A stretch of 64,000 bases of DNA from NCBI RefSeq assembly GCF_008935055.1, contig NZ_CP043028.1, positions 509,501 through 573,500 on the forward strand. Reading direction: 5' to 3'. The position numbers and the translations under genes are program-made. The stretch comes from Pseudobutyrivibrio xylanivorans. GTDB taxonomy: Bacteria > Bacillota > Clostridia > Lachnospirales > Lachnospiraceae. Each line of letters starts with the position of its first letter. The first letter of the stretch is position 1. Positions 1 to 64,000 of the stretch are shown here, piece after piece. A model generated the notes under the pieces. The model saw only the letters and a program-made list of their open reading frames with translations. It was not told where the DNA came from and searched no databases.

Positions 1-607
1 GTTTTATATTTTTTGCGTTGCATCGTTTTATTTTTTCTATATCCTTTTCAGTTTTATTCTTATGCCAAGGCCATGCACCATATTCTACAGCCCATTTTTG
101 AGAAGGTGAATAAATGTCAAGTTCTAAGTCAATAGCTGTTCTGTCTCTAGATAATAAATTTTCGTCACATATTTGCATAAGGGATAGGAAAAATATTTGT
201 TCAACAAACGATGTGCCCGTATGTGCACATCTAGGACAGCCCGATCCTCTTTTTAAGCTTGAAGGAAGAACCATCCATTGATTTTGACAAATAGAACATC
301 TGGCTAAAACTTTAGTATTGGAATTAACATATTTGCCAATAACCTCTACATTAGGATTATTTTCTTTTAGCTTATTAATGTAATCTGTTGCATTAACTCG
401 ATGTTTTAATCCTCTGGCAGCATAACTGCATTTAGGGCAACCTCTACCTTTTAATAAATTTGTTGGAGTTGCCTCCCATATATGACCACAATTTACACAT
501 TTAACAGAGATTTTATTTCGTGCACCTGTATATTTTCCAATTACCAGTATATTTTGTGTAACATTTGCTAATTTTTCTATGAATTCTTCCTGCGTAATTA
601 TTTTCAT
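1..607 (-). CDS. Zinc-ribbon repeat protein with nuclease-like C-terminus (partial, runs off window start)
   Basis: The ATG at 607 opens a frame that stays open to base 1, so the 3' end is missing. The first 202 residues show two similar zinc ribbons (Cys37/40/57/60 and Cys104/107/124/127), each with a Gly-His/Asn-x-Trp segment between the Cys pairs, as in the DUF4379 probable zinc-ribbon family. From about residue 133 the pattern is that of a Vsr-like PD-(D/E)XK fold: Glu136 in a helix, ELDIY with Asp164, then VEYG with Glu175 and a WHK motif. Such proteins are common in accessory DNA of Firmicutes and are thought to be nucleases. The domain reading is by motif only, and cleavage activity is inferred. 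Its neighbour is an integrase remnant, which supports mobile-element origin. Confidence 0.7.
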   Translation of the reverse strand, partial: MKIITQEEFIEKLANVTQNILVIGKYTGARNKISVKCVNCGHIWEATPTNLLKGRGCPKCSYAARGLKHRVNATDYINKLKENNPNVEVIGKYVNSNTKVLARCSICQNQWMVLPSSLKRGSGCPRCAHTGTSFVEQIFFLSLMQICDENLLSRDRTAIDLELDIYSPSQKWAVEYGAWPWHKNKTEKDIEKIKRCNAKNIK

Positions 608-808
608 CAGCTAACCCCTCAGCTATTAACTTTCTCTAATAAATATTATAATAAAAATAGTTCTAAAATATGAACACATAATATGTGTAGCTCTGGCACT
701 CTGTGACAGATCGAGGGGATTGGGGCGTTTCCCCAACAAGCTATTTGCAAATCCTGTACAGGTTTGCCTTGCTTGCCACTACCCCAAATTCATCGAAAGC
801 GTGTAGAG

Positions 809-841
809 GTGTTGTAGGGGTGTTGTAGGGGTGTTGTAGGG
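809..841. repeat. Three perfect 11-nt tandem repeats
   Basis: The unit GTGTTGTAGGG occurs three times head to tail, followed by degenerate GTTTTTGTA-like copies up to about 872. Iterons of this size near an integrase can be protein binding sites of a mobile element; that role is a guess. Confidence 0.7.
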
Positions 842-925
842 TTTTTGTAAGATTCTTGTATGGTTTTTGTACCTTTTTTCCATTTTCCGAATAAGCTATT
901 GTAGAATCAGTTAAAAAGTTTGAAA

Positions 926-952
926 GGCAGCGAGAAATTCGCTGTCTTTTTT
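926..952 (+). terminator. Intrinsic terminator upstream of the integrase remnant
   Basis: The stem GGCAGCGA/TCGCTGTC with a GAAAT-type loop is followed by six T on the plus strand. No complete plus-strand gene precedes it in the window, so it may belong to a lost gene of the integrated element. Confidence 0.65.
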
Positions 953-994
953 CTGTGCGCACATTCAAATCACAAGAAAAGGAGAAAATGATAA

Positions 995-1402
995 TTGAAC
1001 ATTTTTCAAGAAGTCAAATATGTATGTGTTAATCATACTAAATCAGGCTTAAAAGAAGGCAATCGTACGCAGCCTTTATCTGATAAGGCTGTTGCTGTTT
1101 TAAAGGCTCAGCGTCGTACAAATCCCTTTGAAGAGTATGTATTCCTTTACAAGGCAGCACCACTTGTATCAAACACTATCAATCATCATTTGATGAGGAT
1201 ATGTGAACGAGCAGATGTGCCTTACATGTCTAGCCACAAGATAAGATTCTGGTCGGTAACTAACATGTATGCTAATGGAATGCAGCAAGCTGACATTCAG
1301 CGTATGGCGGGACATGCTGATCCAGCAACTACAGACCACTATAAGAGAGTATCACGCCTTGGTGATATCGACACTAATAGTTGGAATGAGATGTTTGGGT
1401 AA
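995..1402 (+). pseudogene. Truncated tyrosine recombinase/integrase, C-terminal catalytic half
   Basis: The 135-residue frame carries the end of a phage/ICE-type tyrosine integrase catalytic domain: the beta-hairpin with Lys and NRTQPLS, then H81-x-x-R84 (HKIR), H107 in GHADPATTDHY, and the nucleophile Tyr116. The first catalytic Arg and the whole N-terminal SAM-like and core-binding domains (about 250 residues) are missing, so it cannot be an active recombinase. The only possible start is a TTG. An ATG eight bases upstream with a good AGGAG site is in another frame and stops after 14 codons, consistent with deletion or frameshift. It ends 129 bases from the 3' end of a tRNA-Gly gene, the expected place for an integrase of a tRNA-targeting element. 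Confidence 0.8.
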
Positions 1403-1448
1403 GCAAAAAAGAGTAAAAAAATAAGGGCTATAAGCCCAGAACAACGAA

Positions 1449-1466
1449 TGTACCCTTATTGTACCC
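1449..1466 (-). repeat. 18-nt arm-type repeat next to tRNA-Gly copy 1
   Basis: On the minus strand this reads GGGTACAATAAGGGTACA. The identical 18-mer occurs at 4540-4557 in the same position relative to the other tRNA-Gly copy, and a related pair lies at 5292-5310. Repeated GGGTACAA half-sites next to a tRNA attachment site fit integrase arm-binding sites; the function is inferred. Confidence 0.6.
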
Positions 1467-1481
1467 CTGTTTTTGCAAAAT

Positions 1482-1520
1482 AAAAAACTCACAAATGCGA
1501 TAAAATCAACATTTGTGAGC
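1482..1520 (-). terminator. Terminator of tRNA-Gly copy 1
   Basis: The perfect 10-bp stem CTCACAAATG/CATTTGTGAG, followed on the minus strand by a T-run, lies 12 bases after the tRNA 3' end. Confidence 0.8.
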
Positions 1521-1531
1521 CTTTTCACCAG

Positions 1532-1604
1532 AGCGCGAGACGGGACTCGAACCCGCGACCTCCACCTTGGCAAGGTGGCGCTCCACCAACTGAGCCACTC
1601 GCGC
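1532..1604 (-). tRNA. tRNA-Gly (anticodon GCC), copy 1
   Basis: The 73 bases fold as a cloverleaf: acceptor GCGCGAG/CTCGCGC with discriminator U, D-loop with AGTTGG, anticodon stem CACCTTGCCAAGGTG with GCC, and TTCGAGTC T-loop. CCA is not encoded. The copy at 4391-4463 is identical in all 73 bases but lies on the opposite strand. Its 3' end faces the integrase remnant. Confidence 0.97.
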
Positions 1605-1649
1605 ATAACTGTTATTTATTTTGTTTTTGTGTTCCTCAGAACAATAGCT

Positions 1650-1678
1650 ATTCTATAGGAACTATAAGCATAAGTCAA
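1650..1678 (-). promoter_or_regulatory. Sigma-A promoter of tRNA-Gly copy 1
   Basis: On the minus strand, -35 TTGACT and -10 TAGAAT are separated by 17 bases, the same boxes and spacing as for tRNA-Gly copy 2. The inverted pair AAGGGATTTT/AAAATCCCTT (about 1678-1718) overlaps its upstream edge. Confidence 0.8.
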
Positions 1679-1735
1679 GGGATTTTCTAAAGTTGCAAAG
1701 CTCTAAAAAATCCCTTTGATTTTCAGAATATTCTA

Positions 1736-2272
1736 TTAGTTTTTAGGGCTATCATATTCGATAGAAATCAGGCTATCACCATCAAAAATAAAGACAAGCT
1801 TTGTTCCATTTTTCTCGTATGTCATAGCCCCTGTAGCCTCAGAAGTTGGTTCGCCGTAGGCAGCAATAATATCATCCCTTGAACTAGAGAGATCAATACC
1901 TTCAGCTGTAGCAACATTATCAGTTCTAAGTAGCACATAAAGAATTAAATCTTTATCTCCATCAGGGTATGTCTGAATCTCAAAATCATTGTAGGTATAT
2001 AGCTTTCCAATACCGTCCGCTGCGCAGCTAGGTGACTCAAAATAACTCTTTGGTTCGCCAAGTTTTTCAATTACAGGAGCAGCATCAGTATCAACAGCGA
2101 TATTTGTACTATCATAGGTGAAAGTGTATCCTCCAGAAGAAGACTCACTGCTTGAAGCTGTCTGAGTTGCATTTCCTTCAATAACTTTTGTATCAGAAGA
2201 TTCTCCACCACAAGCTGCCAAAGAAAGCGCCATTGCGCACACTAATCCTAATGCTAAAATCTTATTTTTCAT
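1736..2272 (-). CDS. Putative lipoprotein with two LGEP/YGEP repeats
   Basis: The start is the ATG at 2272 with GGAGG 12 bases upstream, not the longer frame from 2374 that would overlap the gene before it. The 178-residue product begins with a charged n-region and a hydrophobic core ending in the lipobox LAAC (Cys about 21), then a Ser-rich linker. The mature part has two similar segments containing GEP motifs and strand-rich sequence, resembling small periplasmic or surface domains of the SmpA/BLIP type; this resemblance is weak. It would be anchored to the outer face of the membrane. It is last in a three-gene run with a transglutaminase-like protein and a C39-like protein. Confidence 0.75.
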   Translation of the reverse strand: MKNKILALGLVCAMALSLAACGGESSDTKVIEGNATQTASSSESSSGGYTFTYDSTNIAVDTDAAPVIEKLGEPKSYFESPSCAADGIGKLYTYNDFEIQTYPDGDKDLILYVLLRTDNVATAEGIDLSSSRDDIIAAYGEPTSEATGAMTYEKNGTKLVFIFDGDSLISIEYDSPKN

Positions 2273-2291
2273 AATAATTATTCCTCCAATA

Positions 2292-3524
2292 TTATTGTAT
2301 AGTTGGGTATTTACTTGGGTCATAATTATGCGTATTTTTATGCGCATTAGAATATGCCCATAAATCAGCATCATGCCAATAGAATATCAAAGTACCGTCC
2401 AACTGTAAATTAGGATCATAGTGATACCAACCTTCGCCAACGTCAATAAGCAACCAATAATGACCACGGGTATCACGAATTTTCTCAATCTCCATATTCT
2501 TGATACCAAGTCGATTTAACATGACCTCGGCAGTTTTCTGTTTTACGGTACAATCTCCAACATGATAGTACATACCCTTGTACGCTGCTGAAAGAACATC
2601 GTCTATTCCTGCCGTTTCTGAATAAGTAATATTGTTAACCACCCAATCAAATACTGCTCTAGCCTGCTGTAGTTGAGTCATTCCATCAGTAATGATGTCA
2701 GCAAGAATTTTGTCAGCCATCTCATTTACTGTCTCCTGAGTAGCCTCGGTTATTTTGGCAGACACAATCTTTACTGAAGTAGTCTTTTTTGCTACATTTC
2801 CTGCGGCATCTGTTGCGATATAAGTAAGACTATAAGTACCTCTCTTATCAACATTCACAGCGCTGCTGTCAACCTCTAGCGTCGGCTCATCATCATGGTC
2901 GTCAGTTACCTCTATGTTTTTCTTATAAGAAACAGTATCGCCCTGGGCAATTGTAAGTGGTTCAACTCCTGTAATTTCCGGTGGCGTAACATCATCTATA
3001 ACTTTGCACGGGATAGACTTTATGGTCTCATTTCCCGATGTATCAGCCACAACAATTTCTATATCAAAATTGCCTTCAGAAGAAAAATCATAAGGCTCTT
3101 TAAAATCTATAGTACAGTTGGTTACATCAAAAATACTCTCCACAAGTTCAGCTGCTGTTGGCGCAGGCGCCGTTGTGTACATTTCAATGGAGTCTTTTGT
3201 CAAAGACACCTCAGGAGCCGTAGTGTCTTGCACATGAAGTACTGTATCAAATGACTTCTCGCCAAAAATTGGCAATGTAGCTATTATAGTAAGCTTGTAG
3301 TCGCCAGGCACGCGAGAATCGAAAGAAGACTCATCTGAGAATTTTGCTGAAGAATTATCCTTTTTCAAAAACTCTGATACATCGCACTCTGAGGTGCCCG
3401 CTTCAACAAAAACTTCTTTATAAACAAGATCTGACTGTTCTTCGTAATATAGATACAGTCCGACACAAGCCGCAATTATCGTTATCATAAGAACTGCAAG
3501 CGCCAATAATATTTTTTTCTTCAT
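2292..3524 (-). CDS. Membrane-anchored transglutaminase-like protein with Ig-like domains
   Basis: The 410 residues start with an N-terminal membrane anchor (about residues 5-25). Two or three bacterial Ig-like/DUF5011-type segments follow (about 36-100, 101-178, 179-255), each ending in the typical D-x-x-G-N turn. The C-terminal transglutaminase-like domain (about 260-400) keeps a Cys-His-Asp triad: Cys325 in GDC, His355 in GHYW and Asp370 in YHYDP. Family members act as cell-surface peptidases or cross-linking enzymes; the substrate is unknown. The 19-base gap to the lipoprotein suggests one transcript. It shares a triad-type domain with the protein at 9391-10542, but the two proteins differ otherwise. 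Confidence 0.82.
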   Translation of the reverse strand: MKKKILLALAVLMITIIAACVGLYLYYEEQSDLVYKEVFVEAGTSECDVSEFLKKDNSSAKFSDESSFDSRVPGDYKLTIIATLPIFGEKSFDTVLHVQDTTAPEVSLTKDSIEMYTTAPAPTAAELVESIFDVTNCTIDFKEPYDFSSEGNFDIEIVVADTSGNETIKSIPCKVIDDVTPPEITGVEPLTIAQGDTVSYKKNIEVTDDHDDEPTLEVDSSAVNVDKRGTYSLTYIATDAAGNVAKKTTSVKIVSAKITEATQETVNEMADKILADIITDGMTQLQQARAVFDWVVNNITYSETAGIDDVLSAAYKGMYYHVGDCTVKQKTAEVMLNRLGIKNMEIEKIRDTRGHYWLLIDVGEGWYHYDPNLQLDGTLIFYWHDADLWAYSNAHKNTHNYDPSKYPTIQ

Positions 3525-3540
3525 ATAGTTTTCCTTCAGT

Positions 3541-4251
3541 TTATTTTAAGATAAGAATATTCGAGCAATAACGACTAGTCCAAGAGCTACCTACATACAC
3601 AAGATATTCATCATAATCAATATAATAACATTTTCCCCAACTTGAAACCTCTATCATTCTTTCATGCAATCTTGTTTGCGACTCATCCTCGATTATGCCA
3701 GTAATCGTAACATAGTGATTATTAGTTGAAATACCGTTGAAAACGAAGCCTCCATCTGTTGTTCTGGTGTATAACTTAATCTGATTTTTTGGAGAATATA
3801 GTGACCAGATTACAGGAAAATCTTTGTAAAGCATTTCCTTTATTTTAAAATACATATTTTTGTGTCCGCAGAATCCATTCCATCTAAAACGTAACTGCGA
3901 ATCAAAAATTTTCATTCGTTTGTTAAGATAACGGGACATTTGTATAGGAATAATACCTATAGCCACAGGATTATTATCGTATTTACGAATCTGAAATTCT
4001 CGTAAGAAGAATTTTGCGAAGCGAGTCTCCCTTAAGAACTGTTCAATATAACAACGATAGTCATCAATAGATATGATCGATACACCAGATAAATATAGCA
4101 CCGTATCTACGGAAGATATCACACCACACCCTTGCGCTTTTATATTTTTAAGGCCATCATCTGTGAACCACTCCTGACTGCCTCCAAAGGATGCTTTTAG
4201 CCCATTTCCGCTAACTTGTATGAAGTTTTCTCTAAGGGTAATTTGCTCCAT
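3541..4251 (-). CDS. C39-like cysteine peptidase-fold protein
   Basis: The 236-residue product has the order of a papain-like C39 family peptidase: Cys42 in a GCG-V-x-S helix start, His179 in NHYVTITG, and then a strand with SSWGK at 203-207 where the third catalytic position is normally an Asn or Asp next to Gly. The third residue looks degenerate, so activity is uncertain. No signal peptide or membrane helix is visible. It is the first gene of the three-gene run enclosed by the tRNA-Gly copies, 16 bases upstream of the transglutaminase-like gene. Such families often process or bind peptides in secretion systems, but no bacteriocin gene is visible here. Confidence 0.6.
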   Translation of the reverse strand: MEQITLRENFIQVSGNGLKASFGGSQEWFTDDGLKNIKAQGCGVISSVDTVLYLSGVSIISIDDYRCYIEQFLRETRFAKFFLREFQIRKYDNNPVAIGIIPIQMSRYLNKRMKIFDSQLRFRWNGFCGHKNMYFKIKEMLYKDFPVIWSLYSPKNQIKLYTRTTDGGFVFNGISTNNHYVTITGIIEDESQTRLHERMIEVSSWGKCYYIDYDEYLVYVGSSWTSRYCSNILILK

Positions 4252-4329
4252 TTAGCCTTTCCTTTTTAACCTTATCTTTACAAATCATAACACTAAATAA
4301 AATTTGTAACAATAATTGTAAAATTTTTC

Positions 4330-4358
4330 TTGACTTATTTCGATTCATCCCTTAGAAT
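4330..4358 (+). promoter_or_regulatory. Sigma-A promoter of tRNA-Gly copy 2
   Basis: TTGACT and TAGAAT are separated by 17 bases, with an AT-rich upstream element. The predicted start is about 26 bases before the mature tRNA. Confidence 0.85.
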
Positions 4359-4390
4359 AACATTTGTCGTCAGGAACGACACATAAAAAT

Positions 4391-4463
4391 GCGCGAGTGG
4401 CTCAGTTGGTGGAGCGCCACCTTGCCAAGGTGGAGGTCGCGGGTTCGAGTCCCGTCTCGCGCT
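4391..4463 (+). tRNA. tRNA-Gly (anticodon GCC), copy 2
   Basis: The sequence is identical over 73 bases to the copy at 1532-1604 but on the plus strand, so the two 3' ends point outward from the segment between them. CCA is not encoded. A terminator follows after 10 bases. Confidence 0.97.
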
Positions 4464-4473
4464 CTTTGTATTT

Positions 4474-4515
4474 AGCTCAGAAATGTTGAGAAATCAATAT
4501 TTCTGAGCTTTTTTG
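4474..4515 (+). terminator. Terminator of tRNA-Gly copy 2
   Basis: An 11-bp stem AGCTCAGAAAT/ATTTCTGAGCT is followed by six T. It differs in sequence from the terminator of copy 1, so the duplication does not include it. Confidence 0.85.
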
Positions 4516-4539
4516 TTATCATCTAATCATTTACAAAGT

Positions 4540-4557
4540 GGGTACAATAAGGGTACA
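4540..4557 (+). repeat. 18-nt arm-type repeat next to tRNA-Gly copy 2
   Basis: This 18-mer is identical to the one at 1449-1466 (opposite strand). It is placed 77 bases beyond the tRNA 3' end, against 66 bases at copy 1. It is likely an integrase binding site of the element that used this tRNA gene. Confidence 0.6.
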
Positions 4558-4706
4558 TCAACAATTTGAAATCTCACCATTCCTTTTTCTAACAATCTTA
4601 GCAATCTCATAGTGCTTTCACCAAATCATTTCGTAGAGAATTTGGTTTTACTCCATCACTATTAAAACTAATGCAGATAGAAGTAGAGAGCATAGGAGGT
4701 AATGCC

Positions 4707-4763
4707 ATGGAAAAAATATTTATTAAGAATATGCCAATTGCTCGTGAGATAGGACATCAATAA
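4707..4763 (+). CDS. Possible 18-codon ORF or gene remnant
   Basis: An ATG with a strong AGGAGG site seven bases upstream opens a frame of only 18 codons before TAA. The good ribosome binding site suggests that it was, or is, translated, either as the start of a decayed gene (for example an excisionase) or as a tiny peptide. The product is not recognised. Confidence 0.3.
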   Translation: MEKIFIKNMPIAREIGHQ

Positions 4764-4821
4764 TTGATTGATGAATTAAATGATTTATCACTGAAGTATA
4801 GCTAAGGGGCGTAATCTATTA

Positions 4822-4850
4822 TTGAATCTAACCACTAATGATGTTATATT
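4822..4850 (+). promoter_or_regulatory. Promoter of the candidate antitoxin RNA
   Basis: -35 TTGAAT and -10 TATATT are separated by 17 bases, with predicted start near 4857. Confidence 0.6.
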
Positions 4851-4856
4851 ATAGAT

Positions 4857-4960
4857 TAAGAAAGCACCCACTCCAAAGTGGATGCTCACGAGTTGAAACT
4901 ATTTAAATGCTCATTAAGAGCACAGCCTCTCCCGTTTGCCGACAGGAGAGGCATTTTTAT
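4857..4960 (+). ncRNA. Candidate antisense antitoxin RNA of a type I toxin-antitoxin pair
   Basis: A promoter at 4822-4850 and an intrinsic terminator (GCCTCTCC/GGAGAGGC at about 4925-4953, then T5) bound an RNA of about 100 nt without a coding frame. It converges on the holin-like toxin gene, whose stop codon is at 4957-4959, so the two transcripts overlap at their 3' ends, as in the txpA/RatA arrangement. Two internal hairpins are visible (around 4869-4885 and 4908-4922). The role as antitoxin follows from the arrangement and is not shown by sequence alone. Confidence 0.5.
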
Positions 4961-5076
4961 TTGCGCTTACTATTTCTCTTGTCGAGAAAGTTTAGCAACG
5001 CGAGGAGAAAACTACAAGCCGTGAAAGGCAATGCTAGGATACCTAGCATTATCATTATGATTTCGTAATCGCTCAC
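4957..5076 (-). CDS. Small holin-like membrane toxin (Hol-Tox/TxpA type)
   Basis: The start is a GTG at 5076 with a perfect GGGAGGT site about eight bases upstream; a longer frame reaching 5274 has no such site. The 39-residue peptide has the hallmarks of the putative holin-like toxin family: an acidic start (SDYE), one long hydrophobic helix (residues about 6-31), and a basic tail (LDKRNSKRK). It would insert in the cytoplasmic membrane. Members are toxins of type I systems repressed by an antisense RNA, here probably the transcript at 4857-4960. It lies inside the small element between tRNA-Gly copy 2 and the tRNA scar, where an addiction module would favour retention. Confidence 0.75.
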   Translation of the reverse strand: MSDYEIIMIMLGILALPFTACSFLLALLNFLDKRNSKRK

Positions 5077-5183
5077 TGGCGCCACCTCCCTTCCGTTAGT
5101 ATCTAATTGCTCAGATACCATATAGGCTCGGGAGACTACCACCCTGTCATGGGTACTTTCAGTGCAGATAAACCGCATGAATA

Positions 5184-5212
5184 AATATAGCACAAATGTT
5201 CTATTTTCACAA
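5184..5212 (-). promoter_or_regulatory. Promoter of the holin-like toxin
   Basis: On the minus strand, TTGTGA and TATATT are separated by 17 bases. The predicted start is near 5177, giving a leader of about 100 nt before the GTG, a length typical of type I toxin mRNAs with translational control. Confidence 0.6.
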
Positions 5213-5291
5213 TCTAACCTTCTAAGTTTCTTAGTACTTTTATGAGTACATTTCCAAACACCAGTAAAGTACAAAACAACTTAATAAAGAG

Positions 5292-5310
5292 GGGTACAAA
5301 TCGGGTACAA
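5292..5310 (+). repeat. GGGTACAA pair near the tRNA scar
   Basis: Two GGGTACAA half-sites 11 bases apart resemble the 18-nt repeats beside both tRNA-Gly copies. They are probably the integrase arm sites of the distal end of the small element. Confidence 0.5.
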
Positions 5311-5368
5311 ATAAAAATGACAGTCCCGCAAACCTCCTATTTACTAGTGTTTTCGAACACACCCAATA

Positions 5369-5388
5369 TTCGAGGTCTCGCGCTCTTT
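5369..5388 (+). other. Attachment-site scar: duplicated tRNA-Gly 3' end
   Basis: TTCGAG followed by GTCTCGCGCTCTTT matches the T-loop to acceptor end of the tRNA-Gly gene plus four bases beyond it, with only the four bases TCCC deleted. An element that integrates into a tRNA 3' end leaves exactly such a direct repeat at its far end. The element would then span about 4464-5388 (0.9 kb). Confidence 0.65.
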
Positions 5389-5393
5389 TAATG

Positions 5394-5434
5394 CAAAAAA
5401 GCTCCAGTAGAAAGCATCTGCTAACTACTGGAGC
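5394..5434 (-). terminator. Terminator of the gene at 5455-5817
   Basis: A 10-bp stem GCTCCAGTAG/CTACTGGAGC is followed on the minus strand by T6. It starts 20 bases after the stop codon. Confidence 0.8.
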
Positions 5435-5454
5435 TTTATAATTCTTCTAATTCC

Positions 5455-5817
5455 TTATGAGTACAATCTCTTTACGTTACCTTCAACAACATCAAAAGCT
5501 GTAATCTTGAACTCACCCTTCAGGAAGTTCTCAAGCTGTCCGTGTGTATTGATTGCCTTTCCATTTACAAGGATGATAAATGGCTTCTGTCCATCCTCGT
5601 TAAGAGTCATTCTATAATCGACTCTGTCCATGGCATATTCGATTCCCATCTCATATGATGAAAAATAAGCACTTGTATTTCCAAGAGTATGGTCTGAAGT
5701 AATCCAATATTCTTCAACCAAATTAATATTTGGCTCGATCATGCTCATCTTAACGAATTTCTCTTCGCTCTCTTCACGAAGTAATTTATATTCCTTATTA
5801 AGTGTTGTAAGTTCCAT
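5455..5817 (-). CDS. Conserved-looking hypothetical protein, 120 aa
   Basis: I do not recognise the family. The ATG at 5817 has GGAGGT seven bases upstream, and a clean terminator follows, so it is a real monocistronic gene. The product is soluble, mixed alpha/beta, acidic at the N-terminus and without Cys. The middle has an aromatic stretch, and the C-terminal half (PFIILVNGKAINTHGQL) reads like a strand-turn-helix of a small ligand or protein binding fold. It is the first core gene after the mobile-element scar. Confidence 0.6.
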   Translation of the reverse strand: MELTTLNKEYKLLREESEEKFVKMSMIEPNINLVEEYWITSDHTLGNTSAYFSSYEMGIEYAMDRVDYRMTLNEDGQKPFIILVNGKAINTHGQLENFLKGEFKITAFDVVEGNVKRLYS

Positions 5818-5910
5818 CTTTACCTCCGAAACTATGCAAACAATTAACTCTCACAAAATCAAAAAAACTTTAACACGGTACACGTTATAAGTCAACAATT
5901 GTTTTGTGAA

Positions 5911-7242
5911 TTAATTGTGTTTTGTAACACAACTTCGTCTCCATAGTCCCTTAACAGGCACAGTAAGGAAAATTGCCTTCAAAACATTGTCAGCTATCAT
6001 GCAGCACCATACATAAATCAGACCCATCCCAAAGAAATGTATGCCAATAAATGTGGACAGAATACGCACCAGCCACATGCCTCCGCACTCAATAATGAAT
6101 GGATATTTAGTCATACCAAGGCCGTAATAAATGCCTTCAGAAATGATGTAAAGACCAAAGAATGGCTCATTAAACGCTACCATCTTCAGTACTGTTGTAC
6201 CAATGGATATAACCTCTGGGTCGTTTGTGAAAAAGCTCATGAGTGGTTCTGCAAAAATAAAAAGCAACATTCCACTAAGTGTCATTATGCCAAGAGTTGC
6301 TATTATACTACTCCTACAAACCGCCCTATACTTCTCGTAATTCTGCTCACCATAGGAAATGCCAACCATTGTATTAGCAGCAGATTTAAAGCCGTATCCG
6401 CCAATATAAAACAGTTCTTCTGCCCCAACGGCAATACTATGGGCGGCAAACATGATGGTTCCCATATGAGAAACCAGCCCCGCAAAAACCACGTAGCCTG
6501 AGGTTGATGCCACATTTATAAGAAGCACTGGAATTGCCAGCCTCCACATACGATTCACTATCTCACCATCTACAGAGAAGAAACTGCCCTCCAGCTTAAA
6601 CTCTGGATGTCTAAGAAATACCACAAGGGTCATAACGCCGCTAAATACCGCTGAAATACAGGTAGCATAAGCTGCTCCATCCACTCCAAGTCCAAGGCTA
6701 TAGATAAAGATATAATCCAGCACAACGTTCAAGATATTTGCACCAACACCAATATACATAGGTGTCTTGGTATCTTTTGTAGCTCGAATAGCTGACGCCA
6801 ACACTATGTTGACAGATTTAAAAACTATCGGCACTGAAATCCAAAAGAAATACCGTGTAGCCGCAGGGGATACCTCTGCGGAAGCTCCCATCCAGCCTGC
6901 CACAAATGGACATACTCCAAGACAGATAGCTTCTAAAACTACACCCACTCCTACCGCAAATATCAAACTTGTTCTTGCAACCTGAGAAATCTTGTGATGT
7001 TCTCCTGCACCTATTGCCTGGGCAATCTGGGTCATTGCTCCTACGCCGAAGGCAACAGGAATGCTTCCGATTAACCAGGTAATAGTGGTAGAGGTTGAAA
7101 CAGCTGCTGTAGCATTGGCTCCAAGACGCCCTACCATGGCAGTATCCACATACTGCATCAGAACAGACAGAATCTGCTCCAGCATCGTAGGCAAAGCCAC
7201 CACAACAACCGAAAGAAAAATATTTTTAGTCCTACCGCTCAT
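5911..7242 (-). CDS. MATE family multidrug/metabolite efflux transporter
   Basis: The 443 residues contain 12 predicted membrane helices in two similar halves, the usual length for MATE transporters. The first helix region has PTMLEQ and then YVDTAMVGRLG, a hallmark of the family. It exports cationic or planar compounds in exchange for Na+ or H+; the substrate cannot be read from sequence. Its ATG overlaps the end of folC by 11 bases, so the two are translationally coupled. No terminator is obvious directly downstream. Confidence 0.9.
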   Translation of the reverse strand: MSGRTKNIFLSVVVVALPTMLEQILSVLMQYVDTAMVGRLGANATAAVSTSTTITWLIGSIPVAFGVGAMTQIAQAIGAGEHHKISQVARTSLIFAVGVGVVLEAICLGVCPFVAGWMGASAEVSPAATRYFFWISVPIVFKSVNIVLASAIRATKDTKTPMYIGVGANILNVVLDYIFIYSLGLGVDGAAYATCISAVFSGVMTLVVFLRHPEFKLEGSFFSVDGEIVNRMWRLAIPVLLINVASTSGYVVFAGLVSHMGTIMFAAHSIAVGAEELFYIGGYGFKSAANTMVGISYGEQNYEKYRAVCRSSIIATLGIMTLSGMLLFIFAEPLMSFFTNDPEVISIGTTVLKMVAFNEPFFGLYIISEGIYYGLGMTKYPFIIECGGMWLVRILSTFIGIHFFGMGLIYVWCCMIADNVLKAIFLTVPVKGLWRRSCVTKHN

Positions 7243-8437
7243 TCGCTAAAATCTCTCCTATGAAATAAAGGGATCCGAATACAATTATCTTATTATCATA
7301 GGCCTTGGCCTCTTCCAGCGCCAGTGAATAATCCTCGCAAGCCTTAGAATCCATACCACTCTCCGAAAGAACACGTGCAAGCTCAGATGCCTGAAGAGCC
7401 CTATCAGAATCCACTGTCACTGTAAAAATTCGTTCCACAGCAGGGCGAATTATATCCGCCATCTCCACATAATCCTTATCTGCCATTACTGCCATTATAA
7501 ATGAAAACTTTTCCTTTGGAAATTCTGCTGTCAAACTGTCATATAGAGCCTTCACTCCTGAAGGATTATGTGCTCCATCAATTAAAATGTATGGATTTTC
7601 TGAAATGATTTGCATCCTTCCAGGCCATACAGCTTTTGCAAGGCCATTTGCAATCGTCTGATTATCCACATAAAGAGAAAGACTCTTCACTACTTCAACA
7701 GCAACTGCCGCATTATTTCGCTGATATTCACCAAATAGTCCGAGCTTTTGAGATTTATCCACAGCTCCTGCCTGTATTAATTCACAATCCAACGCTCCAC
7801 ACTTAGCAGAAATTACGTTAAATGCCTCCTCTTCCATCTGCCCTATCACAACTGGGACTCCAGGCTTTATTATTCCCGCTTTCTCTCCAGCGATGGCAGC
7901 TAAAGTATTTCCAAGATACTGAGTGTGTTCCAAACCTATTGATGTAATAGCACTTACCTCTGGCACCTGCGCCAATCCATTAGTCGAATCCTTAGCCCCT
8001 CCCAGTCCCGTTTCAAGGACAATGTAATCAACCTGCTGCTCCTTGAAGTAAACAAGCGCCATAGCAAGCCAATAATCAAACATAGTAGGCTCAAGCTCCA
8101 GTTTCATTTCAAGAAGCTGTTCACCAATTCGAGTTACATCCTCCCTTGAAATCTGCTTGCCATCAATCTGAATTCTCTCAGTATATTCAATAAGATGCGG
8201 CGATGTAAACAACCCCACCTTAAAAGGCTTTGCATACGAAAAAGAAGCAGCCTGTAAGATGCTACTCACAAAAGCTGCTACTGAACCCTTGCCGTTGGTT
8301 CCAGCAATGTGAATGATGTGCTTTCCCATTTCAGGATGCCCCAAAGCCTCCATAAATTCCATAGTCACATCACGCCCACATGCCTTACCAAATCGGCGTT
8401 TATTATCTATTGTATTAACTACATTTTCATATGTCAT
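7232..8437 (-). CDS. folC: Bifunctional folylpolyglutamate synthase/dihydrofolate synthase
   Basis: The enzyme adds glutamate to dihydropteroate and to folates in the cytoplasm. Visible motifs are the FolC signature IHIAGTNGKGS (ATP P-loop), the TSPHLIEYTERI segment, the Glu-Thr-Gly-Leu-Gly-Gly motif, and the C-terminal DGAHNP motif. I chose the ATG at 8437 because homologues start near MTYENVV; the longer frame from 8497 would run back into the DegV gene. The ribosome binding site at this start is weak, so coupling to the DegV gene, which ends 10 bases upstream, is likely. The length of 401 residues is slightly short but complete. Confidence 0.92.
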   Translation of the reverse strand: MTYENVVNTIDNKRRFGKACGRDVTMEFMEALGHPEMGKHIIHIAGTNGKGSVAAFVSSILQAASFSYAKPFKVGLFTSPHLIEYTERIQIDGKQISREDVTRIGEQLLEMKLELEPTMFDYWLAMALVYFKEQQVDYIVLETGLGGAKDSTNGLAQVPEVSAITSIGLEHTQYLGNTLAAIAGEKAGIIKPGVPVVIGQMEEEAFNVISAKCGALDCELIQAGAVDKSQKLGLFGEYQRNNAAVAVEVVKSLSLYVDNQTIANGLAKAVWPGRMQIISENPYILIDGAHNPSGVKALYDSLTAEFPKEKFSFIMAVMADKDYVEMADIIRPAVERIFTVTVDSDRALQASELARVLSESGMDSKACEDYSLALEEAKAYDNKIIVFGSLYFIGEILANER

Positions 8438-8447
8438 ATTGAAAAAA

Positions 8448-9284
8448 CTATACGACCAAAATAACTCCACCATCATTTGCGTACATGGTGCTGACACCTC
8501 TCATGTCCACAATAAAGATTTCCTTAAAGTTGGCCAACGACTCCATTTTTTTCTTTAATGATAGAGCACGTTCTGGACAGTTGCAATGGGAAATCGCAAG
8601 AATTTTATCCTCGCAATTGGTGGTAACATCCATAACACACTTTGTCATCTTGTCGATAGTGTGATTCATTCCACGGCCCTTTGCAAGCTGCTGAATGTAT
8701 CCTGTATCTGTCGAGCCCATAACTGGCTTGATATTGAGTGTATCAGCAATAACAGCCTTAAGTCCTGAAAGGCGTCCAGACTTTCTGAAGGTCTCGAGAG
8801 TCTCAAGAACGAAAAAGGTATGCTGACTTTCTATGTAGGCATCTACAGCCTCGATAACCTGTTCAAAGCTCATACCTGCATTCTCACACTCTGCAATCTT
8901 CATAGCGATAAGTGTCTCGCCAATTGAAGCTGATTTTGAATTAAAAACATGAATATTCTTAGAATCGTCCTCTTCCTCGTACAAATCCTTTCCGAGGCAG
9001 GCGCTATTGTATGAACCAGAAAGCTCTGCAGAAAGAGTTACAACATAAATATTATCCGCATCGCATTCCATCTCTACCATATATGCATTAGGCGATGGGC
9101 AAGCTGATTTTGGCGCATTTGGGCTCTCAGCTACCTTCTTAATGAAGCTGGCCTGATCAAATGACTCATCGTCAATAATATGCTCACCATCAATCTCAAG
9201 AGTAAGGGGTACATTGACAAAATGGCCGTCCGCCTTCATCTCCTCTGTGAGTTCGCCACAACTGTCTAATATAATTTTGTACAT
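8448..9284 (-). CDS. DegV family fatty-acid-binding protein
   Basis: The 278 residues show the DegV pattern: N-terminal I-x-D-S-C-GEL, the loop SPNAPKSACPSP that contains the fatty-acid-contacting Ser/Thr, SAELSGSYNSA, and DTLNIKPV in the middle. DegV proteins bind one fatty acid and, in some Firmicutes, pair with fatty-acid kinase FakA; here the partner is unknown. The ATG has GGAGG nearby. It is followed after 10 bases by folC. Confidence 0.9.
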   Translation of the reverse strand: MYKIILDSCGELTEEMKADGHFVNVPLTLEIDGEHIIDDESFDQASFIKKVAESPNAPKSACPSPNAYMVEMECDADNIYVVTLSAELSGSYNSACLGKDLYEEEDDSKNIHVFNSKSASIGETLIAMKIAECENAGMSFEQVIEAVDAYIESQHTFFVLETLETFRKSGRLSGLKAVIADTLNIKPVMGSTDTGYIQQLAKGRGMNHTIDKMTKCVMDVTTNCEDKILAISHCNCPERALSLKKKMESLANFKEIFIVDMRGVSTMYANDGGVILVV

Positions 9285-9390
9285 GGTAATCCTCCAATTC
9301 GTTACTATAAGGGAATTATAGCACTAGGGTCTTGCCACGTAAATAGTTTTTATTATTCCAAGATGTAGTTTTTAAAACCACATGTGTGTA

Positions 9391-10542
9391 TTATTCATTT
9401 ATCCACTGAATTGTAAGCACGTTAGCGTTCTCGTCTAGTAAATAATAGACAGTTTTTATACCCCTGCAATATTCAGAGATGTGATTATCATCTATAAAAT
9501 ACTGAATAACCTGGTTATAAATGTCAGAATTGCTAAATTTAAGGGATATCTCAGCTTCACCTGAGTCGTAAGACTCTGCAAGACGCTCCCCAATGGCATC
9601 TTCACCAAACCAGTCATAATACAATCCCTGATGAACATAATAATCATCCGCATTAGACAGACACTCAGGTACTTCAAAGTTCGATGTGATTACATGATTT
9701 TGGCTGATTGCCTCAGTGGTCATGGCCAGATACGCATAGTTCACGCGCTTTGCTGTATCGTTATTTCCATCCAAATATTTGCTATTGCCCCAGGTGATGT
9801 CCATGTAATAGTAGGCGCCATCCAGGTAAATTAAATTCCAGGCATGACTTTCTCCATTTGCCGTACCAGTGATAATTGTGCTTCTAATACCAAGCTTATC
9901 AAGCAGATACCACGCTGCATCCGCATAGCCTTGGCACACAGTTGACTGATATATAAATACGCTTAGGATATTCTGATTTTCCACACTGTCAGTATTATAA
10001 TCAACTCGTTCAATAAGCGTCTCAAAAACATAAAGTGCTTTGTCAAAATCACTTGCATCCGCACTGATACCTGAGAGCCAATCTTCTGCTGTTGTCTCCA
10101 CAGTAGCCTGATACACATCGCGCTGATCCTTTGTCATTGTATATTTAGGCTCGAACTCAAGACCCACAGTTTTGCCACCTGAGGTATAGGTATTATACTG
10201 ATAACCATTCACCCAAAACAGGTCACCATAGTCAGCCATCACAGCTTCATAAGCTCTCTGCAAAACCTCATTATCCATTGTTGTCAAAGTAATCTTGTCG
10301 TTAAATTCGATTATGCAATTGTACACCTGGTCATATGCAAGCTGCTCTGCTTCATCAAGCTGCTGATAAGCATACCTATCATAAGACACGCTTTCCACTA
10401 CAACCGGCTCCTCAAGCATCGGCTCTGCTACAGTCTCCTCATTCTTAAAGTCGTAGAGACCACAGCTAACAAAATAACATATTCCGCAGGTAATAAGTAA
10501 TGATGAACTAATCCTTAAAAGTCTTGATACTATACTTCTCAA
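9391..10542 (-). CDS. Surface transglutaminase-like protein, probable lipoprotein
   Basis: The gene starts with TTG at 10542, five bases after a perfect AGGAGG; no other start fits as well. The N-terminus has a basic region and a hydrophobic helix ending in VSC (Cys27), a plausible though imperfect lipobox. After a Pro/Glu linker and a helical domain (about 55-190) comes a transglutaminase core with Cys203 (VCQGYA), His233 (SHAWN) and Asp248 (YMDITWG). Such proteins are thought to be cell-wall-associated proteases or cross-linkers; the substrate is unknown. It stands alone, preceded by cspA with its own terminator. Confidence 0.82.
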   Translation of the reverse strand: MRSIVSRLLRISSSLLITCGICYFVSCGLYDFKNEETVAEPMLEEPVVVESVSYDRYAYQQLDEAEQLAYDQVYNCIIEFNDKITLTTMDNEVLQRAYEAVMADYGDLFWVNGYQYNTYTSGGKTVGLEFEPKYTMTKDQRDVYQATVETTAEDWLSGISADASDFDKALYVFETLIERVDYNTDSVENQNILSVFIYQSTVCQGYADAAWYLLDKLGIRSTIITGTANGESHAWNLIYLDGAYYYMDITWGNSKYLDGNNDTAKRVNYAYLAMTTEAISQNHVITSNFEVPECLSNADDYYVHQGLYYDWFGEDAIGERLAESYDSGEAEISLKFSNSDIYNQVIQYFIDDNHISEYCRGIKTVYYLLDENANVLTIQWINE

Positions 10543-10562
10543 AAAAACCTCCTAAAATCTTA

Positions 10563-10596
10563 GAAAAAAAAGCAGCGTAATATGTAATTACGCTGC
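10563..10596 (-). terminator. Terminator of the cold-shock gene
   Basis: Stem GCAGCGTAA/TTACGCTGC is followed on the minus strand by T8, about 90 bases after the stop codon and just ahead of the ribosome binding site of the next gene. Confidence 0.85.
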
Positions 10597-10686
10597 CTCT
10601 CCCCTTAATCATCTTTGTATTGCCTATAGCCTGTTTTTCATAACACAACCAAAGGTATCCCAAACTTATGATTAATTGAAATCTGA

Positions 10687-10890
10687 TTAACGTACAACAG
10701 TTACGTTAACAGCCTGTGGTCCCTTTGCCCCATCAGTTACTTCATACTCAACTGTAGCGCCCTCTTCAAGAGTCTTGAAACCCTCTGAATTGATGCCACT
10801 GAAGTGAACGAATACATCGTTTCCAGCTTCGTCTGAGATAAATCCGTAGCCCTTTGAATTGTTGAACCACTTAACTGTACCTTTGCTCAT
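10687..10890 (-). CDS. cspA: Cold-shock protein, CspA family
   Basis: The 67-residue OB-fold protein has RNP1 KGYGFI and RNP2 VFVHFS, the nucleic-acid-binding strands of Csp proteins. It acts as an RNA chaperone. The leader of about 160 nt between it and clpX contains a hairpin (about 10912-10934, GGGCTCC/ggagccc type), consistent with cold-responsive leader control, but no cold-box was verified. The terminator at 10563-10596 makes it monocistronic. Confidence 0.95.
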
Positions 10891-11069
10891 GCTAAAGTAC
10901 CTCCAATATATTACTTGCTGGGCTCCTGCCCAACTAGGAATAGTTTAACAGAACACTTCATCAAAGTAAAGGAATTGTCGATAATTTTTTGTACAATTTT
11001 TCCAATTCGTTACTTATTACAAGTGGTTTTTCAATGCATTTTTAACATATAACGGATTGTGCAGTTGTT

Positions 11070-12590
11070 CTAATTCACAGCAACCTTTTCAGGTATAAGA
11101 CCGGCAGTACGCACAAGGATTCTAGGACCACCCTTTTTCTCAATATAGTCCTCTGTAATAATAACCTGACCGATGTTATCATCCTTTGGAATCTCATACA
11201 TGATATCAAGCATGAACTCCTCAATAATAGAACGCAGACCTCTTGCTCCCAGCTTTTTATCAAGTGCTTTTCTAGCGATTGCATGAAGTGCGCCATCTTC
11301 AAATTCCAGCTTAACCTCATCCAATTCAAGAAGCTTTGCATATTGCTTAATAATTGCATTCTTTGGTTCACGAAGAATACGCACAAGCATATCTTCATCA
11401 AGCATTTCTGTTGCAAATACAATAGGAAGTCGTCCGATAAACTCTGGAATCATTCCAAACTCACGCAGGTCCTCAACAGTTACCTTCTGAAGGATGTTCT
11501 TGTCATCATCGTACTTATCCTTCAAATCTGCCATAAAGCCCATTGATGAATGCTTGTTAAGTCTTGCCTTTATGATTTCGTCCATTGCAGGGAAAGCTCC
11601 GCCACAGATGAACAGAATATTTCTGGTATTAATTGTAGTGGTTGGTACCATCGCATTTTTGCTTGAGGCTCCAATTGGAACCTCAACGTCAGCGCCCTCC
11701 AGTAGCTTCAACATACCCTGCTGAACAGATTCACCGCTAACATCACGCTGATTTGTATTTTTCTTCTTAGCAAGCTTATCAATCTCATCGATGAAGATAA
11801 TGCCCTGCTGGCAACGCTCTACATCATTTCCTGCAGCTGCAAGCAGCTTGCTGACAACCGACTCAATATCATCACCGATATAGCCCGCCTCAGTAAGAGA
11901 TGTGGCATCTGTGATTGCAAGAGGCACATCAAGAAGTTTCGCAAGAGTGCGAACCAGATAGGTCTTACCAGAACCTGTAGGTCCAAGCATAAGCATATTC
12001 GACTTTTCGATTTCGATATCGTCCATTGTGCCTGTAGCCACACGTTTGTAGTGATTGTAAACTGCTACCGACATAACCTTCTTTGCATAATCCTGTCCTA
12101 CAACATACTCATCAAGCATTGCCTTTATCTTGTGTGGAGGAATGATATTGTTGATATCGATAGCTGGTGCTGGTCTGTCTTCAGCTGCCTTCTGATTTGC
12201 TGCACCGTGAGCATTTTTAACCTTTGGTCCCTCGCCAAAAAGGCTTCCAAGATTAAGAAAGCTGATGTTTGGCATCTTATTCATATCGATATTACTCTTT
12301 GAATTGTCGCCGCCACCGAAACCAAAGCTGCTCATAGAATCAAAGGTGCGCTGCATACAATCGTTGCACACACCCATTCCTGGAGCCATTTTTATAAGTG
12401 GGCCACAGATATTATCTGGTCTGTGACACATATAGCAAAATTCTGTTGGCTTTTTATCATCATTATTGTTATCAGAGTGCGCATCATTTTCAGCCTCCCC
12501 TGATACCTTTTCTATAACCTCGTCTGAAGTGTCTGACCCTGTTGTATCTGTATCATTTGGGTCAAACTCTCTAAAATCCTGATCTGACAT
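11070..12590 (-). CDS. clpX: ATP-dependent Clp protease ATP-binding subunit ClpX with N-terminal extension
   Basis: This AAA+ unfoldase feeds substrates to ClpP. In order it has an acidic, Asp/Ser-rich extension (1-50), the C4 zinc-binding domain (Cys52/55/75/78), a long Gly/Asn linker (81-145), Walker A GPTGSGKT (203-210), pore loop GYIG (237-239 region), Walker B IIFIDE (264-269), the ClpP-docking loop with MGF at 350-352 where IGF is usual, and the sensor-2 motif GARGLR (448-453). At 506 residues it is about 80 longer than typical ClpX because of the extension and linker. No clpP or trigger-factor gene is adjacent, which is unusual. The start ATG has AAGGAG upstream. Confidence 0.93.
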   Translation of the reverse strand: MSDQDFREFDPNDTDTTGSDTSDEVIEKVSGEAENDAHSDNNNDDKKPTEFCYMCHRPDNICGPLIKMAPGMGVCNDCMQRTFDSMSSFGFGGGDNSKSNIDMNKMPNISFLNLGSLFGEGPKVKNAHGAANQKAAEDRPAPAIDINNIIPPHKIKAMLDEYVVGQDYAKKVMSVAVYNHYKRVATGTMDDIEIEKSNMLMLGPTGSGKTYLVRTLAKLLDVPLAITDATSLTEAGYIGDDIESVVSKLLAAAGNDVERCQQGIIFIDEIDKLAKKKNTNQRDVSGESVQQGMLKLLEGADVEVPIGASSKNAMVPTTTINTRNILFICGGAFPAMDEIIKARLNKHSSMGFMADLKDKYDDDKNILQKVTVEDLREFGMIPEFIGRLPIVFATEMLDEDMLVRILREPKNAIIKQYAKLLELDEVKLEFEDGALHAIARKALDKKLGARGLRSIIEEFMLDIMYEIPKDDNIGQVIITEDYIEKKGGPRILVRTAGLIPEKVAVN

Positions 12591-12616
12591 ATTAATCTCC
12601 TTACCCTTCTATACAA

Positions 12617-13585
12617 TTATTTCTCATAGAATTCGAAGACCTCACTGTAATACTCCTGAATGATGTCGTCGCTTGCATTGAAAATCTCATGTTTCGAATC
12701 CTCAAAGCGTCTCAGCTGACAGTTAGCAGCCCGCCTGCAAAACTCAACCTGCTCCTCAGGCATTACCAGTGTATCTAACGATGCTTGCATTAGTATAACA
12801 GGTATTTTCACCAAATGGGCGTTTTTAAGAATTTTTTTAGAAACATTAAAAGCCTCACGTGCCCAACTCAGGCTGGCACCGTTTGAACGATAATGTGGCT
12901 CCCGCTCTCGCTCATCAAAGATAAAGTTGTATCTTGCCTTTGATATAGTTGAGCAATGTGGATATTTATAGGAATGATCATAATCGTGATGACCTGGCAA
13001 ATATTTCTGCGCTAAAAACGGGATATACGAAACTACGCAAACAAGTCGAATTACCAAATTGGAAATTGTTCCCGTACTAAGCTTTATCATAGGTGATGTG
13101 AGAACAGCCTTTTCAAAAATCTCTGGGTGCTCCTCAAGATAAAGCGCCCCGATGCCTCCTCCCATGGAATGAGCAAACAAATAAAGATGCTCTGTCAGGC
13201 TTTCAGGAATAACCACTTTTTCAATGAACAGATGGAAATCCTGAACGTAATCCTCAAAATGCTTCACATAAACCTTGGAATAGCCTGTAACTAGTCTGTC
13301 TGAGAATCCATGTCCCTGGTGTTCCATAATAAATACCGAATATCCCATATTATAGAAATAATAAATAACCTCGGTATACTTCGGAATAAACTCACAGTAT
13401 CCATGAGAGATAACGATTGAAGCCTTCTCCTGAGGATTTATCAGAAACTGATAATGGAGCTTCAACCCATTTTTATTTTCGATATACCCATCTTTAGTTT
13501 TCTCTTTAAGCAAAGGCAGGATTTTGCCCTTCACATCATTAGCAAAATCCTGTTCTTTAATAATTAAATCTTCAATTGATTTCAT
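12617..13585 (-). CDS. Alpha/beta hydrolase, lysophospholipase/monoacylglycerol-lipase type
   Basis: The 322-residue serine hydrolase has the nucleophile elbow HSMGG (Ser about 144), an oxyanion SHGYCEF region, and a C-terminal Asp in ASLDTLV and His in DSKHEIF that complete the triad. It resembles the serine aminopeptidase S33/PldB group that cleaves monoacylglycerols or lysophospholipids. It follows a glycerophosphodiester phosphodiesterase gene (23-base gap), so both may work on membrane-lipid turnover. No signal peptide is visible. Confidence 0.87.
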   Translation of the reverse strand: MKSIEDLIIKEQDFANDVKGKILPLLKEKTKDGYIENKNGLKLHYQFLINPQEKASIVISHGYCEFIPKYTEVIYYFYNMGYSVFIMEHQGHGFSDRLVTGYSKVYVKHFEDYVQDFHLFIEKVVIPESLTEHLYLFAHSMGGGIGALYLEEHPEIFEKAVLTSPMIKLSTGTISNLVIRLVCVVSYIPFLAQKYLPGHHDYDHSYKYPHCSTISKARYNFIFDEREREPHYRSNGASLSWAREAFNVSKKILKNAHLVKIPVILMQASLDTLVMPEEQVEFCRRAANCQLRRFEDSKHEIFNASDDIIQEYYSEVFEFYEK

Positions 13586-13608
13586 AATAGCCTCTTTGAA
13601 AAATAAGT

Positions 13609-14346
13609 CTACGCCTGCTTGCTTCTCACTATTTCAAGTGCTACATCTGGATAATTTGTGATAATTGCATCCAGTCCCATATCACACGCCAAGCTCATGT
13701 ATTGTCTTGAATTGACTGTCCAAGTGTTGATTTTCAAACCAAGCTCGTGAGCCCGCTCAACAAAATTCGGATATTGAACATTATACAGTGCTGGGTGAAG
13801 TGCTTCAACACCGTGCTCCTTACCATATTCAGGCATGTTAAGTGTGCCATCCATATATAGGAAACCGGTATGTGCTTCTGGATCCAATTCTTTGATTCTC
13901 ATAATTGAGTAATGATTAAATGAAGAATAAATAACTCTATCCTCCATTCCATATTCCTTGGTCATGGCAAGAATATCTTCTTCCAGTCCCTCATAAAAAA
14001 CTACACCGTTTTTAAGCTCGATATTGATAGTGAGGTTTGTTGGTTTGATAAGCTCAAACACCTCACGCATCGTTGGAATATCTGCATGCTCGCACTCTGG
14101 ATGTGTAACGTTGTAGTTGAATCGACGAAGCTCCTCTAATGTGGCATCCTTTACATCTCCCTTGCCGTTTGAGGTTCTGTCGATTTTCTCATCGTGGATA
14201 ACTACCAACTGGCCATCCCTTGTCTTGTGAACATCCAGTTCAATTCCGTCGGCGCCCATTTCAATTGCCTTGGCAAATGCAGGCAAAGTATTCTCTGGAA
14301 GATATCCACTTGCTCCTCTATGAGCCCAAACCAAAGGTCTATTCAT
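13609..14346 (-). CDS. Glycerophosphodiester phosphodiesterase
   Basis: The 245 residues form the TIM-barrel GDPD family enzyme, which releases glycerol-3-phosphate and an alcohol from glycerophosphodiesters. Catalytic and metal residues are visible: HRGASG (His about 10), PENT, then ELDVHKTRDGQLVVIHD with the Glu-x-Asp and second His. It has no signal peptide and is probably cytoplasmic. The ATG has GAGGTG upstream. It lies between an MFS transporter (10-base gap) and a lipase (23-base gap), suggesting one operon for lipid head-group scavenging. Confidence 0.93.
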   Translation of the reverse strand: MNRPLVWAHRGASGYLPENTLPAFAKAIEMGADGIELDVHKTRDGQLVVIHDEKIDRTSNGKGDVKDATLEELRRFNYNVTHPECEHADIPTMREVFELIKPTNLTINIELKNGVVFYEGLEEDILAMTKEYGMEDRVIYSSFNHYSIMRIKELDPEAHTGFLYMDGTLNMPEYGKEHGVEALHPALYNVQYPNFVERAHELGLKINTWTVNSRQYMSLACDMGLDAIITNYPDVALEIVRSKQA

Positions 14347-14355
14347 CTTTTCACC

Positions 14356-15684
14356 TCACATATCTTCAAAAGCTTCAAGGCCCTTTTTCGCCTCGAATCC
14401 TGTGTCGCCATGCTTTACAAACGTCATCGTGATAAATGCTATTATTGCAAAAAAAGCTGCATAAGGAAACAGTATAAGATAGCTGATATTTGACATAAGC
14501 CATCCAGCTAAAATCGGTGTAACAATCTGAGCAGCCATTGAAAATGTGTAGTAATAGCCTGTGAACTTTCCACTGTCAGACTCCCTGCACATTTCAAGAA
14601 CCATTGGAAGAGAATTTACATTGATAAATGCCCAACCCATTCCAAGCATTGCGAAAAGTGCATAGAGCACCGGAGAAAAGCTTGGGTGTAACAATGTAAC
14701 AAGAAATCCTCCAAGGAAGCTCAGAGCCATACAGGCAACGCCGAGGAGAATTGTGGTCTTCCTGCCAATCTTTGAAGCGATCATACCTGATGGAATAAAA
14801 AATACAATTGCACCAGCTGAAGCTGTAAGCATACAAACTGACGCTTCTCCCAGCGCCATTCCCCACATTCTGACCGCATAGGTTGTGAACCAGGTCTCCA
14901 TGCCGTTGTATGCGATAAACCAAAGAGAAACAGAAATCAAAAGAAAGGTAAGGGAACGCTTTACTTCCTTTGGAAGTACCTCATTTCCGCATTCATCCTC
15001 TACCGCAAGATTCTCCTCTGGATGAATAAGCTCATAATTTTCAACCTGCTTACTCAAAGAGATCTCGTCTATTTTTGTCATGACAATACAGAGTGAAACA
15101 AGCATAATGCCTGCCACCACTGCAAAAATCAACATGTAATTAACGTGTGGTAAGTCCTTTGTCTTGGACGCTGGATAGAAAACAGCAGCAACTCCAAGAT
15201 AAAGAATTCCGCCAAGAGCTCCCATTAGATTGATGATGGCGTTTGCTCTGGAGCGTAGTGGCTTGATTGTGCAATCTGCGACCAGCGCAACCGTTGGGCT
15301 GCGGTAGGTTCCCATTGCAACAAGAAGCGCACCGAGAATTCCAATAAACAGAATCTCTTTGCTCTGAGTTGGATTTGCATAATAGCTATTATCCACTATT
15401 GGAAGCAACAGCATAAGAATAACTGCCGCAATTGTTCCATACAGATAAAAAGGCTTGCGGCGCCCCATCTTACTCTTGCATTTGTCAGATATTGATCCAA
15501 AAAATGGAAGTAAAAACAACGCCAGCACATTATCCATAGCCATGATGACACCAGATAACGTCTCATTCAAATGAAAGGTGTTGGTGAGCACCAAAGGGAT
15601 TATGGCGTTGTACATTTGCCAAAAGGCGCAGATGCTTAGGAAACCGAAGCCCATCTGCACAGTCTTCTTAACATCAAATTTCAT
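14356..15684 (-). CDS. MFS transporter, sugar-type (SLC45/GPH-like)
   Basis: The 442 residues show 12 membrane helices with the charged loop after helix 2 (SISDKCKSKMGRRKPF), typical of the glycoside-pentoside-hexuronide and SLC45-like branches of the MFS. Substrate specificity cannot be read. It precedes the GDPD and lipase genes by short gaps and has a G-rich ribosome binding site (GGGGGG). The leader holds palindromic element A, so the gene is probably reached by readthrough from the SseB-like gene. Confidence 0.85.
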   Translation of the reverse strand: MKFDVKKTVQMGFGFLSICAFWQMYNAIIPLVLTNTFHLNETLSGVIMAMDNVLALFLLPFFGSISDKCKSKMGRRKPFYLYGTIAAVILMLLLPIVDNSYYANPTQSKEILFIGILGALLVAMGTYRSPTVALVADCTIKPLRSRANAIINLMGALGGILYLGVAAVFYPASKTKDLPHVNYMLIFAVVAGIMLVSLCIVMTKIDEISLSKQVENYELIHPEENLAVEDECGNEVLPKEVKRSLTFLLISVSLWFIAYNGMETWFTTYAVRMWGMALGEASVCMLTASAGAIVFFIPSGMIASKIGRKTTILLGVACMALSFLGGFLVTLLHPSFSPVLYALFAMLGMGWAFINVNSLPMVLEMCRESDSGKFTGYYYTFSMAAQIVTPILAGWLMSNISYLILFPYAAFFAIIAFITMTFVKHGDTGFEAKKGLEAFEDM

Positions 15685-15703
15685 AAACTATATCCCCCCA
15701 ATA

Positions 15704-15801
15704 TAGTCCGCCTGTTACACTCTCAAGCCTGATGATTTCTCCGCTCGACTACATGTCTCGCTTGAGAAATATCAGAGCTTGATAGCTACAGGCTCATCTA
15801 A
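15704..15801 (-). repeat. Modular palindrome A (98 nt), within an operon
   Basis: Three nested stems: GCCTGT/ACAGGC (15710-15715 with 15788-15793), CTCTCAAGC/GCTTGATAG (15720-15728 with 15777-15785), and CTGATGATTTCTC/GAGAAATATCAG (15729-15741 with 15764-15775). The apical loop carries CTCGACTACATGTCTCGC, shared with elements C and I. It begins 28 bases after the stop codon of the SseB-like gene on the minus strand and ends GCGGACTA without a U-tract, just before the ribosome binding site of the MFS gene. Confidence 0.8.
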
Positions 15802-15828
15802 CTGCCAAGTAATTCAAATTAATCTTAT

Positions 15829-17088
15829 TTACTCTGTGTATACAAGCATCTTGTCGCGGTGCTGTTCTACTACATTGTCGATGGCTGGAATGGCACCCTT
15901 GAGTGCGTACTCAATCTGTGTGATTTCGTGTGCAATAGGATTGAGCTGCTGATAAATAGCCTCCATGTGCACCTTCATGTCTTCCTTGCTGTAGTCCTGT
16001 GGGAACTCAAGCACAACAAGGTGACGTACATTCTTTGTCTCCTCCTCAATCTTTGTGAGGAAGCTGATAGACTTAATCTCCTCAGTTGCCTTGCCGTACT
16101 CTACGAGCTTCTCACGAATAGCTGCATTCTCCTCTGACTCCTTTGGAACACCAAGAAGAATCTTCTGCCCAGCTGGAATCTTCTGTTCCTGAACATTTCC
16201 TGGTGTGCCTTCCTTTGGACCAAACTCTGCCTTGTAGCCTGCAGTGCCTGTGATTGTATCAAGATATGGAATTGGCAATGTGCAAGGTACTTTGTTGAAA
16301 GGATTGATTGCGATACCTGCATATGCATCACCGCGCTTTAACATAGCATAAACATCCTGGAATGAAAGAATCTGTGTGTGAATTCTCTCGCCATCCTTTG
16401 CAAGACCTTCCCAACGCTTAAGAGCTGTCCAGTCTGTGAAAAGAGGAAGCACCATGTTGTCCTTACCCTCAGGTGTGCCTGCAAGCTTGATTGAAGACTT
16501 GAGCATGTAGAAGCCAATCTTTGTGTCCTTCTTGATAACCGCAACGCCCTGCTCATTAATCTCTGGTGGTGTATCCATCTTGATTGGAGTGAGGAAACGA
16601 GCGTGGCTTACCCAGTAAGCAACTGCTGCATGGAACACATTGTCGTCGCCGTGAGCTGCCATGCCGTTGATAATTCCAGCAAGCTCTGGATTCTCAACAG
16701 AAACCTTTGGATTAAACTGTGCCTGTGGCTGAATGTTTGTAACGATAGCGTACTTTCTGACATTTGCATCGTCTGGAAGTGTAAGCTGAAGAGAAACAGT
16801 TGTGTCCTCAGCTGAATCTACGATTGTGCCGCGACCATCGATAGTTGCCTCGATAGCCTGAACCTCACACTCGATAGGCTTCACAGCCGCCATGCAAACA
16901 TAGACCTTATCTCCCTTAACAATCTTTCCAAAAAGCTGACCAGTAATGATACTTCCATTACCATCGAGCATTGATGTAACGCCCTCTATAAGTACGGAAA
17001 ATCTTCTTCCTTCATCAACATTTGCTGTTACATCAGTGTCCGCAACAGTGATGTTGTCCGCATTTTTCTTCTTGTCAAATAAACCCAT
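15829..17088 (-). CDS. SseB-family protein fused to an EF-Tu domain-2-like barrel
   Basis: The 419 residues have a short charged start, a barrel segment (about 28-85) that reads like domain 2 of translation GTPases (IEGV...GSIITGQL...GDKVYV), an SseB N-terminal domain (about 140-285) and an SseB C-terminal domain (about 305-415, from IPAGQKILLGVP). SseB is linked to enhanced serine sensitivity in enterobacteria, but its mechanism is unknown. The barrel domain has no GTPase domain with it, so it may bind RNA or a protein. The ATG has AGGAG upstream. Confidence 0.75.
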   Translation of the reverse strand: MGLFDKKKNADNITVADTDVTANVDEGRRFSVLIEGVTSMLDGNGSIITGQLFGKIVKGDKVYVCMAAVKPIECEVQAIEATIDGRGTIVDSAEDTTVSLQLTLPDDANVRKYAIVTNIQPQAQFNPKVSVENPELAGIINGMAAHGDDNVFHAAVAYWVSHARFLTPIKMDTPPEINEQGVAVIKKDTKIGFYMLKSSIKLAGTPEGKDNMVLPLFTDWTALKRWEGLAKDGERIHTQILSFQDVYAMLKRGDAYAGIAINPFNKVPCTLPIPYLDTITGTAGYKAEFGPKEGTPGNVQEQKIPAGQKILLGVPKESEENAAIREKLVEYGKATEEIKSISFLTKIEEETKNVRHLVVLEFPQDYSKEDMKVHMEAIYQQLNPIAHEITQIEYALKGAIPAIDNVVEQHRDKMLVYTE

Positions 17089-17218
17089 AACAAATTCTCC
17101 TAGTTCGTTTAAATATAGTAGGTTTATTATAGCCTACTTGCCTCAGAAAAAAAACACCACTGCCCTTTTATTTATTACACGCTGTCTCTTTTTTCTCAAA
17201 AATAATTATCTGTCGGTC

Positions 17219-17247
17219 TTTTTGTTTGGCATAGATACTGCTATAAT
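17219..17247 (+). promoter_or_regulatory. Probable promoter of mscL
   Basis: A perfect TATAAT at 17242-17247 stands 17 bases after a poor -35 (TTTTTG). The predicted leader is about 45 nt. Confidence 0.5.
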
Positions 17248-17297
17248 GAAAAAAGTTAAAAATTTTTAATAGTTTCTTACCAAATAGGGAGGTCATT

Positions 17298-17744
17298 ATG
17301 AGCGACAAAAAAGGATTTGTATCAGAATTTAAAGATTTCATTATGCGTGGAAACGTAATGGATATGGCAGTCGGTGTTATCGTCGGCGGTGCTTTCACAG
17401 CAATCGTAACATCACTCAATGAGGATATCCTCACACCAATTCTTGGTGTATTTGGAGGCACAGATTTTTCTGAGCTTAAGGTTACACTTGGTAGCGGCGA
17501 ATTAGCTCCTACACTTACCTACGGTAATTTCATTACAGCAATCATTAACTTCCTCATTACAGCACTTGTAATTTTCTGTATCATCAAAGGTCTTAACCGT
17601 GCTACTGAAAGAGCAACTGCTCTCGTAAAGAAAAATAAGGAAGAAGCCGAAGCAGCTGCACCTACCGAAAAGGATTGCCCATACTGCTACAGCAAGATTA
17701 ATATCAAAGCTACTCGCTGTCCTCATTGTACAGCTCAGCTATAA
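17298..17744 (+). CDS. mscL: Large-conductance mechanosensitive channel with C-terminal zinc ribbon
   Basis: The channel opens on hypo-osmotic shock to release solutes. The N-terminal part has the conserved FKDFIMRGNVMDMAVGVIVG helix 1 pattern, a periplasmic loop, and a second helix (about 75-98). Instead of the usual helical bundle end, the protein finishes with a zinc ribbon with C-P-Y-C and C-P-H-C pairs (about residues 125-145), making it 148 residues long. Zinc-ribbon MscL variants are, to my knowledge, seen in other clostridia; the ribbon may control pentamer assembly. The ribosome binding site is GGGAGG. Confidence 0.92.
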   Translation: MSDKKGFVSEFKDFIMRGNVMDMAVGVIVGGAFTAIVTSLNEDILTPILGVFGGTDFSELKVTLGSGELAPTLTYGNFITAIINFLITALVIFCIIKGLNRATERATALVKKNKEEAEAAAPTEKDCPYCYSKINIKATRCPHCTAQL

Positions 17745-17813
17745 TTCATAGCTGTCGTAGGAGGATATTGAAAAATAAAAGCCGCAGTTACGGCTTTCTC
17801 AAACAAACAACAA

Positions 17814-17854
17814 GAGCCACAGTAGGCATCAAGCTACTATGGCTCAGTTTTTTT
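17814..17854 (+). terminator. Terminator of mscL
   Basis: The 12-base stem GAGCCACAGTAG/CTACTATGGCTC is followed by T8 on the plus strand; the reverse side, ending the MCP gene, has a weaker T-run. A smaller hairpin AGCCGCAGTTACGGCT lies just upstream (17780-17795). Confidence 0.8.
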
Positions 17855-17860
17855 CATTAT

Positions 17861-18823
17861 TTAAATATCCGTCAGCGGTGCAATCTGCTCCAGCACATGG
17901 TTCATATCCTCAAACATAAAGCCTTTTTGGGTGATCTTGACTTTGATGTCCTCAATATCGTTGGATACAGTGTCAAAGTAACTGCGGGAATCTGAAATAT
18001 TGTCAGAGATATCATTGATTGATGACTCGCAGTTTTCAAATACGATTGCCATCTGCTCACTCTGTTCAGTAACCTCATCAGCAACAGTCTTAATCTGACC
18101 TACAACCTCCTGGGTTTCCACAACACGTTCATGAGAAGTCTCAATAGCTTCCTTTGTATGTCCAACGGATTCTACCAGACGATTATTATTCTCATCCAAT
18201 TCCTTCATACTATCATAGATAGAAGCAACCACACTCTGAATCTCGGTTGAAAGATTTGTTACCTCGTCAGCAACAACAGCGAAGCCACGTCCAGCTTCAC
18301 CTGCACGGGCTGCCTCAATTGATGCATTAAGAGCCAGCAGGTTTGTCTGTTTAGCGAAGCCACCAATCTGCTCAACCTTTTCACGAATGTCATCAAAGCT
18401 CTTCTGGAAGGCCTCAAACACTTCCTCAACCTCTTTAATTGTATCAGCAACAGCACCTGAACTCTGGTCAACCTTCTCCATACCATTGTGGGAATCATCA
18501 GCTGTTACAACCAGCTTCTTTACAATGTCATCAAAGGCTTTTGTGATTTCTTCAATAGTTCTGAACTGCTCCTTGAAGCCGCTTACAGAATCAGAAATGT
18601 TGGAATATTTATCCTCAACAACTGAGAACGAATCTCTGATTGTCTCGATACCAGAAATTGTATTAGCCTCCTCTGTCTGCAGCTTATTCTTCTGCTCAAT
18701 TGAGAAACGGCCAACCTCTTTGATTGCCTTCATTCTGCTCTTTAAATCAACTTTATTCTCCTGTGCATGAGAAGCTTCAACAACTTTCTCCTCAGCAGCT
18801 TTCTTTCTTCCGAAAAATCCCAT
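17861..18823 (-). CDS. Soluble methyl-accepting chemotaxis protein
   Basis: I chose the ATG at 18823, with GGAGG eight bases upstream, over the frame extended to 18862. The 320-residue product has no membrane helix and no HAMP domain, only a short basic head and a long coiled coil. The tip carries the MCP signalling hairpin signature ([20 protein letters not shown]), which binds CheW and CheA. It therefore signals from the cytoplasm. The FIST sensor gene directly upstream on the same strand may supply the ligand input. Motility is supported by the sigma-D promoter at 44948. Confidence 0.9.
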
Positions 18824-18944
18824 ACCCAATACCTCCAAGAGTTTCCTATATGCTTCAAACAATGGTCAAAATATTGCCAAGGAAAGCAACATTTTAATCT
18901 GCAAGCAGACAGTATATTTTGAATAACTTGAATAATTTTTATAA

Positions 18945-20039
18945 TTATTCAAACACTGCACAAACCATAGTCTGATTTACGTGCTGCTTCTTATACTGCT
19001 CACCACCACCAACAATTCCGATGTGTGGACCAAGCGATTTCATATTTCCAATTAACTCGTTTAAGTATCCCTTATTAGAAAACAGAAGGTGTCGATAGAT
19101 ACAGTTTATAGAGAAAATAAAGGAAATCTTTCCATTCTCACTTCTGATATGCTGTCTTGTGTCCGCCTGAATTGAATCATAATCCTTCAATTCCATTACC
19201 TGAATAGAATCATTTTCATTAATCTTTTTATAGTTAATCAGAGAACCATTATTTCCGATTGCATAAGGGCTGGTAATGAAAATCTGATCACCGATAACAC
19301 GTCCCAATGGGTTTGTCAAAACGTTATCTACAAGCTGATTGCGGCTGACATCAGCATCCTGACAATATACATCTGCTGCTGGTCTGCCATCCAGGGTGAT
19401 AACCTCTTTATTTGCAAGATTAACCTTAGTAGCAATGTGAACCTTTGCTCCTGCCATAGGTCCATAAATATTCTCAGAGTATGTTCTAATCTTTCCTGAT
19501 TTATTCTTGATGAGCGCATAACAGCATGCATCAGGATAAAGCTCTCCGTTTAAAAGAGCCTTAGGAGTATAGTTTGCAGGGTAGCCGAAAATTGTACCAC
19601 CAACAATTGGAATTCTTGCTCTTTCAAGAGCAACGTTCAAGGTGGTCACAAGTCGCTCCTCATCATTAGTGCAGAACTCAAGGCAGATTGTGTTGCTATC
19701 CCCTGCGGAAATCTTTGAAACCTTCTCCTCCAATGCAGGAATATCAAGCATAGGAGCCTTTGAAAGATGTCTGATGATTCCAGCCTCTACCTCAATATCC
19801 TGTCCGAACGCAATCAGAAGTGTTCTCTTATCTGAGGAATCCGTTTCATAGTATGAAATTGTGCCTGTACCAATCAAAGGTACATCAGGGAATTTCTCAG
19901 ATACCAATTTTGATGCTTTCTCAAAATGGTCAAATGATGTCAAAAGAACTAATAACTTAGGGTTGCCGGCTTTTGCGCACACTTCAGCTACAGCAGCCTC
20001 AACATCAGATTTCATAGATGCTCCAATAGAAACTTGCAT
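18945..20039 (-). CDS. FIST domain sensory protein
   Basis: The 364 residues match the FIST_N plus FIST_C architecture: an N-terminal alternating strand/helix part with KLLVLLTSFDHF and PLIGTGTISYYE, and a C-terminal part with IGIVGGGEQY near the end. FIST domains are predicted small-ligand (amino acid) sensors and are often found beside chemotaxis or GGDEF proteins, as here next to a soluble MCP. It is cytoplasmic. The ribosome binding site is AGGAGGGG. The 121-base gap to the MCP gene has no clear terminator, so co-transcription is likely. Confidence 0.85.
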   Translation of the reverse strand: MQVSIGASMKSDVEAAVAEVCAKAGNPKLLVLLTSFDHFEKASKLVSEKFPDVPLIGTGTISYYETDSSDKRTLLIAFGQDIEVEAGIIRHLSKAPMLDIPALEEKVSKISAGDSNTICLEFCTNDEERLVTTLNVALERARIPIVGGTIFGYPANYTPKALLNGELYPDACCYALIKNKSGKIRTYSENIYGPMAGAKVHIATKVNLANKEVITLDGRPAADVYCQDADVSRNQLVDNVLTNPLGRVIGDQIFITSPYAIGNNGSLINYKKINENDSIQVMELKDYDSIQADTRQHIRSENGKISFIFSINCIYRHLLFSNKGYLNELIGNMKSLGPHIGIVGGGEQYKKQHVNQTMVCAVFE

Positions 20040-20143
20040 ATACCCCTCCTAATCTATATCCTCTCATCAAAAAACACTCATCGTAATTATCATAATATCA
20101 CAAGTGAGTAATTAAACCCGATTTTTCACAAAAATTTAAAAAA

Positions 20144-20238
20144 GGCCCACGAGTTACGCTCTCAAGCCTTGGTATTGCACCGTCGCGAGATTGGCTCCTT
20201 GCGCAACACCAAGAGCTTGATAGCTACTCCTGGGCTAA
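20144..20238 (-). terminator. Modular palindrome B with U-tract, terminator of the ABC operon
   Basis: Nested stems GCCCACGAG/CTCCTGGGC, CTCTCAAGCC/GAGCTTGATAG and CTTGGTATTGC/GCAACACCAAG surround a loop with CGCGAGATTGGCTCC. On the minus strand the last stem gains a G-U pair and the structure is followed by T7, so it should terminate. The loop and inner arms match element D. It starts 20 bases after the stop of the MacB-like permease. Confidence 0.8.
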
Positions 20239-20258
20239 TTCAATATCTACGTATTCAA

Positions 20259-21566
20259 TTACTCGTAACGTAACGCATCGATTGGATTGAGCTTGGCAGC
20301 CTTATTGGCTGGGTAGTATCCAAAGAAGATTCCGATGGCCATGGAGAAGCCTACTGCGATTACGATGCTTGATGCAGAGATAACTGCCTCGTAACCCATA
20401 AGCTTGACTGCGACCATACCAAGAGCGATACCAAAGCAAATTCCAATGATACCTCCAATGACACAAATTACTACCGACTCAGTGATGAACTGCAGTCTGA
20501 TAGAACTGTTCTTAGCACCAAGAGCCTTACGGGTACCGATTTCCTTGGTTCGTTCAGTGATTGACACAAGCATGATATTCATAACACCGATACCACCAAC
20601 TACAAGTGAAATTCCTGCGATTACCGAAAGCGCCAGCTGAATCATTCCAATCATAGTGTTCATCTGGTCCATCATTGAAGCCATGCTGATTACTGCAATT
20701 TCATAAGCGTCATTTCTTGCATAGTAATGCGAATTAAAATAATCTCTAACTGTTGTGGCAAACTCATTATTATCAGTGTTTACTGAGGTAACCAGCATGA
20801 GGAAATTATAACCTTTATTCTGTGTATGATTCTCTATTCTCGCTGCCTCGAGAGGTATCATAACCTCTGTTGTAGGGTTATCACTGGCTCCAAATGAGAA
20901 GGAATCAGCTACATATTTGTAAACACCAACCACATAATAGGTGTAGTATTCATTGCCCTGAGTGATTTCTATTTCGTGGCCAAGGGCCTTATCAAAGTCA
21001 CCCTTATATAGACGCTCAACCATTTTATCAGAAACCATGCAGACCTTCTTACCTTCGATATAATCCTGATTTAAGAATTCACGACCTGCAAGGACTTCCT
21101 TGTTGTTAAATTCCATGTAGGACTTGTTATAGCCTATAATTTGCACGTTAGCGCTCTTGCTTCCCTCTGTAACCTTGGCTGTAGGAGCTCCATATCCTGA
21201 ATTGCCAACACCCTCGCTGAGCAGGATATATTTAATATCGTCGCTATACTCTTCCTTAAAGGCTTTCAGCATATCCTTTGTAATGAGATCCTCATCTGTC
21301 ATATCACGGATGTAACCACTACCATAAGACATACCAGAATCGTCTGTCTCCTCATCCTGTGATTTCTGCATGACACCCATCTGAAGATTGTTGGCGCCCA
21401 TATCCTGCATTGTAGAATTTACAATTAAGGTAATTGAATTACCAACTGTCATTATCGCAATTACGGATGCGATACCGATAATAATTCCAAGCATTGTCAG
21501 CAGGGAACGCATTATGTTTGCTTTTAGTCCTGCCAATGCTACCAGGACATTCTCTGTAAATAACAT
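20259..21566 (-). CDS. MacB-like ABC transporter permease (FtsX/MacB fold)
   Basis: The 435 residues have an N-terminal helix, a large extracellular domain (about 45-300) and three C-terminal helices with the FtsX-family consensus (GGIGVMNIMLVSITERTKEIG). Such permeases are mechanotransmission pumps that export peptides, antibiotics or lipoproteins with a MacA-type adaptor. Its partners, the ATPase and MacA-like gene, precede it with 0- and 9-base gaps. It is the last gene of the GntR-regulated operon. Confidence 0.92.
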   Translation of the reverse strand: MLFTENVLVALAGLKANIMRSLLTMLGIIIGIASVIAIMTVGNSITLIVNSTMQDMGANNLQMGVMQKSQDEETDDSGMSYGSGYIRDMTDEDLITKDMLKAFKEEYSDDIKYILLSEGVGNSGYGAPTAKVTEGSKSANVQIIGYNKSYMEFNNKEVLAGREFLNQDYIEGKKVCMVSDKMVERLYKGDFDKALGHEIEITQGNEYYTYYVVGVYKYVADSFSFGASDNPTTEVMIPLEAARIENHTQNKGYNFLMLVTSVNTDNNEFATTVRDYFNSHYYARNDAYEIAVISMASMMDQMNTMIGMIQLALSVIAGISLVVGGIGVMNIMLVSITERTKEIGTRKALGAKNSSIRLQFITESVVICVIGGIIGICFGIALGMVAVKLMGYEAVISASSIVIAVGFSMAIGIFFGYYPANKAAKLNPIDALRYE

Positions 21567-22268
21567 TTATCTGCCCCCCTTTGATTCACCAATGATATGA
21601 CCGTCCTTCAGGGTGATGATTCGCTGTGTCTCACTTGAAAGCTCTGGAGAGTGGGTAATCAAAATAATAGTCTTGCCCTGTTCCTCGTGAAGCCTGTGGA
21701 AAATATCCATGATAAGACGACCTGTTGCAGAATCAAGAGCACCTGTAGGCTCATCTGCCAGAATGATTGCAGGGTCATTTGCCATGGCTCTTGCTATTGC
21801 CACACGCTGCTTCTGACCACCTGAAAGCTCGTCAGGCTTATGCATCATTCTATCGCTCATCTCCACCTGCTCAAGTAGCATCTTCGCGCGCTCAGTTCGC
21901 TCACCTCGCCCCATTCCTGCATACATCATAGGAAGTTCAACATTTTTAAGAGCACTTGTCCTTGCAATAAGGTTGTAGGTCTGAAAAACGAAACCTATTT
22001 TTCTGTTTCTAAGCTCTGAAAGCTCAGCATCCTTCGCTTTCTCAATATCTATACCATCAAGAGTGTATTCTCCAGATGTAGGGCGGTCCAAGGCACCGAT
22101 AATATTCATCAATGTGGATTTACCTGAACCCGACTGTCCAACAATTGAGACAAATTCGCCTTCGTTGACCGAAAAATTCAGTCCGTGAAGCACCTCAAAT
22201 TCGTTAGGTGTTCCAATGAAAAAGCTTTTATGTATATCACGAAGGTCCAGCATCATTTTGTCTGACAT
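21567..22268 (-). CDS. ABC transporter ATPase, MacB/LolD type
   Basis: The 233-residue ATPase has Walker A GQSGSGKS, signature LSGGQKQRVAIARA, Walker B ILADEPTGALD and the His switch. The sequence is of the LolD/MacB family, which works with FtsX-like permeases, here the product of the gene that begins one base after this stop. The ribosome binding site is AGGAGG. Confidence 0.95.
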   Translation of the reverse strand: MSDKMMLDLRDIHKSFFIGTPNEFEVLHGLNFSVNEGEFVSIVGQSGSGKSTLMNIIGALDRPTSGEYTLDGIDIEKAKDAELSELRNRKIGFVFQTYNLIARTSALKNVELPMMYAGMGRGERTERAKMLLEQVEMSDRMMHKPDELSGGQKQRVAIARAMANDPAIILADEPTGALDSATGRLIMDIFHRLHEEQGKTIILITHSPELSSETQRIITLKDGHIIGESKGGR

Positions 22269-22277
22269 AAAAACCTC

Positions 22278-23666
22278 CTAATCGAAATATACATAATCCA
22301 TCAAATCAGTACTTGGGCCGTCTGCCATAATTTCCTCAACAGTTGTGCCCTTTTCAAGTCCATTACCCTTGATTTCAACATAATAGTCACTCTCAAGTCC
22401 CTTTGTAACTGGAACATTTTTCTTGTTGCCATCCTTATCGATAGTTGTAACAAAGAGGCTGTCATCATCTTCAGATTTCTGAATACAATCGTATGGAACA
22501 CAAAGAACATTCTTAACTGAATCCATAACTACGCTGGCCTTTGCTGTCATACCAACTCGCATGCGCTCATCTGCCTTATTCATCTTAATCTTTACTTTGT
22601 AGGTAGCAACGCTTGAACCCGAAGCTGACTGTGTTGTAGAAATCATGCTTTCAGATGCAAGTGAAGCAAATGTAACCTCGCCATCAAAGGACTCATCTCC
22701 TGTTGCCTCGAACTTAACCTTTGCAGGCTGTCCCTTTTGAATATTTGCAATATCGTACTCATTAACCTCTGCTTCTACTACGAACTCACTGGTATCTGCT
22801 ATGGTAAATACCACATTTCCCTGAGCATAGTTATTGCCCTCTTCAACATTCATTGTAAGGATATAACCTGAAATTGGAGCTGATACATGAGTTGCATCCT
22901 TGCTCTCGTATACATCATCCTTTGCATCAACCTGTGTGTAGTTCTGAGCATACTGCTGCTTGAGCTGTGCAAGCTCAATCTTCATCTTCGCATTATCGAT
23001 TGTATCTTCCCAAGTCTCTAATTCCTTTTCTTTAGCCTCGTATTCTTCCATCGTAAAACCATAACGCTGACGAATAACCTGGTTCTGCTCCTCATATTTT
23101 TCCGACTCACCAGAATATGGATCCTTTTGACCATTTTCAAAGTGGAGTTTTACAGCTTCATAATAAGTTCTGTATTTATCAAGCCATTCTTTTCTTTCAT
23201 CGATGTTCTTCTGAGTGTCATCGATAGTTTTTTGTAAATCAGCAATATTTACATTAGACTCTTTATTCTCAATGTTGTGCTGCATATTCAGCTCAGTGAT
23301 TTTTCTGTCATAGTCTTGTCCGTCGAACTCAACTACTACCTCTCCAGCCTCAACGTAATCGCCAACCTCGTAGTTGACCTTCTTTACCTTGATGCCTGTA
23401 AGTGTACCGCCGATTGTAGATGTAACCTTCTTAGATTCCTTTGCTGTAAGAGTTCCAGTAACGCTGACTGACTTCTGCAAATCCATCTGCTCCACAGTTG
23501 TGGTAACAGGCTGGTTTGCCTGCTCTTCCATAAGGCTCTTAGCCTTCTGCATGCTGTAACGCACATAAATTGCAATTGCTGCAACGATTACCAAAACGAT
23601 AATCAGCTTAATGTGCTTCTTCAAGAAATGTCCAATCTTACCAAAAAACTTTTTCACTGCTTCCAT
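22278..23666 (-). CDS. MacA/HlyD-like membrane fusion adaptor
   Basis: The start is the ATG at 23666 with GGAGG upstream; a longer frame to 23690 lacks one. The 462-residue protein has one N-terminal membrane helix (about 20-37), a biotinyl-lipoyl-like half motif (GDYVEAGEVVVEFDG), a long coiled coil (about 115-240), the second lipoyl half (ISGYILTMNVEEGNNYAQG), and beta-barrel domains to the end. In Gram-positive bacteria such adaptors form the extracellular part of MacAB-like exporters. The 26-base gap to the gene upstream ties it to the GntR operon. Confidence 0.9.
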   Translation of the reverse strand: MEAVKKFFGKIGHFLKKHIKLIIVLVIVAAIAIYVRYSMQKAKSLMEEQANQPVTTTVEQMDLQKSVSVTGTLTAKESKKVTSTIGGTLTGIKVKKVNYEVGDYVEAGEVVVEFDGQDYDRKITELNMQHNIENKESNVNIADLQKTIDDTQKNIDERKEWLDKYRTYYEAVKLHFENGQKDPYSGESEKYEEQNQVIRQRYGFTMEEYEAKEKELETWEDTIDNAKMKIELAQLKQQYAQNYTQVDAKDDVYESKDATHVSAPISGYILTMNVEEGNNYAQGNVVFTIADTSEFVVEAEVNEYDIANIQKGQPAKVKFEATGDESFDGEVTFASLASESMISTTQSASGSSVATYKVKIKMNKADERMRVGMTAKASVVMDSVKNVLCVPYDCIQKSEDDDSLFVTTIDKDGNKKNVPVTKGLESDYYVEIKGNGLEKGTTVEEIMADGPSTDLMDYVYFD

Positions 23667-23692
23667 ATAAATTTCATCCTCCATTTGCACAG

Positions 23693-24439
23693 CTATACAG
23701 ACAATTTATTATCCATAATCCAAGCTGTAACCACATACATTACTATTATCATCACCCAACTGAATCCCATGCTAAGCACTGACTCAAGAGTGGGAAAAGC
23801 AGGTACAGATGATGTCACAATACCACCGAGTTCATCAACAAAAATAGCGATTGCCAAAAAGATAATAAAGCTCAAAAGGCCATTGTGCTTCTTGCCATTA
23901 AGAACTGATGCGCAGAGTACAATAGCAAAAAAGCCAACTGTAACAACAAATATCCAGCCTGTAGTAACATCCATCATACTTGATAAAAATGCGATGTAAT
24001 CAATGCTTGGGCCATCGCTTCCCCACATAATTGTAAGCACTCTGAGTATTTCGCTAAGGTCTTCGAATCTTACTGTAAGGAACATAATATCAAGGATAGC
24101 AAGAACAGCAAAAAATAGACCTGCCAAAAGGATTGAAGCTGCGCTTTCGATAACCTTGGCTCCAAGGATTTTGAAGCTGCTGTTTGGTGTCATAAAAAGC
24201 ATGTAGCCCTGTTTTGTGTTCAAATCTTTACTCAACTTGTGAATACTGTAAATACCTATTACAAAGGTTCCACAAATAGCTGTAAGTGTCAGACCCGAAA
24301 TAGATATTGCTAACATATTTTCTAGCTTTCTTCCGCATCCTAGTAAAAACATTGCTTCGAAAATAGCTGTGATTACGAGAACGTATGCCATCATCTTCCA
24401 GGATTTTCTAAACTCGTACTTAATTAGTTTTCCCACCAC
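23693..24439 (-). CDS. ABC-2-like membrane permease subunit
   Basis: The 248-residue protein has six predicted helices and begins with KLIKYEFRKSW, a typical amphipathic start of ABC-2-like permeases paired with YtrB-like ATPases. It starts with GTG five bases after GGAGGTG; that site lies within the end of the ATPase gene, giving a 16-base overlap. The substrate is unknown. Confidence 0.8.
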   Translation of the reverse strand: MVGKLIKYEFRKSWKMMAYVLVITAIFEAMFLLGCGRKLENMLAISISGLTLTAICGTFVIGIYSIHKLSKDLNTKQGYMLFMTPNSSFKILGAKVIESAASILLAGLFFAVLAILDIMFLTVRFEDLSEILRVLTIMWGSDGPSIDYIAFLSSMMDVTTGWIFVVTVGFFAIVLCASVLNGKKHNGLLSFIIFLAIAIFVDELGGIVTSSVPAFPTLESVLSMGFSWVMIIVMYVVTAWIMDNKLSV

Positions 24440-25143
24440 AATTCACCTCCAACAACGCTGCTATAAACCTTCCTGTATTTGTCTGCAAGGGAAATACCCT
24501 GAGCCTGTCTCAGCTCCTCAACATCATAAATTCCAACAAGCTTTCCTGCATGAACGAAAACTGCACGATCAACAAATGATTCCATTTCTTCCACAAGGTG
24601 ACTGGAAACCAAAATAATCTTGCCCTCTCCGGCATGTCTGATAATTACATTGACAACTGCATCTCTCGCAAGCAGATCGATTCCGTTAAGAGGTTCGTCC
24701 AGCATATATACCACTGCATCTCTCGCCATGGTAACCGCAACCTTTAGCTTTGCAAGCATACCTGATGAAAGCTCTCTACACTTCTGCTTAGACTCAAGCT
24801 CCATTTCACTAAGCATTTCTTTGAATCTTCCCATAGAAAAATCCTCAAAGAAATCCTGATAATACTTACCCACATCCTCAATTGTCATCCAATCATAAAA
24901 GAATGGCTCTGTAGACATGTAAGCGATTTTGCTTCTGCTAGCAACCCCCACTGGCTGCCCATCGAAGTATATGTTGCCTGATGTAGGCTTTGTAAGCGCT
25001 GCCGCCATCTTCATCCAAGTAGTTTTACCACTTCCGTTTGGGCCAAGCATTGCATATATATGTCCCGGCTCAAGCTTCATGGAAATACCGTCAACCGCAG
25101 TTTTTCCACGATATTTTTTTGTAACATCAATGCTTTCTAACAT
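24424..25143 (-). CDS. ABC transporter ATPase, YtrB/CcmA-like
   Basis: The start is the ATG at 25143 with GAAAGGA upstream, two codons inside the longest frame. Motifs are Walker A GPNGSGKTT, signature LSSGMLAKLKVA and Walker B VYMLDEPLNGID. The serine-rich signature is typical of ATPases in small GntR-led operons that respond to cell-wall or membrane stress. It lies 25 bases after the repressor gene and overlaps the permease gene. Confidence 0.92.
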   Translation of the reverse strand: MLESIDVTKKYRGKTAVDGISMKLEPGHIYAMLGPNGSGKTTWMKMAAALTKPTSGNIYFDGQPVGVASRSKIAYMSTEPFFYDWMTIEDVGKYYQDFFEDFSMGRFKEMLSEMELESKQKCRELSSGMLAKLKVAVTMARDAVVYMLDEPLNGIDLLARDAVVNVIIRHAGEGKIILVSSHLVEEMESFVDRAVFVHAGKLVGIYDVEELRQAQGISLADKYRKVYSSVVGGELWWEN

Positions 25144-25168
25144 TTTCAAATCCTTTCTCCATTTTTCC

Positions 25169-25519
25169 TTATTCAGTTTTGTTAATCATATCGATTGCCT
25201 CTTCCTTTGAAATTCCAAGCTCAAAAATATGCTTAAGGAAATCGTTCAGGCAACTTTGGGCCATCTCATGTCTGCAGGACTGAATCCTTTCAGCATCCTC
25301 TGTGACAAATGTGCCCATCCCTCTTTTGGTGTAGCAAACTCCCTCTCGCTCCAGCTCCTGGTATACTCTGGCAGCAGTGTTTGGGTTGATAGTGTACTTT
25401 ACCGCCAAGTCCCTGCTGGAAGGAAGCTTCTCACCACACTTGATTCGCTCATTTATTATGTCAAGCTTGATTGCAGTGATTACTTGCATATAAATGGGTG
25501 TTTTTGAATCATACTGCAT
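25169..25519 (-). CDS. GntR-family repressor, YtrA subfamily
   Basis: The 116-residue protein has the GntR winged helix (about 10-75) with ERIKCGEKLPSSRDLA and NPNTAARVYQELEREG, and only a short helical tail, which defines the YtrA subfamily. Members repress the ABC operon they head and are relieved by cell-wall-active compounds. A palindrome GTGTACTAT-N4-ATAGTACAC overlaps the -10 box of its own promoter (25552-25573), giving direct support for autoregulation of the six-gene operon. Confidence 0.92.
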   Translation of the reverse strand: MQYDSKTPIYMQVITAIKLDIINERIKCGEKLPSSRDLAVKYTINPNTAARVYQELEREGVCYTKRGMGTFVTEDAERIQSCRHEMAQSCLNDFLKHIFELGISKEEAIDMINKTE

Positions 25520-25551
25520 AGTCTATACTCCTCATGTGTACCGCTGTATTT

Positions 25552-25573
25552 GTGTACTATGCATATAGTACAC
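25552..25573. promoter_or_regulatory. Operator palindrome of the GntR/YtrA operon
   Basis: Perfect 9-bp arms GTGTACTAT and ATAGTACAC flank four bases. It covers the -10 box of the minus-strand promoter, so repressor binding would block RNA polymerase. Confidence 0.75.
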
Positions 25574-25593
25574 TATTGCAATATGTATGTCAA
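25565..25593 (-). promoter_or_regulatory. Promoter of the GntR/ABC operon
   Basis: On the minus strand a consensus TTGACA is followed after 17 bases by TACTAT. The predicted start is about 40 bases before the repressor ATG. Confidence 0.8.
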
Positions 25594-25610
25594 CCACCCA
25601 AACGTAAAAA

Positions 25611-25697
25611 ACCCTCGTTACGCCTACAAGCCATGGGTAACTACGCTCAACTACATGTTTCGCTTCAGTTACCCATAAGCTTGATGGCTACGAGGGG
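25611..25697 (-). terminator. Modular palindrome C with U-tract, terminator of pepF
   Basis: Stems CCCTCG/CGAGGG, GCCTACAAGCC with AAGCTTGATGGC, and the perfect ATGGGTAACT/AGTTACCCAT (25633-25642 with 25667-25676) carry a loop CTCAACTACATGTTTCGC, a variant of the loop in elements A and I. T6 follows on the minus strand, right before the GntR promoter. It starts 34 bases after the pepF stop. Confidence 0.8.
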
Positions 25698-25731
25698 TTC
25701 GCTGGTTCGCTATGCACTGTGTACTATTCAG

Positions 25732-27528
25732 TTACACGAGCTCTGCGAGCTCGTTGATGATGTCGCCCATCTTAGCGAGGGCGGCTTCGATAGGTGCAGG
25801 TGTAGTAAGGTCTACGCCTGCGATTTTGAGAAGCTCTACTGGCGCATCGGTGCATCCAGATGATAAGAACTTCTTGTAGCGAGCAACAGCTGGCTCACCT
25901 TCCTTTAAGATCATGTCTGCAATTGCTACTGCTGCACAGAAGCTTGTTGCATACTGATATACATAGAAATTGTAGTAGAAGTGAGGAATACGTGCCCACT
26001 CGTAAGCAATTTCATCGTCAGAAATCATATCTGGTCCGTAGTACTTTTCGTTGATTTCCTTATAGAGCTTGCAAAGATTCTCTGAGTTAAGGTTCTCACC
26101 AGCCTCTACCATCTCGTTTGTTGTCTTCTCGAACTCAGCAAACTGTGTCTGACGGAATACTGTGCCCTTGAAGCTATCAAGGTAGTGGTTGAGAAGATAT
26201 GCCTTCTCCTTCTTATCGGTACAGTTCTTGAGAAGGTATTCTAATAGAAGAATCTCATTACAAGTAGATGCTACCTCTGCAACGAAAATCTTGTACTGGC
26301 TGTAGATGTATGGCTGTGTCTTGTTAGAGAAATAGCTGTGCATTGAGTGACCCATCTCATGAGCTGTAGTGAACATATCATCAAGTGTGTCTGTATAGTT
26401 CAAAAGCATATATGGATGTGTACCATATGCGCCTGCTGAGTATGCGCCGCCGCGCTTACCCTTATTCTCATAAACATCAATCCAACGATTCTCAAATCCT
26501 TCTTTAAGAAGCGCAACATAATCATCACCAAGAACAGCAAGAGCTTCGCAGATTGTCTTCTGTGCCTCTTCGTACTTAACAGGCTTTGCAACATCAGCAA
26601 TCATTGGTGTGTAAATATCATACATATGAAGCTCATCCACACCGAGGCACTTCTTACGAAGTGAAACGTATGCATGGAGCTTATCTAAATTTGCATTTAC
26701 TGTCTTAACAAGATTGTCATAAACCTGTGGTGATACATTGTTTGCATCAACAGCTGCCTCAAGGTTTGATTCGTATTTGCGAACTCTTGCATTGAAGATG
26801 TGCTGCTTAACCTCTCCATTGTAAATAGCAGCCATTGTATTTAAGTACTTCTTGTACTCACCGTAATAGTTCTCAAATGCATCCTTTCGAACACGTCTGT
26901 CAGCAGACATAAGCATTGGGACGAAACGACCATCTGTAAGAACAACCTCTTCATTATTCTCATCCTTGATTGCAGGGAATGTCATATCAACATTCTTAAA
27001 TGCACTGTAAACTTCTGATGGAGTGTTGCCCATTTCCTGAGTCATGGCAACAACCTTCTCCATCTCAGCTGAAAGAGTGTGATCCTTCAATCTTTGGATT
27101 TCTTTAATCTCGATTCTATAAAGCTCAAGCTTTGATTCTTCCTTAAAGAAGCCCTCAATTTTCTCAGATGGACATGCTAAAACCTCAGGTGAAACAAATG
27201 AAAGTGTGGCACCAATCTTTGCATAGAGACCAAACATTCTCTGTGACATTGCCTGATGCTCTGTATTTCCCTGATCCTGGTCGAAGAGACGCTCTGCATA
27301 GTTAAACGCAAGGTCAAACTTCTCCCCAAGAATTGCATCAATATCAAGAACAGTAAGAAGGTTAGATGCGCTATCGCAAACCTTTCCCTCAAACTTTGCA
27401 ATCTCCTGAAGCTTCTCTTCGATGAACTTAAGTTCTGCCTCCCAAGCGGCCTTGTCCTCATACATATCTGTCAGGTCCCATGTATCCTCCACGCGAACCT
27501 GGTCACGGCTGATTAATTCTTTTGCCAT
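25732..27528 (-). CDS. pepF: Oligoendopeptidase F (M3B metallopeptidase)
   Basis: The 598-residue cytoplasmic zinc peptidase has the M3 motif HEMGHSMHSY (His-Glu-x-x-His) with the third zinc ligand Glu about 25 residues later (EVASTCNE). It cleaves medium-length peptides of about 7-17 residues. I chose the ATG at 27528 with AGGAG eight bases upstream over a TTG two codons before it. The large three-way palindrome lies upstream of it, between this gene and a divergent small gene. Element C ends its transcript. Confidence 0.95.
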   Translation of the reverse strand: MAKELISRDQVRVEDTWDLTDMYEDKAAWEAELKFIEEKLQEIAKFEGKVCDSASNLLTVLDIDAILGEKFDLAFNYAERLFDQDQGNTEHQAMSQRMFGLYAKIGATLSFVSPEVLACPSEKIEGFFKEESKLELYRIEIKEIQRLKDHTLSAEMEKVVAMTQEMGNTPSEVYSAFKNVDMTFPAIKDENNEEVVLTDGRFVPMLMSADRRVRKDAFENYYGEYKKYLNTMAAIYNGEVKQHIFNARVRKYESNLEAAVDANNVSPQVYDNLVKTVNANLDKLHAYVSLRKKCLGVDELHMYDIYTPMIADVAKPVKYEEAQKTICEALAVLGDDYVALLKEGFENRWIDVYENKGKRGGAYSAGAYGTHPYMLLNYTDTLDDMFTTAHEMGHSMHSYFSNKTQPYIYSQYKIFVAEVASTCNEILLLEYLLKNCTDKKEKAYLLNHYLDSFKGTVFRQTQFAEFEKTTNEMVEAGENLNSENLCKLYKEINEKYYGPDMISDDEIAYEWARIPHFYYNFYVYQYATSFCAAVAIADMILKEGEPAVARYKKFLSSGCTDAPVELLKIAGVDLTTPAPIEAALAKMGDIINELAELV

Positions 27529-27534
27529 AATCAA

Positions 27535-27852
27535 TTCTCCTATCTAAAATAATCGCTTTGTTGCTATTCACAGTTGACTCCCACTTCTTTCAGAATTGAA
27601 CTCTTTCAGAGTTCTTTCCCAGTGCTAAAGCACTTAAAATTCTTCATGTAGTGGGAGTCACTGATTCTAGTTTATAAATATTCAAGAATCATTCTTTTAC
27701 ATGCAAGCATGACAAGAATAAATTCTTGAATATTTATAACTGTGAATAGCAACAGTTATTTTAACACATTTCAAACTTTAATCACCAATTTTTCAAATTT
27801 TCAATGTATTCTATTAATACAGTCGTTGGTGTCGTTTGAAAAGGAGCAGGCT
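27535..27852. other. Divergent intergenic region dominated by a large palindrome
   Basis: Between the starts of pepF and the small plus-strand gene lie 318 bases. More than half is the three-way-junction palindrome 27561-27752. The rest is AT-rich; no promoter with both boxes was clear, although TTGAAA-type and TATTAA boxes occur before the plus-strand gene. Confidence 0.5.
27561..27752. repeat. 192-nt three-way-junction palindrome
   Basis: The outer arms TTGCTATTCACAGTT (27561-27575) and AACTGTGAATAGCAA (27738-27752) are perfect 15-bp complements. Inside are two further hairpins: GACTCCCACT/AGTGGGAGTC (27576-27585 with 27650-27659) and an 18-bp stem starting TATAAATATTCAAGAAT (27673-27690) with 27721-27738. 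Smaller hairpins sit in their loops (AGTGCTAAAGCACT, CATGCAAGCATG). It could fold equally on either strand or extrude as a cruciform. Confidence 0.9.
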
Positions 27853-28218
27853 ATGGCAGATAACAGAGCTGATTTGATTAAGGGACTTAGCGATGCAATG
27901 AGTGGAAACAAAGCGGATGAGCTTGGACGCCAGTTCTTTGCTGACACCAATACACTTCGTACCGGCGCAGCTGGTGGAATCACAGAAATAAGTGTGCTTG
28001 TTTCAAAGGCTGAGTTTGGCAGAATTGCCAGCGGAGTTGTAAAATATCATGTAACAGACCGTCGTGGTATTGAAGACGGCAATGACATTATCTTTAATGA
28101 AGTTGAATCTGATGGGTTTACACAGACTGGACATAAGCTCACAAAGAGAGTGCTTGATGTAAAGTCTTACCTACAGGTCAACGGATTGAAAGAAGGGTTC
28201 TCAATCATCGCTTTCTAG
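27853..28218 (+). CDS. Hypothetical protein, 121 aa
   Basis: I do not recognise the family. The ATG at 27853 has AAGGAG seven bases upstream; the frame continues upstream to 27742 but has no ribosome binding site there. The acidic N-terminal half is helical and the C-terminal half (SVLVSKAEFGRIASGVVKYHV onward) looks like a small beta domain. No membrane helix or Cys. It is monocistronic and closed by a strong terminator. Confidence 0.65.
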   Translation: MADNRADLIKGLSDAMSGNKADELGRQFFADTNTLRTGAAGGITEISVLVSKAEFGRIASGVVKYHVTDRRGIEDGNDIIFNEVESDGFTQTGHKLTKRVLDVKSYLQVNGLKEGFSIIAF

Positions 28219-28256
28219 GCGATGTAAACTGCACACGTTCGTGTGCTGATATAATA

Positions 28257-28306
28257 AAGAGACACCATTACTGGCCAGTTTAGCCAGGACATGGTGTCTC
28301 ATTTTT
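28257..28306 (+). terminator. Terminator of the 121-aa gene
   Basis: The stem GAGACACCAT/ATGGTGTCTC with an inner CTGGCC/GCCAG-type hairpin is followed by T5 on the plus strand; it can also act on minus-strand transcripts that leave element D. Confidence 0.75.
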
Positions 28307-28470
28307 AGTCCGCCTGTTACGCTCTCAAGCCTTGGTATTGCCCTTTTATGTAAGCTTCGCTTACTAGACCACAAAAGTTGATTGCAAAGCAATCATCCTT
28401 TTGGGTTCATATGTCGCGAGATTGGCTCCTTAGGCAACACCAAGAGCTAGATAGCTACAGGCTCATCTAA
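28306..28470 (-). repeat. Modular palindrome D (165 nt) with nested insertion
   Basis: The outer frame matches element A (TAGTCCGCCTGTTAC at one end, CTACAGGCTCATCTAA at the other). The inner frame matches element B (CTCTCAAGCCTTGGTATTGC and GATTGGCTCC). A 65-nt module (28348-28412) is inserted in the apical part and is nearly identical to one in element F. It begins five bases after the stop of the SPFH gene and has no U-tract. Confidence 0.85.
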
Positions 28471-28474
28471 TACC

Positions 28475-29491
28475 TTATACCCCTTCGAACCCAACGTGAT
28501 CCTTGGCGAAGTGACGGGTTGTCGCGCCTTTGTCGGCGTCGCTGCAGCAAGGGTCATCCTTTGTCTGGACTGGCTCCTTTGGAGCTGTCTTGTCGATAGG
28601 TGTGCTCTCGCCGAAGCCAAGCATCTCTGTCTTAAAGGTAAGATCAGCGGCAGCTGTTGCAAGATCTGTAGGTACCACAATCTTTGTTGCACGGCCATCT
28701 CCCATCTTCTCAAGAGCCTCAAGCTTCTTGATAAGAAGAACTCTCTCATCCATGTTTGCAGCCTTGAGCATTTCAATACCACGAGCCTCAGCCTCATATA
28801 CAAGGCGGATTGACTCAGCCTGGCCTGTTGCTCTTGCGATTGCTGCATCTCTTTCAGCCTCAGCCTTAAGAACGAGTGCCTGCTTATCACCTTCTGCTCT
28901 TGTGATAGAAGCCTGCTTGTGACCTTCTGCCTCAAGAAGAGTCTCACGACGATCACGCTCAGCCTTCATCTGCTTCTCCATTGAACGCTGAATTTCCTCT
29001 GGTGGAATGATGTTCTTAAGCTCAACACGGCCTACCTTGATACCCCAAGGATCAGTAGCTTCATCAAGGATTACACGCATCTTTGAATTGATGTTGTCAC
29101 GTGATGTAAGAGTCTGGTCAAGCTCAAGCTCACCAACCAAGTTACGAAGTGTAGTAGCTGTAAGATTCTCAAGAGCAACAATAGGACGCTCAGCTCCATA
29201 AGCATAAAGCTTTGGATCCTGTACCTTAAAGTAAACTACAGTGTCAATTTTCATAATAACATTATCTTTTGTGATAACGTCCTGTGGTGGGAAATCAGCC
29301 ACCTGCTCCTTCAAGGAAACACGCTTTGCAACTCTCTGAAGGAAAGGAATCATAACATGAAAACCTGCCTGCCAGGTTGCATGATATTTTCCTAAAAATT
29401 CAATAACAAATACGTAGCCCTGTGGAACAATTCGAATTCCGAAAGCAATGGCTACAATGATAATAATCAATAAAACAATTAAAACTGGCAT
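28475..29491 (-). CDS. SPFH/Band 7 membrane protein (stomatin/QmcA-like)
   Basis: The 338 residues begin with one N-terminal membrane helix (2-22), followed by the Band 7 domain (about 24-180, with RIVPQGYVFVIEFLGKYHAT and the PWGIKVGRVELKNI motif) and a long Ala/Glu-rich coiled coil. Paraslipin/QmcA-type proteins scaffold membrane microdomains. The C-terminal tail is unusual in holding CCSDADKG and an acidic/basic end. The ribosome binding site is GAGGAGG. The usual NfeD partner gene is not adjacent. Confidence 0.92.
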   Translation of the reverse strand: MPVLIVLLIIIIVAIAFGIRIVPQGYVFVIEFLGKYHATWQAGFHVMIPFLQRVAKRVSLKEQVADFPPQDVITKDNVIMKIDTVVYFKVQDPKLYAYGAERPIVALENLTATTLRNLVGELELDQTLTSRDNINSKMRVILDEATDPWGIKVGRVELKNIIPPEEIQRSMEKQMKAERDRRETLLEAEGHKQASITRAEGDKQALVLKAEAERDAAIARATGQAESIRLVYEAEARGIEMLKAANMDERVLLIKKLEALEKMGDGRATKIVVPTDLATAAADLTFKTEMLGFGESTPIDKTAPKEPVQTKDDPCCSDADKGATTRHFAKDHVGFEGV

Positions 29492-29529
29492 AACAATACC
29501 TCCTCAAAAATATTATTTTATGGTTTAAG

Positions 29530-29575
29530 TATAATAAATAAAGGAGCAGATTTCTACTCAAAATCTGCTCCTTTA
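29530..29575 (-). terminator. Terminator of ribU
   Basis: A 13-bp perfect stem AAGGAGCAGATTT/AAATCTGCTCCTT is followed on the minus strand by a T-rich run. It lies between ribU and the SPFH gene. Confidence 0.75.
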
Positions 29576-29610
29576 GACTGTTCTAATTAATCTGTGATTG
29601 CGAATTAACT

Positions 29611-30240
29611 CTATTTATTTCCCTTCAATAACGGACGAAGTGGCTGGTAAATCAACACAGTGATAATCGCTGAGATTAAGCCTTTTACGAATGTAAATGG
29701 CACGTTGAAGAGGAGTAGGCACTGCTCAATGGAATTAATCTTTGCGAATGGTGCCACTGCCTGATAAGCTGCCACAATAACATCCTTTGGCATGAAGTTG
29801 TAGTATACCGGATATACTACATAAAGGTTTGATGGGAAGCTGATAGCTGCCATAATAACTGCACCTACAACTGCTCCAATAATTGCATTTTTCTTTGTCT
29901 TCTTGTGATGGTAAATTAAGCCAGCAGGAAGCACGAAAGCTGCACCAAGAATAAAGTTTGAAAACTCACCAACACCACCGGTCTGAGTAATGAAAAGGTG
30001 AAGAATATTCTTGATAAGGCATACGATAACGCCGTACACTGGGCCAAGTGCAAAGGATGCCATAAGTGCTGGAAGCTCTGAAACATCAAGCTTGATAAAG
30101 CTTGGCATAATTGGCACTGCTGTGTCTAAGAACATAAGCACAAAAGCAATTGCTGAGAGCATCGCTGTCACTGTCATGCTTCTGACATCTACCTTCTTGT
30201 TAGTTTTTGTTTGCATGTTTGTCATTCCTACTGAATCCAT
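29611..30240 (-). CDS. ribU: Riboflavin ECF transporter S component RibU
   Basis: The 209-residue membrane protein with about six helices is the substrate-binding subunit of an energy-coupling-factor riboflavin importer. The N-terminal helix with AMLSAIAFVLMFLDTAVPIMPSF and the SELPALMASFALGP segment fit RibU. The FMN riboswitch directly upstream is decisive for the substrate. The ATPase and EcfT subunits are not in the window and are presumably shared. The ribosome binding site is GGGAGG. Confidence 0.94.
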   Translation of the reverse strand: MDSVGMTNMQTKTNKKVDVRSMTVTAMLSAIAFVLMFLDTAVPIMPSFIKLDVSELPALMASFALGPVYGVIVCLIKNILHLFITQTGGVGEFSNFILGAAFVLPAGLIYHHKKTKKNAIIGAVVGAVIMAAISFPSNLYVVYPVYYNFMPKDVIVAAYQAVAPFAKINSIEQCLLLFNVPFTFVKGLISAIITVLIYQPLRPLLKGNK

Positions 30241-30295
30241 TTTGGACCTCCCTATTGATTAAAATTTTATAGGAGATCTTCGTTAACACCTCATA

Positions 30296-30325
30296 AGAAA
30301 AGCCCTGAGATTAATCTCAGGGCTT
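30296..30325 (-). terminator. FMN riboswitch expression-platform terminator
   Basis: The perfect stem AGCCCTGAGATT/AATCTCAGGGCT is followed by T4 on the minus strand, between the aptamer and ribU. FMN binding is expected to favour it and stop transcription. Confidence 0.8.
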
Positions 30326-30349
30326 TAACGTACACTAAAATAATTTGCA

Positions 30350-30462
30350 CATCTTCTTCCATCCAGACTATACTGTCGGCTTCGGAATCACACCGAATCA
30401 TGCCTTGCGGCTCGTGGGCTATACCACCGGTAGGGAATCACACCCTGCCCTGAAGATTTCCT
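30350..30462 (-). promoter_or_regulatory. FMN riboswitch (RFN element)
   Basis: On the minus strand the conserved RFN parts appear in order: ATCTTC closing stem, GGGCAGGGTG, ATTCCCTACCGG, the GCCCACGAGC arm, CGGTGTGATTCCG, GCCGACAGT and AGTCTGGATG. It controls ribU. Confidence 0.95.
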
Positions 30463-30522
30463 ATTTGATAAAAATATACTACACTCTTTAAAATGAATCA
30501 ACTGAAAAATCAGATTATTCCA

Positions 30523-32061
30523 TTATTTTTCCTTCTCATAAGTCTTGTTGAAAAGCTCTCTATCGAGAATATAAACATTGGAAAGATTCTGACCTGAAAC
30601 AACAAAATAGTCTCCAGGTCTACCAAGACAATAATTCTCTGGTGACCACTTGGTGAAGACCTTTGTTCTGCGGCTGATTTCCTTTGCATAAATATCTCCA
30701 TTGCCAATATAAACGCATGATTTTATGAAAGGCAACAAGCTCTGTGTCTGACCATGCTTTTGAGTACGAATTATAGGCTCGTAGTCACCAGGGTATCTGT
30801 ACTCTGCATCACTACGATTATAGTACGTATCAAACATCTCCTCCGTTGTCACATAAATCTCACCGCGAACGCCTGCAACAATATAGGTATCCTCTGCAAT
30901 TTCAACATCAAAATCACCCTCAAGTGCACGGATAATTATCTTGGTTCCAACTGGCATAATATCACTGCCCTTTGCATATCCCAGATAAATCTTTTTGCTC
31001 TTATATTTGTCCATATCAGAAATATCTGCCTGATAATCCGATGCATAAATTATCTCGTTATCTAAGAAGTAATCCTTCATGCGCTCACGGAAGAACTGCT
31101 GTACAGATGAAGAATTATAATCAAGCTCCTGCTTTTCAAGAAGGGAGCGAATGATTGAACCACCAGCCTTGATTGTGTGTCCGCCACCATTACCAACGCC
31201 CTCGCAAATAAAGCGAGCAAGCTCGTCGGCCTTGACCTCCTTCACACAGCTTCTAACGGAAATCTTGATTCCGCCCTCGTGAATAGAGTATGCCAGGCAG
31301 CAATCCACGTCCTCAACCTCAAGAAGCATATCCGAAATGATTCCAAGAATATTAGGGTCACATGGGTCTGTCTTTACGATAGAATAATGATTGTCCCTGT
31401 AATATTCCGAGCCAAGAAGAGCAATACCAGCAATTCTAAGCTCCTCCTGAGAGATGTTAGAATTCTTGAACTTTGTAATGAGCGTGTTGCTGTATTTCAA
31501 CTCATCTCGCATATCCATGTCCAAAGGATGGTGGATTTCCGAGAAATTACTACTGTCTGTAAGAAGACCGTAGTAAAGAGCTGTAGCAAGACTAACATCA
31601 TCTGAAATAGAAATCCCCTCTTCTCTCAGCATACCCCAAATCAAAGTGGAACAGCTGGCAAGATATGAACGAACCTCTGAAAGCTCTGGCAAAGGATTTG
31701 AAATCTGATGATGGTCGATTACCGCAATTGTCTTTGCCTTGAACTTGCGAATATTTCCCTCGCCATACTGACTGTCAATTGTAATAAGCAAATCCGGAAG
31801 CTCCTGCTCACGAATACCAAGCAGCTGTGACAGTTGAACCTGATGACGCACATAGTGAATATTCACATTTAAATCCGAAATCATTAGCTTAAGATTACTC
31901 TTTGTGATTTCGAAATTTCCACCGTAAACAAAGCAGACATTCTTTCCCTTATCCTTAAGATATTTAGTCAGGGCCATTCCAGATGCAATAGCATCAGCAT
32001 CAGGCGTATTATGGCACTGAACGATTATATTATTAAAATCCAATAGCTGTGATAACTTCAT
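30523..32061 (-). CDS. DHH-family phosphoesterase with extra C-terminal domain
   Basis: The 512-residue protein has the DHH metal-binding motifs in order: HNTPDADAIASG, ITIDSQ, IDHHQ and LLTDSSNF, and the DHHA1 motif GNGGGHTIKAGG at about 305-316. This core resembles NrnA/GdpP-type or RecJ-like enzymes that hydrolyse nanoRNA, pAp or cyclic dinucleotides. The last 170 residues form an extra beta-rich domain that I do not recognise. No membrane helix, so it is not GdpP. It stands alone after the FMN riboswitch region. Confidence 0.85.
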   Translation of the reverse strand: MKLSQLLDFNNIIVQCHNTPDADAIASGMALTKYLKDKGKNVCFVYGGNFEITKSNLKLMISDLNVNIHYVRHQVQLSQLLGIREQELPDLLITIDSQYGEGNIRKFKAKTIAVIDHHQISNPLPELSEVRSYLASCSTLIWGMLREEGISISDDVSLATALYYGLLTDSSNFSEIHHPLDMDMRDELKYSNTLITKFKNSNISQEELRIAGIALLGSEYYRDNHYSIVKTDPCDPNILGIISDMLLEVEDVDCCLAYSIHEGGIKISVRSCVKEVKADELARFICEGVGNGGGHTIKAGGSIIRSLLEKQELDYNSSSVQQFFRERMKDYFLDNEIIYASDYQADISDMDKYKSKKIYLGYAKGSDIMPVGTKIIIRALEGDFDVEIAEDTYIVAGVRGEIYVTTEEMFDTYYNRSDAEYRYPGDYEPIIRTQKHGQTQSLLPFIKSCVYIGNGDIYAKEISRRTKVFTKWSPENYCLGRPGDYFVVSGQNLSNVYILDRELFNKTYEKEK

Positions 32062-32130
32062 TACTTATACTCCTACTCTCCCCAGAATATTCTCAAAACA
32101 TTATACAAAATAACGCTTGTAAAATGTGTA

Positions 32131-32165
32131 CAAAAAAGGTTTGAAACACAGTCGGTCTCAAACCT
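32131..32165 (-). terminator. Terminator of the fatty-acid operon
   Basis: Stem AGGTTTGA/TCAAACCT with T6 on the minus strand, 20 bases after the marR stop. Confidence 0.8.
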
Positions 32166-32187
32166 AAATTTACTTTTAATTAATATT

Positions 32188-32652
32188 CTACTGTTGAGTC
32201 TCAACCTCCACTGGTGGAATTACAACCTCCTGCATCAGTTCGTGAGACATGTCCTTGAGAATACCATCTAAAATCTCAACCTGCTCTGCAGTGAAAAAGT
32301 CCTTGGAGCGCTCCACAACCTTGTTCACATACTTCTGAGAAAGATTGAAATAGTTATAGTATTTATCAGTAACTTGAAGGTGATATTCACGGCGGTCAGT
32401 CTCAGACTGAGTCTTTGTAATATATCCCTTTTGAATAAGACTATTTATCTTGTAAGCAGCGTTTGGTGAAGATACATTTATGAAATTGGCAAACTCTGCA
32501 ACTGTAGGATTCTTAAGAGCATGTATTATTTCTACGCAAAAAAGCTCGACGGTTGTAAGAGAGGTTTCTCTTGAGTTGAGCTGTTTGAACATCTCCTGAT
32601 AGAAATGAATCTTAAATTTGGTGTACACCTCGGAAAGTGTCTGTTCTAACAT
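32188..32652 (-). CDS. MarR-family regulator, FabT-like
   Basis: The winged-helix protein (154 residues from the ATG at 32652; a start at 32700 with AGGAG is also possible and gives 170) has the MarR layout: helix 1 dimer region, PTVAEFANFINVSSPNAAYKINSLIQKGY recognition area and the wing with TDRREYHL. It is the last gene of the fatty-acid operon, where FabT/FapR-type control genes occur in Firmicutes. A 20-base palindrome at the operon promoter is a candidate binding site. The name fabT is not used because identity is inferred from context. Confidence 0.82.
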   Translation of the reverse strand: MLEQTLSEVYTKFKIHFYQEMFKQLNSRETSLTTVELFCVEIIHALKNPTVAEFANFINVSSPNAAYKINSLIQKGYITKTQSETDRREYHLQVTDKYYNYFNLSQKYVNKVVERSKDFFTAEQVEILDGILKDMSHELMQEVVIPPVEVETQQ

Positions 32653-32707
32653 TTTTAGTACCCGTTCCTTTTTCTTATTTATGTCCCCGAATACTATCAT
32701 AACGAAC

Positions 32708-33136
32708 TTACTCTCCTATGGCAAAAGAAATTTCTGCTTTTGCAGCCACCTGGCCATCCACATAGGCCACAGCTTCACCAAATCCTACAGGCCCCTTGCG
32801 ACTTGTGAGCCTACACTCAAGCTCCAGTACATCACCTGGTTCAACCTGCTTTTTGAAACGGGCATTTTTGATGCCACCAAAGAATGCCAGCTTGCCCTTG
32901 TTCTCCTCTTCTGTGAGAAGTGCCACTGCACCAACCTGGGCCAGCGCCTCAATAATGAGTACTCCTGGCATTACTGGGTGCCCTGGGAAGTGTCCAATAA
33001 AGTGCATTTCATTTGCGCTGACGCACTTGATGCCTTTGGCATACTGGCCTGGCTCACAGTCCACAATCTTATCTACCAGCAAAAATGGATAGCGATGTGG
33101 CAATATCTTTTGGATTTCACTATTTGATAATTCCAT
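32708..33136 (-). CDS. fabZ: 3-hydroxyacyl-ACP dehydratase FabZ
   Basis: The 142-residue hot-dog-fold enzyme dehydrates 3-hydroxyacyl-ACP. The active site [19 protein letters not shown] holds His and the Glu. I chose ATG 33136 with GGAG seven bases upstream, because FabZ starts near the [15 protein letters not shown] motif; the longer frame to 33175 lies in palindrome E. It follows fabF after a 185-base gap filled by that palindrome. Confidence 0.94.
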
Positions 33137-33144
33137 AAATACTC

Positions 33145-33316
33145 CAGTCCGGTGGTCTTTTTTCAGGGAATCCAAGTATTATATTTCGCCACGCTTGCGC
33201 TCTTATTCGCTCATTGCCCTACATAAGATGCTGCTTACGCACCATCTAAGTAGGGATGGCTCATCAAGGGCTCAATGATAATACTTGGTTCCCTATCAAA
33301 GTACCACCTCATATAA
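33145..33316 (-). repeat. Modular palindrome E (172 nt), between fabF and fabZ
   Basis: The long outer stem pairs GGTGGT (33151-33156) with ACCACC (33303-33308) and AGGGAATCCAAGTATTAT with ATAATACTTGGTTCCCT. The inner part carries TTCGCCACGCTTGCGCTC (shared with F and H) and a hairpin CCCTACATAAGATG/CATCTAAGTAGGG that is shared with H. It lies between two co-directional genes of one operon, has no U-tract, and begins six bases after the fabF stop. Confidence 0.85.
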
Positions 33317-33321
33317 GGTCT

Positions 33322-34557
33322 TTAGTTAACATATTTTCGAAATACAATAGACGCGTTGTGGCCTCCGAAGCCGAGTGCGTTTGAGAGAGCTACGCAAATA
33401 TCTGCGGTGCGACCTTCGTTAGGTACTATGTCTAGATTACAGGCTTCATCTGGCTCGCGATAGTTGATGGTAGCCGGTACAAAGCTGTCCCGTAGAGCGA
33501 GAGATGTGATGATTGCCTCCACTGCTCCCGCTGCGCCAAGCAAATGGCCTGTCATAGATTTTGTGGAGCTTACCATAAGCTTATAAGCATGGTCACCAAA
33601 TGCCTTCTTGATTGCCAGGGTTTCACCTGCATCATTGAGACTTGTGCTGGTTCCGTGGGCATTGATATAATCCACATCTTTCATCTCAAGTCCTGCGTCT
33701 TTCACCGCCAGCGCCATGCACTTTGCACCACCCTCGCCTTCAGGATTCGGTGCGGTAATGTGATAAGCATCGCAGTTAGTTCCATAACCAATAATCTCTG
33801 CATAGATTTTGGCTCCACGAGCCTTGGCATGCTCGAGCTCCTCAATTACAAGAATACCTGCACCTTCGCCCATGACAAATCCATGTCGCTCCTTGTCAAA
33901 TGGAATTGATGCACGATTTGGATCCTCGCTTGTACAAAGAGCCTTCATGGACTGAAATCCACCAATAGCCAGTGGCATAACCACGCCCTCAGCACCACCA
34001 CAAACCATTACATCTTCATAACCGTCACGAATTCTATGGAAGGAATCACCGATTGCATTATTTGAGCTGGCACAGGCAGTTACAACTGAGGTACACATTC
34101 CCTTCAAGCCAAACATAATTGCAATTTGTCCTGCTGCCATATTACTGATTGCCATGGGTATGAAATATGGGGAAATCTTACTATAGCCCTTAGTCTCTCC
34201 CTTACCATGCTCCTCGGCAATAGTGGAAAGGCCACCGATTCCTGACGACACAATACAACCAATTCTGTCTGCATCCTCTTTTTCCATATCAAGCTTCGCA
34301 TCAGCCATTGCTTCTTTTGCCGCTGCGCAGGCATACTGACAATACACATCCATACGCTTTGCTTCCTTTGGACCAAGGATTTCGGCTGCATCAAAATTTT
34401 TAACCTCGCCTGCCAATTTAACCTTTAAATCCGATGTATCAAAATGAGTTATTGGCCCGATGCCGCACTCACCATTTTTTACAGCCTTCCATGTCTCATC
34501 CACATTATTTGCAAGTGGATTCACCGTTCCCATTCCAGTAATAACAACTCTTCTCAT
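33322..34557 (-). CDS. fabF: 3-oxoacyl-ACP synthase II FabF
   Basis: The 411-residue elongating condensing enzyme has the catalytic triad: Cys in TACASSNNAIG, His in NAHGTSTSLND and His in SMTGHLLGAAG. It extends acyl-ACP with malonyl-ACP. Its ATG overlaps the fabG stop codon by one base (TAATG), so the two are coupled. Confidence 0.96.
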   Translation of the reverse strand: MRRVVITGMGTVNPLANNVDETWKAVKNGECGIGPITHFDTSDLKVKLAGEVKNFDAAEILGPKEAKRMDVYCQYACAAAKEAMADAKLDMEKEDADRIGCIVSSGIGGLSTIAEEHGKGETKGYSKISPYFIPMAISNMAAGQIAIMFGLKGMCTSVVTACASSNNAIGDSFHRIRDGYEDVMVCGGAEGVVMPLAIGGFQSMKALCTSEDPNRASIPFDKERHGFVMGEGAGILVIEELEHAKARGAKIYAEIIGYGTNCDAYHITAPNPEGEGGAKCMALAVKDAGLEMKDVDYINAHGTSTSLNDAGETLAIKKAFGDHAYKLMVSSTKSMTGHLLGAAGAVEAIITSLALRDSFVPATINYREPDEACNLDIVPNEGRTADICVALSNALGFGGHNASIVFRKYVN

Positions 34558-35282
34558 TACATTCCTCCAGTCACTTCTATGACCTGACCTGTCACATAGG
34601 CAGCCTTGTCTGATGCTAAAAATTCAACTACATTTGCAATATCCTCCGGCTGTCCAAAACGGCCAAGTGGTATTTGCTTCAGATAGGCTTCCTTCACATT
34701 TTCAGGAAGCTTATCTGTCATAGCTGTCTGAATAAACCCTGGGGCTACCGCATTTACGGTAATGCCCTTTCCACCATATTCCTTCGCCACCGACTTCGTA
34801 AATCCGATAATTCCTGCCTTGCTGGCACAATAGTTGGCCTGCCCTGGATTTCCCTCAACACCAACAATTGATGTGATATTTATAATTCGACCTTTTCTTG
34901 CCTTCATCATGTCTTTGATAGCAGCTTTTGAACAAAGGAAGGTTCCTTTCAAATTGATATCCACAACTGAATCAAAATCCTCCTCACTCATTCGAATAAG
35001 AAGTCCATCCTTTGTGATACCTGCGTTATTAACAAGAATTTCAACAGGTCCCAGCATGCTTTTTATTTCATCAAACATGTTTGACACATCTTCTGCATTA
35101 CTAACATTTGCCTTAATATACATAGCCTGTACGCCATGCTTTTTACACTCTGTTATAGTCTCCTGAGCGGCATCCTCGTTACCAGAAAAACAAACTGCAA
35201 TATCATAGCCAGCCTTGGCAAGATTCTCAGCAATAACTCTGCCAATTCCACGACTGCCTCCTGTTATAAGCGCTACACTCAT
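34557..35282 (-). CDS. fabG: 3-oxoacyl-ACP reductase FabG
   Basis: The 241-residue short-chain dehydrogenase has the NADPH motif TGGSRGIG, NNAG, the catalytic Ser of NITSIVG and the YCASKAG Tyr-Lys pair. It reduces 3-oxoacyl-ACP. Its start overlaps the fabD stop by four bases and its stop overlaps the fabF start. Confidence 0.96.
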   Translation of the reverse strand: MSVALITGGSRGIGRVIAENLAKAGYDIAVCFSGNEDAAQETITECKKHGVQAMYIKANVSNAEDVSNMFDEIKSMLGPVEILVNNAGITKDGLLIRMSEEDFDSVVDINLKGTFLCSKAAIKDMMKARKGRIINITSIVGVEGNPGQANYCASKAGIIGFTKSVAKEYGGKGITVNAVAPGFIQTAMTDKLPENVKEAYLKQIPLGRFGQPEDIANVVEFLASDKAAYVTGQVIEVTGGM

Positions 35283-36232
35283 GCCAGCTCCTCCATGGTT
35301 TTCTCAAAATCTTCCACTGTATCAATTGAATACACCTTTACATTATCTACTGTCTTATTTATAAACTTACTGATAGCTTTACCTGGGCCAATTTCAATGA
35401 TTGTGTCGACCCCGGCATCGGCCATATATTTTATTGAATCCTCAAGATAAACTGAAGACTGCACCTGCTTTTCTAACAGCTTTGAAACTGATTCTTCAGG
35501 TGACTTTTCTTTACCAAGGCAATTGAAAATCACCTTGGAATTAGGATTTTTAAAATCAACCTTTTCAAACTCGTTGGCCAATTTATCTCCTGCAGGCTTC
35601 ATAAGCTTTGTGTGGAATGGGCCGCTCACCTTTAGTGGCAAAATTCGTTTTGCACCTGCATCCTTTAAATAAGCACTAGCCTTATCAACAGCCACAGCAT
35701 CACCTGAAATTACAATTTGCCCAGGGCAATTATAGTTTGCCGGTTGAACAATAAATTCCTGGCAAAGTGCGTTATTAACATAGTCACAGGCCTCCTTCAC
35801 CACCTCACGCTCTGCCCCAAGGACTGCGCACATTTTCACTGGTCTGTCTGCTGCAGCTTCGGCCATATATTTTCCACGTTTTGCAATAAGCTCAAGGATT
35901 TTTTCCTCATCCAATACCCCAGCTTCATAAAGGGCTGAATATTCGCCCAAGCTCAAGCCACAGGTATAGTCAGCCTTAATTCCTTTTTTATGTAAAAGCT
36001 TTGTGACACCAATTGCAAAGGCTACCATGGCCGGCTGAGTGTATCTAGTGTCTGAGAGCTGTTCCACTGGACCTTCAAAGCTAAGCTTTGCAACATCCAT
36101 ATCTGTAACGCCCTTTACGGTTTCCGTGGCCTTATCAATTGTCTCTCTGAAATCCTCATACTTATCATAAAAATCTTTACCCATACCCACTCTCTGGGAA
36201 CCCTGGCCTGCATATACAATTCCTAGTTTCAT
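35279..36232 (-). CDS. fabD: Malonyl-CoA-ACP transacylase FabD
   Basis: The 317-residue transacylase has the start GIVYAGQGSQ, the nucleophile GLSLGEY (Ser) and the C-terminal His in SGPFHTKLM. It loads malonyl groups on ACP. Coupled to fabG by a four-base overlap. Separated from fabK by palindrome F. Confidence 0.96.
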   Translation of the reverse strand: MKLGIVYAGQGSQRVGMGKDFYDKYEDFRETIDKATETVKGVTDMDVAKLSFEGPVEQLSDTRYTQPAMVAFAIGVTKLLHKKGIKADYTCGLSLGEYSALYEAGVLDEEKILELIAKRGKYMAEAAADRPVKMCAVLGAEREVVKEACDYVNNALCQEFIVQPANYNCPGQIVISGDAVAVDKASAYLKDAGAKRILPLKVSGPFHTKLMKPAGDKLANEFEKVDFKNPNSKVIFNCLGKEKSPEESVSKLLEKQVQSSVYLEDSIKYMADAGVDTIIEIGPGKAISKFINKTVDNVKVYSIDTVEDFEKTMEELA

Positions 36233-36241
36233 ATAAACTCC

Positions 36242-36423
36242 TAGTCCGCTTTTGAGCTTTCAAAGAATAAATATATTTCCATTCGCCACGCTTGCGCTCT
36301 TGCATGTAAGCTTCGCTTACTAGACCACAAAAGTTGATTGCATGCGCAATCATCCTTTTGGGTCGTATCATCAAGGGCTCATTGGAAACATATTTATTCT
36401 TTTCAAGCATCAAGCTCTTCTAA
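36242..36423 (-). repeat. Modular palindrome F (182 nt), between fabK and fabD
   Basis: The outer arms pair AAAGAATAAATATATTTCCA with TGGAAACATATTTATTCTTT (one position pairs G-U only on the minus strand). The inner part has TTCGCCACGCTTGCGCTC as in E and H, and a 65-nt module (36304-36368) nearly identical to that in element D. Ends are TAGTCCGC and GCTCTTCTAA. It begins 23 bases after the fabK stop; no U-tract. Confidence 0.85.
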
Positions 36424-36445
36424 TAATTCACGCTACTACAACTTA

Positions 36446-37381
36446 TTAAATATCAATTGATGAGGCACAGGATAACGAATGCTTCGCATTTACGTATAAT
36501 TCGTCGAGGATGGTGGCAACAGGGCGAATGGCGGTGAGCTGTCCGCAGACCTGTCCTGCCATGACTGAGCCTCGAAGGATGTCGCCATCAACGACTGCTC
36601 TGCGAAGACCACCAAGTGTGATTTGCTCAAGCTGATCACGGTCGGCTCCAGCAGCCTCAAGTTTTAGGTACTCGCGAGCCATTTCATTTTTAAGTATTCG
36701 CACTGGCGCCCCTTGGCTACGACCTGTTACTGTTGTTGCATTATCCTTTGCTTTAATCAATGCCTGCTTATAATTCTCATGAATTGGACACTCCTCTGAC
36801 ACCAGCAAACATGTACCAACCTGTGCTCCACAAGCCCCAAGTAGCATGGCAGCTGCCATCTGTTCTCCACTTGCAATTCCACCTGCTGCAATCACTGGTA
36901 CATCCACTGCTGCAACCACCTGTGGAAGCAAGGTCATTGTTGTCATATCACCAACGTGACCACCTGACTCGCCACCTTCTGCAATCACAGCATCAGCACC
37001 AGCTCTCACCATCACCTTTGCAAGAGCAACAGAAGCTACAACAGGGAAAACCTTCGCTCCCATTTCCTTCCAGCCCTTCATGTACTTGCCAGGGTTACCT
37101 GCACCTGTTGTAATAAACTGAACCTTCTCCTCTATAAGCATCTGGGCAATGTTGTCTACATCAGGATTCATAAGCATCAGATTCACACCAAATGGCTTAT
37201 CTGTCTTTGATTTGCAAATCCTTATCTGCTCACGCAAAGCCTCGGCATTCATGCCACCGCTTGCCACGAGACCTAGTCCCCCCGCATTGCTAACAGCTGC
37301 GGCGAAGTCGCCTGTGGCGATGTTGGCCATGCCACCTTGGATAATTGGATATTTGGTTCCTGTTAAATCTTTCAAATTCAT
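36446..37381 (-). CDS. fabK: Enoyl-ACP reductase II FabK (FMN, NADH)
   Basis: The 311-residue flavoprotein of the nitronate-monooxygenase fold starts with GTKYPIIQGGMANIA. It contains the FMN phosphate loop AEGGESGGHVG and AAGGIASGEQMAAAMLLGA. It makes the last reduction of each elongation cycle; no FabI is present in the operon, so FabK is probably the enoyl reductase. Palindromes lie on both sides of the gene. Confidence 0.95.
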   Translation of the reverse strand: MNLKDLTGTKYPIIQGGMANIATGDFAAAVSNAGGLGLVASGGMNAEALREQIRICKSKTDKPFGVNLMLMNPDVDNIAQMLIEEKVQFITTGAGNPGKYMKGWKEMGAKVFPVVASVALAKVMVRAGADAVIAEGGESGGHVGDMTTMTLLPQVVAAVDVPVIAAGGIASGEQMAAAMLLGACGAQVGTCLLVSEECPIHENYKQALIKAKDNATTVTGRSQGAPVRILKNEMAREYLKLEAAGADRDQLEQITLGGLRRAVVDGDILRGSVMAGQVCGQLTAIRPVATILDELYVNAKHSLSCASSIDI

Positions 37382-37390
37382 ATAATCACC

Positions 37391-37560
37391 TAGTCCACTT
37401 CATTCCTCTAAGCTACCTAGTGTTATTATTCGCCACGCTTGCGCTCTTATTCGCTCATTACCCTACATAAGAAGCCTCTTTCAGAGCCTTCTAAGTAGGG
37501 ATGGCTCATCAAGGGCTCATAAATAAAACTAGGTATCTTTTCGGATGAAGTTCATCTAAA
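37391..37560 (-). repeat. Modular palindrome H (170 nt), between fabH and fabK
   Basis: Outer arms ACTTCAT/ATGAAGT and AGCTACCTAGTGTTATT/AATAAAACTAGGTATC, then TTCGCCACGCTTGCGCTC and the hairpin CCCTACATAAGAAG/CTTCTAAGTAGGG as in E. One T-A pair of E is A-T here. Ends are TAGTCCAC and GTTCATCTAA. It begins nine bases after the fabH stop; no U-tract. Confidence 0.85.
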
Positions 37561-37569
37561 TTTTAAAGT

Positions 37570-38499
37570 TTACATTTCCAATACGATTGCGCCCCACGTG
37601 CGTCCGGCGCCAAAGGCGCATAGAAGTACTTTATCGCCTTTGCGAATTCGCCCTGCAGTAATGGCTTCGTCAAGGGCGAGACCCACGCTGGCGGCGGATG
37701 TGTTGCCGTATTTTTCTATATTTACCACAAACTTATCCATTGGCTGTTTTACTTTATTTGCAATGGATTCAATGATACGAAGATTCGCCTGATGCAATAC
37801 GAAGTGGTCAATATCATCGTAGGTAAGTCCCGCTTTATTAACCACCTGTTCAATCACCTTTGGCACTGTGGCAACGGCGAATTTATATGTGCCCTGTCCA
37901 TCCATGTGTATAAAACCATTTGGAGATTTGATGTTTATCATCTCCTCATCACCGTCCACACCAATCACAGATGTGTACTGGTTATCCGCAAGGCTAATCA
38001 CAGCAGCTGCTGCACCATCGCCAAACAATACACAGGTACTTCTGTCAGTCATATCCATTTTTTGGGATAAAACTTCTGCACCAACGATAAGTCCATACTT
38101 TGCATCTCTTGCCATCATCAGGGCTCTTATTGTTTCAAGACCGAAGATAAATCCTGAACAGCCTGCACCGACATCCAATGCAATAATATCATTTGAAAGC
38201 CCCAGTCTTCCCTGAAGTATGCATGCACAGGATGGTGAAAAATAATCTGCCGATACGGTGCATACAATCACAACTCCAATATCTTCCTTTGATATGCCTG
38301 CTCTTTCAATTGCCTGTCTGGCAGCCTGCTCAGCCAAGTAGGTGTGATTTTCTTTTTCAGAAACATGGTGGCGCTCCTTCATGCCAGTGCGTTTACTAAT
38401 CCACTCATCACTTGTGTCTACTATTTTTGCCAAATCATCGTTTGTAACAATGTTCTTTGGAGCATAAGCTCCGGTTGCTATAATCTCTATTCCTGTCAT
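37570..38499 (-). CDS. fabH: 3-oxoacyl-ACP synthase III FabH
   Basis: The 309-residue condensing enzyme that starts chains from acyl-CoA has the catalytic Cys in DVGAGCSGF, His in VLHQANLRI and Asn in KYGNTSAAS. Its ATG directly follows the accA stop, so both are coupled. Confidence 0.96.
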   Translation of the reverse strand: MTGIEIIATGAYAPKNIVTNDDLAKIVDTSDEWISKRTGMKERHHVSEKENHTYLAEQAARQAIERAGISKEDIGVVIVCTVSADYFSPSCACILQGRLGLSNDIIALDVGAGCSGFIFGLETIRALMMARDAKYGLIVGAEVLSQKMDMTDRSTCVLFGDGAAAAVISLADNQYTSVIGVDGDEEMINIKSPNGFIHMDGQGTYKFAVATVPKVIEQVVNKAGLTYDDIDHFVLHQANLRIIESIANKVKQPMDKFVVNIEKYGNTSAASVGLALDEAITAGRIRKGDKVLLCAFGAGRTWGAIVLEM

Positions 38500-39300
38500 T
38501 TAAATCTTTTCCATTCTAGCTGCAGAAGCACTCCGTAAATATGCCTCGTCAAAGTTCCTAAACTTTTCAAATCGCGCCTGGGCCAGTTCCTCCCCTGTCA
38601 TTCCCTCAAGTTCCTTGAGAGCGGCCTCAATAACGTTAGAAACTCTAAGGTATAGACCTCGCTCAGGAATAATTCCGTCAATAACTCCAAAATTCCAAAG
38701 ATCCTGAGCCGTCAGCTTCATTGCATCTGCCGCCTCATCTCGTCTTGCACTGTCATGCCACAAAATTGAAGCAAATCCCTCTGGGGAAAGCACCGAATAC
38801 ACTGCGTTTTCCAACATATAGACTCGATTTGCCACTGCAATTCCAAGAGCTCCTCCGCTACTTCCTTCACCAGTAACTATTGTAATAACTGGCACCTTTA
38901 GAGAGCTCATAGCCGCCAGGTTTCCTGAAATAGCCTGAGATATTCCATACATTTCCGCTTCGACTCCCGGATATGCTCCTGGGGTATCCACGAAAGTGAT
39001 AATTGGTCTGCCAAATTTCTCTGCCTGCCGCATAATTCGAAGAGCCTTGCGATAGCCTTCGGGTCCTGGCATACCAAAGTTACAGGTAACATTTTCAGTT
39101 ACATCATTTCCCTTGCGATGTCCAAGCACAGTAACTGGTCTTCCATGGAACAATGCAATTCCTCCATAGATGCTTGCATCTTCTTTCCCAAGCAAGTCGC
39201 CCTTTTGCTCAAAAAAATCCGAAAATACGTTATTGATGTAATCTGTCACCTTTGGTCGATTTTTGTCTCTGGCTATTTGTACACGTTCTATTGCTTTCAT
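38500..39300 (-). CDS. accA: Acetyl-CoA carboxylase carboxyltransferase subunit alpha
   Basis: The 266-residue subunit transfers carboxyl from biotin to acetyl-CoA, together with AccD. Typical motifs are GKEDASIYGGIALFHGRPV, TFVDTPGAYPG and GEGSSGGALGIAVANRV. It is shorter than the E. coli subunit at the N-terminus. Its start lies 71 bases inside accD in another frame; the ribosome binding site GGAAAGGTG is within accD. Confidence 0.95.
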   Translation of the reverse strand: MKAIERVQIARDKNRPKVTDYINNVFSDFFEQKGDLLGKEDASIYGGIALFHGRPVTVLGHRKGNDVTENVTCNFGMPGPEGYRKALRIMRQAEKFGRPIITFVDTPGAYPGVEAEMYGISQAISGNLAAMSSLKVPVITIVTGEGSSGGALGIAVANRVYMLENAVYSVLSPEGFASILWHDSARRDEAADAMKLTAQDLWNFGVIDGIIPERGLYLRVSNVIEAALKELEGMTGEELAQARFEKFRNFDEAYLRSASAARMEKI

Positions 39301-40060
39301 GTAACTTCAACACCTTTCCAAGAGTCACCCTCATCTGTTCCCTTTGTACCACTGCATCCACAAATCCATGCTCCTGCAAAAACTCGGAGCGTTGGAAGCC
39401 TTCTGGAAGCTTTTCGCCGATGGTCTGCTCTATTACTCGTGGACCTGCGAATCCTACCAGTGCTCCTGGCTCTGCCAATGTGATATCTCCCAGTGTTGCA
39501 AAGCTTGCACTGACCCCACCTGTAGTTGGATGGGTCAAAACAACGATATATAAGCCTCCACTGTTTTTGAATTTTTCAATTACTGCACTGGTCTTCGCCA
39601 TCTGCATCAGACTCAGGATTCCTTCCTGCATTCTGGCGCCACCGCTGGCGGTGAAAAATATCAATGGCAGTTTATGGCTCATGGCGTACTCTGCACTTCG
39701 ACAAACCATCTCGCCAAGCTCAATTCCCATTGAAGCCATCATGAAGCGTTTATCCATAACAGTCAGAACCACTTTATGACCATCAATTTTGCAGGTGCCT
39801 GAAATGATGGCATCATGACAATCCAGTTCCTGTCTAAGTTCCTCCTTTTTTGACACATACCCATCAAATTCCAGTGGGTCGGTCTCAGGAAAATCATATT
39901 CGAATCTTTTAAAGGTTCCCTCATCTGCAATATCGTATATACGGTTTACTGCTGTGTATTCAGATACTGGCTTTATTGTCAGCTCTGCCTTCCCATCATA
40001 GGTTTCCCTAAGCGTCTTATATCTATTAAATTTTTCACGTCTCTGGTCTACTACATTCAT
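39230..40060 (-). CDS. accD: Acetyl-CoA carboxylase carboxyltransferase subunit beta, without zinc ribbon
   Basis: The 276-residue subunit has FFTASGGARMQEG, PTTGGVSASFATLGD and GPRVIEQTIGEKLPEGFQ. The N-terminal four-Cys zinc ribbon of typical AccD is absent: the protein starts directly with a helix and has no CxxC before residue 80. About 22 C-terminal residues (from LHESNR) overlap the accA coding region. The start ATG overlaps the accC stop by four bases. Confidence 0.93.
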   Translation of the reverse strand: MNVVDQRREKFNRYKTLRETYDGKAELTIKPVSEYTAVNRIYDIADEGTFKRFEYDFPETDPLEFDGYVSKKEELRQELDCHDAIISGTCKIDGHKVVLTVMDKRFMMASMGIELGEMVCRSAEYAMSHKLPLIFFTASGGARMQEGILSLMQMAKTSAVIEKFKNSGGLYIVVLTHPTTGGVSASFATLGDITLAEPGALVGFAGPRVIEQTIGEKLPEGFQRSEFLQEHGFVDAVVQREQMRVTLGKVLKLHESNRTCTNSQRQKSTKGDRLHQ

Positions 40061-41421
40061 ACGTTATCCCAATTTAAAATCTCATCAACGTGTTCCTCTA
40101 TGAAGCTCACATTATAGTTTCCCTTCACAAAGTCCGGGTGGTGAAGAAGTAGATAATCGAAATCTCCATTAGTAGTAATTCCTTCTGTCACCAATTCTAA
40201 AAGTGCTCTTCGCATTCGCCTGATGGCTTCAAGTCTGGTCTCTGCATGAACAATGATTTTTGCCATCATGGAATCATAAAATGGACTTGTCTCATAGCCA
40301 TTATAAAGAAGCGTATCCACTCTAACCCCTGGACCTCCCGGTACATTCAAAAATGTAATCTTTCCAGTGTTTGCCATGAACCCCTTAGCTGGATCTTCCG
40401 CATTTATTCGACACTCAATTGCATGCCCCTTTAAATTTACATCTCGCTGCCTTATTTTCAGTGGTTCTCCAAATGCAATTCGAATCTGCTGCTTTATCAA
40501 ATCGATTCCGGTGACAGCCTCTGTAACCCCGTGCTCCACCTGAATCCTTGTATTCATTTCGATGAAATAATAATGGTTCTTCTCGTCTAAGACGAATTCT
40601 ACCGTGCCTGCATTTGTATAGCCTGCTGCCTTTGCTGCAAGCACCGCAGCCTTTCCCATTGCCTTACGCAAATCATCATTTATAAACATACATGGGCTTT
40701 CCTCAATCAGCTTTTGATTCTTGCGCTGAATTGAGCAGTCGCGCTCCCCTAGATGAATCACGTTGCCGTGTTCATCTGCTAAAATCTGAAACTCAATATG
40801 CCTTGGGTTCAGAATCAATTTCTCCACATACATTTCATCGTCATTGAAGCAAGCCCTGGTCTCCACCTTCGCCTCTTCAAAAAGCTTCTTTAGATCCTCC
40901 GGCTGGTACACGCGTCGCATTCCGCGGCCTCCACCGCCAGCGCTGGCTTTAATAAGCACTGGATAACCTATCTTTTTTGCTATTTTTTCAAGTTTCTTAT
41001 AGTCCTCAACAGGGCCGTCCGAACCTGGGACAACAGGTACTCCAGCCTTCATCATCATTCTTCTGGCTGTGGACTTGTTTCCAAGTGCATCCATCGCATC
41101 AGCAGTTGGCCCAATAAAAGTAATTCCGGCTTCTTCGCATTTACGAACAAACTCAGAATTCTCAGATAGGAATCCAAATCCGGGATGAAGTGCATCGCAG
41201 CCTGTAACCTGAGCTGCAGTAATAATGGCGTCCATATTCAAGTAACTATCTGCGGCTCTTGCTGGACCTATGCAAACACTTTTTGTTGCAAGCTTCACAT
41301 GAAGAGAATCTTTATCGGCTGTAGAATACACTGCAACGCACTCAATATTCATCTCCATACAGGCTCTGATGATTCGAACCGCAATCTCACCTCGATTAGC
41401 AATCAAAATTCTCTTAAACAT
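40057..41421 (-). CDS. accC: Biotin carboxylase
   Basis: The 454-residue ATP-grasp enzyme carboxylates biotin on AccB. Visible are the start KRILIANRGEIAVRIIRAC, the glycine-rich ATP loop KASAGGGGRGMR, and the metal/biotin site NTRIQVEHGVTE. Gap of two bases to accB. Confidence 0.97.
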   Translation of the reverse strand: MFKRILIANRGEIAVRIIRACMEMNIECVAVYSTADKDSLHVKLATKSVCIGPARAADSYLNMDAIITAAQVTGCDALHPGFGFLSENSEFVRKCEEAGITFIGPTADAMDALGNKSTARRMMMKAGVPVVPGSDGPVEDYKKLEKIAKKIGYPVLIKASAGGGGRGMRRVYQPEDLKKLFEEAKVETRACFNDDEMYVEKLILNPRHIEFQILADEHGNVIHLGERDCSIQRKNQKLIEESPCMFINDDLRKAMGKAAVLAAKAAGYTNAGTVEFVLDEKNHYYFIEMNTRIQVEHGVTEAVTGIDLIKQQIRIAFGEPLKIRQRDVNLKGHAIECRINAEDPAKGFMANTGKITFLNVPGGPGVRVDTLLYNGYETSPFYDSMMAKIIVHAETRLEAIRRMRRALLELVTEGITTNGDFDYLLLHHPDFVKGNYNVSFIEEHVDEILNWDNV

Positions 41422-41423
41422 GA

Positions 41424-41870
41424 CTAATCTCCTATGAGGAATAACTCCTGTTCAAACTCCACAACATCCTGATTCTTTGCGTAGATTTCTTTAATTACGC
41501 CATCACTTGGCGCTGTGATTTCACTCATCATTTTCATTGCTTCGATGAGACACAGTACCTGTCCTGACTTAACTGAATCCCCAACTTGAACATATGGCTT
41601 TTCCTCTGGTGATGGTGCTGAATAGAAAACTCCAACAAGTGGTGCCTTTACAAGCACACCATCCACAGCTTTCGGTTTTTCCAATGTTCTTTCAGCTACC
41701 ACCTCTTCAGGAGCAACTACCACCTGCTGGCTTACTGGCTGTATCACAGGTTGTCCACTTATATCAGGCTTTCTTAACTGTATATCCACACCATCCTGCT
41801 TAATTCGCAAATACGAACTACCACTGTCATCAAACGCCTTAAGCAGCTCTTTGATTTCTTTTGTTTCCAT
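41424..41870 (-). CDS. accB: Biotin carboxyl carrier protein
   Basis: The 148-residue protein has a helical head, a Pro/Val-rich linker (about 45-70) and the C-terminal biotinyl domain with the biotinylated Lys in EAMKMMSEI. Gap of two bases to acpP. Confidence 0.96.
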   Translation of the reverse strand: METKEIKELLKAFDDSGSSYLRIKQDGVDIQLRKPDISGQPVIQPVSQQVVVAPEEVVAERTLEKPKAVDGVLVKAPLVGVFYSAPSPEEKPYVQVGDSVKSGQVLCLIEAMKMMSEITAPSDGVIKEIYAKNQDVVEFEQELFLIGD

Positions 41871-41872
41871 TT

Positions 41873-42097
41873 TTACTTATGTGCCTCAAGATAATTAACG
41901 ATATCTGCTACTGTCTTAATCTCTGCCATTGCATTCTCATCAATTGTGATGCCTGTCTTTTCCTCAACTGCAAGAGAAAGCTCCACTGCATCAAGTGAAT
42001 CAGCGCCAAGGTCTTCGAAAAGATTTGCCTCAAGAGTAACCTTCTCTGCTGCACAGCTAAGTGTATCAATAATAACTTCCTTTACTACGTCAAACAT
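41873..42097 (-). CDS. acpP: Acyl carrier protein
   Basis: The 74-residue acidic protein carries the phosphopantetheine Ser in GADSLDAVEL. As first gene of the operon it is the most highly expressed member. The ribosome binding site is AAGGAG. Confidence 0.97.
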   Translation of the reverse strand: MFDVVKEVIIDTLSCAAEKVTLEANLFEDLGADSLDAVELSLAVEEKTGITIDENAMAEIKTVADIVNYLEAHK

Positions 42098-42159
42098 AAT
42101 TGTTCTCCTTCTTCGTTTAATTTGCTTGTTGATAATTATTTTCGTTAGCTAAAAACATT

Positions 42160-42179
42160 TAGTTAAAATATTTGAACTA
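42160..42179. promoter_or_regulatory. Candidate MarR/FabT operator
   Basis: TAGTTAAAATATTTGAACTA is palindromic at 18 of 20 positions and lies just downstream of the predicted transcription start of the fatty-acid operon. Related half-sites TTAGCTAAAAA (42145) and TTAGTTAAAA (42222) lie on both sides. The only regulator in the operon is the MarR protein at 32188. Confidence 0.6.
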
Positions 42180-42189
42180 ACTACACCAT

Positions 42190-42217
42190 ATAATACCCAA
42201 CTTTTTTAGGTTGTCAA
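42190..42217 (-). promoter_or_regulatory. Promoter of the fatty-acid operon
   Basis: On the minus strand a consensus TTGACA is followed after 16 bases by TATTAT. The start is predicted near 42184. Confidence 0.75.
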
Positions 42218-42274
42218 GGTATTAGTTAAAATTTTTTAGATATTCCTCGTCAGAGTATTAATCAATACATGGGT

Positions 42275-42309
42275 GTAAAAAAGACCGGAGCCTTTACAGA
42301 CACCGGTCT
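42275..42309 (-). terminator. Minus-strand terminator upstream of the fatty-acid operon
   Basis: Stem AGACCGG/CCGGTCT is followed by T6 on the minus strand. The nearest minus-strand gene upstream ends at 42752 inside the convergent PNPOx gene, so this probably ends a transcript that runs antisense through that gene. Confidence 0.7.
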
Positions 42310-42367
42310 ATAAACTATCATAAACGCAGATGATTAAAATGAGTCAATCTCAAGAAGGAGGATAAAA

Positions 42368-42760
42368 ATGCAAGAAGTACATGATTTTCTTAAGAAATGT
42401 GGAACATATTATTTAGCAACAGTTGATGGTGACCAGCCAAGAGTTCGTCCTTTCGGAACTGTTAATATTTTCGAGGATAAGCTTTATATTCAGACTGGAA
42501 AATCAAAGGATGTTTCAAAGCAGATTCAGAAGAACCCTAAGGTTGAGATTTGTGGATTTGCAGAGGGCAAGTGGGTACGTGTAGCTGGCGAGCTCGTTCG
42601 CGACGACAGAATCGAAGCAAAAAAAGCAATGCTCGATGCTTACCCATCACTTCAGCAGATGTATTCAGCTGAGGATGACAACACCGAGGTGCTCTACTTC
42701 AAGAACGCAACAGCTACATTCTCATCATTTACAGATGCTCCACGTAGCGTATCATTCTAA
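42368..42760 (+). CDS. PNPOx-like FMN-binding split-barrel protein
   Basis: The 130-residue protein has the pattern of the pyridoxamine-phosphate-oxidase-like family: YYLATVDGDQPRVRPFG, then KSKDVSKQIQKNPKVEI. Such proteins bind FMN or F420 and reduce small molecules; the substrate is unknown. The ribosome binding site is AAGGAGG. Its 3' end overlaps the convergent DUF1934 gene by nine bases. Confidence 0.87.
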   Translation: MQEVHDFLKKCGTYYLATVDGDQPRVRPFGTVNIFEDKLYIQTGKSKDVSKQIQKNPKVEICGFAEGKWVRVAGELVRDDRIEAKKAMLDAYPSLQQMYSAEDDNTEVLYFKNATATFSSFTDAPRSVSF

Positions 42761-43168
42761 GTATATAATTTCTATGTCCATTGAGGTTTCGATAGGGTCG
42801 GCGCCAGTGAGGATATCATAGTCGATAATGACTTTGATGTAGTCCTCCTGCTCCACCACATCGTAACGGCGGGTGTAAACCTGAAGATCCAATGCACCTA
42901 CTGGTGTGCTGTATTCATTGGTGGTTTTCTCGCCTGGGTGTAACTCCAGCTTTGAACGGAGTGCACCCTTCTGGGACATGGTGAAGCTATGTCTGTCAAA
43001 GGTCAATAAACAGGCGACCTCACCATCCTCCAGATTTCTTTTGTAGGATAAATAATAGGCGTCGTCACGCTCCATTATGATGCCGCAATAGCCCTCTTTA
43101 ATGGTCTCCTGATCGCCGCCCATTTTCTGTTTAGACTCAAGATTAATAATACAATTTTTTCCTGCCAT
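42752..43168 (-). CDS. DUF1934 family calycin-like protein
   Basis: The 138-residue beta-barrel-like protein resembles the DUF1934/YwiB family (start with LESKQ, middle LLTFDRHSFTMSQKGALRSKLELHPGEKT, end DILTGADPIETSMDIEI). The function is unknown. It lies downstream of a GntR regulator and ispE, all on the minus strand with short gaps. Confidence 0.8.
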   Translation of the reverse strand: MAGKNCIINLESKQKMGGDQETIKEGYCGIIMERDDAYYLSYKRNLEDGEVACLLTFDRHSFTMSQKGALRSKLELHPGEKTTNEYSTPVGALDLQVYTRRYDVVEQEDYIKVIIDYDILTGADPIETSMDIEIIYLE

Positions 43169-43194
43169 ATTTTTCCTGTTCCGTAAAATTAATA

Positions 43195-43869
43195 TTATTT
43201 CTGCTCTCTGATGACTTCACGCACTGCATTGATCTGATTTGAAAGATGAGTGTGAATGATGTTCTTCAAGAATTCCACATCACGTCTGCTAAATCCATCA
43301 ATAATTGCCTTGTGCTCCTCAATAAGCTGAGCATAAACAGATGGATTCTTCACATATTCATAACGATAACGATACATCTGCTCACGAGCTGAATTGATAA
43401 TATTCTCAAGCTTTGGATTGGCAGCTGCAGCGTAAATTACATCATGAAAAGCCTCATCTGCCTCAACAATGCTACGCACATCATCTGAACTGATGGCTGC
43501 CTCAAAAGCCTTCATAGCCTCCTTCAATTCAACCAACTGAGCATCTGTCATGCGTTCACAGGCACAGCCAACTGCAAGTGCATCAAGGGCATCACGCACC
43601 TCAAGCACATCCTGTAAATCCTTTTCTGTCATCTTCGCAACCTGAGCGCCCTTGCGTGGAATAGTCACCGCAAGCCCCTCCTGCTCTAACATTCTAATCG
43701 CCTCTCTGATAGGAGTGCGACTAACCCCAAGCTTGTTTGCAAGATGCATTTCCATCAATCTCTCGCCTGGCTTCAACTCGCCCTTAAGGATAGCCTCTCT
43801 AAGTGTGTTGAAAACGACATCACGAAGAGGTAAATAATCGTCCATTTGTAGAGTAAGATTTTCAGTCAT
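43195..43869 (-). CDS. GntR-family regulator, FadR/FCD type
   Basis: The 224-residue protein has an N-terminal GntR winged helix (KPGERLMEMHLANKLGVSRTPIREAIRML) and a C-terminal all-helical FCD ligand domain with conserved Asp and His residues (DEAFHDVIYAAA, EEHKAIIDGF, HTHLSN) that bind a metal and a carboxylate. The ligand is unknown. It lies 29 bases after ispE. Confidence 0.92.
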   Translation of the reverse strand: MTENLTLQMDDYLPLRDVVFNTLREAILKGELKPGERLMEMHLANKLGVSRTPIREAIRMLEQEGLAVTIPRKGAQVAKMTEKDLQDVLEVRDALDALAVGCACERMTDAQLVELKEAMKAFEAAISSDDVRSIVEADEAFHDVIYAAAANPKLENIINSAREQMYRYRYEYVKNPSVYAQLIEEHKAIIDGFSRRDVEFLKNIIHTHLSNQINAVREVIREQK

Positions 43870-43898
43870 TTTGCAAATCTCTCCTTTGCTAACAATTT

Positions 43899-44774
43899 CT
43901 AGTTCTTTGTATTAAATAGTGTCGTAAGATAAAGCTGTTTTACCATGCCACTCTTTGTTAGAGCATCCTTGGCAGCTCGTGCAGTCTTATTATCCTCGAA
44001 AAATCCAAAGACAGTAGGACCACTTCCGCTCATCATCGCGCCGACTGCTCCATGCTCCAACATATTCTGCTTGATATCAGCAATTACTGGATGCATCGGA
44101 ATGGTAACATCCTCAAGCACATTTCCCATATGTGAGCAGACTGCCTGCAAATCCTTTGCTTCGATATCTTTCATAAGCTGATCGATATCAGGGTGAACCA
44201 CCGAATCGAACTTGGCATCGAGAGCCTCGTAAACCATTTTTGTCGAAACGGAAATACCTGGCTTTGCAATGAGCACAGGGCATTTAACCATAGGAGAAAT
44301 TGGTGTAAGAACCTCTCCAATTCCCTCTGCAAGAGCAGTGCCACGCATTACACAATAAGGAACATCAGCTCCTAGCTTTACACCTCGCTCCATCAAATCC
44401 TTGCGGGATAACCCCAGATTAAAGAGGCGATTAACAGCGAATAAAACTGCTGCACCATCAGTAGAACCACCAGCCATGCCTGCTGCAACTGGAATATGCT
44501 TCTCAAGGTCGATTTCCACGCCTTCTTTAATATCAAACTCCTCTATAAGAAGCTTTGCTGCCTTTATGCAAAGATTATCATCATTTACTGGAAGGAATCT
44601 CAGGTTGGTCTTCATTGAGACCGTACCATCCTTCACTTTTTTCACCGTCAGCTTATCGAAAAGATTCACCGTCTGCATAATCATGCGAACCTCATGATAG
44701 CCGTCCTCCCTGATACCTGTAACATCAAGGCCAATATTAATCTTTGCTAAAGCTTTTACATCAATAGAATCCAT
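43899..44774 (-). CDS. ispE: 4-diphosphocytidyl-2-C-methyl-D-erythritol kinase
   Basis: The 291-residue GHMP kinase of the MEP isoprenoid pathway has AKINIGLDVTGIREDGYHEV at the start, the ATP motif VAAGMAGGSTDGAAVL, and GSGPTVFGFF near the C-terminus. The ribosome binding site is weak. Confidence 0.96.
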   Translation of the reverse strand: MDSIDVKALAKINIGLDVTGIREDGYHEVRMIMQTVNLFDKLTVKKVKDGTVSMKTNLRFLPVNDDNLCIKAAKLLIEEFDIKEGVEIDLEKHIPVAAGMAGGSTDGAAVLFAVNRLFNLGLSRKDLMERGVKLGADVPYCVMRGTALAEGIGEVLTPISPMVKCPVLIAKPGISVSTKMVYEALDAKFDSVVHPDIDQLMKDIEAKDLQAVCSHMGNVLEDVTIPMHPVIADIKQNMLEHGAVGAMMSGSGPTVFGFFEDNKTARAAKDALTKSGMVKQLYLTTLFNTKN

Positions 44775-44947
44775 AAAATATAACTATTCCCTTATCAATT
44801 ACTTCTAAAAACATAATGTGAAACACAGAAATTGTATTACTATGTATTTTGCACATCTATGTTTTTTGTATTCAATCTGGTTAAATTTTAACAAAGTAAC
44901 CACACATTTACAAGGATTTTGTATTAAAATAAATACAATCTAATCGT

Positions 44948-44974
44948 TAAATTTTCTCATTAACCTTCCGATAA
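44948..44974 (+). promoter_or_regulatory. Sigma-D (sigma-28) type promoter
   Basis: TAAA and TCCGATAA are separated by exactly 15 bases; the motility sigma factor recognises TAAA-N15-GCCGATAA/T. It precedes the 228-aa gene by 65 bases. The leader contains a GTGGG/CCCAC hairpin and a GGA next to it. Confidence 0.75.
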
Positions 44975-45038
44975 AGAGATTAGGAAAAGGATTTCCGTGG
45001 GGCTGCGTTTGCCCACCAGGTAACAAGGAGGTTATACT

Positions 45039-45725
45039 ATGGATGTAAATATTCTAAGCAATGTTACTTCTAGCATTTCGTCTGCTTACAATACAAAATC
45101 TAAAGAAGCCGAAGAATCCACAAAAGATACCACCGAAGTTGAACAGAAGACTGACGATAAAGCTGGAAAATTTTCTGAGGAGGCTGCTGTTTACGAGAAG
45201 TCTACCGAAGATAAAACTGTTAAGACTGACAGATTTGCTAAGGCTGACCGTTCTGCTCTTGTTCAGCAGTTGAAGGCTGAGCAGGAAAAAATGCAGAACA
45301 ACCTGTTAGAGATTGTAAAAAAGACAATAGCTGGACAGGGAAGCACATTTGCTATTGCAAGTCAGGATGATATGTGGAAATTCCTTGCAGAAGGAAAATT
45401 CACCGCTGATGCAGATACTATTGCAAAGGCTAAAGAGGATATTTCAGAGGACGGTTATTGGGGCGTTGAGAAAACTTCTGACAGAATCCTTGAATTTGCA
45501 AAGGCTCTTTCAGGCGATGACCCTGACAAGGCTGACGAGCTTTTAGCTGCATTCAAGAAGGGATACGAGCAAGCTACTGGTACCTGGGGCAAGAAGCTTC
45601 CAGATATTTCTTCACAAACCTATGATGCAGTTGTAAAGAAATTCGATGACTGGAAAAATAGCGGCAAGAAAACCGAGACAGATACAACAGCTGCAGCTGA
45701 GGAAGCTGCAAAAGCCGAAGGATAA
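45039..45725 (+). CDS. Unknown protein with sigma-D-type promoter, 228 aa
   Basis: I do not recognise the family. The N-terminal 70 residues are disordered and rich in Lys, Glu, Thr and Ser; residues about 75-215 form a helical domain with the motif SEDGYWGVEKTSDRILEFAKAL; the tail is Ala/Glu-rich. It has no signal peptide and no Cys. The start has AAGGAGG. The sigma-D promoter places it in the motility regulon, so an export-linked or flagellum-associated role is plausible. Three tandem hairpins and a bidirectional terminator follow the stop. Confidence 0.7.
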   Translation: MDVNILSNVTSSISSAYNTKSKEAEESTKDTTEVEQKTDDKAGKFSEEAAVYEKSTEDKTVKTDRFAKADRSALVQQLKAEQEKMQNNLLEIVKKTIAGQGSTFAIASQDDMWKFLAEGKFTADADTIAKAKEDISEDGYWGVEKTSDRILEFAKALSGDDPDKADELLAAFKKGYEQATGTWGKKLPDISSQTYDAVVKKFDDWKNSGKKTETDTTAAAEEAAKAEG

Positions 45726-45756
45726 TTGATTATTATTCTGGAAAAATTCGTAAGAC

Positions 45757-45833
45757 TTTCTGCTGGCAGAACAATGAATTGCCAGCAGAAATCTGGCTTT
45801 GCCAGACAACTTTTCCATTTCATGAAAAAGTTG
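45757..45833 (+). repeat. Three tandem hairpins in a 3' UTR
   Basis: Stem 1 is TTTCTGCTGGCA/TGCCAGCAGAAA (12 bp perfect, 45757-45768 with 45780-45791), stem 2 TCTGGC/GCCAGA (45792-45806), stem 3 CAACTTTTCC/GAAAAAGTTG (45807-45833). They abut without spacers and no T-run follows, so they are not terminators by themselves. Confidence 0.75.
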
Positions 45834-45877
45834 GTCAGGTACAATTTATGTTTTTCTGATGAAAAACAAAAATCTAT

Positions 45878-45924
45878 AAAAAGCACCGCCGACTTTCAAA
45901 TCGCGAAGGCCGGTGGTGTTTTTT
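45878..45924. terminator. Bidirectional terminator between the 228-aa gene and thiC
   Basis: GCACCGCC and GGCCGGTGGTG arms pair with T6 on the plus side and T5 on the minus side. Confidence 0.8.
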
Positions 45925-45939
45925 CATGCTCATTTCATT

Positions 45940-47247
45940 CTAACCAATTATATCAATATATTCGCCACTTAAGGCTTTGTTCATACTACGAACTGCACAG
46001 AATTTTCCGCACATTGAACAGGTATCATCAAACTCTGGTGCACGGTCCGCTCTGATAGATTTGGCAGTTTCAGGGGCAATTGAGCATTCCCATTGCTTAT
46101 CCCAGTCAAAACACTGTCTCGCCTCTGCCATCTGATTATCCAAATCCAGAGCATGTGGAATTTTCTTGGCAATATCCGCTGCATGGGCCGCAATTTTTGA
46201 TGCAATGATTCCCTGCTTTACATCCTCCACATTTGGAAGTGCAAGGTGCTCCGCAGGTGTCACATAACAAAGGAAGGCTGCACCATTTTGGGCTGCAATT
46301 GCACCACCAATTGCTGAAGTTATATGGTCATAGCCAGGTGCAATATCTGTAACCAGAGGCCCCAACACGTAGAAAGGTGCACCCATGCAAATCTTCTGCT
46401 GAATTTTCATGTTTGCGGCAATCTCATCCATCGGCATATGTCCTGGACCTTCCACCATCACCTGCACATCCTTTTCCCATGCACGCTTTGTAAGTTCTCC
46501 TAGACGAACAAGCTCCTCTATCTGACATACATCACTGGCATCAGCAAGGCAGCCTGGTCTACAGGCGTCACCCAATGAGATTGTCACATCATGCTCACGG
46601 CAAATTTCCAATATTTCATCATAATATTCATAGAAAGGATTTTCCTCTCCAGTCATTGTCATCCATGCAAATACCAGGGAGCCTCCGCGGCTGACAATAT
46701 TCATCTTGCGCTTATGCTTCTTAATTTGCTCGATGGTCTTTCTAGTGATTCCACAGTGAAGGGTAACAAAATCTACACCATCCTCTGCGTGAAGTCTCAC
46801 CACGTCGATGAAATCCTTGGCGGTGAGTGTAGCGAGATCACGCTGATAATGAATCACACTGTCATAGATTGGAACTGTTCCAAGCATAGCAGGACATTCT
46901 GCCACAAGCTTCTGACGAAATGGCTGAGTGTTTCCATGGCTGGATAAATCCATAATTGCTTCTGCACCCATTTCAACAGCTGCCATAACCTTTTGCATTT
47001 CGATATTGTAATCCTTACAGTCTCTTGATATGCCAAGATTCACATTAATTTTTGTGCGAAGCATACTTCCAACACCCTCAGGATTTATACATTTGTGATG
47101 CTTGTTTGCTGGAATTGCAACCTGCCCCTTTGCCACAAGTTCTCTTATTTCTTCAGGTGTACGATATTCCTTTAATGCCACCTGCTTCATTTCTGATGTA
47201 ATGATACCCTGACGGGCAGCGTCCATTTGAGTTGTGTACTCTCTCAT
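45940..47247 (-). CDS. thiC: Phosphomethylpyrimidine synthase ThiC
   Basis: This radical SAM enzyme makes HMP-phosphate from AIR. I chose the ATG at 47247 with GGAGGAG three bases upstream, giving 435 residues, the short form seen in clostridia and archaea. The sequence has [13 protein letters not shown] and [10 protein letters not shown]. The C-terminal cluster site reads CSMCGKFC, that is C-x2-C-x3-C, against the C-x2-C-x4-C of the long bacterial form. Last gene of the thiamine operon. Confidence 0.95.
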
Positions 47248-47263
47248 ATTCTCCTCCTTATTT

Positions 47264-48070
47264 TTACACCTCATCCGCCCCTTCGGGGCACCTTCGCCTC
47301 AACGGGAAGGCTAGAGGCCCGTTTCCATTTCCCAGATTTAATTGTGCCTGGATACATTTTGTAAGATATTTTTTTGCCAAATTTATCGCCTCTGTAAGCT
47401 CATAACCCAGTGCAAGATTGCAGGCTATGGCACTGGATAGTGTACAACCTGTACCGTGAGTATTAGGATTGTGGATTCTTGTACCTTCATACCATGTCAG
47501 CCCCCCATGCTCATATAAAACATCACTTGCATCTCCTGCTGCATGACCTCCTTTTAATAAAACTCCACAGCCATATTTTTCTCCAAGAATTCTAGCTGCC
47601 TGTTCCATTGCTGCTCTATCGGAGATTTCAATTCCTGCCAGCTTCTCTGCTTCAGGAATGTTTGGTGTTATAAGCTTTGCAAGTGGGAAAAGTAGCTCCT
47701 CTAATTTCTCAATTGTCCCAGATTTTGACAGGCTTTTTCCACTTGTCGAAACCATTACTGGATCCAACACCACATTCTTTATATCGTATTTACGAATATT
47801 CTTAGTTACCACCTCAATCTGTGACACAGATGGTATCATTCCAATTTTAATTGCATCTGCTGGGATATCTGAAAGGCAGGCATTTATCTGAGCATCCAGA
47901 AACTCTGGGGAAGCTTCCACAATATCAAACACCCCAGTGGTATTTTGCGCGGTAAGAGCTGTAATGGCAGTCATGCCATACACCCCATGGGCGCACATTG
48001 TTTTCAGATCTGCCTGTATGCCAGCGCCACCTGAAGAGTCGGAACCAGCAATCGATAGTACTATTTTCAT
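47264..48070 (-). CDS. thiD: Hydroxymethylpyrimidine/phosphomethylpyrimidine kinase
   Basis: The 268-residue ribokinase-fold enzyme phosphorylates HMP and HMP-P. Motifs: [18 protein letters not shown] at the start, DPVMVSTSG, and [11 protein letters not shown] with the catalytic Cys/Asp region. The tail (after about 255) is Arg/Pro-rich and unlike homologues. The gap to thiE has a GTTGCTA hairpin around the thiE stop. Confidence 0.95.
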
Positions 48071-48127
48071 AATGACACCTTGTCTCGCCTCCCGGCTCGG
48101 TCGTTGCTAAACAGGCTCCACTGGAGC

Positions 48128-48757
48128 CTAGCAACCCTCAAGTGGAAGCCTTTCTTTAAATTTTTCCGCAACTGCCTTTGGTGATGTTGCCTTCATAATG
48201 GCTGACACCGCACACACTCCAGCTATAGGAATTTCCTCCAGCACCTTTAGGTTATCTGGATTCAAGCCACCTATGGCATTTACCGGTATTGGCACCGCTT
48301 TTGTTATCTCTCTTAAGGTGTCTGTTGATGTAAGTACCGTCTTCACCTTTGTAGTAGTTGGGAAGATTGCCCCCACTCCAAGATAATCTGCCCCAGCCTC
48401 ATAGGCGGCCCTTGCAGCTTCCACAGTCTTGGCTGTAGCTCCTAAAATCTTGTCTACGCCAATGAGCTTTCGCGCCATGGCAACTGGCATATCCTCAGCC
48501 CCTACATGAACTCCTTCTGCATCGACAGCAAGCATTACATCCACCCTGTCATCAATTATCAGCGGTACTTTATAGACGTGAGTAATGTTATGAACTGCCT
48601 CCGCAAGCTCTATATATTCTCTTGTGGATTTATTCTTCTCCCTGAGTTGGATAAGGGTAACCCCGCCCTCAAGGGCCGATTTGACACGCTTTAAAAATTC
48701 TTCCCTCGTATAGCCTGTGCTATCGGTTATAAAATATAAACTGCTATCAAAATCCAT
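48128..48757 (-). CDS. thiE: Thiamine-phosphate synthase
   Basis: The 209-residue TIM-barrel enzyme joins HMP-PP and THZ-P. Motifs: LIQLREKN, DRVDVMLAVDAEGVHVG, GVGAIFPTTTK and NAIGGLNPDN. It overlaps thiM by 11 bases. The stop lies in the arm of a hairpin (48102-48135) that separates it from thiD. Confidence 0.95.
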   Translation of the reverse strand: MDFDSSLYFITDSTGYTREEFLKRVKSALEGGVTLIQLREKNKSTREYIELAEAVHNITHVYKVPLIIDDRVDVMLAVDAEGVHVGAEDMPVAMARKLIGVDKILGATAKTVEAARAAYEAGADYLGVGAIFPTTTKVKTVLTSTDTLREITKAVPIPVNAIGGLNPDNLKVLEEIPIAGVCAVSAIMKATSPKAVAEKFKERLPLEGC

Positions 48758-49484
48758 CTTTTTCTCCTATCTTATCCAGCAGGTTCACCATAAAGGTTCC
48801 GCTTCCCTTATCTGTTCTGGCTTTTACTCCACAACTTTTGAAAAATCTGCAGGCTTTTTCCACACTGACAGGCGAATTATCAAATGCCAGCCCAGTGGCA
48901 ATGATTGCCCCAAGCATGCAGCCTGTTCCAGTGACAGAAGACAATTCTGCGCAGCCTCCCTCAACAGATATCACTTTTCCCTCGTAGGATATTAAATCTG
49001 TCTTTCCAGTGGATAATATGATGCATTTATATTGTTCTGCCAGCTTTGAATCAATATCCTTCATATGCGATACTGAAATATCCTGACCTGCATCCACTCC
49101 GCTACTTCTATATGAATCATCATACAAAGCCATTAATTCCGAATAATTTCCCTTAATTACTCTGCACTTATGTTGGATTATGAGTTGCTTTGCAAAATTT
49201 CTTCTAAGGCCTGAGCAGGCTACCCCAACTGCATCCAATACAACAGGAATCCCCTTGGCATTTGCAACCGCAATAGCTTTTTCCATTGCCTCCATTCTGG
49301 TGTCAGATATATTTCCCAGATTCAAAAGCAAAGCATCGGCTGTCTCTGTTATTTCCTCCACCTCCAGAGGATGCTCTGCCATAATAGGTCTTGCCCCCAA
49401 TGCTAATATCGTATTTGCGGATTGATTCATTGCAATGGGATTTGTAATACAGTGAATTAAAGGCTTTCTGTTTTCTCTTTCCAT
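48747..49484 (-). CDS. thiM: Hydroxyethylthiazole kinase
   Basis: The 245-residue enzyme salvages thiazole. Motifs: PLIHCITNPIAMNQSAN at the start, LDAVGVACSG, and TGTGCMLGAIIA. It overlaps thiW by 28 bases. It lacks about 20 residues compared with many homologues but has all core motifs. Confidence 0.95.
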   Translation of the reverse strand: MERENRKPLIHCITNPIAMNQSANTILALGARPIMAEHPLEVEEITETADALLLNLGNISDTRMEAMEKAIAVANAKGIPVVLDAVGVACSGLRRNFAKQLIIQHKCRVIKGNYSELMALYDDSYRSSGVDAGQDISVSHMKDIDSKLAEQYKCIILSTGKTDLISYEGKVISVEGGCAELSSVTGTGCMLGAIIATGLAFDNSPVSVEKACRFFKSCGVKARTDKGSGTFMVNLLDKIGEKDGF

Positions 49485-49999
49485 GCCTTATCCTCTCCTG
49501 CAAGTTTGCTTTGAATATCACGAAGTACTCCCGCTCTTTGAAGCTGATATAAGAGAAGTGCTGCAATACTTCCCCCAATCAGCGTTCCACAAATGAAAGA
49601 TGGCACATAGAATAGCCAGCTTAGGCCTTCTCTTCCCCAAAGGAATGTCATAACTGGATATGAAACAATTGCCCCAATGATTCCTGTTCCAAAAATTTCA
49701 CCTAATACTGCCGCCCAGATTTTTCCTTTGGAAATTTTGTAAAACACGCCTGATAAAAATGCGCCAAAAACTGCACCTGTTAAGGCAAGCGGAGGTATTC
49801 CCATAACTGCCATTCTTATCACGCCAATCATCACTGCAACCGCCAGCGCATCAACTGGCCCCAGGAAAACTGCGGCTGTGATATTAATTAGATGTGCCAT
49901 CGGGCACATTCCTTCCACTCTAAGCAGCGGTGATATCACCACACCAGTTGCAACAAGCATTGCCATCGTTACCATCCTTAATAAATTCATCTTTTTCAT
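49457..49999 (-). CDS. thiW: ECF thiazole transporter S component ThiW
   Basis: The 180-residue membrane protein with five or six helices is the predicted thiazole-specific S component that occurs next to thiM. It contains PMAHLINITAAVFLGP and IRMAVMGIPPLALTGA. The TPP riboswitch upstream and thiM downstream support the substrate. The ribosome binding site is AGGAG. Confidence 0.92.
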   Translation of the reverse strand: MKKMNLLRMVTMAMLVATGVVISPLLRVEGMCPMAHLINITAAVFLGPVDALAVAVMIGVIRMAVMGIPPLALTGAVFGAFLSGVFYKISKGKIWAAVLGEIFGTGIIGAIVSYPVMTFLWGREGLSWLFYVPSFICGTLIGGSIAALLLYQLQRAGVLRDIQSKLAGEDKAWKEKTESL

Positions 50000-50013
50000 G
50001 TCATTCTCCTATG

Positions 50014-50101
50014 GCTGGTTACACATACAATCCTCAGTATTACTCCGGAGAGCTACAAAAAGCTCTCCTTGAGTAACACTAAGAGATTGTCTGCTACCAG
50101 C
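50014..50101 (-). repeat. Modular palindrome J (88 nt) in the thiW leader
   Basis: Nested arms GCTGGT/ACCAGC, ACAATCCTCAGT/ACTAAGAGATTGT and a perfect GAGAGCT/AGCTCTC with ATTACTC/GAGTAAC between them. It lies between the TPP riboswitch terminator and the thiW ribosome binding site, and resembles the A-I family in architecture but not in loop sequence. Confidence 0.65.
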
Positions 50102-50110
50102 AACAAAAAG

Positions 50111-50148
50111 CATAAAAATAGAGACCACCTGATTTCTCAAATGGTCTC
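50111..50148 (-). terminator. TPP riboswitch terminator
   Basis: The stem GAGACCA/TGGTCTC is followed by a T-rich run on the minus strand, 20 bases after the aptamer. TPP binding should favour it. Confidence 0.8.
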
Positions 50149-50167
50149 CATGAATTTACGTATATAA

Positions 50168-50256
50168 ACACGGCATCCCTACGTTGGCATTATCCAAATC
50201 AGGTTCTCGGTCGAAGGTCACACCTTCCTCTCAGCCTGTTTACAAGCTCCCGGCTC
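50168..50256 (-). promoter_or_regulatory. TPP riboswitch (THI element)
   Basis: On the minus strand the conserved parts occur in order: GGGAGC, CAGGCTGAGAGG, ACCCTT-like GACCTTCGACC, GAACCTGATTTGGATAATGCC and CGTAGGGA. It controls the thiW-thiM-thiE-thiD-thiC operon. Confidence 0.95.
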
Positions 50257-50316
50257 TATTTAGTTTTTAGTTACTAGTAGAGTATATCGTATTTACGAAT
50301 TAATGCAAGAGGAAAT

Positions 50317-50493
50317 TTATGCTGGTTCCCATTTACAACGTACCGGAGAAACAATTGAACCATCCTTCTTCATCTCAGCCATTGCTTTATCAACCACTTT
50401 TCTATCAAGACCTGTCAATTCCGCAATCTTGCCTGCATTAAGTGGTTCACCAGCATTTTTCATTGCTTCTAAAATCTGCTCTTTTTCACTCAT
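50317..50493 (-). CDS. Small winged-helix DNA-binding protein, 58 aa
   Basis: The ATG at 50493 with AGAGGA about eight bases upstream opens a 58-codon frame. The product is a single winged-helix unit: KEQILEAMKNAGEPLNAGKIAELTG, then LDRKVVDKAMAEMKKDGSI as recognition helix, and a short wing VRCKWEPA. No partner domain is present. Such mini-wHTH proteins occur in clostridia with unknown targets. Its position between the TPP riboswitch and the RyR island does not tell what it regulates. Confidence 0.8.
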   Translation of the reverse strand: MSEKEQILEAMKNAGEPLNAGKIAELTGLDRKVVDKAMAEMKKDGSIVSPVRCKWEPA

Positions 50494-50511
50494 AGGATTC
50501 CTCTCTCTTTC

Positions 50512-51255
50512 TTAATTATTTAATTTTGATACATCTATAGCTACTAAAACACGAGCTGGCCCCAAATATGTATTATCTTCTATACTACCTGTTCCAGTTA
50601 CATCTATTGGACCAAGTGTTCTAGAACGCTTTAGTTCTTCCCCAACCTTCATATCCCTCATATTTTCCAAGAATTTTTCCAAACTATTTGTATATGAACA
50701 ATAATCATATGTATATGGACTACTTGAAAGCAGTATTGAAATGCCAGTCGGCTGTAACAATCGTGTACGATATTTTGATGATTTGCATCCTATTATCTTT
50801 TTGAAACTTTCACAATTGCCAAAGATTAACTCATCTTTATTAATAACCGTAAACATTGCATTTGCTTTATTTAGACTTTTGGTACCGTTATAAACACAAT
50901 CAGAATCAAATCCTGTGCAGCTGTATAAATCATCTTGTGAAATCGGAATATTAAACTTATTACCCTTTTTATCTTTTACTTTAAACTGCAAAAACACACG
51001 TCTAAAGGTATCAGGATAATTAGCATCATCCTTCATCCTTATTTCTATATCACCTAACTCACACTTTCCACTTGTACCAGAAATTGTATTGTTGTAATTA
51101 ACAATACTTCTTAATCCATGTATTAAAGAAAAACCCGTAGTATCTTTCATATTTACAATAAAAGCATCCTCAAGTTTTGTAAATATTTCCTCTTCATAAT
51201 AATATTGTCCTGTACCAACTAAAGCTTTGTAAGTCTCAACAATTTTATTAATCAT
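50512..51255 (-). CDS. Unknown partner of the RyR-domain protein, 247 aa
   Basis: I do not recognise the family. The ATG overlaps the stop of the RyR gene in an ATGA, so the two are translated in coupled manner and probably act together. The product is soluble, mixed beta/alpha, with a strand-rich middle (GDIEIRMKDDANYPDTFRRV, VFLQFKVKDKK) and a helical C-terminal third. A conserved-looking ISILLSSSPYTYDYCSYT segment may be functional. It lacks known enzymatic motifs. Higher AT content and accessory context suggest horizontal transfer. Confidence 0.6.
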   Translation of the reverse strand: MINKIVETYKALVGTGQYYYEEEIFTKLEDAFIVNMKDTTGFSLIHGLRSIVNYNNTISGTSGKCELGDIEIRMKDDANYPDTFRRVFLQFKVKDKKGNKFNIPISQDDLYSCTGFDSDCVYNGTKSLNKANAMFTVINKDELIFGNCESFKKIIGCKSSKYRTRLLQPTGISILLSSSPYTYDYCSYTNSLEKFLENMRDMKVGEELKRSRTLGPIDVTGTGSIEDNTYLGPARVLVAIDVSKLNN

Positions 51256-53120
51256 ATACTCTTCAAAACCTCCACTATTTTTTCCGTCAGCACTATTCCA
51301 TCCTTATCCTGTTCGCTTTTAGACAATTCGCTGAATGGTACTAGTGAATTATGCACTGTTGCCATTTCACGGGTCTTTTTATCAAGAAAACTATCCGAAC
51401 TTTTTTGATAACCCAGAGTTCGCATATACATATTCCATCTCATATGCTCATACATTTTCCATGTGTAATCATCTTTCAGAATATCGTATTTAAATTCAGC
51501 TTCATCACTGATTGGATATATACCAATATCTATAAGCTCTACTTTGTACTTAAGACTCAATGTGCGAGCATACACCGAATGGCGATTAAACTCATTATTA
51601 CAGTATTCTTCCCAGGATTTTGGATTATCTTTATTCTGCTGTCTGATTGCATGAATTGCCATTGATGCCTTTTCCAATTCTGACATCGTAATGAACTCAT
51701 AATTGAAGGTCTCATCTATTCCACCAACTAATTCATACTTTCTAACTAAATCCTCGTTCCAGCTTTTGCTAATCTCCTTATGAGCCATATTGACTTGAAT
51801 TATACAATTGTCATCTGCAAAGCCTTTTTGCACTCTATGAGCTTTTAATCGCTTAGCTAGATTAACATTTAGCAAATCCGCTCCTGCATTAATAAAAACA
51901 AAAGAAAGCCCATCCTTATTCTCCAAACACTGTTCATATTCAAGTGTTTCAAAATCCACATCAGAATGGTATTGAATTCTGTAAAAAGCATCCCCCTCTA
52001 CATCACAAAAATCATAAATCTCTGGCATTAGTTGCTTCAACTTGTCTCTTCCATTACCAGCATCGATAACAGTTAATTTCAAAATATACCCAGGCATCTG
52101 AGCCAATGATAATATTGCCTTAATCATTTCTAGGTTTCTTATATTCATTCCACCTATAATCAAAACATTTATCTTTCGTTCACCATTATCCTCAATAGCT
52201 GCTTCAAAAATTGATTTTTTCAACAAATTGTTCAGCGCAAAGTTTTCCTCAGCTCTAACAAAATTAATAATTGTCTTTGATGGCAATTTATTCTTCTTAG
52301 CATACTCATTATACATTCCCCATGGAGTATCTATTAGTTCCACATAGCACTTAATGACTACATCTTCATTATTTTTTGAAAATGTACTAATCTCCTCAAG
52401 TTTCTTTAGATTGTTTTCTTCGTTCTCTTCGAAAAGAAATATTTCTAGTCCTTTTGCGTGCCCTAGCTTATCTAAAACAACAGCTATATCTGAATTTAAA
52501 TATATGCCACCAACAGAAGCTATTTTTTCTCTTCCTGCTCCGCTAACTTCAGATTGGCTACATGCAAAAATAATATTATTTTTCTTAATATCTACTTTTC
52601 CAGAAATACTTTTAGCTAATGCAATTGTCTTATCATTGCATTCAGATAATAAATACGAATATTTTCTTCTATTGAGCGATAGTCTCAATCTCTGCCACGG
52701 TCCATCCAAAAATTTAACAATGAATCCACCAACAAATATTATTAAAACTATATTAGCCAAAACTCGTATGATTCCATATACACTGGAAAAATTAGGATGT
52801 AATCCAAAAACCACTTTTTCATATCCATTTCCAGCATAGATATTGAAGCTCTTAAGTAATGCTGTAGAGATTCCCTCTATTATCCTTAGCATAACATTAG
52901 TTCCAGTTGAATCATTAAATATTTCCTCTGGAATATACATAATCCAGCATGCCACAAATTCAAAAAAGGCGGCACTTACATAATGTATGTCACTCTTATT
53001 TTCCTTTGTTAACCAATAAATTACCCCATAAAATGCAAAGGCTAGTCCCAATATCATTGTAATCAGCCAAATTACTTCCTCTGAATTAAACTGAGTAAAT
53101 GCCCCCAAAATATTAATCAT
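51252..53120 (-). CDS. Three-TM protein with TrkA/RCK-like Rossmann domains and C-terminal RyR domain
   Basis: I chose the ATG at 53120 over a TTG 12 bases upstream. The 622 residues start with three hydrophobic helices (about 15-36, 46-64, 117-138), like an ion channel or sensor anchor. Next comes a TrkA-N-like region (about 155-240) and a second Rossmann-like region (about 320-450, from KINVLIIGGMNI). The C-terminus (about 545-622) matches the RyR domain: EHMRWNMYMRTLGYQ and VHNSLVPFSELSKSEQDKDG. RyR domains in prokaryotes are proposed to bind nucleotide-derived ligands in conflict systems. A ligand-gated membrane effector is a reasonable inference. Confidence 0.75.
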   Translation of the reverse strand: MINILGAFTQFNSEEVIWLITMILGLAFAFYGVIYWLTKENKSDIHYVSAAFFEFVACWIMYIPEEIFNDSTGTNVMLRIIEGISTALLKSFNIYAGNGYEKVVFGLHPNFSSVYGIIRVLANIVLIIFVGGFIVKFLDGPWQRLRLSLNRRKYSYLLSECNDKTIALAKSISGKVDIKKNNIIFACSQSEVSGAGREKIASVGGIYLNSDIAVVLDKLGHAKGLEIFLFEENEENNLKKLEEISTFSKNNEDVVIKCYVELIDTPWGMYNEYAKKNKLPSKTIINFVRAEENFALNNLLKKSIFEAAIEDNGERKINVLIIGGMNIRNLEMIKAILSLAQMPGYILKLTVIDAGNGRDKLKQLMPEIYDFCDVEGDAFYRIQYHSDVDFETLEYEQCLENKDGLSFVFINAGADLLNVNLAKRLKAHRVQKGFADDNCIIQVNMAHKEISKSWNEDLVRKYELVGGIDETFNYEFITMSELEKASMAIHAIRQQNKDNPKSWEEYCNNEFNRHSVYARTLSLKYKVELIDIGIYPISDEAEFKYDILKDDYTWKMYEHMRWNMYMRTLGYQKSSDSFLDKKTREMATVHNSLVPFSELSKSEQDKDGIVLTEKIVEVLKSI

Positions 53121-53197
53121 ACTTTTCACCAATCTCTTGATTTTTTATTCTACTAAAAATATACTCCTTATATCATATATGCTGCGAGGATAGAAGA

Positions 53198-53875
53198 ATG
53201 TTATTACCTGAACTTATCACTGAACGAACGAATTATGCTCATGTTATTGCAATTATTAATAATAGTTATGAGACATTATATGATGAAGAGGATTTCTTTA
53301 TTATCCATTCATTAGTAAATGATAATTATTGTGTCGAGATGCGTGATAATTCTAAGCTAGATAAAGTTGCACACATTTTGGAAACCTTGCGTCCCGACCT
53401 TTTACTCACTACAAGTCAGGCAATCTTCAACAGTTTAAAGAATGAATATAGTAACGCATATATGTGCAAGCAATTCACATATCCTGATAATTTCGGCTTT
53501 AATCCTAACGTTAGACTATTAAACAAAGCAGATTTACCTTATGTAATTGATACCTACGGTGAATCCAATTACATAACCCAATTATTCGATAGAAACCGTA
53601 TTTTAGGTTACTATCTTGATAACGCTCTTATTGGATATGTTGTCCATCACATTGACGATACTGTCGGCGCTCTATTTATAACACCAGAATACCGAAGAAA
53701 TAAATACGGTGCAGAGTTACTTAAATCAGCAGTGAATTATTTTGGTAGTAACTTAGTATATTCTCATGTAGTATCAACAAACACCGCCTCCCTAAAATTA
53801 CACCAATCAATTGGTGCCAAAACGGCTGATACTAACATTTATTGGATGCACAACATCGGATATTCATTCAATTAA
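53198..53875 (+). CDS. GNAT family acetyltransferase
   Basis: The 225-residue protein has an N-terminal half of unknown fold and a C-terminal GNAT domain with ALFITPEYRRNKYGAELLKSAV as the acetyl-CoA-binding loop (R-x-x-x-G-x-x-L) and NTASLKLHQSIGAKT. The substrate is unknown. It is the only plus-strand gene in the island, divergent from the RyR gene (77-base gap) and overlapping the stop codon of the TIR gene by four bases. Confidence 0.85.
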   Translation: MLLPELITERTNYAHVIAIINNSYETLYDEEDFFIIHSLVNDNYCVEMRDNSKLDKVAHILETLRPDLLLTTSQAIFNSLKNEYSNAYMCKQFTYPDNFGFNPNVRLLNKADLPYVIDTYGESNYITQLFDRNRILGYYLDNALIGYVVHHIDDTVGALFITPEYRRNKYGAELLKSAVNYFGSNLVYSHVVSTNTASLKLHQSIGAKTADTNIYWMHNIGYSFN

Positions 53876-55281
53876 AATAATTCATCATCTGGTTCAAACA
53901 CACCGTAACCAGCAACATAACCAGCCCTAAAGTAGAAATCAGGAGAACAAAATAAGCTTTCAACATCATCATAATTATTTAACAGCCAGCTATAGGCCTC
54001 GACATATTTATCATACTTAGAATTTGCTCTATTTTTTTCATTATCCTCAGACAATGCTTTCATTTCAGGCAACAGATAAGAAAAATAATTATGACACATA
54101 GCCAACTGAAAGGCTGTTTTATGATTTGCAGTTGATAGTATTTCATCCGAAATATAAACCTTATCAGCTCCTGCTCTTATTAGATAGGTATAAACTTTCT
54201 TTCCTAAATGTCTATATCCCGCACCATCGTCCAATTCCAGAATTTCCTTTAGCTTTGGTATCAGCTTTGCTTCATCAGGATACCCATCAATGTAATCATC
54301 ATCCAATTCTCTAATATAAATAATTCCCCCATCAGGATTTAAAAGCTTCGCCAACTCCCTAAGAGTTTTCTCTGGTTCAGGCATATCCTTCAGAATCAAT
54401 GTCAAATCAATTATATCAAAACCTTCAATCTGATTGTCAGACATAAGTTTCTTTACTGCATCAATATAATTTTCTGTTGCGAACTCATCTGCTATAAAAT
54501 GACCCTTTTGAAAGATTCTGTCAGCCTCATCCAATAGACCTCTGTAAGTAACACCATAGATTTCTCCTGGATTTATTCGTTTTCCTAGGCTTAATGCTCT
54601 TTTAGGATTAAGTGCATACTTTTTTGCATAAGTTTCTATATCATAGGCCTTGTAAACCAGTAGATTTAAATCATTCCTATCCTTAAAAATACTCTCCTGC
54701 GTTATTGCTCTTTCCAATATATTCCAATCAATCCCGCGACACACAGTGTGATCTGTCTTTATCCAAAGAAAATCTGCCTCATCCATCCCATGCTCTGAAT
54801 AGTATGAATTATTCTTTGTCGTTTTTCTCTTTTTGAAAGGAAGTCCATCCTCACCCTTCATCTGCCTAATAATTTTGTCTATGAGAACTTCTTCATCTGA
54901 AATAGACATAGTATCCCACTTATGTCTATTGTATGTCTCAAACTTCTTTATGTAATCATCTTCATCATCCCAGTTTGTATCATCTCTTAATTGATACCCC
55001 GCCTTATAGATGAGAATAAAATTTTTGCTTTGTTCAACAGCATATTCTATTTCTTCCCTGACACGATCATGGTCAGATTTTTTTGTGAAATATCCTTTAG
55101 TCAAAATCATAATAAAATTGGGCGCTTTACTAATCTCTTCTTTAATTCGAATAGTAAAGTCCTCATTTCCAATTTTATCTTTGTCAAAAAACACATCCAA
55201 CCCCTTTGAGCAGAGATGTGTTCGTATATTACTTGCTAATTCAGACCCCGTATCTCTTCTATAACTAATAAATGCATCCAT
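53872..55281 (-). CDS. TIR domain fused to a methyltransferase-like domain
   Basis: The 469 residues begin with a TIR domain (1 to about 130): MDAFISYRRD, GLDVFFDKDKIG, PNFIMILTKGYF, and catalytic-type Glu77 in VREEIEYA, the residue used for NAD cleavage by active TIR enzymes. After a linker with KKRKTTKNN comes a Rossmann-like domain (about 190-400) that resembles class I SAM methyltransferases: GEIYGVTYRGLLDEADRIF, GFDIIDLTLILKDMPEPEKTLRELAKLLNPDGGIIYIREL. The glycine-rich SAM loop is replaced by ALSLGKRIN, so it may be a binding rather than a catalytic domain. The tail is helical. TIR proteins with sensor domains act in anti-phage defence by NAD depletion or signalling. Confidence 0.8.
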   Translation of the reverse strand: MDAFISYRRDTGSELASNIRTHLCSKGLDVFFDKDKIGNEDFTIRIKEEISKAPNFIMILTKGYFTKKSDHDRVREEIEYAVEQSKNFILIYKAGYQLRDDTNWDDEDDYIKKFETYNRHKWDTMSISDEEVLIDKIIRQMKGEDGLPFKKRKTTKNNSYYSEHGMDEADFLWIKTDHTVCRGIDWNILERAITQESIFKDRNDLNLLVYKAYDIETYAKKYALNPKRALSLGKRINPGEIYGVTYRGLLDEADRIFQKGHFIADEFATENYIDAVKKLMSDNQIEGFDIIDLTLILKDMPEPEKTLRELAKLLNPDGGIIYIRELDDDYIDGYPDEAKLIPKLKEILELDDGAGYRHLGKKVYTYLIRAGADKVYISDEILSTANHKTAFQLAMCHNYFSYLLPEMKALSEDNEKNRANSKYDKYVEAYSWLLNNYDDVESLFCSPDFYFRAGYVAGYGVFEPDDELF

Positions 55282-55404
55282 ATATTACCCACTCCCGAAA
55301 TTGCATACTATAGAATGATAGTATCTTTTGCTTTTAAGAAAAACAAGAATAAAAATATAAAAATTTCGTGAATAAAGGCAGCCAACAATGGCCGCCCTAA
55401 TAAA

Positions 55405-56313
55405 CTAAACTTCAATCTGCATCTTTTCGTGAAAACTATTTGCAATTTCAAATATATTAGTAACTGTCACAATACCCGCTTCCACCACATAACAAACCAC
55501 GTAAGGATCGCTAAGCCACCCAAGATGTCTTATCTTTACATCCATACAATGAATACCTTCGGAATGTTCTGGTTCAACTGATAATATTGGATATATATCT
55601 GATTCAACTTCCAATGCAAGGATTTTATCAGCAATAACACAATACCTTTCTTCATCTATTTCAGCAAACCTTTGTCCATAAATTGGTAAATGGTATACAT
55701 AACAATCCATATCCTCCAACGCAATATCTGTTATTCGAACAGTATTCGTTTCAATCAACTCTTTAGATCTATATTTTGTAAATCTTTCGTTATCACGATA
55801 ATTGCCAAAAGCTTCCACCGCTAGCTTTGTATTTCCATTTTTGAATTCCTCGTAGCTGGCATGTATCCGTGCGTGTATTTCATCTTTTGTGAGATTACTT
55901 GCACTACATTTATCAGACTTTTTATAGTCCATAAAATCGATATCACTAAAATCCACATCATAATAGCCTGAAATCTCTTTATATTCATCATCAATACTAA
56001 TTCCATGTGGATACACTCCATACAAGCATCCAAGGCCAAGTATTACACTTATATAATAGTCATGGTCACATTTCTGTTTATATATAACTTCCCTAAACCG
56101 ATTTATAGCAACCTTGAATGATTCGCCCATAGTGCAATGTTCCTCAAAGTCACCCATTCCATCAGCCCAATCCATAGCACTTGCAAAACCAACAACTCTA
56201 ACCATTGTGTCCTTAGATAACGTATCCCAACCTTTGAGTCCTCCTGCTTTTCGCAGCAACTCTCCTTTTTGTTTCTTTGCTTCCTCATATATCTCGTCTG
56301 ATTCTTTAGACAT
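55405..56313 (-). CDS. Hypothetical protein, 302 aa, in the TIR/RyR island
   Basis: I do not recognise the family. The start has GGAGGG. The first 40 residues are charged and helical (SDEIYEEAKKQKGELLRKAGG); the middle is rich in acidic and aromatic residues; the C-terminal 90 residues (about 210-300) are beta-rich. No membrane helix. Several Cys/His residues are present without a zinc motif. It lies 123 bases upstream of the TIR gene on the same strand, so the two may be one transcription unit. Confidence 0.55.
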   Translation of the reverse strand: MSKESDEIYEEAKKQKGELLRKAGGLKGWDTLSKDTMVRVVGFASAMDWADGMGDFEEHCTMGESFKVAINRFREVIYKQKCDHDYYISVILGLGCLYGVYPHGISIDDEYKEISGYYDVDFSDIDFMDYKKSDKCSASNLTKDEIHARIHASYEEFKNGNTKLAVEAFGNYRDNERFTKYRSKELIETNTVRITDIALEDMDCYVYHLPIYGQRFAEIDEERYCVIADKILALEVESDIYPILSVEPEHSEGIHCMDVKIRHLGWLSDPYVVCYVVEAGIVTVTNIFEIANSFHEKMQIEV

Positions 56314-56427
56314 AACTCATCCCTCCAGTTCTGTAACCACATTCTCGTGTAAAAACGAATCCCTAGATTTAGGTTAGATTTAACACAAAAACACATATAT
56401 CGTCAATAAATTTTCATATTTTCCTTC

Positions 56428-56433
56428 TATAAT
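56428..56433 (+). promoter_or_regulatory. Probable -10 box of the GGDEF pair
   Basis: A perfect TATAAT without a good -35 lies 68 bases before the first GGDEF gene. Confidence 0.35.
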
Positions 56434-56500
56434 TATCGTAAGGTATTGTGACTAACTGCGACTATTCACATAGAAAATTAAGGAACAATAAACGCAAGCT

Positions 56501-57916
56501 ATGAATGTTAGTAATTTCAAAAAACCTTTAAAAAGAAGCATTACCATCGGCTGTATATTGTTCGTAGTTTGCCTGTCATCATTCATATGCATTTTCGGTT
56601 ATTTGGGTGACCGAAAATCTTTGTTTGAAGCATACGAATCCCGCATGACAGACATCTTGAACTATGTTTACTATCACATTGATCAGGACGATTTGGCACA
56701 GTGCGTTGAAACTGGTGTGCCTTCAGATAAATATTGGGAACTTCAGGATTTTATGGATGAGATAATGGAGCGTATGCAGCTACACTATCTATATATTATT
56801 GTTCCACTGGATACCTACGAGCCTGGAAATGTTATTAACGTACTTTCTGCAGATACAGCGTATGGACGAATGTTCGAACCAGACGGCTACTATCTCGACT
56901 ACCTGATTGATGATGAGTACACCCGCGAGGAGGCTTTAAAATATTACAATGCCATGCAGAAGGATGATATTTCTTTCTTTGAAATTGTCAGTGGTTGGGG
57001 TGATGACTACAGTGGTATAATGCCTTTGAAAGATAGCGATGGAGAAACCTACGCTATTCTCTGCGTAGATTTCGAAATAAGTGAGATTCATAATACCATT
57101 CTGATCTACACAATTACGAATGTGGTTATGATACTTCTGGTTAGCCTTGTGTTCTCACTAATAGCACTGAGCTGGATAAATAAAAATGTGACCGTTCCTG
57201 TGGTTTCTTTGGAAAAGAGTGTGAACGATTTTGCTGCTCTCTCACATATTCAGAGAGACCCTGGACTACTTCGATATGATGCGCCAAATATCACTACTCA
57301 AAACGAGGTTGAATCCTTGGCTAATTCTATCAACCAGATGACTCAGGATATTAAAACCTATGCTGCAAATATCTTAGAGGCCGAGGTACAGGTCCAGGAT
57401 ATGAAATCCCAGGTTACACGAATGGATATGTTGGCCTATCAGGATGCTCTGACTCATGTTAAAAACAAGACCTGGTACGACACCATTGAGGAACGTGTTA
57501 ACGAAGATATAGCATTAGGAATCGCCGAGTTTGCAATTATTATGGTAGACTTCAACGATCTTAAGAAGATAAATGATACATATGGACATGATTACGGCAA
57601 CGAGTATATCGTCGGTGCGACAAAACTCATCTGCGATATTTGCCCGTTTTCTGCTGTGTTTAGAGTTGGCGGAGATGAGTTTGTAATTCTCCTTGAGAAC
57701 AAGGCCTACGAGGAGAAAGATGATTTGTACAACAAACTCATCCAAACCTTTATGAATACATCAAAAGATGAGACTCAAGAACCTTGGAAACGCTATTCTG
57801 CAGCTTTTGGTCTTGGGGTATATAATCCTTATGACACCTGCATGGAAGATGTTTTCAAGCGTGCAGATAAAGTTATGTATGAGAACAAACAACGTATGAA
57901 GAAAGCTGAACTTTAA
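56501..57916 (+). CDS. Membrane diguanylate cyclase (GGDEF) with extracellular sensor
   Basis: The 471 residues have an N-terminal helix (13-33), an extracellular sensor region (about 35-195), a second helix (about 198-224), a HAMP-like linker (225-290) and a GGDEF domain (about 310-470) with active site VGGDEF at 389-394. It should make cyclic di-GMP from two GTP. No RxxD inhibitory site precedes the active site. The stop overlaps the start of the next GGDEF gene (TAATG). Confidence 0.93.
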   Translation: MNVSNFKKPLKRSITIGCILFVVCLSSFICIFGYLGDRKSLFEAYESRMTDILNYVYYHIDQDDLAQCVETGVPSDKYWELQDFMDEIMERMQLHYLYIIVPLDTYEPGNVINVLSADTAYGRMFEPDGYYLDYLIDDEYTREEALKYYNAMQKDDISFFEIVSGWGDDYSGIMPLKDSDGETYAILCVDFEISEIHNTILIYTITNVVMILLVSLVFSLIALSWINKNVTVPVVSLEKSVNDFAALSHIQRDPGLLRYDAPNITTQNEVESLANSINQMTQDIKTYAANILEAEVQVQDMKSQVTRMDMLAYQDALTHVKNKTWYDTIEERVNEDIALGIAEFAIIMVDFNDLKKINDTYGHDYGNEYIVGATKLICDICPFSAVFRVGGDEFVILLENKAYEEKDDLYNKLIQTFMNTSKDETQEPWKRYSAAFGLGVYNPYDTCMEDVFKRADKVMYENKQRMKKAEL

Positions 57917-59571
57917 TGTCTAAATCTACCATCAAAAAAATCTTCATAATTTATTTTTCCATAGTTGCTGTTGTTTTTTCCATGCAGCTTATTTACTATG
58001 TCAACATTCACTTTGCGAAGGTAACAAATCACGAAAAAGTCGAGCAGATACTCCGAAATGACCTTGGTTACGACTGGGATAATATTGATAAACAGCTTGA
58101 GGAAATAGAAGCTCTGTTGGAGACTGAAGATTTAACAAATGAAGATATGGGCCGACTCTATGAACGCGCCAGCTTGATTTGTCTAAATAAAAAAATGCAT
58201 TCAGATTATTTTAAAAATATCAGCACTGCACTCTATTACCTGAAACAGAGTGATGACACAGATTATACTATTAATATTTATCTGGACTTGGCCAACTTTT
58301 ATCTGAATAATTATGCCAATGAAGAAGCTGAAAATATGATTGCTGCGGCGGAAGCTCTTAAATCTTTCGACGAAATAGATAATCTACAGATAAAGGCTTA
58401 CGCCTATCGTATGCAGGGCATTGTTGCCGTTCTTAATCTTGATTACAATGAAGCTGAAACCTATTTTAACGATTCTCAGCGTATAATTGACTTAAGTTCC
58501 TCCAACACCTTTGAGACTCTGTATACAGCTATGAATGATGTTTGGCTGGCAAGAGTCTATGAGGAAACAGGACGTCTATCAAAGTGTAAAGAGAAGCTTG
58601 ATAAATGGGCTGACTCTGATGTATTTACTACAGAAGTTTATCGTCAAATTAATCTAAGAGATTTTATCATTCCATATTATCAGGCTAAGTGCTACTACCT
58701 TTGTGCAGAAAATATCAAAGAGCGAAATAATTCCAGCCAAATGGACACAGAGGCAAGGGAACAGGCCGTTATTAATTATCTTCATGAATTTATGGAACTG
58801 TGTGAAGAAAATGAATACGAGAAAGCAGAGCTTTATACTCTGTTAAAGATACAAAAGGAATATCCAACAAGAAATGAGAATATACAGCGTGAGCTTATCA
58901 CTGTTTTAAATGAGCTTTACAGCAATACTTTCAAGCAGCAGAACTTCACCTATGCAACTGCCATCAGAAGTTTTATTATTGCAGCCCAAGAAGATTTACG
59001 TGTAAATCAACAGGCATGGAGAAAATCCGTCAGACGTACCAAAATTGCCATTATATCTGCGATGGCTTTAACTGTTGTGGTATTGATTCTAATAATTATA
59101 TTCATGAGTAATCGATTCGATGGTTTAACTCATCTTCTGACTAGAAAAGTATTTGACTATGACTTGGCCAAAATTCAAAAGTCCAACAATGAATATGGCA
59201 TCATCATGATAGATATAGATGATTTTAAGAATGTAAATGATACTTATGGTCACCAGTCCGGTGACATTGTGCTTTGGCGACTGGGCCAGCTCATTGAAAA
59301 CGAAACCACATCTGATATACATGCTTACCGCTATGGTGGAGAAGAATTTGCCCTTATTGTTGGGAAGAACGCTTTACCTTACATAAAAAAGATGGCAGAT
59401 CGTCTATGCCACTCCATGTTCCAGCAGGCCTGGGACTTCGACAGTGAGCTTCTTATCACACTAAGTATCGGCACTGCCACAGGCAAAGGTACAGAGAACG
59501 TTGTGAAGATGGCCGATGACAATTTGTACTACTCAAAAGCCCATGGTAAGAATCGAGTGACTTCAACATAA
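57916..59571 (+). CDS. Membrane diguanylate cyclase (GGDEF) with TPR-like sensor
   Basis: The 551 residues have an N-terminal helix (7-28), a long helical region of TPR-like repeats (about 60-370) that would lie outside the cell, a second helix (about 376-396) and a GGDEF domain (about 400-551) with GGEEF as active site and IMIDIDDFKNVNDTYGH. Both GGDEF and GGEEF forms are active in general. It is coupled to the upstream cyclase by a one-base overlap. Confidence 0.93.
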   Translation: MSKSTIKKIFIIYFSIVAVVFSMQLIYYVNIHFAKVTNHEKVEQILRNDLGYDWDNIDKQLEEIEALLETEDLTNEDMGRLYERASLICLNKKMHSDYFKNISTALYYLKQSDDTDYTINIYLDLANFYLNNYANEEAENMIAAAEALKSFDEIDNLQIKAYAYRMQGIVAVLNLDYNEAETYFNDSQRIIDLSSSNTFETLYTAMNDVWLARVYEETGRLSKCKEKLDKWADSDVFTTEVYRQINLRDFIIPYYQAKCYYLCAENIKERNNSSQMDTEAREQAVINYLHEFMELCEENEYEKAELYTLLKIQKEYPTRNENIQRELITVLNELYSNTFKQQNFTYATAIRSFIIAAQEDLRVNQQAWRKSVRRTKIAIISAMALTVVVLILIIIFMSNRFDGLTHLLTRKVFDYDLAKIQKSNNEYGIIMIDIDDFKNVNDTYGHQSGDIVLWRLGQLIENETTSDIHAYRYGGEEFALIVGKNALPYIKKMADRLCHSMFQQAWDFDSELLITLSIGTATGKGTENVVKMADDNLYYSKAHGKNRVTST

Positions 59572-59577
59572 TAGATT

Positions 59578-59618
59578 AAAAAAGCGCTGAACCCATTCGG
59601 ATTCAGCGCTTTGATTTT
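59578..59618. terminator. Bidirectional terminator after the GGDEF pair
   Basis: The stem AAAGCGCTGAA/TTCAGCGCTTT is flanked by A- and T-rich runs on both sides, ending the GGDEF operon and the small minus-strand gene. Confidence 0.75.
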
Positions 59619-59664
59619 GTCGCATGAGTGAGAGCAATAAAACCGCCCTCATATATTTTCAAGA

Positions 59665-59856
59665 TTATGCAATATAAAGTGCATGCTTTGCATCTGCTAC
59701 ATTCATTTTGCTTACCTTGTTCTGGGACTGAACACTAACTACCTTCATAGTGTTCCTGGCAACGAACTCAGTGTGAATTCCATGTCTGAGTAAGTCCTCT
59801 GCCTTTCTGTACAAGTCCTCTGGTCCTGTACATGTAATAATTGTACCAACAGCCAT
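59665..59856 (-). CDS. Hypothetical protein, 63 aa
   Basis: I do not recognise the family. The ATG at 59856 has GAGGAAGAG upstream. The product is a small mixed alpha/beta protein, starting MAVGTIITCTGPEDLYRKAEDLL and ending in a helix; it reads like a compact complete domain and not a fragment. It is monocistronic. Confidence 0.6.
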   Translation of the reverse strand: MAVGTIITCTGPEDLYRKAEDLLRHGIHTEFVARNTMKVVSVQSQNKVSKMNVADAKHALYIA

Positions 59857-60000
59857 TTTCTCTTCCTCCCCAGCCTAATAATTTTGTCACGTTACTTGGG
59901 ATATATCGCCAAGAAACAAGATAATCTTAAGTCTCCTTCGAGGATTTGTAAACAAAAAAGCTGTGAACAATTTGTGAACTTTGCTTAAACGTTTAATAAC

Positions 60001-60098
60001 AAAAAAGCACCTTGTCACGGTTACAAGCCTTTACTCTCTCTGCTCGACTAAATGTCTCACTGAGAGAGCAAAGAGCTTGTCCCCTACAAGATGCTTTC
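60001..60098 (-). terminator. Modular palindrome I with U-tract, terminator of kdgK
   Basis: Outer stem AAAGCACCTTGT/ACAAGATGCTTT, inner ACAAGCC/GAGCTTGT and ACTCTCTC/TGAGAGAG carry the loop CTCGACTAAATGTCTCAC, the same module as in elements A and C. T6 follows on the minus strand, so it should end the uronate operon transcript. It starts 20 bases after the kdgK stop. Confidence 0.8.
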
Positions 60099-60117
60099 AC
60101 AAATTAACGCTAAAAGC

Positions 60118-61215
60118 TTATCGCTTTACGCGGGCGCCTGCGCCACCCATGATGGCTTCAACCTCAGAGCAGGTAGCCATTGTGGTGTCACCTGGGGTTG
60201 TCATAGCAAGTGCACCATGAGCAGTGCCATACTCTACAGCCTTTGAAGCGTCTCCTGTAGTCATAAGACCGTATACAAGGCCTGATGCGAAGGAATCGCC
60301 TCCACCAACTCTATCAAGGATTTCAAGGCCCTTGTAATCCTTTGCCTTGAAAATCTGTCCATCTGCCCAGCAGAGGGCTGACCAGTCATTGACTGTGGCA
60401 GTCTTTACTGTACGAAGTGTGGTAGCAACAACCTTGAAGTTTGGATAAACCTTTGCGGCCTCATCAATCATCTTCTTGTAGCCATCAAGATTTAATTCCT
60501 TAAGGTTTGCGTCATTGCCTTCAATTTCAAAGCCAAGGCATGCTGTGAAATCTTCCTCATTTCCAATCATTACATCAACATATTTTGCGATTTCCTTGTT
60601 GACCTCCTGAGCCTTCTTCTGTCCACCGATTGCTGACCACATTGAAGCTCTATAGTTCAAATCATAAGAAACAATTGTGCCATACTTCTTTGCCGACTTG
60701 ATAGCCTTCACAACTGTCTCAGCTGATTGCTCAGAAAGTGCTGCATAAATTCCACCTGTGTGGAACCATCTTACTCCAAGCTCTCCAAAGATATAGTCAA
60801 AATCAAAGTCTTCTGCTGTTGCCTGAGAGATTGCAGTGTTGGCTCTGTCTGAGCAAGAAAGAGCTCCACGAATACCAAAACCTCTTTCTACAAAGTTCAA
60901 TCCGTTTCTGCACTCACGGCCAATACCATCTGTTTTCTTCCAGTTAATAAGCTTTGTATCTACACCACCCTGAAGGATGAAATCCTCCACAAGATGTCCT
61001 ACTTCATTATCTGCAAAAGCAGTGATTACCGCTGTGTCCATGCCGAAGCATCTTCTGAGTCCACGGATGACGTTATACTCTCCGCCGCCTTCCCATACCT
61101 TAAACTCGCGGGCTGTGCGGATGCGGCCTTCACCTGGGTCGAAGCGAAGCATAACCTCTCCCAACGAAACTGCATCATATTTACATTCTTCTTTTGGTCT
61201 CAATTCCAAGTTCAT
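60118..61215 (-). CDS. kdgK: 2-keto-3-deoxygluconate kinase (PfkB family)
   Basis: The 365-residue sugar kinase has GEVMLRFDPGEGRIRTAREFKVWEGGGEYN at the start and the catalytic GGGDSFASGLVYG near the end. It phosphorylates KDG in hexuronate breakdown. The context with uxaC and a fructuronate-reductase-family gene gives the substrate; the symbol is inferred from it. The ribosome binding site is AGGAG. Confidence 0.88.
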   Translation of the reverse strand: MNLELRPKEECKYDAVSLGEVMLRFDPGEGRIRTAREFKVWEGGGEYNVIRGLRRCFGMDTAVITAFADNEVGHLVEDFILQGGVDTKLINWKKTDGIGRECRNGLNFVERGFGIRGALSCSDRANTAISQATAEDFDFDYIFGELGVRWFHTGGIYAALSEQSAETVVKAIKSAKKYGTIVSYDLNYRASMWSAIGGQKKAQEVNKEIAKYVDVMIGNEEDFTACLGFEIEGNDANLKELNLDGYKKMIDEAAKVYPNFKVVATTLRTVKTATVNDWSALCWADGQIFKAKDYKGLEILDRVGGGDSFASGLVYGLMTTGDASKAVEYGTAHGALAMTTPGDTTMATCSEVEAIMGGAGARVKR

Positions 61216-61281
61216 ATCTATCTCCTAATCCGCATGTATATAAACTTAGCCAAATATCTCTAATTTATATTCCATGCTCAA

Positions 61282-62682
61282 CTAAAATTTAAAATAATCT
61301 ACGGCATTAGTTCCGCATATACGCTTCACCATGGCACGTAAGTACGCATCATCCTTCGGATACTCTCCGTTCTCAACCCACGAACCGATTTTGTTGCAAA
61401 GGATGCGACGGTAGAGCTCGTGGCGTGGGAAGGATAGGAAGCTGCGTGAGTCTGTGAGCATTCCTACGCTTGTTGAAATAAGCCCTGAGTCTGACATAGC
61501 CTCAATCTGACGCTCCATTCCATTCTTGTGGTCGCAGAACCACCAGGCTGCTCCCAGCTGCACCTTACCCTTGATTCCATTTTCATTACTACAGAAGGTT
61601 CCAGCCATTGCTGCAAGCATCTCTGTGTCCTTAGGATTCAAGCAGTATAGAATTGTCTTAGGCAGCTCGTCCTTCAAATCCATAGCTGAAAGAAGTGCGG
61701 CAAGCTGTGGTGCATAATTAAAATCATTAAGTGCATCAAAGCCAGTGTCAGGTCCTAGCATTCTAAAGAAACGCTCAGAATTATTTCTGATTGCTCCTAT
61801 GTGAAGCTGCATCACGATATCGTGCTTTGCATACAAGCGACCAAGTTCTGTAAGCATGTAGCCACGGAACTTACCTTCCTGCTCCTCTGAAAGCTTTACT
61901 CCCGCCATTCTGATTTTCAGGATTTCATCAACCTCTTTTTTGTTTGTTGGAACAAAGAACAGGCTCTCCAAGCTGTGGTCAGAAACTCTGCAACCATTTT
62001 CAATAAAGTACTCTAAGCGAAGTTCAAGAGCTTTTAACAAAGATTCTGTATCATCTATTCTAAATTCAACCACAAGGCTGAGATTATTGATATAATCTAC
62101 AAATCCATCCTTCTCAATTCCAATTGCCTTTTCTGGTCTAAAGGATGGGCACACCTTTATTTCAAAGCCGTCTTCCCTGATTTTTCTGTGCCACTCAAGG
62201 TCGTCGGCTGGGTCGTCAGTGGTGCATAGGACAGATACATTCTGCATTCTAAGGAGGTTTCTCACTGAGAACTCTTTTGTTTTAAGCTTGGCATTACATT
62301 CATTCCAAATCTCTTCAGCCGTTTCAGGTGAAAGAGGCTTTGTGATTCCAAAGTAACGCTGAAGCTCAAGGTGAGTCCAGTGATATAAAGGATTGCCTAT
62401 AAGGTTTTGCACAGTATCTGCCCATGCAAGAAATTTATCAAAAGGAGCCCCGTCTCCAGTGATTAGCTTTTCTGAGATTCCATTTGCTCGCATGGCGCGC
62501 CATTTATAATGGTCACCACCGAGCCAAACCTCAGCCATATTGTCAAAACATCTATCCTCATATATCTCACGAGGATTCAAATGATTATGAAAATCTATAA
62601 TTGGTTCGTCCTTAACTGCTGCAAAGAGTTCCTTTGCAATATCGTTCGAAAGGAGGAAATCTTCATCCATAAATTTTGCCAT
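61282..62682 (-). CDS. uxaC: Glucuronate/galacturonate isomerase
   Basis: The 466-residue metal-dependent isomerase converts D-glucuronate to D-fructuronate and D-galacturonate to D-tagaturonate. Visible are DFHNHLNPREIYED with metal-binding His residues near the start, CTTDDPADDLEWH, and MQLHIGAIRNN. It begins two bases after the upstream gene ends and is followed by kdgK. Confidence 0.96.
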   Translation of the reverse strand: MAKFMDEDFLLSNDIAKELFAAVKDEPIIDFHNHLNPREIYEDRCFDNMAEVWLGGDHYKWRAMRANGISEKLITGDGAPFDKFLAWADTVQNLIGNPLYHWTHLELQRYFGITKPLSPETAEEIWNECNAKLKTKEFSVRNLLRMQNVSVLCTTDDPADDLEWHRKIREDGFEIKVCPSFRPEKAIGIEKDGFVDYINNLSLVVEFRIDDTESLLKALELRLEYFIENGCRVSDHSLESLFFVPTNKKEVDEILKIRMAGVKLSEEQEGKFRGYMLTELGRLYAKHDIVMQLHIGAIRNNSERFFRMLGPDTGFDALNDFNYAPQLAALLSAMDLKDELPKTILYCLNPKDTEMLAAMAGTFCSNENGIKGKVQLGAAWWFCDHKNGMERQIEAMSDSGLISTSVGMLTDSRSFLSFPRHELYRRILCNKIGSWVENGEYPKDDAYLRAMVKRICGTNAVDYFKF

Positions 62683-62684
62683 AA

Positions 62685-64000
62685 TTAAACTGCCTCTAAT
62701 TCCTTTCTGATGTTGCCAACGCCCTTCATTTCAGAGTGAATTGCAAGAACCTTTTTAGCAAGCCCATCAGAATAAAGGTCAACGCCAAACACATCCTGAC
62801 GCTTCAACACATCCTTTGCAGGAAGACCCTTAAGCTCCTCGAGAAGTGGATCAGGACTCTGCTCAAACTGCTTACCATTATCATCAATTCCCTCAAGGTA
62901 TCTAAGGTAGCCAGCAAGTACAAGTGGAACAATCTTAAGACTCTCTGTGCTGAGAGATGAACTGCTTCTATATGCCTTGATTGTCTCACCGAAACGAATT
63001 GGAAGCTTCTGTGAAGTATCACAGGCAATTCTCTGTGGAGTGTCTGGCATAAATGGATTTGGAAGACGCTTTGTAAGCACTGCATCCAAAAATTCATCTG
63101 GTGAAAGCACCTTTGGATCAACAACAACCTTCATGCCTTCTTCCTTACCAAGCTTTGTAACAAGTCTCTTTAATGCCTCATCCTCCATCTCATCATGGAT
63201 TGTGTTGTAACCAAGTAGACATCCGAAGATCGCAAGTGCTGTGTGAAGTGGATTCAGACATGTACATACTTTCATCTTTTCAGTCTTATCAACTGTCTCT
63301 CTATCAGTAAAAATGACTCCACCCTTTTCAAGTGCAGGACGACCATTTGGGAATAGGTCTTCGATAACCAGGTACTCTGTCTCCTCCGCATTTACGAAGT
63401 TAGCAACATAAGTGTTCTTGCTTGTAACAATTGGTTCTGCCCCTTCAACACCATCAGCGATAAGCATTTTCTTAACTGTGTCATCTGGTCTTGGTGTGAT
63501 TTTATCAATCATTGTAAGTGGGAAAGCAACCACTGATGGATTTGTAATATAGTTTACAAAGTCGTTGTCACACTTTCCTTCGTTGTACCAATCCTTTGCA
63601 ATCTCAACAACTGCTTCCTTGAGCTTGTCTCCGTTGTGTGAGCAGTTGTCCATAGACACGATGGAAATTGGGAAAGCACCAGCCTTAAATCTCTCTAAAA
63701 TAAGTCCAACCACCTTGTCCATATAGGCACGGGTCTTGTAGCCCTTTTCTGTAATTGTGAATGATACCATCTGAAGTGATGGGTTTCGGAAAATCTCACG
63801 AAGTCTTTCGATTTCCCTCTCATCTTCCTCATCTAAAATGCAGGACTCCACAATAGAGCCGATAACCTTTTTCTCAACTGTTCCATCAGCCTTAAGTGTT
63901 GCAAGAATGCTAAGGTCATCACATGGTCTGTTGTACTTCTCGATGATTTCATAATCATAGCCCTCTGCAACAATAAGACCTGTATTCATAACGCCCTGAT
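62685..64000 (-). CDS. Fructuronate/tagaturonate reductase family protein (partial, runs off window end)
   Basis: The frame is open past base 64000. The visible internal ATG at 63989 sits in the middle of the conserved GLIVAEGYDYE segment, so the true start lies beyond the window by roughly 70 codons. The family is mannitol dehydrogenase-like: GRPALEKGGVIFTDRETVDKTEKMKVCTCLNPLHTALA and the catalytic-type Lys with NPFMPDTPQRIACDTSQKLPIRF. It reduces fructuronate to mannonate or tagaturonate to altronate with NADH; which one cannot be decided here. First visible gene of the uronate operon. Confidence 0.9.
   Translation of the reverse strand, partial: QGVMNTGLIVAEGYDYEIIEKYNRPCDDLSILATLKADGTVEKKVIGSIVESCILDEEDEREIERLREIFRNPSLQMVSFTITEKGYKTRAYMDKVVGLILERFKAGAFPISIVSMDNCSHNGDKLKEAVVEIAKDWYNEGKCDNDFVNYITNPSVVAFPLTMIDKITPRPDDTVKKMLIADGVEGAEPIVTSKNTYVANFVNAEETEYLVIEDLFPNGRPALEKGGVIFTDRETVDKTEKMKVCTCLNPLHTALAIFGCLLGYNTIHDEMEDEALKRLVTKLGKEEGMKVVVDPKVLSPDEFLDAVLTKRLPNPFMPDTPQRIACDTSQKLPIRFGETIKAYRSSSSLSTESLKIVPLVLAGYLRYLEGIDDNGKQFEQSPDPLLEELKGLPAKDVLKRQDVFGVDLYSDGLAKKVLAIHSEMKGVGNIRKELEAV

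Follow-up and report, generated by a model that had tools for sequence, protein, structure and literature searches.

Does a membrane protein that combines channel-like domains with a C-terminal RyR domain serve as the effector of a TIR enzyme encoded nearby? This question is raised by a locus of Pseudobutyrivibrio xylanivorans (Lachnospiraceae), which lies in the 64,000-nucleotide stretch of DNA analysed here as a whole (hereafter, the window; Table 1). The initial annotation had described the 622-aa product of gene A as a ligand-gated membrane effector with an RyR sensor, had noticed an ATGA overlap with a 247-aa gene (gene B) and had proposed that the two genes, together with the TIR gene, form a signalling defence system. 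We examined the genomic block, the predicted fold of A, its RyR region, its relatives and the genes beside them.

The genomic block around gene A

The start of A was taken as the ATG at 53120 and its stop at 51252, according to the list of open reading frames; an alternative TTG start lies upstream at 53132 and would give a protein of 626 aa. Both the ATGA overlap and the nearby TIR gene were confirmed, the latter at 0.75 kb from the start of A. As an opposite-strand GNAT gene lies between them, A and the TIR gene of the window do not form one simple operon, and the adjacency known from Thoeris was not found here.

Table 1 Coordinates of the features discussed (positions within the window)
Feature	Position	Strand	Description
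Gene B	50512..51255	-	247 aa; motif resembling PD-(D/E)XK by eye
ATGA overlap	51252..51255	-	TGA stop of A and ATG start of B
Gene A	51252..53120	-	622 aa; membrane pore-like part, two RCK-like domains and C-terminal RyR region
RyR region of A, residues about 503-622	51255..51614	-	Invariant H559, W562, H590 and D607
Second RCK-like domain of A, residues about 314-480	51681..52181	-	Fold matches; limits by eye from model
First RCK-like domain of A, residues about 153-301	52218..52664	-	Fold matches; limits by eye from model
Membrane part of A, residues 13-137	52710..53084	-	Model secondary structure; GsuK/MthK alignments
AGNGYEK of A, residues 96-102	52815..52835	-	Falls on the TTVGYGD filter in the profile alignment with sister channels
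GNAT acetyltransferase gene	53198..53875	+	Between A and the TIR gene
TIR gene	53872..55281	-	469 aa; PF13676 E 2.6e-11; glutamate at expected catalytic place
302-aa gene	55405..56313	-	No family match; part of the low-GC block

The five genes of the block (B, A, the GNAT gene, the TIR gene and the 302-aa gene) had a GC content of 0.31-0.36 and a GC3 of 0.20-0.29, compared with 0.37-0.46 and 0.35-0.42, respectively, for seven flanking genes. This difference in composition suggests that the block around A was acquired. A was found in only 1 of the 29 genomes of the genus and in 1 of all 61 genomes searched. No clean insertion boundary could be found, as congeners kept the thiT or GGDEF genes in other surroundings; one of them (G013) retains both, with other genes between them. 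Several RNA features were also observed in the window: a TPP riboswitch (50159-50263) upstream of the thiamine genes at the edge of the block, an FMN riboswitch (30347-30461), and two tRNA-Gly(gcc) genes (1531-1604 and 4391-4464) with equal Rfam scores and opposite orientation, about 2.8 kb apart.

Predicted structure of A

The predicted structure of A (pLDDT 89.8) shows three long and one shorter N-terminal helices and two Rossmann-type domains. In the model, the helices of the membrane part span residues 13-38, 44-70, 76-95 (at the position of a pore helix) and 109-137, and the structural alignments with GsuK and MthK begin at A residues 39-48. The two RCK/TrkA domains of the model matched the gating rings of CASTOR/DMI1, GsuK and Slo. 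The modelled order, in which two RCK domains follow a membrane pore module, is that of an RCK-regulated channel. CASTOR/DMI1, GsuK, MthK and Slo1 likewise have a membrane pore-like part followed by RCK domains, whereas the RyR region is an extra of A.

The TVGYG potassium filter is absent from A. Since the corresponding place reads AGNGYEK instead of TTVGYGD, the ion passed by A would not necessarily be potassium. CASTOR also lacks TVGYG, and its filter, AD(S/A)GNHA (PMC6697748), shares (A/S)-G-N by eye with the YAGNGY of A. On the other hand, at the place of the CASTOR filter aspartate (set by eye), the A family has tyrosine in 30 and phenylalanine in 4 of 36 sequences, and the CASTOR/POLLUX/DMI1 filter with its aspartate was not found in this family.

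Based on 82 other proteins that matched at E <= 0.001 (7996 candidates scored), A is, as judged from sequence, a real gene family. No matches of SIR2-SLOG, macro-domain or caspase type were found for A in Pfam, PADLOC or NCBIfam; no PADLOC model matched A, and no NCBIfam model matched it over the cut-off. Nothing was found for A in viral contigs, and the only row at E <= 0.001 in the viral structure library, a plant-virus polyprotein (prob 0.57), was not a meaningful match.

The RyR region of A

No match to Pfam RyR (PF02026) was called in A itself, and 4 of the 36 A-family members matched it weakly (best E 0.0048). A profile of A and 35 relatives matched solved RyR domains, with an E of 3.2e-6 for 6uhi summed over two repeats and an i-E of 0.014 for the best single stretch. 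The four residues listed for this region in Table 1 were invariant in all 36 aligned rows, and H590 and D607 aligned with a histidine and an aspartate of the solved RyR domains in the family profile. The model and this profile comparison therefore agree with the membrane helices, the two Rossmann-like regions and the C-terminal RyR domain that had been read from the sequence initially.

The same His, Trp, His and Asp, with equal spacings of 3 and 17, occur in the phage protein RyDEP, the match between the two proteins being one of spacing and motif. The terminal ribose lies in contact with H75 and D117 of RyDEP, the adenine is braced by W78, and H100 coordinates the phosphate groups; six of eight phage RyDEP homologues bound 2'/3'cADPR (PMC13232231). 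Thus, the A residues match by spacing those that contact ADP-ribose in RyDEP, and we infer a related ligand for A. The idea of a ligand-gated membrane effector with an RyR sensor gains support from both the modelled fold and these conserved putative ligand residues. It should be noted that RyDEP is encoded by phages and removes the signal by cleaving it or soaking it up, whereas in A the domain is part of a channel-like protein of the host; PMC13232231 deals with phage evasion, and no host RyR effector was noticed in the text consulted.

The invariance of H559 and D607, which correspond by spacing to the catalytic pair H75/D117 of RyDEP, could also mean that A uses its RyR domain to destroy the signal enzymatically, as an off-switch such as RyDEP rather than as a gating receptor. 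However, cleavage of the signal was not seen with the other RyDEP homologues tested, although they are highly conserved and six of eight bound it (PMC13232231), and the fusion of the domain to a gating ring speaks for a receptor. We consider an off-switch improbable.

Animal ryanodine receptors carry an RyR (R12) domain on a cation channel, as is predicted for A, although their channel core and size are entirely different from those of A. A role of cADPR in the control of these receptors has been implicated (PMC13232231).

RyR-bearing channels related to A

Five distinct RyR proteins of 519-535 aa (at loci L076, L077, L090, L091 and L092) contain TVGYGD near the N-terminus; the L045 protein comes from the gene already listed for L092 and was counted once. 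The channels of L077, L090 and L091 matched PF07885 (E 1.7e-12, 1.2e-12 and 1.6e-14, respectively). Against the RyR cut-off of 27.4 bits, the L090 channel scored over it (29 bits, E 1.3e-6), the L091 channel just below it (26.1 bits, E 1e-5) and the L077 channel below it (23 bits, E 9e-5). A profile of three such TVGYG-type RyR proteins matched both KcsA-type channels and animal ryanodine receptors.

The A profile aligned with the TVGYG-type RyR channel profile over 450 columns (E 2.4e-20), and AGNGYEK fell on TTVGYGD. It also aligned over 524 columns (E 9e-18) with a second protein, by eye of membrane-Rossmann-RyR layout, whose gene adjoins the channel gene in L076, L090 and L092. On the basis of these profile alignments, A belongs to a family of RyR-bearing channel-like proteins in which, as in CASTOR, it lacks the potassium signature.

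Two of the five TVGYG-type RyR channels lie in runs with TIR genes. In L077 (4981-8353), 7 bases separate the channel gene from a preceding TIR gene; in L076 (2543-14918), the channel gene follows the second of two TIR genes by 2.9 kb in one same-strand run, which also holds the second RyR protein. No TIR_2 domain lies near the other three (L090, L091 and L092). As L069-L082 were picked for their TIR_2 and RyR matches, adjacency in these loci serves as an illustration and not as a count. When ten RyR relatives were compared with PADLOC, no model matched except for the kinase part of the L017 protein, and nothing in NCBIfam matched the ten proteins tested over the cut-off.

Linkage of A relatives to TIR genes

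Linkage was measured in 30 A-bearing genomes (29 loci of relatives and the window) by counting TIR_2 domains over the cut-off. A TIR_2 domain was located within 3 kb of A in 13 genomes and within 8 kb in 15, whereas 0.37 and 0.82, respectively, would be expected from each genome's own TIR count with A placed randomly in a genome of the stated size, under a chance model that ignores contig breaks and island clustering. For this analysis, 129 of 133 TIR_2 rows were used (four were below the cut-off), weaker second A matches were dropped and split ones were joined. At L004, where an antisense ORF had been picked in place of A, the places of the genome matches were used instead; at L026, A is split over two ORFs and was left so. 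The TIR gene was on the same strand as A in an unbroken run in 10 of the 13 cases (L002, L004, L005, L011, L014, L016, L023, L026, L027 and L030), and TIR genes face A in L013 and L022.

A second draw of 397 family genomes contained 27 with an A-profile match, many of them to the RyR part only. It yielded 26 further A-profile sites (merged from 29 of 33 rows), not all of whose matches cover the RyR part. TIR_2 was present within 3 kb at 8 of these sites (0.17 expected) and within 5 kb at 11 (0.26 expected), and 7 sites were in genomes lacking any TIR_2 match. The window's own genome was excluded from this count, as were G170 and G173, which were judged identical to G080 and G065 by equal contig places; the TIR rows of these two genomes and four TIR rows below the cut-off were also dropped. 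The initial annotation had put up for examination whether the A-B pair and the TIR gene co-occur in other genomes; for A, a link to TIR genes was observed in both samples.

As a small control for contig breaks and island clustering, we used HsdR, another defence family, in the same 30 genomes. None of 24 HsdR matches in 12 genomes (one row below the cut-off) was within 3 kb of TIR_2, the nearest being 78 kb away; by our estimate, about 0.3 would be expected by chance and about 10 if HsdR were linked like A. In the genome of the window, two HsdR N-terminal matches with identical scores (C1:15563 and C1:105766) lie 90 kb apart and perhaps represent a duplicated restriction locus.

TIR_2 was absent within 3 kb of A in 17 of the 30 genomes and within 8 kb in 15, counts that include some contigs ending in or near A. 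The initial annotation had named a wide occurrence of the pair without TIR or defence genes as evidence against its own reading; for A, about half of the genomes show no TIR_2 within 8 kb, yet the A-TIR link itself is real. The 17 genomes, together with the fold matches of A to K+ channels and TrkA/KtrA, could also be explained if A were an ordinary ion-homeostasis channel or transport regulator, with nucleotides as metabolic signals and with the TIR link reflecting shared accessory islands. However, A is sporadic, low in GC and absent from 28 of 29 genomes of the genus, TIR genes are often directly adjacent to it, and HsdR in the same genomes showed no such proximity (0 of 24). An ordinary homeostatic role is therefore regarded as unlikely. 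Of the plain potassium transporter in a core context that the initial annotation had named as counter-evidence, the resemblance to potassium-channel/TrkA gating rings stood, whereas the context proved to be accessory rather than core.

TIR proteins beside A

Glutamate was present at the place that we take to be catalytic in 25 of 29 aligned TIR domains, including that of the window (1 of the 30 TIR proteins submitted did not align). The exceptions were aspartate in L081, serine in the first TIR protein of L002 and valine in the second of L027; that of L016 ends before this place. The only TIR_2 match in the genome of the window is the one near A. A phmmer search with the window TIR protein gave no match (E <= 1e-3) to any neighbour of the 29 other A genes, and the protein matched the NCBIfam model Thoeris_type3_ThcB4 partially (29 bits; cut-off 220). 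Its C-terminus showed sub-threshold methyltransferase matches (Methyltransf_31, E 1.8e-4) and is perhaps a degenerate enzyme used as a sensor. Other TIR proteins beside A matched LRR over the cut-off, and Sel1 or beta-propeller families below the cut-offs; these parts could be sensors as well.

The variety of additional domains in the TIR partners would also suit a scheme in which the TIR protein itself kills by NAD+ depletion, which is possible for TIR domains (PMC9503650), with A acting as a sensor or regulator for it in the membrane. However, RyR domains near A or TIR genes are attached to differing output modules (channel and kinase), a pattern that suits receptors carried by effectors, and a killer TIR protein regulated by A seems very improbable to us.

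Gene B, a local partner

A first search for relatives of B was empty; a family genome search then gave one, and a two-member profile gave four more. With five relatives, all reached through searches on B, gene B is real; five weaker matches (E 2e-4 to 0.007) fell outside this group. E66, D69 and [Q/D]90-F-K92 were kept in all six B-family sequences and resemble a PD-(D/E)XK motif by eye, and B is perhaps a nuclease. Pfam gave no convincing match for B and the PDB none at all, its one-sequence model had a pLDDT of 31, and viral contigs and phage records contained nothing similar.

The ATGA coupling, the opposite-strand GNAT gene between A and the TIR gene, and the conserved motif of B raise another explanation: A and B may be a self-contained two-gene system consisting of a membrane sensor and a nuclease-like partner, with the TIR gene as a chance neighbour in the island. 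Proteins with sub-threshold Card1-endonuclease matches beside A in two other loci (L018 and L005) also favour it. However, no match to B was found among 334 ORFs neighbouring A in the 29 other loci, TIR linkage was seen in 13 of 30 genomes, and B has neither a convincing domain match nor a confident model. A self-contained A-B system is hence rather unlikely in our judgement. Across these 29 loci, the notion of A and B as a conserved unit failed, and B was rejected as a conserved partner of A.

One relative of B (L068:4156-10890) is located in a run without A; the run holds an AAA gene together with genes that resemble Hsp70 and Sel1-repeat genes by eye, and is possibly another conflict system. 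Considering this context and the absence of B beside the 29 other A genes, B is an extra, genome-specific local partner of A.

A candidate TIR module with an RyR-RCK channel

The fold of A, its conserved RyR residues, its homology to potassium-filter RyR channels and the family-wide link to TIR genes were all computed here. They are best explained, and in our view probably so, if A is the ion-channel effector of a Thoeris-like TIR module, in which a TIR signal acts through RyR and the RCK ring on the pore and infection is aborted. We infer the ligand, the gating, the ion, the defence purpose and the partnership with the window TIR protein as follows. Upon infection, the TIR protein would convert NAD+ into an ADP-ribose-type signal, which would be bound by the C-terminal RyR domain of A; the double RCK ring would relay this binding to the membrane pore, the pore would open, and the ion flux would stop or kill the infected cell.

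Thoeris (ThsA/ThsB), like the candidate module of A, consists of a TIR enzyme and an effector with a domain from a class with known binders of ADP-ribose signals, and Thoeris-like adjacency of the TIR gene was present in a good part of the A relatives. On the other hand, Thoeris effectors are of SIR2-SLOG or macro-domain type, whereas A, as a putative effector, combines an RCK channel-like part with RyR. A Thoeris effector of caspase type also exists. Among the matches listed from open PubMed Central, no paper described TIR together with an RyR effector. Burroughs et al. 2015 (NAR) is outside this scope; it reportedly treats nucleotide-centred systems, perhaps including RyR. Judged by the matches listed, a Thoeris-like module with an RyR-RCK channel would thus be an effector type new to TIR systems.

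Other genes suggest that several RyR proteins may read the same signal. Directly upstream of an A relative, L017 (7396-9972) encodes a protein kinase whose C-terminal RyR domain exceeds the Pfam cut-off, and genes beside A in two loci have sub-threshold Card1-endonuclease matches (L018:12083-13357, E 1.9e-4; L005:6553-9195, E 1.5e-4, with a sub-threshold RyR match as well). In G067 (C146:2364-3000), a short stand-alone RyR gene (116-aa frame, PF02026 E 2.5e-37) precedes a TIR_2 match by 37 bases and is perhaps a host relative of RyDEP. A more specific possibility, to which we give about even weight, is that cyclic ADP-ribose from the TIR enzyme opens the RyR-bearing channel, which would amount to a prokaryotic cADPR-RyR-channel immune circuit with interchangeable RyR effectors (channel, kinase and perhaps nuclease).

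If the effector role of A is true, ion flux becomes the mode of action of an additional class of effectors in TIR immunity, and this class has easily assayed potassium-channel relatives. Phage RyR proteins that destroy or soak up cADPR signals would acquire a host-side meaning, and the disputed connection of cADPR with ryanodine receptors would become testable in a small bacterial protein.

Some further neighbours of A were observed. In G307 (L095:1366-5310), whose genome has no TIR_2, the gene ahead of an A relative encodes a DUF4062-STAND-TPR protein and may substitute for TIR. A DUF4062 gene is also located downstream of A on the other strand in L020. L009, L013 and L022 have related genes upstream of A on the other strand, vWA and phosphatase-like by eye, and in two of these three loci a kinase-like gene (by eye) is found upstream of A as well.
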